Below, in pieces: positions 1 to 23,975 of a stretch of DNA of 23,975 nucleotides. The translations under genes were made by a program, and so were the position numbers. Numbering within the stretch: the first letter of the stretch is position 1; each line of letters starts with the position of its first letter. The stretch is from a virus, in IMG/VR virus record IMGVR_UViG_3300032285_000314, positions 1 to 23,975 of that record. The stretch is one strand, 5' to 3'. The notes beneath the pieces are model-generated. The model was not told the origin of the DNA. It made no database searches and was given only the letters and a program-made list of their open reading frames with translations.

Positions 1-573
1 AACTCTGGTGCTACTACTGTAGCCGCAGGCTACTATAATATAGGTGGAACTGGATCAAACATTGTGTTTGACAACATGTATAAATTTGCCTACTTTGGAT
101 GTTATCCACAAGACGGCGAATTACATGGATTTAGATTATTACTGCCTAGTGGTTCTCGTGGAATTCGTGTAACAAGATTAACCACTTATGCTATCGGCGG
201 CCCAGACGGCAGCGGACTAAACGATACCGTGGCAAACTCGACAGGTTCTAATCTTAGCCCAACTAACGCACAAATTGTAAGTATGGGGGAAGGAAATAAC
301 ATTAACTTAACTTCAAACTATTCAGCGTTTGGTGTTTATTTTGGAGATGGAAGCGGAGTTGGAAAACGATTATTTTATGGTAACTATGGTGGACCAAGCG
401 GCCAAGGATTTTCTCCCGACAATAACTCGGCACAGTGGTGTTACATGACTACATCTAACTTCCAACAATGGGATGATATAGGTAGTAACGCTGATCGTGT
501 TATATGGTATGAATCGGATGGCGGACCAGGCGAACGATCTTATCTTTACAGATTCACTTTTTGGGTAAAATAA
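1..573 (+). CDS. Distal tail-fibre/adhesin-like protein, 5'-truncated
   Basis: The reading frame is open from the first base, so the true start lies upstream of the window; about 190 C-terminal residues are visible. The protein is rich in Gly, Ser, Asn and aromatic residues with short beta-type segments, and ends in YRFTFWVK. No catalytic motif, signal peptide or coiled coil was seen. I do not recognise a family. Its place, ending 15 nt before a MARYN-type fibre gene, matches the other short genes of this array that sit between long fibre genes, so a distal adhesin or receptor-binding accessory of a preceding fibre is the best inference. A GTG at 64 could be read as a start, but there is no ribosome binding site there and the same frame continues upstream. 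It could equally be the C-terminal part of a longer fibre. Confidence 0.6.
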   Translation, partial: NSGATTVAAGYYNIGGTGSNIVFDNMYKFAYFGCYPQDGELHGFRLLLPSGSRGIRVTRLTTYAIGGPDGSGLNDTVANSTGSNLSPTNAQIVSMGEGNNINLTSNYSAFGVYFGDGSGVGKRLFYGNYGGPSGQGFSPDNNSAQWCYMTTSNFQQWDDIGSNADRVIWYESDGGPGERSYLYRFTFWVK

Positions 574-576
574 TAA

Positions 577-584
577 CTTAAATA
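577..584 (+). promoter_or_regulatory. T4-type late promoter-like box (CTTAAATA)
   Basis: The box matches the T4 late promoter core TATAAATA at 6 of 8 positions and lies 4 nt before the ATG of the fibre gene at 589. No purine-rich ribosome binding site lies between it and the ATG. If it works as in T4, transcription would start at or within a base or two of the ATG. Three other fibre genes have AAATA at the same spacing. Confidence 0.5.
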
Positions 585-588
585 TACT

Positions 589-2595
589 ATGGCACGATAT
601 AATTCAGTCAACACAACAAGTTCAGTAGCAGGAGGCAGTGTAATTACTAGCCCAGCTAGCGGCCTGTTGACAACATTAACTGGTAGCGGAACAGTAACGG
701 TGCCGAATCCTGTATTTTATACAGGTCAAACTCAAAGTTTTTATAACTCAACAGGCGCGGCAATTACATTAAACACTACATCTGGAGCATTTACTGGCCC
801 AGGATTTGGTGGAGGATCCACTTTAAGTTTACCAGCAGGATCTATTATTACCTTAGTAAGCGATGGTACTAATTATATCGGCCAATCTTGGTTAGGCGGC
901 ACCGTTGTAGCAAGTGGCACATTTACTGCCACCGGCGCTGTCAGTATGAGCCCAACTGGCCTCAACGTAAGTATTCAACCAACAGGAGCAGGTGTTTTAA
1001 CATTAAGCAGTGGCACCAAAGGCAGTTTGGATAACGTTGACATTGGAACAACGACCGCAGGCAATGCTAAATTTGGTACACTAGAATCTAGCGGTATTAC
1101 CAAAGTAACAGCTACTACTGTGTCAACTACCTATCAAGACGGCGCATTGATTGTATCGGGCGGTGTAGGTATTGCTAAAAAATTATTTGTTAACGACAGT
1201 ATCAAAGCTGGTAGTGCGAGCGCAACCAACGGTAGTATTATCATTCAAGCTAATTATAGCGACGGATCATTAACTACATTTGGTAGTGAGTATAGTTCAG
1301 GTGGTCCAAGTTTAGGATATGCTGTTTATCCAAGTTCGAGTGCCAGCGGCGCATTTTTAAGTGCCAGCGGAGCTACCAATTTACAACGTGGCGCATATAA
1401 CATAAACGGAAGCACACACAACTGGTATGCCGGAGCATCTTCTACAGTAGCTATTGGTAGTAGTGTAAGTATGTATAATGCTATGAGCTTGAGTACTACA
1501 GCATTAACTGTCTCTAATGCCGCAAACGTTGTTATACAAAATCCAACAAGTAGTCCTGTGAACAGTCAAAGTCCTCCAGGATATTTACAATTTACCGGTT
1601 ATGGTTGGAATACTTTAGTAGGATCTACATCATATCAAGGACAAATTGCGCTAGGCGGAACTTATAGTGGTGCCTCAGGCAGTACAGAACCTGCGTTTAC
1701 ATTTAGTTTGGCCGGCACTGGCAACGGTGGTTATAATACTGCTAACGGTCCTAGCTCATTAACTGAAAGGATGCGAATTACTAATTATGGATTCGTCGGC
1801 ATTGGAAATACAACCCCTTCAAATACCTTAGATGTTACAACTACAAGCCCAGCTGTTAATACAGCAACCGCAAACAACTTGGCGGGCATAGGCGGCGGCA
1901 TTACTATAACTGCAAATCAAAGCGGTACTAATAGTCGCGTTGGTATTGTTATGCGAGGTAGTGATAACATTGGTGGTGGCATAGCAGTAGCTCGTCAAGA
2001 TGCTGGTACTACTTGGGGCACATACATGGCCTTTTACACTAACAATCAGACTAGTGGGTCATATGGTGTTTCAGCAGTACAAGAAAAATTAAGAATCACT
2101 AGTGACGGGTTGCTTTCATTGAGCGGAACTTATGGAACTGCCGGCATAGCTTTTCCTACACAAACTGACGGTAGTTTACAAAGCACTTACCCAACGTTTA
2201 TGGGTTATAATTGGAAATTTCTTGGAGCATTTACACTAAGAAACGGCAGTCAGTATTTAGATATACAAACAAACTTTACTGGAGGTATGGTATCAGTTAA
2301 AGCTGAAGGGTACTTGTATAACCAGTTACTGTGTGTTAGTTATAGTTGCGGTTATACTTACACTAGTAATCAATTTTTAGCCAGACAAGACCTTAATTTA
2401 TCAAGTAATACTACTATGAGTTTATATAGAAGTAGTGCTAGCCCGTACTATATGGGTATAAGATTTAATAGAGGTACTACTGGCTATACAGAAGGACAAA
2501 TTAACGTTTATATTAATGCTTGGGACGGCGGAAGTCAAAACGCAATAAGCGTATTACAGTTTGCCCAGAACAATACAGCGAGCCAATACTATTAA
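589..2595 (+). CDS. Long tail-fibre protein 1 (MARYN family)
   Basis: This is probably a trimeric tail-fibre shaft protein of 668 residues. Residues 1-105 form the MARYN N-terminal domain shared with the fibres at 2889, 5396 and 8379 (SGLLTTLTGSGTVTVPNP, then SDGTNY near residue 98), presumably the attachment end. Next come motifs common in phage fibres: a DNVDIGTTTAG type element near residue 148, GALIVSGGVGIAKKL near residue 185, and ERMRITNYGFVGIG near residue 393. The last 120 residues or so (after GYNWKFLGAF) are a different beta-rich domain not shared with the other three fibres and are a candidate tip. There is no S74 chaperone and no DLHLSN C-terminus. The start is set by conservation of MARYN. 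A small chaperone-like gene follows after 2 nt. The receptor cannot be predicted. Confidence 0.85.
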   Translation: MARYNSVNTTSSVAGGSVITSPASGLLTTLTGSGTVTVPNPVFYTGQTQSFYNSTGAAITLNTTSGAFTGPGFGGGSTLSLPAGSIITLVSDGTNYIGQSWLGGTVVASGTFTATGAVSMSPTGLNVSIQPTGAGVLTLSSGTKGSLDNVDIGTTTAGNAKFGTLESSGITKVTATTVSTTYQDGALIVSGGVGIAKKLFVNDSIKAGSASATNGSIIIQANYSDGSLTTFGSEYSSGGPSLGYAVYPSSSASGAFLSASGATNLQRGAYNINGSTHNWYAGASSTVAIGSSVSMYNAMSLSTTALTVSNAANVVIQNPTSSPVNSQSPPGYLQFTGYGWNTLVGSTSYQGQIALGGTYSGASGSTEPAFTFSLAGTGNGGYNTANGPSSLTERMRITNYGFVGIGNTTPSNTLDVTTTSPAVNTATANNLAGIGGGITITANQSGTNSRVGIVMRGSDNIGGGIAVARQDAGTTWGTYMAFYTNNQTSGSYGVSAVQEKLRITSDGLLSLSGTYGTAGIAFPTQTDGSLQSTYPTFMGYNWKFLGAFTLRNGSQYLDIQTNFTGGMVSVKAEGYLYNQLLCVSYSCGYTYTSNQFLARQDLNLSSNTTMSLYRSSASPYYMGIRFNRGTTGYTEGQINVYINAWDGGSQNAISVLQFAQNNTASQYY

Positions 2596-2597
2596 TT

Positions 2598-2885
2598 ATG
2601 ACTAAATTTATCGAACATATTAAAGACGATGGTACTGTTGAGTACATAGCAGAGAATATCGAAGAACTCAAAGCTCTTGCGGCCGAAGCAGAATCTAAAC
2701 GGGTTAAAGTTGAATTAACTGAAGAACAAGTTGCAGAAACTATTCTGAATCAACAAAAACACGAGGCAAGAGAATACTTAAATACTACAGACTGGTATGT
2801 TCATAGAATGTCAGAAACAGGAAAAGCTATACCAGATGATGTTTTAGAAAAAAGACAAACAGCAAGAGAAACCCTTTCAAAATAA
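2598..2885 (+). CDS. Small tail-fibre assembly chaperone-like protein
   Basis: A 95-residue acidic, mainly helical protein. Its second half carries the pattern EAREYLNTTDWYVHRMSETG followed by IPDDVLEKRQTARE. The combination of DWYV, ETG, P.DV and a final R..AR resembles C-termini of small proteins encoded next to phage tail fibres and often annotated as tail-fibre assembly or chaperone proteins (family knowledge, not tested here). I start it at ATG 2598, two bases after the preceding fibre stop; an in-frame ATG at 2520 would overlap the fibre by 76 nt and add a Lys/Arg-rich stretch unlike the rest. It ends 3 nt before the next MARYN fibre. Likely role: folding or trimerisation of fibre 1, or attachment of a tip. 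Confidence 0.7.
   Translation: MTKFIEHIKDDGTVEYIAENIEELKALAAEAESKRVKVELTEEQVAETILNQQKHEAREYLNTTDWYVHRMSETGKAIPDDVLEKRQTARETLSK
2877..2884 (+). promoter_or_regulatory. Weak late promoter-like box (TCAAAATA)
   Basis: Only the AAATA part matches the T4 late consensus, but it lies exactly 4 nt before the ATG at 2889, as at the other three MARYN fibre genes. It overlaps the end of the preceding gene. There is no Shine-Dalgarno. Activity is uncertain. Confidence 0.3.
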
Positions 2886-2888
2886 ATT

Positions 2889-4241
2889 ATGGCACGATAT
2901 AACTCAGTCAGCGCAACAGGATTAATAACAGGCGGCAATAGTATTGCTACACCTAATAGCGGCCTACTGACTACTATCACCAGCGGCGGCACTATTACAG
3001 TACCAAACCCAACATTTTATGCTGGTGCTATACAAACATTTTATAATGCCAGTGGCGGTCCTGCTACATTAACTACACCTAGCGGCACTTTCACTGGAAT
3101 CTCTGCTAGCGGTAACGCAAACCAAGTAATTTCTAATACAGCAATTATTACTATTGTAAGCGATGGTACAAATTATATAGTACAAAGTTTCTTAGGCGGA
3201 TCAGTAACTGCTACTAGTTTAACAGTTACAGGTGCTGTGACAGCAAACCCAGCAAATGCCAGCATTAGTTTACAACCTACTGGAACCGGTATTGTAACTA
3301 TAGCTAGTAGTACAGGCAATCCGGGTAACATAGATAACATGAATATTGGTGCTAGTACAAAGGGTACTGGCGCATTTACAACATTGACATCCAATGGCGC
3401 TACTACGTTTACTGCTAGTGGTGCTATTACGTTAGGTACAGCAGCCAGCGGTGCTGTACAGGTAACCAATGGTGTGGGTATCGGCGGCGGCATTACTGTA
3501 GCCAATGACAGTTACTTTGGTGGAAAAGTAGGTATAGGCACAGTTGGTCCTGTAGGGCTTTTACATGCTTCTGGAGCATATCCGCAAGTTGTAATGAATA
3601 ACACATCAGCTGGCTCGGGATCCTTGATGTTATTTGGTGATGCTGGAACATTTAAACAGGCTATCGGGCACCTTACTTCAACTAATTACTTGCAATTTGG
3701 TTATGGTGGTACAGGTACTAACGGTACTTTCAACGGTACTACCGGTATGACTCTTACCAATACTGGTTTACTAGGTATAGGTGTAACTCCTACTTATGGC
3801 TTACATGTGGTAACTTCAACTGGAAACCCAGCGGCGTTCAACTCGTCAACTAGTGGCGGCGGCAATATTTTCTTGACTTGTAGCAATGCGGCAACTCCAG
3901 TTTCTGGATACATGGGACCAAATGCTTGGAATAATAACTGTTTTGGTATCGGTAGTTCAACTAACCATGCCTTACAATTTACAGTTAACGGCACACAAAG
4001 AGCACAAATCGATACAGGCGGACATTTCTTACCTATGTCAGATAATGCTTATGATATGGGTAACGGTAGTTATCGCTGGCGTAACGTTTATACAGGAGAC
4101 TTACATTTAAGTAATAGAGGTAGTGCTAACTCAGTTGATGGAACTAATGGAGATTGGACCATTCAAGAAGGTGAGACAGATTTGTTCATATTAAATAACA
4201 AAACTGGCAAAAGATTTAAATTTAAGTTAGAGGAAGTATAA
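2889..4241 (+). CDS. Long tail-fibre protein 2 (MARYN family, DLHLSN C-terminus)
   Basis: A 450-residue fibre shaft protein. Residues 1-105 are the shared MARYN domain. A GNIDNMNIGASTKGTGAFTT element follows near residue 150, GAVQVTNGVGIGGG near 195, and two VGIG/LGIG beta-helix type units later. The C-terminus reads YRWRNVYTGDLHLSN, then NSVDGTNGDWTIQEGE and an ILNNKTGKRFKF ending. The fibre at 5396 has nearly the same C-terminus, and I know this ending from other phage fibres, where it closes the shaft. So fibres 2 and 3 share both ends and differ in the middle. The stop codon overlaps the next ATG by one base (TAATG), indicating translational coupling with the adhesin-like gene at 4241. 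Confidence 0.87.
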   Translation: MARYNSVSATGLITGGNSIATPNSGLLTTITSGGTITVPNPTFYAGAIQTFYNASGGPATLTTPSGTFTGISASGNANQVISNTAIITIVSDGTNYIVQSFLGGSVTATSLTVTGAVTANPANASISLQPTGTGIVTIASSTGNPGNIDNMNIGASTKGTGAFTTLTSNGATTFTASGAITLGTAASGAVQVTNGVGIGGGITVANDSYFGGKVGIGTVGPVGLLHASGAYPQVVMNNTSAGSGSLMLFGDAGTFKQAIGHLTSTNYLQFGYGGTGTNGTFNGTTGMTLTNTGLLGIGVTPTYGLHVVTSTGNPAAFNSSTSGGGNIFLTCSNAATPVSGYMGPNAWNNNCFGIGSSTNHALQFTVNGTQRAQIDTGGHFLPMSDNAYDMGNGSYRWRNVYTGDLHLSNRGSANSVDGTNGDWTIQEGETDLFILNNKTGKRFKFKLEEV

Positions 4242-4936
4242 TGGCATTTTATTCAAGTTCAACACTATCAGGAATGAATTTTAAGGACGCGGCTCCTAAC
4301 ATGAGACAAAATTCTTTTATGAGATCTAGTTATAGTGGCGGAGCTCTTGCTGGTTATAGTGCTACTGGAAGCGCAACCATTGCCGCAGTTAGTCCTAATA
4401 CTAAAGGCTTTGAAGGACCGTATACACCATCTCAAGGATCCGCTACTGCTGCAAGTTTAGATGCCGCAACTGCGTCAACACCTTACTGGTATGGTGTGTT
4501 TAATATTGGACCGCGTATGGGCCGCGGTGGACTAGCTAACGGTTGGGGTGGCCTTGGCGACGGTAACATATTAAAAATTACTTCTCCGGCCAACAGTTCT
4601 CGACAGTATTATGACGGTTGTTTTATCAGTTTAACTGCTCCAGCAAAAAGAAGTCAACTAAGATTTAGAGGGTGGGTATGGATACAAAGCGGAACATACA
4701 ATACGTTTTGGCTTTCAATTATCGATGCCGGACAATCGATAACCATCTCTAACTACAATACATGGACATATATTGACCAACTAGTAAGTTCAAGCCAAGT
4801 TACCGATAGTGATTTTAGAATTAACTGGTTATACTCATCAGATACTCGTGCGGTTGAAATGTATTTTGCCATGATTAGTATTACATTACCAGAAATTGGC
4901 GGAGATGGCGCAGGTCACTCTGCTAGCACTTTATAA
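4241..4936 (+). CDS. Distal fibre/adhesin-like protein (MAFYSSS)
   Basis: A 231-residue protein starting MAFYSSSTLSG, similar at its very start to the gene at 9871 (MAFYSGSG) and loosely to that at 6936 (MPIYLGNS), which hold the same place after fibres 4 and 3. The first 110 residues are Ser, Ala, Gly and Thr rich; residues 110-220 are an aromatic beta-rich domain (YYDGCFISLTAP, RFRGWVWIQSG, YNTFWLSIID) that could be a jelly-roll or carbohydrate-binding fold. That reading is inference. It starts on the TAATG overlap with fibre 2, so the two are probably made in step. The short MAFYSSS segment may dock to the DLHLSN end of the fibre. No enzyme motif was seen. Confidence 0.65.
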   Translation: MAFYSSSTLSGMNFKDAAPNMRQNSFMRSSYSGGALAGYSATGSATIAAVSPNTKGFEGPYTPSQGSATAASLDAATASTPYWYGVFNIGPRMGRGGLANGWGGLGDGNILKITSPANSSRQYYDGCFISLTAPAKRSQLRFRGWVWIQSGTYNTFWLSIIDAGQSITISNYNTWTYIDQLVSSSQVTDSDFRINWLYSSDTRAVEMYFAMISITLPEIGGDGAGHSASTL

Positions 4937-4940
4937 GGAA
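4934..4940 (+). promoter_or_regulatory. Ribosome binding site built into a stop codon (TAAGGAA)
   Basis: The TAA stop of the gene at 4241 supplies the first bases of the AAGGAA Shine-Dalgarno for the ATG at 4946, 5 nt further on. The same TAAGGA arrangement recurs at 8031 and 21010. Confidence 0.65.
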
Positions 4941-4945
4941 TTGCC

Positions 4946-5383
4946 ATGAACGGATATTATAAAGACGAACGAGTTGTACAAGATTATACTAGCAAGAATC
5001 AAGCTGAAGCAATTGCCTTTGTTAAAAAACATTTGAAAGAACGCTTTGGCGAAGATCACCCAATCGACGACGCAGACATTACTGTTGAATTTACACACAA
5101 ATTTCATGCTAATAATTCAAGAGATCATGAGTTAAGTTCAGTTGTAGTTGAAGTAGCTGGCATGACATTTAATGCCACTATTGAAAGTCAACGTAATATG
5201 GCAGCGGCATTGGCCGCAAATCAAGAAACATACTTATGGGTAGATGCTGATAATGAAATACAAGAGATAACTAAGGAGCAATTACAAGAAATTCTAAGTT
5301 TATCTCACCAAGCAACAACAGAAATTTGGACAAGGTACAGAGATATTAAAAATAATCTAGCACCTTATCCGCAGGAAATTTAA
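4946..5383 (+). CDS. Fibre assembly chaperone-like protein (DUF4376-like)
   Basis: A 145-residue acidic, soluble protein. The stretch from VEVAGMTFNATIESQRNMAA to LWVDADNEIQEITKEQL, followed by a helix ending in RYRDIKNN, resembles DUF4376, a domain often found in small genes next to phage tail fibres. That family carries a V.V.G..F..D/T..S...I..A pattern, then W...DN....T..EL. I infer the match from memory of the pattern. The N-terminal 60 residues (YYKDERVVQDYTS onward) are of unknown fold. It has a good ribosome binding site overlapping the previous stop, and ends 12 nt before fibre 3. Likely role: chaperone for fibre 2 or its distal protein. Confidence 0.7.
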   Translation: MNGYYKDERVVQDYTSKNQAEAIAFVKKHLKERFGEDHPIDDADITVEFTHKFHANNSRDHELSSVVVEVAGMTFNATIESQRNMAAALAANQETYLWVDADNEIQEITKEQLQEILSLSHQATTEIWTRYRDIKNNLAPYPQEI

Positions 5384-5391
5384 TTTAAATA
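5384..5391 (+). promoter_or_regulatory. T4-type late promoter-like box (TTTAAATA)
   Basis: The box matches TATAAATA at 7 of 8 positions and lies 4 nt before the ATG at 5396, immediately after the preceding stop. No Shine-Dalgarno lies between it and the ATG, the same arrangement as at 577 and 8367. Confidence 0.5.
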
Positions 5392-5395
5392 CACT

Positions 5396-6934
5396 ATGGC
5401 ACGTTATAATACAGTACTTACAACAGGATCAATAGCAGGTGGTAATTCAATTACTACTCCTAGTAGCGGCTTATTGACCACTTTAACTGGTAGTGGTACT
5501 GTAACAATTCCTAATCCAGTATATTATCTTGGATCAACACAAACTTATTATAATTCAACTGCCAGCGCAATTACATTAAGTGTACCAGGCGGCAGTGTCA
5601 TAACTGGTCCAGGATTGGGCGGTGGTAGCGCAACGTTGAGTCTGCCGCCTGGTAGTATTATTACACTAGTAAGTGATGGAACAAATTATCTAACACAAGA
5701 TTGGGTAGGCGGAAATGTAAGTGCTACAACTTTAAGTGCCAGCGGAGCAGTTAATTTAAGTCCGGCAAGCAGTACTATAACTATCAATCCAGGTACAGCT
5801 AGTAACATGGATAACATGATTATTGGTGCTACAACTGCTAAAGCTGGAACATTCACAACGTTAACAGCAACTACCAGTGCTGTTATTGGACCAAGCGGTA
5901 CTACACCACTTAAAAAATTAGATGTTCGCGGAGCAATAGCACTTGGCGGTAGCACTGATGGAATTTGGTTAGGTAACGTAGGAGATAATAGTGCGTATGA
6001 TAACGTAACTTTAAATTATACCGGATATAATAGTGGATCTCCATATGTTGTATTACAACCTAGAACAACTCCAGGTAGCGGTATATTAACTACATTTTTA
6101 CAATTAAAAAATTCTAACGGAAATTCGGCTACAGCTAATAATTTAACAGGTTTAATTGTTGATAGTACTATTGTTGCTGGAGCTAACGCTACAACTAGTA
6201 CAGGATATGGATCTTCAATATACGCATACAAAGATGTAAGCAATATAAGTAATGGTGGCCAAGAAGGAGCCGCCGCAGGTATATTTGGTAAGGCCAATGC
6301 TACTGGTGAAACTAGTGTGTTTATTGGTGCCGATCAAGGAACAACTAGATATGGATATATTGGTGCTGTAAATAGAAGTTCGGCATATACTGGGTTGGTA
6401 CTACAACCAGCAGGCGGAAACGTAGGAATTGGACCAGTACTATCTCCAACAGCATTATTGAATGTTGGTTCAGGAGCAACAGATGGCGCCACTATTCATT
6501 TAACAGAATTTAATACCACCGGCGGCAGAAACGGAAGTATTGTCTGGCGGGCATATTATAGTGGAACAACTACTTTACATGATTCTGCGGCTATTGTTCG
6601 AATGAATACAGACGATAGTAACGGAGCATCTTTTCAAAGTGCGTTGGCATTTATGGTCCGTCCGTCCGGAGCAGGACAGTCGTTGTCTGAAAAAATGCGA
6701 ATTAGTTCGGATGGAAGTGTAGTACCAGGCGCCGATAACGCACAAAACTTAGGTAGTACTAGTTTACGTTGGGCAAATCTTTACACAGGTGACTTGCATT
6801 TAAGTAATGAAGGAAGTAGTAATTCAATCGATGGTACAAGTGGTAACTGGACTATCCAAGAAGGTAAAGAAAACCTGTTTATTATAAACAACAAAACTGG
6901 TAAAAAATACGAGTTTATGTTAAGGGAAATATAA
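5396..6934 (+). CDS. Long tail-fibre protein 3 (MARYN family, DLHLSN C-terminus)
   Basis: A 512-residue fibre shaft protein. It has the shared MARYN domain (residues 1-108), then a NMDNMIIGATTAKAGTFTTL element near residue 140, a mid-region of beta-rich Gly/Thr/Asn sequence, GGNVGIGPV near residue 340, and EKMRISSDG followed by LGSTSLRWANLYTGDLHLSN close to the C-terminus. The ending NNKTGKKYEF matches that of fibre 2. In other phage fibres the MRI..DG.V.G..NAQ.LG unit marks the end of a trimeric shaft. The next gene, a glycine-rich adhesin candidate, starts one base after the stop, so this fibre and that protein probably act as a pair. The start is fixed by conservation of MARYN. Confidence 0.87.
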   Translation: MARYNTVLTTGSIAGGNSITTPSSGLLTTLTGSGTVTIPNPVYYLGSTQTYYNSTASAITLSVPGGSVITGPGLGGGSATLSLPPGSIITLVSDGTNYLTQDWVGGNVSATTLSASGAVNLSPASSTITINPGTASNMDNMIIGATTAKAGTFTTLTATTSAVIGPSGTTPLKKLDVRGAIALGGSTDGIWLGNVGDNSAYDNVTLNYTGYNSGSPYVVLQPRTTPGSGILTTFLQLKNSNGNSATANNLTGLIVDSTIVAGANATTSTGYGSSIYAYKDVSNISNGGQEGAAAGIFGKANATGETSVFIGADQGTTRYGYIGAVNRSSAYTGLVLQPAGGNVGIGPVLSPTALLNVGSGATDGATIHLTEFNTTGGRNGSIVWRAYYSGTTTLHDSAAIVRMNTDDSNGASFQSALAFMVRPSGAGQSLSEKMRISSDGSVVPGADNAQNLGSTSLRWANLYTGDLHLSNEGSSNSIDGTSGNWTIQEGKENLFIINNKTGKKYEFMLREI

Positions 6935-6935
6935 A

Positions 6936-8033
6936 ATGCCAATTTATCTAGGTAATTCAACATCGCAACTGAGAGTGGCATATGAAGGCTCAACATATAC
7001 CACCGGTGACAACTATACAGGAACTACTCTAGCACCTTATTTTACATTTAGTGCCCATACATTTACGGCTGCTGGTGTTATTGGAAGAACTGGGCCAAGT
7101 TTAGCCGCTCTACAATCAGCATATTCTGCGCAAACATGGGCTAGCAATACTAGCTATTTCAATATAGTTGGTAGCGGAATACAAAAATGGTTAGTTCCTA
7201 AATCAGGAACTTATAAAATACAGTGTGCCGGAGCTCCGGGAAGCAGAGGGTCTGACGCTATCACTAACGGTATGGGATATAGTCAAGGTGTTCCAGGTAA
7301 TGGAATTATTGTTAGTGCTAACTTTTATTTGTATGCTGGTGATATTTTATATATTTTAGTAGGGCAACAAGGAATCGAAGTTCCAACAGCGGCCAACAGT
7401 AGTGATACAGACGGCGGCGCAGGCGGTGGAACTTATGTTGCCAAGAAAGTAGCCAATAGTAGGTATTATTTTACACCAGATAGCTGTAACGTTGTTCCGT
7501 TAGTAGTTGCTGGCGGCGGTGCTGGCGGGTCAAGTGATGGAAATGGACAATCGGGTATATATGCTAATTGGCAAGGTGGCTCAGCTTGGAACCCTATTGG
7601 ATCTGGTTTAAACGGAGCATCTATGGGAGGTGGATTTAGTCCGGCACACAGGCCTTCGGATGCTAACTTGCCTGGTTACTCTATTGATGTTGGATTTGCT
7701 ACTGGAGCAACGGCTGGCCCTAACGGGCAAGGCAGATCAACTGGTCAATCATTCCTAGAAGGCGGCATTGGTGGGTATGGCCGAAGCTATACTGGGTCTT
7801 ATATTACTGGCGGCAACGGCGGATTTGGCGGAGGCGGCGGCAGTACAGACGAATATGGTGCAGGCGGCGGCGGATGGGTCGGAGGTTTAAACGGCGATAA
7901 CGTTGCTGTATATAGCAGTCAAGGCGGCACCAGTTATATTAGTCCAGAAGGAACTAGCGCAAGCAACGACGGATATAATACGTGGGCGGCTCAGACTACC
8001 AACGGTTATTGTACCATAACATTTATTGCTTAA
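6936..8033 (+). CDS. Glycine-rich distal adhesin-like protein
   Basis: A 365-residue protein with an N-terminal segment of about 75 residues (MPIYLGNS), then W.VP.SGTYKIQCAGAPG near residue 87, DILYILVGQQG near 130, VVAGGGAGGSSDG near 190 and long Gly runs near 292-315. This order (W.VP..GTY, GA.G, GD.L..LVGQ.G, PLVVAGGG.G) is that of the glycine-rich domain known from ALK-type receptors and from many bacterial and phage surface proteins. T2/S16-type gp38 adhesins also bind receptors through Gly-rich loops packed as polyglycine helices, so a tip adhesin is plausible by analogy. It starts one base after fibre 3 and is followed by a chaperone-like gene. No enzyme motif was seen. Confidence 0.75.
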   Translation: MPIYLGNSTSQLRVAYEGSTYTTGDNYTGTTLAPYFTFSAHTFTAAGVIGRTGPSLAALQSAYSAQTWASNTSYFNIVGSGIQKWLVPKSGTYKIQCAGAPGSRGSDAITNGMGYSQGVPGNGIIVSANFYLYAGDILYILVGQQGIEVPTAANSSDTDGGAGGGTYVAKKVANSRYYFTPDSCNVVPLVVAGGGAGGSSDGNGQSGIYANWQGGSAWNPIGSGLNGASMGGGFSPAHRPSDANLPGYSIDVGFATGATAGPNGQGRSTGQSFLEGGIGGYGRSYTGSYITGGNGGFGGGGGSTDEYGAGGGGWVGGLNGDNVAVYSSQGGTSYISPEGTSASNDGYNTWAAQTTNGYCTITFIA

Positions 8034-8036
8034 GGA
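8031..8036 (+). promoter_or_regulatory. Ribosome binding site built into a stop codon (TAAGGA)
   Basis: The stop of the glycine-rich gene provides the AAGGA Shine-Dalgarno for ATG 8043, 6 nt further on. Confidence 0.65.
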
Positions 8037-8042
8037 AATATT

Positions 8043-8366
8043 ATGGGCGTTTATAGACAAGCATTACAGCAACTTAGACCTAATAGTAGAATTACGTTTA
8101 CTTCTATGGAAGAAAACTATGAAACACTACATTGGAAAGATAAAACGATTGAAGCACCTACAAAAGAAGAAGTAGAGGCACTAGTGGCGGAATTAAAACC
8201 TGCCTGGGATAAATGGGCCGAAGATAGACCTGCCGCATATCCCACAGTTGAAGATCAACTAGACATGTTATGGCACATGGTTAATCGTGGCGAACAAATA
8301 GTAAAAGGATCTGTTTGGCATGAAGCTGTTCGCCGAGCTAAAGCAAATACACCAAAACCAGAATAA
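8043..8366 (+). CDS. Small fibre assembly chaperone-like protein
   Basis: A 107-residue charged protein. The first 50 residues contain short beta segments and THEAPTKEEVEALVAEL-type acidic helix sequence (actual reading KTIEAPTKEEVEALVAEL). The second half, RPAAYPTVEDQLDMLWHMV with a downstream W.EA....K...PKP, is a pattern I know from small proteins coded beside marine phage fibres, of unproven function. It sits between the glycine-rich protein and fibre 4, in the same relative place as the small genes at 2598 and 4946, although the three are not obviously alike in sequence. Likely role: folding or assembly of fibre 3 and its adhesin. Strong ribosome binding site. Confidence 0.68.
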   Translation: MGVYRQALQQLRPNSRITFTSMEENYETLHWKDKTIEAPTKEEVEALVAELKPAWDKWAEDRPAAYPTVEDQLDMLWHMVNRGEQIVKGSVWHEAVRRAKANTPKPE

Positions 8367-8374
8367 GTTAAATA
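8367..8374 (+). promoter_or_regulatory. T4-type late promoter-like box (GTTAAATA)
   Basis: The box matches TATAAATA at 6 of 8 positions and lies 4 nt before the ATG at 8379, just after the previous stop. No Shine-Dalgarno is present. Confidence 0.5.
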
Positions 8375-8378
8375 TAAG

Positions 8379-9869
8379 ATGGCACGATATAATTCCGTAA
8401 ACTCAACAGGTTCAGTAGCAGGTGGCGCAAGTATAAGCACACCAGCTAGTGGTCTGTTGACTACATTAACCGGTAGTGGTACCGTAACAGTGCCAAATCC
8501 AGTGTATTATACTGGACAAACTCAAACATATTATAATAGTACAGGTAGCGCAATTACATTAAGTACACCAAGTGGTAATTTTGTCGCTCCAGGATTTACC
8601 AGTGCTAGCTCAATTTCTCTGGCAAGTTCCGCAATCATAACTTTAATAAGTGATGGCACAAACTATCTAACACAAGATTGGCTAGGCGGAATTGGTGTAT
8701 TCACAGCATTGACTAGCACAGGCGGTATTAGTGCCACAGGTGGTTTAGTTACCTTAACCAGCAGTACTCCTGGAACTATGGACAACGTAGTTATTGGCGG
8801 CAGTACAGCAAAAGCTGGCACATTCAACGGCTTAACTAACACACTTGGTACAACATCATTAGCTGGTGGCAGTGCCAGCGGCGTGTTTAGTTTCACAGCA
8901 AACCAAGCTAGTACAGCATACAATAATGGATCAATTGTTGTTACCGGTGGTGTTGGTATTAGTGGTGACACGTACCATAATGGTATATTAGTAGTTGGAA
9001 CTTATGGTACACCTACAACTGGCGCAGGATGGCGTACTAACACTACTGACATTTACGGACAAACAGCCGCAACTGATAAAGTAAGAATTTCTATCACAAG
9101 CGATAGTTGGTTTAATTCGGGCGGAGCAGTCGGCGTTGGAACATCAGCTCCTACAACCAATTCGTACGGTACAACAACGTCCTCTTATAGATTAAATATA
9201 TTTTATGCGCCTCCTACGAACAGTACAGTTGATGACATAGTTAGAATAACTAGCAAATATAATGCAGGATCCGGAGCATCGGCGGCCGTAGGAAGTGGCC
9301 CGGCTATTGTGTTTGCTGGCGGTATTGGCGATAACCAGACTAGAGATAGGGCTAGAATTGTTGCAGTTTATGAAGGCGGTAACACATCTGGACTAGCATT
9401 TCATACCCAAACTAATGCGGACACAATCTCGGAGGCTGTTAGAATTCAAAATAACGGCAACGTGGGTATCGGTACAACTGCCCCTAACAGTTATAAACTA
9501 CAAGTAGTTGGAACTATTGGTTCTACCGGTAACATTTACTCTAGCACATCTGACGTAAGATTAAAAGACATTGTTGGACCAATCGTCAATGCTATTGATA
9601 TTGTAAAAGCTATTGAAACTTTTTACTATCGTAACAACGAACTAGCATTAAGTTTAGGATTACAAGGCACAGATCTACAAGTTGGTATTTCAGCGCAAAG
9701 TGCATTGAAAGTCGCTCCAGAAGTAACAGCACCTGCCCCATTAGATCCAAACTACCTAACAGTTATGTACGAGCGTATTGTGCCATTCCTAATTGAAGCA
9801 ATAAAAGATCAGCAAAAAGACATCGACGTGCTGAAAGAAAAGATAAATTATTTAGAAGGTAAACAATAA
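8379..9869 (+). CDS. Long tail-fibre protein 4 with self-cleaving S74 chaperone
   Basis: A 496-residue fibre with the shared MARYN domain (1-105), a TMDNVVIGGSTAKAGTFNGL element near residue 130, a GSIVVTGGVGISGD element near 185, and GNVGIGTTAP near residue 363. The C-terminus is an intramolecular chaperone of the endosialidase type (Peptidase_S74). The signature SDVRLK begins at S391 and provides the Ser-x4-Lys dyad (S391, K396) known to drive self-cleavage; the helical tail carries YERIVPFLIEAIKDQQKDI. By analogy with endosialidases, cleavage before S391 would release a chaperone of about 106 residues after trimerisation. It is the only fibre of the four with this domain, and the last of the array. 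A propeller-like gene follows after one base. Confidence 0.9.
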   Translation: MARYNSVNSTGSVAGGASISTPASGLLTTLTGSGTVTVPNPVYYTGQTQTYYNSTGSAITLSTPSGNFVAPGFTSASSISLASSAIITLISDGTNYLTQDWLGGIGVFTALTSTGGISATGGLVTLTSSTPGTMDNVVIGGSTAKAGTFNGLTNTLGTTSLAGGSASGVFSFTANQASTAYNNGSIVVTGGVGISGDTYHNGILVVGTYGTPTTGAGWRTNTTDIYGQTAATDKVRISITSDSWFNSGGAVGVGTSAPTTNSYGTTTSSYRLNIFYAPPTNSTVDDIVRITSKYNAGSGASAAVGSGPAIVFAGGIGDNQTRDRARIVAVYEGGNTSGLAFHTQTNADTISEAVRIQNNGNVGIGTTAPNSYKLQVVGTIGSTGNIYSSTSDVRLKDIVGPIVNAIDIVKAIETFYYRNNELALSLGLQGTDLQVGISAQSALKVAPEVTAPAPLDPNYLTVMYERIVPFLIEAIKDQQKDIDVLKEKINYLEGKQ

Positions 9870-9870
9870 C

Positions 9871-10941
9871 ATGGCATTTTATTCAGGATCAGGACCAACT
9901 CTTGTAGCTAGTGAAACTGGGCACATGTTTCCACAGTTCAGCACAGCACCTGCTAGCCCAATTTCAGGACAAGTTTACTTTGATACTAACCTTAAAAAGT
10001 TGTATATGTGGGACGGTTATATCTGGGGAGAAGTATTTGAACCAGGAAGAGCTTACCTATACAGGTCTATTATTAACACTGGTTACGTTATGGCTGGGTA
10101 TCAAAACTCTAGTCCGTGGAAAAACGTTAACAGAATGCAACACGCAACAGATATTTGTTCAAATTTAAACGATTTGTTGCCTACAGCTGGTGCTTATGTA
10201 GGAGGTGCTTGTAGTAAGACTATTGGGTACGTGTTCGGAGCAGATAGTGCGTGGCCTGGAACCAACACCGCGGTATCTAGTTTTACCATGACTACCGAAA
10301 CTGCTGGTACTGCTGGTACATATACCATGTTAAAATCCAGAAATTGTTGTGCCACTATTTTTAAAGAAACAGAATACGCATGGATTATAGGCGGCGGAGA
10401 TACTGCCGTTGATGTTTTAAATTTAACAACCAATACTATGTTGGCTAACCAAAGTATCACAAGTATGGCTGGCGACGGTTATCAGTCAGGTGTGTCCTGT
10501 TTAAGTGATGAAACTAAAGGATTTGTATGGGGAGATGCTAACCACAAATTTACATTTAGTACCAGCGCGGCGGTAAGTATTAATACATCAGGTGCTGTTA
10601 CCGGTAGTGGCAGTCAGCAAAAAGGTATTAATAGTAAACTACATAAAGGTTGGAATGGTAACGAAGGCAGTTATAACGGTGGTTATAATTTAAAACGTTG
10701 GGACTTAACTACAGAAACTAGTTTAGGAACAGTAGTTAAGCCTGTTGGAAATAGTGGCGAAGAAAACTTTGACATGGGACAAGATCACCAGTATATGATG
10801 GGATGTTATGACGGCGCACAAAACAACAGAGGTTGGAAATTTAGTTACACAACAGAAACAGGATATGAACTTGGAACAGGAAGTATTAGAACAGGAGTTG
10901 CTGGCGGCAGCTCAGGAGCTTGCGCTTGGAAGGGAGCTTAA
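9871..10941 (+). CDS. Distal fibre protein with propeller-like repeats
   Basis: A 356-residue protein starting MAFYSGSG, akin at its N-terminus to the protein at 4241. Residues 28-55 (SPISGQVYFDTNLKKLYMWDG and W) match the short 'P..G..YFDT..KKLY.WDG..W' element widespread in phage fibre proteins. The rest shows repeating blade-like units, with GYVFGADSAW, AWIIGGGDTAVDVLNLTTNT, KGFVWGDANHKFTFSTS and YNLKRWDLTTETSLGT each pairing a small hydrophobic strand with a polar strand, as in kelch/RCC1-style beta-propellers. Blade number cannot be set by eye. It is probably the receptor-binding tip of fibre 4. A Shine-Dalgarno (AAGGT) lies inside the end of fibre 4. Confidence 0.7.
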   Translation: MAFYSGSGPTLVASETGHMFPQFSTAPASPISGQVYFDTNLKKLYMWDGYIWGEVFEPGRAYLYRSIINTGYVMAGYQNSSPWKNVNRMQHATDICSNLNDLLPTAGAYVGGACSKTIGYVFGADSAWPGTNTAVSSFTMTTETAGTAGTYTMLKSRNCCATIFKETEYAWIIGGGDTAVDVLNLTTNTMLANQSITSMAGDGYQSGVSCLSDETKGFVWGDANHKFTFSTSAAVSINTSGAVTGSGSQQKGINSKLHKGWNGNEGSYNGGYNLKRWDLTTETSLGTVVKPVGNSGEENFDMGQDHQYMMGCYDGAQNNRGWKFSYTTETGYELGTGSIRTGVAGGSSGACAWKGA

Positions 10942-10944
10942 TCA

Positions 10945-11727
10945 ATGAACAACATTATTGCAAGTCAAATTGTAAATGAATTAACAGTATACTCATCTGA
11001 AGATTTAATTTCAGATACTAGTAATTTAACAACCGATCAAGCTGAGTTGATTGCTTATAGCCTTGGCCGCGAGTGGCAAATGCCCACATTCAAAGCAAAA
11101 CACTTTGTAGGTAATGCGCAGATACATCCGTATAGCAAATTAAAACAATATTTGTTGGAAATTAATTCTAGAGAAAGTGCTTTAGAAAGAATGATTTTTG
11201 ACTACAAAAAGAATGATTTAGCATTACGTAGAGTCGAGCATAAAATCACTATTACTGAAGGCTTTGATCGAGAAGAAGCAGAAATTGAACGAGACGAAGA
11301 GCTTAGAAAAAAGAAAACAATGCTACACAAGTTAAAAGATTTGTACAACGAAAGACAAGTTTTCTTAGATTTAATTGACGAGTTCAACAACAGTGAAGAA
11401 GGTCGTATGAAAGATGGCACATTGATTATTGATGCTATTAAAGATCGTAACAAAGAAGAAGAATTAGAGCGTGAATACTGGACACTACGTTTAGCTAAAC
11501 AAAGTGCCTGCGACATGATTGCCTATGGACGTATTGGTGTAGGTAATATGGAAGCAGTTAGTATGCTAGATGCTAAACAACAAGAAGAAGTATTTCAGTT
11601 AGCCGCAGACTATGTTGTTAGAAATGAGAATCGTATGCGTAAATGGTTAACCGTGGCCAATGATGATGTAAGAAAAAATCTCACTGCTTCTGAGCTAACA
11701 CAAAAATTATATCTGGATGAAGAATAA
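10945..11727 (+). CDS. Charged coiled-coil protein of unknown function
   Basis: A 260-residue protein that I do not recognise. Residues 1-60 are mixed; residues 65-185 are strongly charged and helical (for example REEAEIERDEELRKKKTMLH) with heptad-like spacing of Leu/Ile/Met, indicating a long coiled coil broken near the EEGRMKDGTL stretch. The C-terminal 60 residues (EEVFQLAADYVVRNENRMRKWL) are helical. There is no signal peptide or membrane segment. It is preceded by an AAGGGA ribosome binding site and its stop overlaps the next ATG by one base (TAATG). Its place between fibre 4 and the modification cluster suggests a structural or scaffolding role in fibre assembly, but nothing proves this. 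Confidence 0.65.
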   Translation: MNNIIASQIVNELTVYSSEDLISDTSNLTTDQAELIAYSLGREWQMPTFKAKHFVGNAQIHPYSKLKQYLLEINSRESALERMIFDYKKNDLALRRVEHKITITEGFDREEAEIERDEELRKKKTMLHKLKDLYNERQVFLDLIDEFNNSEEGRMKDGTLIIDAIKDRNKEEELEREYWTLRLAKQSACDMIAYGRIGVGNMEAVSMLDAKQQEEVFQLAADYVVRNENRMRKWLTVANDDVRKNLTASELTQKLYLDEE

Positions 11728-12452
11728 TGTATCTTCTTTTTAAAGCAGTTACCCTACAAGTTCAAGGAAATATACAGACTATCGGTCGCGTATTGACCTA
11801 TACCATTGGATTTGTGCCAGATACACATGTTGACATATTAAATTATGCTCATTTAGATCCGACAGTATTAGATGATGATGTGGCAAAGGCATGGCTGTTT
11901 TTTGGTGCTGCCAAAAATAAAATAAGTGTACGTTCCGCTACACTACAGAATCAACAGTTAGATGTAATTGCTTCTGGAGAAGCAACAGGCGAAAAAGTAA
12001 AATACGAATTATCAGAAGCTGATCAACAAAATGCCGTAAAGTTTAATCAAATTTTAATGAGAAAAATTTTGGACGAAGTGTATGATAAACGATTCATCCA
12101 AGTTAATGCCACAGTTAGTATACTAGAACAAACTACATGGGCAACTCAACAAGCAGAAGCCACTGCTTATCTAGCCGATAACACAGCATCGGTTCCATTA
12201 ATCACTAGCTTGGCTGAAGCTAGGGGTGTCACTGTAGCCGAAATGGCTAACAAAATCATAAATGCTATCGCAGATTATAACAGTAAACTAAGTACTTTAC
12301 TGGCTAAGAAGCAACTAGTCGAAAAAGAAATCAAGGCTTGCCAATCTATAGAAGATTGCAAGCGTTTATTACACAATCGATTTGAAATTTCTATGCCAGT
12401 ACCGCAGATGGACGAGGAAGGGCTAACTACTCCTTCTAAGTTTGATCTCTAA
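11727..12452 (+). CDS. Fibre-chaperone-like protein of unknown function
   Basis: A 241-residue protein. The N-terminal half is beta-rich (MYLLFKAVTLQVQGN, then GRVLTYTIGFVPDTHVDILN) and contains a KAWLFFGAAKNKISVRSA segment. The C-terminal half contains TTWATQQAEATAYLADNTAS, PLITSLAEARGVTVAEMANKI and a helix ending KKQLVEKEIKACQSIEDC. That last pattern (W..Q..EA.A.L.D..A..P.I..LA..RG.........I) resembles the C-terminal helical part of several tail-fibre assembly chaperones; the match is from memory. It is translationally coupled to the coiled-coil gene. A general assembly factor for the fibres upstream is a reasonable guess. Confidence 0.6.
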   Translation: MYLLFKAVTLQVQGNIQTIGRVLTYTIGFVPDTHVDILNYAHLDPTVLDDDVAKAWLFFGAAKNKISVRSATLQNQQLDVIASGEATGEKVKYELSEADQQNAVKFNQILMRKILDEVYDKRFIQVNATVSILEQTTWATQQAEATAYLADNTASVPLITSLAEARGVTVAEMANKIINAIADYNSKLSTLLAKKQLVEKEIKACQSIEDCKRLLHNRFEISMPVPQMDEEGLTTPSKFDL

Positions 12453-12469
12453 GTACAAGAGTTTATTTT

Positions 12470-14107
12470 ATGTTTTCAATCCCTATCAACCCTAAGTTGA
12501 GTGAAAGTCAGTTCCGACAGTTTTTGACATTTTGTAACTCATACAAAGAGCATATCTACGACTTGTATTTTACCTGTCGCATGCCTCCCTTTACTCAAGA
12601 CGCCATGGGAGATGTTATTGTTAGTGATCCAAGCGACCCTATTAATGTAGCATTATGGGTTCAAGCTAATCTAGGCATTCGTGTAAGTGCTACATTTAAC
12701 AACACATTAGTTCGTCCAACACAAGAAAATTTAGATTTATTCATAAAAAACTTCAAGCAATTATATGATGCTGGTGTTAGATCTGTTACACTACCTCACA
12801 CTCATTGGTTAGCAACTGGTCAAATACAAAACGAATTTCCAGAATTGTTTATTAAAAATACCATTCTTCGTAATGTTACTAAACCTAACGAAGTTGCCAA
12901 ACTAGCAGAAGCTGGGTTTCATTACATTAATCTTGATCGTGATTTAATGCGAGATCACGATACACTAAAACAAATGCGCCGTGCGGCAGACAAATATAAT
13001 GTTAAATTAAGTTTACTAGCTAATGAAGGATGTGCCGGCGGCTGTATCATGATGGATGAACACTACGAGTTTAACAATTCAAGAGAAGGTACGAGTCCAC
13101 AATACTTCAATGATGTAATCAGTCGTGTTAGTTGTCCCAAATGGGAAGTAGAAGATCCAAGTATACCTTTAAAGACTGCTAATTTTCCTCCTTGGAGAGA
13201 AGACTGGGCAGAACTATTACAGTATGTAGACGTAATTAAGCTACATGGACGCGAATCGATTACGAGAATGTTTGAAACTATGGACATTGTTAAGCGTTAC
13301 GCAAATAATAAAGAAATATTATTTGATACTTTTAATGCTTATCTTAAAGAAACTAACTTAGAAGAAAAGCCAATCAACGCATGGCGTAAGATTATTAAGA
13401 CTTGTAAGTTTGAATGTTGGGATTGTAATTTTTGCGATCGCGTATACGAAGCAAAATCTAACGAAAAGAGTCATCCATTAATTACTGCGGTTACACATGA
13501 GCTAGTCGAATCAGTAAATTACAACAAAAATTATTCAGTAATGGGACTAACCAGCCCGCGTGTACAGAAATTGCTTTATAAACTCAGTACACATTGTAAA
13601 AATTATCTTGAAGTAGGATCTGCTCTTGGAGCAACAGCCAGTGCTGTGGCTGAAAATACTAATATTACAGTAAATTGTGTAGACAACTGGGCAACTAATG
13701 TACAACCAGCATCTGAAGAATTTATGTTGCCAGATAATACAAAAGAATTATTCTTAAAAAATATGCCCAGAACTGTTAATGTATGGGATATGGATATGTT
13801 TGAAGTAGATTTAACTAAAATATCCGGTGTTGATTTGTTCTTTTACGATGGACCTCACGAAGAAGACTTGACAACTCGGGCAGTTAAGTATTATAGTAAA
13901 GCATTTGCGGATACATGTATTATGATTTTCGACGATGCCAACTGGGCTGGAATAGTTTCAGGAGCAGACACGGGAATTGAGCAAGCAGGACTCCGTATTC
14001 TTTACAGTAAAAAAATGTTAAATGAACAAGAAGATTTATCCAAATGGTGGAATGGTTTATACATAGTAGTGGTACAGAAAAATGAGACATCAAATATTAT
14101 CAGCTGA
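12470..14107 (+). CDS. Cys-rich TIM-barrel-like (U32-like) domain fused to SAM methyltransferase
   Basis: A 545-residue two-domain protein. Residues 1-330 alternate strands and helices like a TIM barrel (SATFNNTLVRPTQENLDLFI, GVRSVTLPHTHWL, GFHYINLDRDL, KLSLLANEGCAGGC, VDVIKLHGRES), the layout of U32 peptidase-like/UbiU-type proteins, which hold a [4Fe-4S] cluster. Cysteines lie at C188, C192, C222 and then C312, C316, C319 and C322. Residues 365-540 look like a class I methyltransferase of the Methyltransf_24 type: LEVGSALGATAS as motif I near 380, CVDNW, LFFYDGPHEED near 458 and IMIFDDANW near 486. The substrate is unknown. It starts a run of overlapping genes with two oxygenase-like proteins. 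The assignments rest on pattern recognition; the methyltransferase half is the surer. Confidence 0.75.
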   Translation: MFSIPINPKLSESQFRQFLTFCNSYKEHIYDLYFTCRMPPFTQDAMGDVIVSDPSDPINVALWVQANLGIRVSATFNNTLVRPTQENLDLFIKNFKQLYDAGVRSVTLPHTHWLATGQIQNEFPELFIKNTILRNVTKPNEVAKLAEAGFHYINLDRDLMRDHDTLKQMRRAADKYNVKLSLLANEGCAGGCIMMDEHYEFNNSREGTSPQYFNDVISRVSCPKWEVEDPSIPLKTANFPPWREDWAELLQYVDVIKLHGRESITRMFETMDIVKRYANNKEILFDTFNAYLKETNLEEKPINAWRKIIKTCKFECWDCNFCDRVYEAKSNEKSHPLITAVTHELVESVNYNKNYSVMGLTSPRVQKLLYKLSTHCKNYLEVGSALGATASAVAENTNITVNCVDNWATNVQPASEEFMLPDNTKELFLKNMPRTVNVWDMDMFEVDLTKISGVDLFFYDGPHEEDLTTRAVKYYSKAFADTCIMIFDDANWAGIVSGADTGIEQAGLRILYSKKMLNEQEDLSKWWNGLYIVVVQKNETSNIIS

Positions 14108-14687
14108 TGTTTTTACATCCAATGTAGGAACACCGGAACAAATAGAAGAATTAAAACAAGAAGCATTAGAGCAACGACGACTCTCGTCGATAGAATATTG
14201 CTTTAGTAATGACAAGTGCTGGAGATCGAGTTTTAAATATAAAAATATAGACTGGGTTATAAAAGAAATACGCATACTTGTAAATGAAGCAATCAATCAT
14301 TACATGAGAACAGATCGATTGTACGAAGAAAAAGTAAATCATTACGGCATACCAACAGTAAAATATTGGACTAATGTTAACGAGCCTTTAAGCAAAAACG
14401 CAATCCACTCACATTCATTACATCATTTTGTTGCTGTGTATTACTTGCAATCAGAAGACACTGGACATTTAGTGTTTCATAACCCAGCTAATCTTGTACA
14501 AGAATGTCACCCACACGGCCCTTTTGTATCTATGAGTGCCTTCAATCCTAAACCTGGAGATTTGTACGTGTGGCCAGGTTGGGTTCCGCACGAAACTGAG
14601 ATTAATCTAAGCGACAAACAAAGAATTAATATAGCTTTTAATATTACATTTGAAACTCCAATGATGATAAATCATGAAAAAAATTGA
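14082..14687 (+). CDS. Putative 2-oxoglutarate/Fe(II)-dependent oxygenase
   Basis: A 201-residue protein whose second half fits the double-stranded beta-helix of putative 2OG-Fe(II) oxygenases (PF13759-like). H109-x-H111 is followed by FVAVYYLQSEDTGHLVFHNP, then PKPGDLYVWPGWVPH with the distal His at H170, then R181 in KQRINIAFN, positioned to bind 2-oxoglutarate. Members of this fold hydroxylate proteins, small molecules or sugars; related proteins are common in marine T4-like phages with no known target. The gene overlaps the methyltransferase gene by 26 nt and the next by 14 nt. The first 80 residues are helical. Confidence is good for the fold, low for the substrate. Confidence 0.82.
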   Translation: MRHQILSADVFTSNVGTPEQIEELKQEALEQRRLSSIEYCFSNDKCWRSSFKYKNIDWVIKEIRILVNEAINHYMRTDRLYEEKVNHYGIPTVKYWTNVNEPLSKNAIHSHSLHHFVAVYYLQSEDTGHLVFHNPANLVQECHPHGPFVSMSAFNPKPGDLYVWPGWVPHETEINLSDKQRINIAFNITFETPMMINHEKN

Positions 14688-15414
14688 ATTCTTTAGTACA
14701 GTTCCAGGTGTAGTCGAAGCGTTTCCTATAGTTGAATCTAAATACTGTTTGCCCGAGTGGATTGCTTATGCTAAAGCAGATTACAACAAAAGAGAAAAAT
14801 CAGAACTACACATTATGCGTTGCCCAGGCATTGTGGAATTACTGGCAACTGGGTATGTCATTCGAGCATGGCACGATTTTAGTTTAACTTGTACTGAAGA
14901 TAACATAACTGTTAATATGCCTAGTCGCGCTATACACGATTTATTAGGAAAAAACACAATACAAATACAACATCACGGATCAATTGCTAAATTTTTTCCT
15001 AAAAGATCTTGGAGTCAAAAAGATATTCTTAAAATTAATACGCCCTGGCAAGTATTTGCTCCTAAAGGTGTAAAATTTATGATGATTCCGATGCCTTACA
15101 GTGAACAAATATTGTTTGAAAGTTGTATAGGTATATTGGATCCGGCGGTTAGTACAGAGTTAAATTTACAAGGTTATTGGAATAGTGGAGTCGGCACACA
15201 TACTATCAAAGCTGGCACACCATTAGTACAGCTAATACCATTAACAGATAAACAGTATGATTTTGTTGTTAGGGATATGACGCCCGAAGACGAGCGTTGG
15301 GTTAAAATTAGTAGCTACATCAATATGCTAGGTTTTACATTTGGTAAAAATAAAATGCGTGAAGTCTACGCTAAATTTACCGGATCTAAATGTCCGTTTG
15401 GTTTTGGTAAATGA
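14674..15414 (+). CDS. Unknown protein, paralogue of the one at 16089
   Basis: A 246-residue beta-rich protein that I cannot assign firmly. Key features are PEW at residue 27, RCPGIVELLATGYVIRAWHD from residue 49, NTPWQV in the middle, TELNLQGYW, then AGTPLVQLIPLT near 200. The protein at 16089-16784 (minus strand) shows the same landmarks in the same order (CPGV.DL...G....W.D, SPWRI, GTEIN, AGQPLAHFIPLS), so the two are diverged paralogues. The general look (a CPG/W.D element, then SPW and AG.PL..IPL) reminds me of DUF6065-like proteins, without certainty. Cupin-like fold is possible. It overlaps both neighbours (14 and 4 nt), sitting between two oxygenase-like genes, so a shared pathway is likely. 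Confidence 0.75.
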   Translation: MKKIEFFSTVPGVVEAFPIVESKYCLPEWIAYAKADYNKREKSELHIMRCPGIVELLATGYVIRAWHDFSLTCTEDNITVNMPSRAIHDLLGKNTIQIQHHGSIAKFFPKRSWSQKDILKINTPWQVFAPKGVKFMMIPMPYSEQILFESCIGILDPAVSTELNLQGYWNSGVGTHTIKAGTPLVQLIPLTDKQYDFVVRDMTPEDERWVKISSYINMLGFTFGKNKMREVYAKFTGSKCPFGFGK

Positions 15415-16106
15415 AGAATTTGTTTGAAGTACACGATCCGCACTGGGTTGAAGAAGTGCCTTCAGAGTTTTTTGGAGTTCCTTATTATACCATTGATAAT
15501 TTTTACAAAGATCCGGACGCTATCGTAGATTTAATTAACAAAAAAGAACCTACTATGTTTCTTGGCACAACAGATGCCACTTATAATACTGTCAGCTTAA
15601 ATGGCACACACTTTGTAGATCAAAGACACTATATAGAAGACGAAAATGTATCAAATGTATTTGCCTATCTGAGTCATATTATCAAAGCACCGCCTATAGA
15701 AAATCCTTTTGTATTACAAACTAATCAGCAAAGACTAATAGACAAAGAATACAACAACTGGAAGGATAACTATTGGTATCCTCATTTAGATCAAGGATGG
15801 ACAGCAGTAGTATATCTTAATAAAAATGGTTGTGATGGAACAAATTTGTACAGTTATAAAGGTCAGTCTAAAATTGTTGATAAAAATAACAGACCTTGGA
15901 TGCCCAATGTTAACGAGCATGAAGGTCCGTGGCAGTCTAAATCAGATTGGCAAGCTGTACATACTATTGAAGGCGTGTACAATCGTTGCGCCATCTTCAA
16001 CGGCAACATCTATCACGGTCTAGCAATTAACTCTGATCAGTTGTTTGATGAATATAGACTAAATCAAGTTATGTTTTTTGCTGGCTCATTACACGGCCAG
16101 TCTTGA
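15411..16106 (+). CDS. 2OG-Fe(II) oxygenase-like protein (second type)
   Basis: A 231-residue protein. YYTIDNFYKDPDAIVDLI near residue 25 is the usual N-terminal element of DUF6445/prolyl-hydroxylase-like phage proteins. The core has YWYPHLDQGWTAVVYLN with H125-x-D127, a long insertion, then NGNIYHGLAI with H202 and R216 in EYRLNQVMFFAG. HxD...H plus a downstream Arg is the metal and 2-oxoglutarate set of this superfamily. It differs in motif and order of insertion from the oxygenase at 14082, so it probably acts on another substrate. The start overlaps the previous stop by 4 nt (ATGA). The last 18 nt overlap the convergent gene on the other strand. Confidence 0.8.
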   Translation: MKNLFEVHDPHWVEEVPSEFFGVPYYTIDNFYKDPDAIVDLINKKEPTMFLGTTDATYNTVSLNGTHFVDQRHYIEDENVSNVFAYLSHIIKAPPIENPFVLQTNQQRLIDKEYNNWKDNYWYPHLDQGWTAVVYLNKNGCDGTNLYSYKGQSKIVDKNNRPWMPNVNEHEGPWQSKSDWQAVHTIEGVYNRCAIFNGNIYHGLAINSDQLFDEYRLNQVMFFAGSLHGQS

Positions 16107-16784
16107 TTTAATCTTTTTTTCCTTAGCATAGCGATGTAGGAAGCTATGATTATAACCAGCCAAATGATCCCAAACATCGTAGTCAACAGTATATGTTTCT
16201 ATATCTAGTTCTTCTTCGCTAAGTGGAATAAAGTGTGCTAAAGGTTGTCCGGCAAATAGCTCTATACGCTTAATACCTGATTCTGGACGTTGAACAAACA
16301 TATTAATTTCAGTGCCGTGTTGATGTTTAAAGTTTAAAACACCATTAGGCACAATTAATTCATTAGGATTTTCATAGTTCCAGATAGGCTGTGTGACTAT
16401 AAAACTAGTTTCGCTGTCTGTTTTGATTCTCCAAGGACTACAAAATTTTAAATGAGCATGATTAGGAAACAAGTTACCCATCTGTACACGTTCATGATAA
16501 ATTATTTGACTGGACTCATCCGCAAATCTAAAACCAAATGATCCGTCTGCGTGTATTTCAAGTATGACATCGCACCATAAAGGTAACATAAAACCTCTAC
16601 CATACAGGTCCGTAACACCGGGACAAGTTTTCATTGTGGCTCTGCTATGTGGACAGTAGCCTTCTGGGTCTCTATGATAGGTTGCTGGCAAATCTTTCCA
16701 CCATTGCGGATAAAATTTGTTTGCTTGCTGAATGGGAAAAGTTGAACGAATTTGTTCTAAATGCGTGTAACAGTCTAGAATCAT
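16089..16784 (-). CDS. Unknown protein, paralogue of the one at 14674
   Basis: A 231-residue protein, last gene of the minus-strand operon. It shares with the protein at 14674 the elements YPQWW near residue 25, TMKTCPGVTDL (C54), LPLWCDVILEI, FCSPWRIK, GTEINMFVQ and AGQPLAHFIPLSEEE, all in the same order. Overall identity is low, so the duplication is old or the two came in separately. It starts in an ATGA overlap with the NUDIX gene. No catalytic set is obvious; several conserved aromatic and acidic residues suggest a binding pocket. Function unknown. Its presence in the neck operon, and of its paralogue among oxygenases, is the main clue. Confidence 0.78.
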   Translation of the reverse strand: MILDCYTHLEQIRSTFPIQQANKFYPQWWKDLPATYHRDPEGYCPHSRATMKTCPGVTDLYGRGFMLPLWCDVILEIHADGSFGFRFADESSQIIYHERVQMGNLFPNHAHLKFCSPWRIKTDSETSFIVTQPIWNYENPNELIVPNGVLNFKHQHGTEINMFVQRPESGIKRIELFAGQPLAHFIPLSEEELDIETYTVDYDVWDHLAGYNHSFLHRYAKEKKIKSRLAV

Positions 16785-17230
16785 ATTAAATCTACTAGTT
16801 CAAATACTGTTTGTAATTTTGTACGAATAGTTTTGCTACTAAAACTATTGCGCAGGCCTTGATGTAAAGGCTTAGGAGCGCGATCCACTGTAGCCCATGA
16901 CCAGCCTTGATGCTCGTCGCTTAGTTCAGGCACAAATTCATTTTCTATAACACACAAATATGTGTGAAAGTTAAACACTTTGTCGTTTGATACAAATGTT
17001 TCTAAAGGTATTGTTTTAATTATTGTTGGACAACTGCCGATTTCTTCGACAATTTCACGCTGTAGACCTTGCCATGGAGTTTCTCCAACAACGTTAGTGC
17101 CGCCAACCAGCCCCCAAGTACCTTCGTGCTTGCCGTGTGCTTTTTGTAATAACAAAAAACGTCGTGTAGATTTAGCGTAGAATAATGCTCCGCTACAAAC
17201 TATCGATTCTTTTACAATACTATTTTCCAT
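16781..17230 (-). CDS. NUDIX hydrolase
   Basis: A 149-residue protein with a clear NUDIX box from G44: G-x5-E50-x7-R58E59-x2-E62E63-x-G65, the Mg-binding and catalytic element of pyrophosphohydrolases acting on nucleoside diphosphate-X compounds. Upstream is the usual GALFY....RFLLLQKAHGKHEGTW strand pair, downstream the EHQGWSWATVDRAP segment. Length is normal for a single-domain MutT-like enzyme. T4 has an unrelated-position nudE acting on ADP-ribose and Ap3A, but the substrate here cannot be read from sequence. The start overlaps the gp15 gene by 19 nt and the end overlaps the next gene by 4 nt, so it is made with the late neck proteins, unusual for a metabolic enzyme. Confidence 0.92.
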   Translation of the reverse strand: MENSIVKESIVCSGALFYAKSTRRFLLLQKAHGKHEGTWGLVGGTNVVGETPWQGLQREIVEEIGSCPTIIKTIPLETFVSNDKVFNFHTYLCVIENEFVPELSDEHQGWSWATVDRAPKPLHQGLRNSFSSKTIRTKLQTVFELVDLI

Positions 17231-18702
17231 TGGCCCGGACTATACTCACCTTCAAAGCTCTTGACCCAGGAAACTCCGTTCCACAAGTACTGAACTCCAG
17301 TGTATATATTCGTTTGCCATACTAGAGAGGTTGTTTCTTGAACACTATTAAAGATAACATTCCAGTGTGCGCCAGTCCACTCAATGATGTCATTGGCTTT
17401 TGCTATGAAATCAACGTTAGTAGTACTTTTCCAAGCATCAGGACCGTCTGCGTTATCTGCTGATCCAATATCTTCTATGATAAGATATCGTGTGCCAGCG
17501 GTGATAGCTTGGTCTGTGTCTTGATTTTGTGGACGCTTGGGATTAAAAGTCAGTGGATTAATGATAGCGTCAAATGTGCCAGGACTATTTGGACGATAAC
17601 TAGCGGCTAGATTATAATAACCAACAGCAGAGTCTAAATTTCCACTGCTATCTATACCTGTGTTAGTAGTCAATGTGTCCAAATTCCAGTTGATTTTTAA
17701 CAAAGAACTGTCTAACGGGTCCATGGCAATAGTTCCAACTACAGCACTACCATTAGGTTGAATCAAATAAATTTGACTTGAGCCAGCAACATACTTTCCA
17801 GGATACTGAGCAAACGCTTCTTCCCAGTTGATTACCGGACCTTGCTTGATAGTAATTTCTAAATTAGGCTCAGCCGGCAAAGCATTTTCATACGGCCCCA
17901 TCAACCTAGCTTGACTATTGTAAACTTGAATATGATAACCAGTAATAGTAACTATGTCTTGTGATAGTTGAGTTGAGAATGTAGTAGTTCCAGCCATAGG
18001 ATCTTCGCCTAGACCTTCAATATATGTACCACTGGTGTTGGCAGCTTGGTATAAACTGGTAATAATCTTAGTAATAACACCAAGATGTTTAACTTTAACA
18101 GGTGGGCTGATCCATATGCCTGTGTCTATAGTCAATGTAGCAATGCTTATCGGTGTATCGGCACCAACAGGAACTGTACGGCTGTCCCAACTAATGTTAG
18201 TTAAGTTAAGAGTACTAAGGCTAGTCCAGTCAACATAGTTATCACTAGTTTGTAGTTCCAAACTAGGGTTAAACAAGACCAATATTTGCTCCATTATTTG
18301 TAGTTTTTGTTCTGTATTAGCAGACCAAATATCAACTTTCATGGTTAATTTAAACGGAGTTGGCATTAGTCGCTCAACGGTATAGTTTTTACCTTGCCCT
18401 GATGTGTATGCTCCGTTCTCGATATCACGTTCTCTTATGTGAACCTTGCCCACATAAGTTTGATCCGCAGTGCGATCTCTGTCAATATCTAAAGCTGTAA
18501 CATAAACAGCAATACGGGGAACGCTGTTGACCTTGTTTTCACTGTTATTTCTTATGATACTGGCCGCTTGCCTATCAGCATCTCCGTACATAACCGGTAT
18601 ACGATGTAAGGTACCGTCACCATATTTGACCACAAAGTTGCTGAATACACGTATTGTCTGTGTAATATATCGTCTTATCTGTCCGTCATAGAACCATTGC
18701 AT
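17212..18702 (-). CDS. 15: gp15-like tail terminator/sheath stabiliser, with long C-terminal extension
   Basis: The N-terminal 210 residues match T4 gp15, the protein that caps the tail tube and stabilises the sheath before head joining. The shared elements, in order, are FYDGQIRRYITQTIRVFSNF (T4: FYN.SFRRYATL..DLFSN), RIPVMYGDADR, PTPFKLTMKVDIWS followed by QIMEQILVLFNPSL (T4: PSPIKMIYELSIF, QIVEQILPYFQP), and a final GIWISPP (T4: GWMYPP). T4 gp15 has 272 residues; this protein has 496, the extra 220 or so being beta-rich (for example YLIIEDIGSADNADGPDAW and YLWNGVSWVKSFEGEY near the end). The gene starts on a TAATG overlap with gp14, with AAGGCGG nine bases upstream. Confidence 0.87.
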   Translation of the reverse strand: MQWFYDGQIRRYITQTIRVFSNFVVKYGDGTLHRIPVMYGDADRQAASIIRNNSENKVNSVPRIAVYVTALDIDRDRTADQTYVGKVHIRERDIENGAYTSGQGKNYTVERLMPTPFKLTMKVDIWSANTEQKLQIMEQILVLFNPSLELQTSDNYVDWTSLSTLNLTNISWDSRTVPVGADTPISIATLTIDTGIWISPPVKVKHLGVITKIITSLYQAANTSGTYIEGLGEDPMAGTTTFSTQLSQDIVTITGYHIQVYNSQARLMGPYENALPAEPNLEITIKQGPVINWEEAFAQYPGKYVAGSSQIYLIQPNGSAVVGTIAMDPLDSSLLKINWNLDTLTTNTGIDSSGNLDSAVGYYNLAASYRPNSPGTFDAIINPLTFNPKRPQNQDTDQAITAGTRYLIIEDIGSADNADGPDAWKSTTNVDFIAKANDIIEWTGAHWNVIFNSVQETTSLVWQTNIYTGVQYLWNGVSWVKSFEGEYSPGQWKIVL

Positions 18703-20183
18703 TATAAATCCGCCTTAGGTTTAAGAGCCGATGTAAGACTCTGTCGTTGTGCTTCTCTGCTATTGTATAATGTAACGGTCCATTGACCGGCATATTCAAT
18801 AGTTTGTTGTACTGTATCTACAATAGGTAATGTAATTCTAATGGCTGTGTAATTTTTTACAACGCCTGAGTTAGTAACTCTGCTGTAGGCATAAGAACTA
18901 ACCATACTTGTGTGTTCAGCCAGCACATATTCCAATTGCATTGTGTTGTTTTTCAATACAATATACGGTGTTGCGTGATATGCTGTGTAATCGATGTTGG
19001 TATTAATTACAGTAGCACCAACTGTCAAGTTTACATAGTCTGTAGCTTGGCTTTCGGTATAGGTATACAACGCATTATTAATGAATCCAGTTTTTAATGT
19101 AGCACGAGTATCGTTATTTGTCATGTTCATACGCACACTATCCTCAACAGCAATCCATGAACTTTGAGTAGCACTGAATCTAAACAGTCTATTAGGGAAA
19201 AAGTCTGCTCTCAAAAAGAAATCATTATCGGCAGGGTTAGATGGGAATTGAATTCCAAATCCAAAATCGTAGCCGTTAACTGGAAAGCCGTCGCCAAGTA
19301 GATAACCTGTGTATCCTGATCTAACAGGAACATTGGCACCTTCGCTAGCATCTTCGGATGTGCTGTCAGTGTAAGTTTGTTGTGTGTCAGTTGTATGGTC
19401 AATAAATGGTTTGCCTGTTGCTGGATCAACAGCCAAGGTATAAAACTGTCTAGTTTCGTATCCGCTAGCAGGCGCATCTACTTCTGCTTGTGCTACCACT
19501 TGATTATTAATGGCAATTTCTTGATTATATGTACTGAGTAGATCTTTTAGTGTTGTATTTGCCACAGGATCACCGTTGGCATCTTTAGCAGGTTGGCTAA
19601 AGATATCGGCAAATTGCTGATTGTCAGTTATACGTTTAAGTTTTAATCTGTATAAATGTGGAAACCAAGTAACGCTAAATCCTTCGCTAGCACGGCCCAC
19701 ATCTTCGATAACATAGTAGCGTGGCAAGCTAACATCAAAATCATTTAAGGCAAAATCGTCACGCAAATGCGGAAGTTCAATAACGTCTCCACTGATAGGT
19801 TTACGACCTATGTACTTGATAAAATCATTAATATGTACAGTCATAAACAACGTGTCATTGTCTATAAACAACCCAAACTGACTCAAATTAAAATCGATAT
19901 TTTGTGTATTGTATAGCCCGCGAATACGATAAATTTCGTTGTCGTATTTTCTATCTCGATTTTCTAAAAATAACAAGTCTTGTATATTAGCTACATTGTG
20001 ACTTAATATTTGTGGTTGATCAGCAGTCGATGTTGTTCTATTATTTTCGGTATCAGTTTTGGGTCCTAGATACTTGTGTAAATAAATGTCTGTTCCGCCT
20101 ACTTGGAACATTTCCGAGCACTGGCGATCAATGAACTTGTAATCAAGCCCTTTTTCTGGTTTGTAAAGTGATAAGCGTGGCAT
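18702..20183 (-). CDS. 14: gp14-like neck protein, enlarged
   Basis: The 493-residue product is best read as the neck protein gp14 of T4-like phages. The gene directly precedes gp15 as in T4, and a central stretch (GLFIDNDTLFMTVHINDFIK, then GRKPISGDVIELP and YVIEDVGRASEGF) matches T4 gp14 (DEVTLSINPNLF, GKEPKEGDLIYFP, then FEINWVEP) in order and spacing. The N-terminal GTDIYLHKYLG also parallels T4's GVECYYVPREY. T4 gp14 has 256 residues; here an insertion/extension after residue 200 includes NPADNDFFLRADFFPNRLFR, a pattern I associate with cyanophage-like neck proteins. It likely joins head and tail with gp13. A late promoter-like box lies 7 nt upstream of its ATG. Confidence 0.78.
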   Translation of the reverse strand: MPRLSLYKPEKGLDYKFIDRQCSEMFQVGGTDIYLHKYLGPKTDTENNRTTSTADQPQILSHNVANIQDLLFLENRDRKYDNEIYRIRGLYNTQNIDFNLSQFGLFIDNDTLFMTVHINDFIKYIGRKPISGDVIELPHLRDDFALNDFDVSLPRYYVIEDVGRASEGFSVTWFPHLYRLKLKRITDNQQFADIFSQPAKDANGDPVANTTLKDLLSTYNQEIAINNQVVAQAEVDAPASGYETRQFYTLAVDPATGKPFIDHTTDTQQTYTDSTSEDASEGANVPVRSGYTGYLLGDGFPVNGYDFGFGIQFPSNPADNDFFLRADFFPNRLFRFSATQSSWIAVEDSVRMNMTNNDTRATLKTGFINNALYTYTESQATDYVNLTVGATVINTNIDYTAYHATPYIVLKNNTMQLEYVLAEHTSMVSSYAYSRVTNSGVVKNYTAIRITLPIVDTVQQTIEYAGQWTVTLYNSREAQRQSLTSALKPKADL

Positions 20184-20190
20184 AGTAACA

Positions 20191-20198
20191 TATTTATC
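20191..20198 (-). promoter_or_regulatory. T4-type late promoter-like box for the gp14 operon (GATAAATA)
   Basis: On the minus strand GATAAATA matches TATAAATA at 7 of 8 positions and ends 7 nt before the gp14 ATG. It is divergent from the box at 20203 in a 43-nt intergenic region. Confidence 0.6.
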
Positions 20199-20202
20199 GA
20201 TA

Positions 20203-20210
20203 GCTAAATA
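20203..20210 (+). promoter_or_regulatory. T4-type late promoter-like box for gp13 (GCTAAATA)
   Basis: GCTAAATA lies 16 nt before the gp13 ATG, leaving room for a normal leader with a GGAGA ribosome binding site at 20216-20220. CTAAATA is a variant I associate with late genes of T4-like cyanophages. Confidence 0.5.
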
Positions 20211-20226
20211 TGTATGGAGAACTATT

Positions 20227-21012
20227 ATGGAAGAAATAGCACCGTCAAATCAATCAAATTCGACTGTAGAACGCAATAAAGTATTCGACTATTGTCGTTT
20301 AATGCTAGGTGATGGCATGGTTGAAGTTGAATTAGACCCGGCACATTACGAAATGGCCCTAAATCGTGCTTTATCTCGATACCGCCAGCGTAGCAGTAAT
20401 AGTGTTGAAGAAAGTTATTTGTTTTTAGAGTTAATACAAGATCAAAATGAATACAGATTGCCTGATGAAGTAATAGAAGTTCGTCAAGTATTCCGTAGAG
20501 CTGTCGGCTCAAGAAGTGGTATGGGTGCAGGTGGAACATTGTTCGAACCATTCAACTTGGCGTACACAAACACTTACTTGATGAGCGGCAGTATGATGGG
20601 CGGACTAGCAACTTATGAAATGTTTGCTGGTTATCAAAAGCTAGTTGGTAAGATGTTTGGTAGTTACATTGAATTTAAATGGAAACCTACTAGTCATTTA
20701 TTAACCATACTACAACGTCCATTTGCCCAAGGTGAGCAAATACTGGTACAAAGTTACAATTTTAGACCTGACTGGGTACTGTTACAAGACTACCAAGCAC
20801 GTCATTGGTTAGAAAATTACACACTAAGTCTATGTAGAATGATGTTAGGTGAAGCACGTAGCAAGTTTGGTTCAATTGCCGGACCGGGTAGCCCTATCAC
20901 AATGAATGGTACAGCATTATTAGCCGCTGCCAAAGAAGAATTAGAAAAACTAGACAAAGAAATTGAAACTTACGTAGCTGGCGGAACTGGTTATTACTTT
21001 GTAACCGGCTAA
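20227..21012 (+). CDS. 13: gp13-like neck protein
   Basis: A 261-residue homologue of T4 gp13 (309 residues), which with gp14 forms the neck that seals the filled head and binds the tail. Matches with T4 in order: CRLMLGDGMVEVELDPAHYE then ALNRALSRYRQ (T4: RRLGAPIINVELTPDQIYD, IQRALELYGE), the acidic-aromatic YLFLEL, EVRQVFRR (T4: AVTRILR), a Gly/Met-rich middle, EFKWKPTSHLLTI, the W..DYQA..WLENYTLSL segment (T4: RWVKDWATALAK), and the ending LLAAAKEELEKLDKEI followed by GYYFVTG (T4: EEARLEKEALREEL, GILVG). It diverges from the gp14/gp15 operon and is followed by a fibre-like gene. Confidence 0.88.
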   Translation: MEEIAPSNQSNSTVERNKVFDYCRLMLGDGMVEVELDPAHYEMALNRALSRYRQRSSNSVEESYLFLELIQDQNEYRLPDEVIEVRQVFRRAVGSRSGMGAGGTLFEPFNLAYTNTYLMSGSMMGGLATYEMFAGYQKLVGKMFGSYIEFKWKPTSHLLTILQRPFAQGEQILVQSYNFRPDWVLLQDYQARHWLENYTLSLCRMMLGEARSKFGSIAGPGSPITMNGTALLAAAKEELEKLDKEIETYVAGGTGYYFVTG

Positions 21013-21019
21013 GGATAGG
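21010..21019 (+). promoter_or_regulatory. Ribosome binding site overlapping the gp13 stop (TAAGGATAGG)
   Basis: The TAA of gp13 begins the purine-rich AAGGATAGG element, ending 2 nt before ATG 21022; the AAGGA core is 6 nt from the ATG. Confidence 0.6.
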
Positions 21020-21021
21020 CA

Positions 21022-22794
21022 ATGACAACAAAGATTAGTCAGTTAACCGAAACAACAAGCCCTAAAGGCGCCGACTATGTACCTGTGGTCGAAGTCAATG
21101 CTGGCCCAAGCTATATTAGTAAACGATCTACAATCACTAATTTAGCAACAACTATATTACAAGGCAATGCTGCCAGTGCTACAAAATTAGCAGTGGCTAA
21201 AACAATCAACGGCGTAGCATTTGACGGTACTGCTAATATATCTATTGTAGCGGCAGTTGGTGCTTCAACGCCAACATTCTTAGGCGGAGTACAAATTCCA
21301 GCAGTTGCTACTAGCGGTATTACTAATTCAAGCGGAACTATTGGACTAGCACTAGCAACTACTACACAACTAGGCGGAGTACTCGTTGACGGTACAACAA
21401 TTACTGCTAATGGTAGTGGTGTTATTAGTGCCGCCCAATATTCATTGCCAACAGCAACTACTAGTGTACTGGGTGGCGTAAAAGTAGACGGAACTACCGT
21501 TACAATATCAAACGGAGTTATTACAGCACCATATACTTACACACTACCAACCGCAACTACTAGTATACTAGGTGGCGTAAAAGTAGACGGAACTAGCATT
21601 ACAATTTCTAGTGGAGTAATTAGCAGTACAAGCACATACACATTGCCCACAGCTAGCACTACAGTATTAGGTGGTGTCAAAATTGATGGTAGTACTATTA
21701 CACTAAACGGCTCTAATCAATTAGTTGCCAATTATACAAATTATACATTGCCAGCTTCCACTTCTACTACACTAGGTGGCGTTATTGTCCAAAGTGCTAA
21801 TATCAGCGGACTAGTTAATACAACAGGTAGTATTGTTCTAGCACAAGCTAGTGCTACACAACTGGGCGGTGTTAAAATTGGTACTGGAATTAGTATAGCA
21901 GGCGATGGTACTATTAGTACAACAATATATTCCTTACCAATTGCCAGCACGGGTTCTTTAGGTGGTGTCAAAGTTGACGGATCTAGTATAACTATCGATG
22001 GTACTGGTATTATTACTTCAAATATCAGTGCCGCAACTACTACAACACTGGGCGGTGTTAAAATTGCTGCAGTGGGTACTAGTGGTATTAACAATACAAG
22101 TGGAGCAATTAGTCTAGCAACGGCAACTGATACACAGTTAGGCGGTGTCAAAGTTGATAACAGTACTATTGTTATTAACTCTGGTGTAATCAGCGTAGCA
22201 GTTATAGCCGCAAGTAAAATTGCCATTGGCCAGCAAGCAGGTAATAGTGGACAAGGTACTAATGCTGTAGCTATTGGTGCTTATGCCGGGCAAACTAACC
22301 AAGCTGCAAACACAATTATTTTAAATGCCAGTGGTAGTGCTGTAAACGGTGTATCAGCACAGGCCAGTAGTTTCTATGTAAACCCAATCAGAAGTACAAC
22401 ACCTCAAGCTGGATTTGTTTATTATAACTCTGGTACTTACGAAGTTGTTTACTCAACTAGTTTAGGATATCCGACGGGATCTAGCGCAGGCGCCGCAGTG
22501 ACTCAAACTGGTGGCAGAACTAACAGCGTTACCATAAACAAATTAACTGGACAAATTACCTTATTTGCCGCGGCTGGATCAGCAACACCTTCTACGTTTA
22601 CAGTAAACAACAGTACAGTTGCCGCAACAGATACTGTTATCGTAAACTGTAGTAGTTCAACCAATACATACCTAACTTTTGTTACAGGTATCATAGCCTC
22701 AACCAGTTTCAATATTACATTCTACACAACTGGTGGAGTTTCTTCGGATAGCCCGGTATTCAATTTTACCATAATTAAAGGTTCGGCTAATTAA
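21022..22794 (+). CDS. LGGV-repeat fibre-like virion protein
   Basis: A 590-residue beta-structured protein. The N-terminus (TKISQLTETTSPKGADYVPV) and the following ATKLAVAKTINGVAFDGTAN element are typical of phage fibre or collar proteins. Ten LGGV units follow (residues about 87-378), each a short polar beta-turn repeat such as TTSVLGGVKVDGTTVTISNG, at roughly 33-residue spacing in the best conserved part. Next comes a YadA-like KIAIGQQAGN and AVAIGAYAGQT pair near residue 400, then FYVNPIRSTTPQAGF. The end (VTQTGGRTNSVTINKLTG, VNNSTVAATDTVIVNC, then FNFTIIKG) is a C-terminal domain common in phage fibre and structural proteins. It is not related to the MARYN fibres. The place behind gp13 suggests a whisker-like or collar fibre; that is inference. 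Confidence 0.85.
   Translation: MTTKISQLTETTSPKGADYVPVVEVNAGPSYISKRSTITNLATTILQGNAASATKLAVAKTINGVAFDGTANISIVAAVGASTPTFLGGVQIPAVATSGITNSSGTIGLALATTTQLGGVLVDGTTITANGSGVISAAQYSLPTATTSVLGGVKVDGTTVTISNGVITAPYTYTLPTATTSILGGVKVDGTSITISSGVISSTSTYTLPTASTTVLGGVKIDGSTITLNGSNQLVANYTNYTLPASTSTTLGGVIVQSANISGLVNTTGSIVLAQASATQLGGVKIGTGISIAGDGTISTTIYSLPIASTGSLGGVKVDGSSITIDGTGIITSNISAATTTTLGGVKIAAVGTSGINNTSGAISLATATDTQLGGVKVDNSTIVINSGVISVAVIAASKIAIGQQAGNSGQGTNAVAIGAYAGQTNQAANTIILNASGSAVNGVSAQASSFYVNPIRSTTPQAGFVYYNSGTYEVVYSTSLGYPTGSSAGAAVTQTGGRTNSVTINKLTGQITLFAAAGSATPSTFTVNNSTVAATDTVIVNCSSSTNTYLTFVTGIIASTSFNITFYTTGGVSSDSPVFNFTIIKGSAN
21276..22160 (+). repeat. Ten LGGV coding repeats in the fibre-like gene
   Basis: The units are TFLGGV, TQLGGV, SVLGGV, SILGGV, TVLGGV, TTLGGV, TQLGGV, GSLGGV, TTLGGV and TQLGGV. 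At the DNA level 21454-21496 and 21553-21595 are 43 bases with two mismatches, 99 bases apart, so this pair is a recent duplication or has been homogenised. Other units have drifted at synonymous sites. Confidence 0.9.
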
Positions 22795-22798
22795 TTTC

Positions 22799-22827
22799 TT
22801 GACCTTGTAATAAAACTGTTATATACT
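22799..22827 (+). promoter_or_regulatory. Sigma70-like promoter for the dNMP kinase gene
   Basis: TTGACC (22799-22804), a 17-nt spacer and TATACT (22822-22827) match a host-type early promoter (TTGACA-N17-TATAAT) at 5 of 6 and 5 of 6 positions. The expected start near 22834 precedes AGGGGG at 22840 and the ATG at 22850. It is the only such element noted between genes in this window. Confidence 0.75.
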
Positions 22828-22849
22828 AGAGTTACTTTTAGGGGGCTCT

Positions 22850-23482
22850 ATGATTATAGGTGTGTGCGGTTTTATTGGTTCTGGCAAGGATACAGTTGCT
22901 GACTATTTGGTTAATTTCCACGGATTTAGACGAGAAAGTTTTGCCAATAGTTTGAAAGATGCTGTATCAGCAGTATTTGGTTGGGATCGCACTATGCTTG
23001 AAGGCCGCACAAAACAAGCCCGAGAATGGCGCGAACAAGTAGATCCATGGTGGGCAGAGCGTTTAGGTATGCCCAATTTAACTCCACGCTGGATCCTACA
23101 ATATTGGGGCACAGAAGTTTGCCGTCAAGGCTTTCACGATGACATGTGGATCGCAGCCTTGGAAAATAAACTACGCACCAGCACTGACAATATTGTTATT
23201 AGTGATTGCCGTTTTCCTAACGAAATTAAGTCAATTAAAGAAGTCGGCGGCATGATTGTTTGTGTAGAGCGTGGTATTCAACCGCACTGGGTTGACATAG
23301 CAGTACAAGCAAACAAGGGCAGTGCCAACGCACAGGATTGGTTAAAAACTGAAAAAATTCACGCAAGTGAAACCAGTTGGGTCGGCACTGATTTTGACGC
23401 TGTGCTTGACAATAATGGCACAATCGAAGACTTGTTTGCCCGAGTTAAAGGTCTGGTACAAGGTCACCTTGCCGCCATTTAG
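22850..23482 (+). CDS. 1: Deoxynucleoside monophosphate kinase (T4 gp1-like)
   Basis: A 210-residue kinase, probably phosphorylating dNMPs to dNDPs for phage DNA synthesis. The P-loop GFIGSGKDT is at residues 7-15. Matches to T4 gp1 in order: GSGKDTVADYLV (T4: RSGKDTTADFIM), LKDAVSAVFGW (T4: IKDALAYAWGV), ILQYWGTEVCRQGFHDDMWI (T4: LMQALGTDLIVNNFDRMYW), NIVISDCRFPNEI (T4: YYIVPDTRQDHEM), and HASETSW...NNGTIEDLFARVK (T4: HITEAGL...NDGSLEELFSKIK). T4 gp1 has 241 residues. In T4 it also accepts hydroxymethyl-dCMP; whether this phage modifies cytosine cannot be told here. It has its own early-type promoter and a strong ribosome binding site. Its 3' end overlaps the convergent HNH gene by 38 nt. 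Confidence 0.93.
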   Translation: MIIGVCGFIGSGKDTVADYLVNFHGFRRESFANSLKDAVSAVFGWDRTMLEGRTKQAREWREQVDPWWAERLGMPNLTPRWILQYWGTEVCRQGFHDDMWIAALENKLRTSTDNIVISDCRFPNEIKSIKEVGGMIVCVERGIQPHWVDIAVQANKGSANAQDWLKTEKIHASETSWVGTDFDAVLDNNGTIEDLFARVKGLVQGHLAAI

Positions 23483-23780
23483 TACCTTCTTTATGTAAAA
23501 CTCTAGCGCAGTTAGCGCAGATAGTTTTTAGATTAGTAGGGCGGCAGTTATTCAAATCTCCGTCCGTATGAAACACATTGAACACTTCTTTGTGGGCACT
23601 CTTAAACCCACACTTGTCGCACTGATTCTTGGTACGATAGCCTGAGCGATACCACTTGGGAATACCAGCGTTTGCTCCGTGTTTTAGGCAAACATTACAC
23701 ATACTTCTGTAAAACGTTTTACCGTTCTTACGATAGTTAATGGCAGCTGGCCGCATTCCGCAGGTACATAATGGTCTCAT
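23445..23780 (-). CDS. HNH-type zinc-binding protein, possible endonuclease
   Basis: A 111-residue basic protein with two likely zinc sites. The first is C5/C7 with C28/C31 at the N-terminus. The second is C54/C57 with C88/C91, bracketing H71, D73 and N83 in FHTDGDLNNCRPTNLKTICA. The His, Asn and CxxC pairs fit the beta-beta-alpha HNH fold. Free-standing HNH genes between structural genes of T4-like phages are often called homing endonucleases, though a nicking or DNA-packaging-linked role is also possible. It converges on the dNMP kinase gene (38-nt overlap). An AGTAAATA box lies 4 nt before its ATG and there is no Shine-Dalgarno. Confidence 0.8.
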   Translation of the reverse strand: MRPLCTCGMRPAAINYRKNGKTFYRSMCNVCLKHGANAGIPKWYRSGYRTKNQCDKCGFKSAHKEVFNVFHTDGDLNNCRPTNLKTICANCARVLHKEGTKWRQGDLVPDL

Positions 23781-23784
23781 AACA

Positions 23785-23792
23785 TATTTACT
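23785..23792 (-). promoter_or_regulatory. Late promoter-like box for the HNH gene (AGTAAATA)
   Basis: On the minus strand AGTAAATA ends exactly 4 nt before the ATG, the same spacing as at the MARYN fibres. Confidence 0.4.
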
Positions 23793-23853
23793 TAAACCTG
23801 GCCTTTTGCGTGCCTTTTCACATAGGCATTACAGCACCATTTAGCCAAAATCC

Positions 23854-23861
23854 TATAAATA
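23854..23861 (+). promoter_or_regulatory. T4 late promoter consensus (TATAAATA) for the tail sheath
   Basis: An exact TATAAATA lies 32 nt before the sheath ATG, giving a normal leader that carries a GGAGA ribosome binding site at 23882-23886. This is the best late promoter in the window and anchors the reading of the weaker boxes. Confidence 0.85.
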
Positions 23862-23893
23862 CATTAAGAACATGTACTCATGGAGATAACACA

Positions 23894-23975
23894 ATGGCTC
23901 AATTAAGTTCACCAGGCGTAAGCGTAACAGTAGTCGACGAGAGTTTTTACACTCCTGCCGCACCGGGCACTGTCC
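23894..23975 (+). CDS. 18: Tail sheath protein (gp18-like), 3'-truncated
   Basis: Only the first 27 residues are in the window. They read MAQLSSPGVSVTVVDESFYT then PAAPGTV. SPGV.V.....S.....P.GT is the usual N-terminus of contractile-tail sheath proteins, in which this segment joins neighbouring subunits of the sheath mesh. The exact late promoter and ribosome binding site upstream fit a highly expressed structural gene. The rest of the protein cannot be judged. Confidence 0.82.
   Translation, partial: MAQLSSPGVSVTVVDESFYTPAAPGTV

Follow-up and report, generated by a model that had tools for sequence, protein, structure and literature searches.

A probable array of modular fibre cassettes in a bacteriophage, with stalks, endings and tips exchanged between related phages

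The window, that is, the whole 23,975-nt stretch analysed here (IMG/VR virus record IMGVR_UViG_3300032285_000314, positions 1 to 23,975), carries a row of fibre genes that we think is probably an array of modular cassettes, whose stalks, endings and tips are exchanged between related phages and whose conserved ends would serve for docking. Each cassette would consist of a shared N-domain, a variable stalk, one of three endings and a small gene, perhaps for a chaperone; an ending would be a C-end domain whose tip is encoded by a gene of its own, a chaperone end of the S74-like kind, or a fused head. Exchange between related phages is seen most often to start inside the stalk and take in the ending, usually together with one or more following genes, up to about the start of the next fibre; sometimes it replaces the middle only, with both ends, the tip and the small gene kept. 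Fibres 2 and 3 of the window would then be two C-end cassettes with different stalks and tips.

Four fibre genes with a common N-domain

Four fibre genes beginning with MARYN lie between positions 589 and 9869 (six such genes are found in each of the related contigs L006 and L008), and they and the neighbouring genes described here are all on the plus strand. Fibre 1 (589..2595, 668 aa) has the MARYN N-domain and a C-terminal part of its own, in which the C-end domain was not found; behind it is a small gene resembling those for tail-fibre assembly (2598..2885; phrog_4912, E 1.2e-9). Fibre 2 (2889..4241, 450 aa) and fibre 3 (5396..6934, 512 aa) are complete open reading frames, and their coordinates agree with an earlier, sequence-only reading. 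In fibre 2 the N-domain (2889..3203, aa 1-105) is followed by two stalk motifs, one of the form IGxTT..F..L (3345..3386, aa 153-166) and one of the NVGIG type (3765..3785, aa 293-299), and the gene ends with the 81-residue C-end, a putative tip dock (3996..4238). The corresponding parts of fibre 3 lie at 5396..5716, 5822..5863 (aa 143-156), 6416..6436 (aa 341-347) and 6689..6931 (81 aa). Directly behind each of these fibres is the gene for its own distal protein, tip A (4241..4936, 231 aa), which starts at -1 nt relative to the fibre stop, and tip B (6936..8033, 365 aa), which starts at +1 nt, and then a small gene in the chaperone position (4946..5383, Pfam DUF4376 at 38.6 bits, above the cut-off of 25; and 8043..8366, phrog_9114). 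Fibre 4 (8379..9869, 496 aa) combines the same N-domain with an S74-like C-end that scores 20.8 bits, below the cut-off of 22, and is followed by a 356-aa gene (9871..10941; phrog_1417, E 4e-52). Pfam searches at E up to 1 found no family in fibres 1-3 and only the S74-like end in fibre 4; they found no enzyme domain in fibres 1-4 and no Peptidase_S74 match in fibres 2 and 3.

The N-domain model of fibre 2 is confident (mean pLDDT 87-96 per ten residues over residues 11-100), and its residues 8-104 resemble the XD1 region of CBA120 TSP4 (Z 9.2), T4 gp9 (Z 8.1) and gp10 (Z 6.9). From this fold and its position, the N-domain would most likely be the part that fastens a fibre, either to the baseplate or to a second fibre. 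The fold alone is no proof of an anchor, since it also occurs far from the N-terminus, in a solved tailspike (24qj, 611-701, Z 12.6) and a capsid spike (9ny6, 196-294, Z 9.7), as well as in proteins that the available text of the literature names as bacterial proteases (6o38, Z 9.2; 4dny, Z 7.2). A search of the N-domain against PDB sequences gave nothing meaningful (the best matches were antibodies, E 0.13), and fibre 4 residues 1-158 had no tblastn match in the phage collection at E 1e-3.

Fibres 2 and 3 share both ends

When segments of the two proteins were scored against 300 shuffles, residues 1-105 gave a z of 30.7 (53% identity across the N-domain), residues 105-170 a z of 11.2 and the last 81 residues a z of 43.7 (57% identity over 81 aa; BLASTP extends the C-end match to 103 columns at 50%, E 6e-33). 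The middles (170-369 of fibre 2, 170-431 of fibre 3) are at the level of shuffled sequence (z 1.0), and the two distal proteins are unrelated (z -0.6). The earlier proposal of common ends, different middles and a separate distal protein for each fibre is thus borne out, with the refinement that the shared 5' part reaches to about residue 170 and the middle begins only after it. The MARYN start that it listed among the common features is indeed present in both, but it belongs to all four window fibres; within the window, the 81-residue C-end is the only feature special to fibres 2 and 3.

Judging from synonymous positions, the shared ends are old. Among the 4-fold sites of conserved residues, 18/32 agree in the N-terminal part and 5/14 in the C-terminal part, with 0.345 expected by chance, so that the C-end carries no sign of recent exchange between the two fibres and the N-end little. 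These sites lend no support to a recent gene conversion of one fibre by the other, and they show no recent exchange in the window itself.

The C-end and the genes behind it

Many fibres, cyanophage and environmental, carry the C-end. A scan of the best 80 of 379 relatives, to which all the C-end counts refer, covered 81 distinct genes; in 78 of them the C-end stops 0-4 residues short of the C-terminus, and in the other three 12 residues short. Behind 68 of the 81 an ORF of at least 90 aa begins at -12..+15 nt, and behind 13 the scanned stretch holds no ORF of that length; in five listed cases a 70-aa gene follows instead. The one clear PDB sequence match of the fibre C-end is a profile match to a chain of 8i4m, from P-SCSP1u (E 1.8e-33), and tblastn found 46 places in 45 phage records, the matches shown being confined to the C-end; in the named cyanophage records examined (8/8), the gene behind the C-end overlaps it by 1 nt. 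The C-end, about 50-80 residues long, would most likely serve to hold the protein made from the next gene, and the first residues of that protein would follow a short hydrophobic pattern. The start pattern was found in 49/60 genes behind a C-end vs 46/216 behind genes without one among the same 80 relatives, for a pattern picked after the gene list had been viewed.

What follows the C-end varies. Tips are unrelated in 37/85 pairs whose C-ends are at least 80% identical (again the best 80 of 379). In the contigs L047 and L043 a C-end of 97% identity and the first 17 tip residues are shared and the remaining tip is unrelated. Within one group of C-ends that are 82-90% identical, the tip N-termini agree over no more than a few initial residues, and a docking peptide of some length is therefore not a general feature. 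The domain of tip A, from residue 19-24 on, is joined to other N-termini in L217-L223. Behind a short N-terminal segment tip A is tentatively a CBM-like sandwich, predicted from a weak model (pLDDT 59, pTM 0.65), and tip B is glycine-rich and resembles the glycine-rich region of the ALK receptor (E 2.6e-6).

A wider reading can be entertained, though we would sooner doubt it than assert it: the C-end and the first residues of the next protein may together be a snap-fit connector of general use, common to cyano-podoviruses, cyano-myoviruses and multi-fibre phages from the environment, with tips as interchangeable cartridges, exchange borders at the dock start, the tip start codon and the repeated stalk motifs, and an array that lets a phage shuffle cartridges between its own positions.

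The C-end might instead be a cap that closes the trimer, or a substitute for a chaperone, with the next gene encoding a chaperone or an independent protein. We regard this as unlikely, even though the C-end is terminal and stands in place of the S74-like ends of sister fibres, weak matches link its first half to the L-shaped fibres of T5 (E 0.07-0.16), and the 70-aa genes behind five C-ends are small. Against it, many of the genes behind C-ends are larger and tip-like (glycine-rich, CBM-like or, as judged by eye, with an S74-like end), the window cassettes carry a separate small gene behind the tip, and C-ends that are nearly identical in DNA precede unrelated tips. The C-end fold itself has no clear structural match, the best among the matches listed being Z 4.5.

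Natural chimaeras among relatives

Our preferred reading, that cassette parts are exchanged between related phages, draws on two close contig pairs, L006/L008 and L202/L206 (L064), with 10 orthologous fibre pairs between them. Eight of the ten are interrupted: seven differ in the C-terminal part, six of these seven also in the following genes, and one differs in the middle only. Along the profiles (nucleotide for seven of nine pairs; protein alignments for L202_2983/L206_6057 and for window fibre 5396 and L010), most close pairs go from about 80-100% identity to no more than that of unlike sequence in the space of one to four 75-nt steps. L006 and L008, with flanks 96.9% and 98.4% identical, break at nt ~1307, 531, 1006 and 465 of four fibres; the L202/L206 pair 402/3670 is 100% identical over 975 nt, drops over the next ~300 nt and leaves the alignment at nt 1307. 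Past the break, six of the seven C-terminal pairs have no protein match at E 1e-3, and in the seventh, 3106/3085, the two parts are diverged homologues (42% over 139 columns). In four blocks homology restarts -18, -1, -17 and 0 nt from the ATG of the next fibre, and in the fifth (3106/3085) within the following small gene. As these alignments indicate, the unit more commonly exchanged begins within the stalk and reaches as far as the next fibre's start.

The chimaeric fibres that the sequence-only reading suggested looking for in relatives do exist, mostly with this other unit of exchange; replacement of a central part between kept ends, which it had envisaged, occurs without being the main mode. 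It is seen in the L202/L206 fibre 5508/8978, where the 5' 668 nt (79.5%), the 3' part, the tip (83.6% aa) and the next small gene (87.7%) are kept around a middle of ~600 nt without a match. In one L006/L008 pair, C-end and tip are present in one member and neither in the other. Some segments match other array positions: beyond its junction, L202_402 matches L064_7419 at 83.8% over 333 nt, and the middle of L206_8978 matches L202_2983 at 49.5% over 204 columns. The pair 5160/5146 is not a simple exchange, having a 333-nt stretch at 80% between two unlike stretches. A search with the L202/L206 tip found matches only in the L202 and L206 contigs.

Both modes are also seen in named Synechococcus phages, in two pairs of genomes. 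Two S-CAM4 isolates are 99.2% identical up to near the C-end, after which the tips differ; their C-end is 88% identical beside flanks of 99%, which, with the differing tips, indicates that the C-end can travel with the tip. Between ACG-2014e and ACG-2014i a middle segment of 282/351 nt has been replaced, with 96.1% identity ahead of it and 97.6% behind it, and its right border falls at the first residues of the C-end. Among 17 P-SCSP1 records, the query's own included, there was no tip exchange; C-end, tip and next gene are all at least 96.7% identical.

Common descent under strong constraint, with middles that diverge fast and no exchange needed, seems improbable as a general explanation. It would suit the old paralogues in the window, the changed head of 3106/3085, which is a diverged homologue, and window fibre 2, which can be aligned with its L010 relative over the full length at 55%. 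It does not fit the abruptness of the identity drops in most close pairs, the six of seven C-terminal parts without a protein match, the different genes behind six of seven, or the segments that match other array positions, and it is contradicted for L006/L008, L202/L206 and the S-CAM4 pair unless their junctions are artefacts. That the chimaeric contigs are metagenome misassemblies, strains having been misjoined at the repeated N-domain sequence, is more improbable still: L006, L202 and L206 are indeed single metagenome contigs and repeats of 66-78% identity exist, but L007, L008 and L009 come from three IMG records and are 100% identical over 10.8 and 10.2 kb, the named phage genomes have the same kind of junction, and several junctions lie within stalks, outside the N-domain.

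Exchange borders and the comparison with L010

Between the window fibres and their orthologues in L010, C-terminal parts and tips are conserved (69% for tip A) and homology restarts at the NVGIG motif, in nucleotide sequence at position 3774 for fibre 2 and in protein sequence at the motif itself for fibre 3 and L010_5083. The N-domain of L010_7851 is nearest to that of window fibre 8379 (77%), and its C-terminal part and tip are nearest to those of fibre 2. From these identities a move of the tip A cassette onto a different N-domain between window and L010 looked likely, but we do not claim it, as the simple pairing is not rejected by the N-domain tree (AU p 0.235); nor is the pairing of fibre 3 with L010_5083 (AU p 0.125).

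By a post hoc test, borders often coincide with a short stalk motif or with the beginning of the C-end. Breakpoints fell within 3 aa of a stalk motif in 6/10 cases vs 1.69 expected, with regexes that were chosen after the breakpoints were known (the IGxTT pattern was loosened and one further pattern dropped) and with local alignments that tend to end at conserved motifs, which inflates the count. Among 34 fibre-like genes outside arrays, 38 raw breakpoints reduced to 6 distinct events, 0 of them at a motif with 0.29 expected; this check has no power, and the motif rule gains no support from it. The repeated N-domain coding sequence and the short stalk motifs would probably provide homology or fold-compatible joints for exchange.

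Relation to known receptor-binding systems

If the docking reading is right, it would give a sequence rule for finding unannotated receptor-binding tips, which would be sought in the gene whose start overlaps or adjoins the stop codon of a C-end fibre; the rule would apply to cyanophages and other environmental phages and bear on host-range genes in the wild. The chimaeras are also natural examples of the places at which fibres were cut and rejoined, including the less familiar exchange of the stalk alone with dock, tip and small gene kept.

We judge the window array to be a variation on known modular receptor-binding arrays. The available text of three reports (PMC8432352, PMC8825819, PMC11414711) describes Ackermannviridae tailspike clusters as several receptor-binding genes in a row with conserved gp10-like N-terminal domains and variable C-terminal modules that are exchanged, a conserved motif being proposed as a recombination site, and also laboratory tsp chimaeras. 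The four MARYN fibres form such a cluster, as in CBA120 and Kuttervirus. Unlike the Ackermannviridae proteins, however, each window fibre starts with one XD1-like domain at residue 1, XD2/XD3 are not among the structural matches listed and a separate anchor is not seen (the middle of the model is of low confidence), fibres 1-4 have no Pfam enzyme domain of the pectate-lyase-like kind, and two of the fibres have a separate tip-like gene behind them.

A separate tip-like gene directly behind the fibre gene recalls gp37-gp38 of T-even phages and S16. Tip B is glycine-rich and resembles the ALK region, and for Pam3 gp24 the available text of PMC9608196 reports the same ALK resemblance and a comparison with S16 gp38. 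As to the polyglycine-II layers of gp38-type adhesins, the window offers this ALK-like region of tip B and the tentatively CBM-like model of tip A. Yet no gp37/gp38 family is among the PHROG matches listed for fibres 2 and 3 and their tips, the window C-end is of cyanophage type, glycine richness is absent from tip A, and several such cassettes stand in one genome. P-SCSP1u gp28 and other cyanophage fibres terminate in the same C-terminal domain; the window differs from gp28 in its array and its N-domain, and the distal fibre is not resolved in the P-SCSP1u structure according to the available text of PMC10575957. Shuffling of receptor-binding proteins, in which close relatives have a near-identical N-terminus and a non-homologous C-terminus, is described in the available text of PMC10684548. 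Two things go beyond this general domain shuffling: replacement of the middle alone, which leaves both ends and the tip in place, and exchange between array positions.

Shared ends, unlike middles

The fibres studied here are modular and exchange parts at the borders reported below, and the 81-residue C-terminal domain of fibres 2 and 3 (the C-end) is terminal and usually tied to the following gene. The window, a 23,975-base virus record and probably a fragment, carries on its plus strand, from 589 to 9869, four complete fibre genes (589-2595, 2889-4241, 5396-6934 and 8379-9869), all starting MARYN. Genes of 231, 365 and 356 aa lie directly 3' of fibres 2, 3 and 4, respectively, and small genes are found at 2598-2885 (tail fiber assembly, phrog_4912), 4946-5383 (DUF4376, score above the family cut-off) and 8043-8366 (phrog_9114). 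Genes near the fibres include a head-tail adaptor and a tail-sheath stabiliser, the latter at most 37% identical to annotated phages, with the 15 matches listed being genomes of 284-490 kb. The truncated first ORF (1-573, 190 aa), without a PHROG family match at E 1e-3, possibly encodes the tip that belongs to a fibre upstream of the window.

The sequence-only reading held that fibres 2 and 3 are alike at both ends and not in the middle, and this was borne out: similarity against shuffles was z 30.7 for the N-terminal domain (N-domain, fibre 2 residues 1-105), 11.2 for the linker and 43.7 for the C-end, with no measurable likeness between the middles (z 1.0). In both fibres the shared parts are the first 170 or so residues and the final 81; the distal proteins, tip A (4241-4936) and tip B (6936-8033), are unrelated against shuffles (z -0.6). 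The MARYN start, taken as a feature of the pair, is present in both but also in the other two fibres; every fibre of the window carries this N-terminal part, so it is the C-end that distinguishes fibres 2 and 3. Synonymous sites indicate that their paralogy is old.

A C-terminal domain usually followed by a separate gene

A profile built from 29 diverse C-ends gave one clear match to a PDB chain, residues 989-1078 of the cyanophage P-SCSP1u fibre protein (8i4m, E 1.8e-33); the accessible part of the structure report describes the distal fibre as unresolved (PMC10575957). In loci fetched for the best 80 of 379 relatives in the C-end scan, holding 81 distinct C-end genes, the domain lies 0-4 residues before the stop in 78 genes and 12 residues before it in three. 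Behind 68 of the 81, within -12 to +15 nt, is a same-strand ORF of at least 90 aa, which overlaps the C-end gene by 1 nt in 33 of the 68 and encodes I, F, L or V at residue 3 in 66. For named phages, all eight records inspected at the fibre locus likewise show the 1-nt overlap. In a smaller, earlier gene set, a short start pattern, picked post hoc from an inspected list of following genes, fits 49/60 genes behind a C-end versus 46/216 behind genes without one.

Many kinds of gene are found behind C-end fibres. Where the last 240 nt of two fibres are at least 80% identical, the following proteins are unrelated in 37 of 85 pairs (19 loci; the pairs are not independent). At L047 and L043, with C-ends 97% identical, the following proteins share their first 17 residues and differ in the remainder; in another C-end group the starts diverge after a few residues, which disfavours the idea that docking generally uses a long peptide. 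No paper on this pairing was found in the literature searched, which lay mostly outside subscription journals. In some cyanophage records a gene of 48-60 residues stands directly behind the C-end fibre, before a larger gene (L243 6285-6467, L245 6225-6407, L248 6225-6371), and is perhaps a tiny fibre-tip adaptor. Behind one C-end fibre in L199 (2358-5876), three consecutive genes starting MAIY, MAYY or MAFY match window gene 9871-10941 (E 8.8e-14, 4e-9 and 1.4e-23), which looks like tandem amplification of a tip gene.

Predicted folds of the N-domain and tips

The fibre 2 model is confident in the N-domain only (ten-residue means 87-96, residues 11-100), with fair confidence in the last 30 residues. 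The N-domain fold matches tailspike 24qj (Z 12.6), capsid spike 9ny6 (Z 9.7), the CBA120 TSP4 XD1 region (Z 9.2), Klebsiella phage baseplate protein 9f4a (Z 8.7), T4 gp9 (Z 8.1) and T4 gp10 (Z 6.9), and also the bacterial proteases 6o38 (Z 9.2) and 4dny (Z 7.2). Several matches are baseplate proteins or baseplate-bound, yet in 24qj and 9ny6 the fold sits at a different place in the chain; the modelled N-domain is therefore a probable anchor.

Tip A has an L010 orthologue at 69% identity, and its domain, from residue 19-24 onward, recurs behind other N-termini in seven more loci (L217-L223); its predicted structure is CBM-like but weak (pLDDT 59, below 50 for residues 1-27). Tip B resembles ALK receptors in their glycine-rich region (E 2.6e-6), as the accessible text of PMC9608196 also says of Pam3 tail fibre gp24, a protein that has been compared with S16 gp38. 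Tip B relatives in L227-L239 align from residue 36 onward and start MGYYTKNGG or MGFYTKNGG. By eye, a separate tip behind a C-end fibre in L008 (9008-9631) seems to end in an S74-like region, and tip and fibre may therefore each be trimers.

Chimaeric fibres in close relatives

The flanks of the internal-fibre region match between contigs L006 and L008 at 96.9% and 98.4% identity, and L008 is 100% identical to L007 and L009 over 10.8 and 10.2 kb. Two of the six orthologous fibre pairs of L006/L008, named by start positions, are intact (605/584, 12991/12949) and four are interrupted, at fibre nt ~1307, 531, 1006 and 465. L206 and L064 are pieces of a single contig; between it and L202, each of the four pairs that can be compared is interrupted, in the C-part (402/3670, 2983/6057, 8403/7419) or the middle (5508/8978). 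Overall, 8 of 10 pairs are interrupted, seven C-terminally and one centrally. At E 1e-3, six of the seven changed C-parts gave no match; in 3106/3085 the changed last part has diverged but is still homologous (42% over 139 columns). Pair 5160/5146 is mosaic, with a 333-nt stretch at 80% between the first break and the unlike C-part, and in 8403/7419 alignment persists at 55% to about residue 465.

The following genes are without match behind 5160/5146, 7766/7458, 10001/10001, 2983/6057 and 8403/7419, and behind 402/3670 only L206 has a gene. Retained are the small gene behind 3106/3085 (97.5% over 80 aa) and both tip (83.6%) and small gene (87.7%) behind the central swap. Homology is back 18, 1, 17 and 0 nt 5' of the next fibre ATG in four blocks; in the block of 3106/3085 it returns within the small gene. 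Beyond the junction in L202_402, 333 nt match L064_7419 at 83.8% identity, and the new middle part of L206_8978 (206-403) matches L202_2983 at 49.5% identity over 204 columns; in both cases the matching fibre belongs to another array position.

Named Synechococcus phages show similar exchanges. For S-CAM4 isolates 0309CC44 and 1010NB23, identity is 99.2% along the 5.6 kb leading to near the C-end, where stalks of ~40 and ~390 nt, respectively, follow; the C-ends are 88.3% identical, the genes behind them differ, and 99.0% identity is restored downstream. ACG-2014e and ACG-2014i differ in a replaced 282/351-nt segment between stretches 96.1% and 97.6% identical, its right border being the first residues of the C-end. 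Exchange of central parts with both ends kept, as had been proposed for fibres 2 and 3, thus occurs in ACG-2014e/i and 5508/8978, whereas seven of the eight interrupted contig pairs differ C-terminally instead.

Borders, proposed mechanism and known systems

Borders fell within 3 residues of stalk motifs (NVGIG-type, IGxTT..F..L, QTAAQ.NIT) in 6 of 10 events versus 1.69 expected (6/4000 randomisations), the motifs being short, repeated and defined after the borders were known, and local alignments tending to stop at conserved motifs. On other genes, none of six events, a small set, lay at a motif. Between the window and L010, homology restarts at NVGIG (fibre 2 nt 3774, fibre 3 aa 341), with the same caveats of post hoc choice and alignment ends. 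In the mechanism that we consider most likely, homology between the N-domains of successive cassettes would provide the recombination arms, the N-domain would anchor the fibre, the C-end would dock the tip, and the small genes would encode chaperones. Alternatively, selection for fold-compatible joints may by itself decide which random crossovers persist.

T-even phages have a fibre and a separate adhesin. Such systems are known in kind, as are module exchange among tailspikes and tail-fibre domain shuffling; the present fibres differ from these in joining one N-domain shared across an array, a C-end succeeded by a separate gene, and exchange confined to the middle. As far as the accessible texts go, receptor-binding modules are exchanged between tailspike genes whose N-termini are conserved and gp10-like (PMC8432352, PMC11414711), and domain shuffling is general in tail fibres (PMC10684548).

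Several minor features were seen by eye in the arrays. A CxxC ... CxxCxC ... C pattern occurs in small proteins or protein ends between fibres (L006 9796-9999 and the end of 12257-12967, L202 10772-10957, L206 8773-8967), and a swapped block between fibres encodes a small, glutaredoxin-like CPHC-motif protein (L006 7172-7486). Genes resembling 2-oxoglutarate/iron oxygenases lie in or beside arrays (L008 11933-12562, L199 176-814, L006 14588-15127), one of the three within a swapped block.
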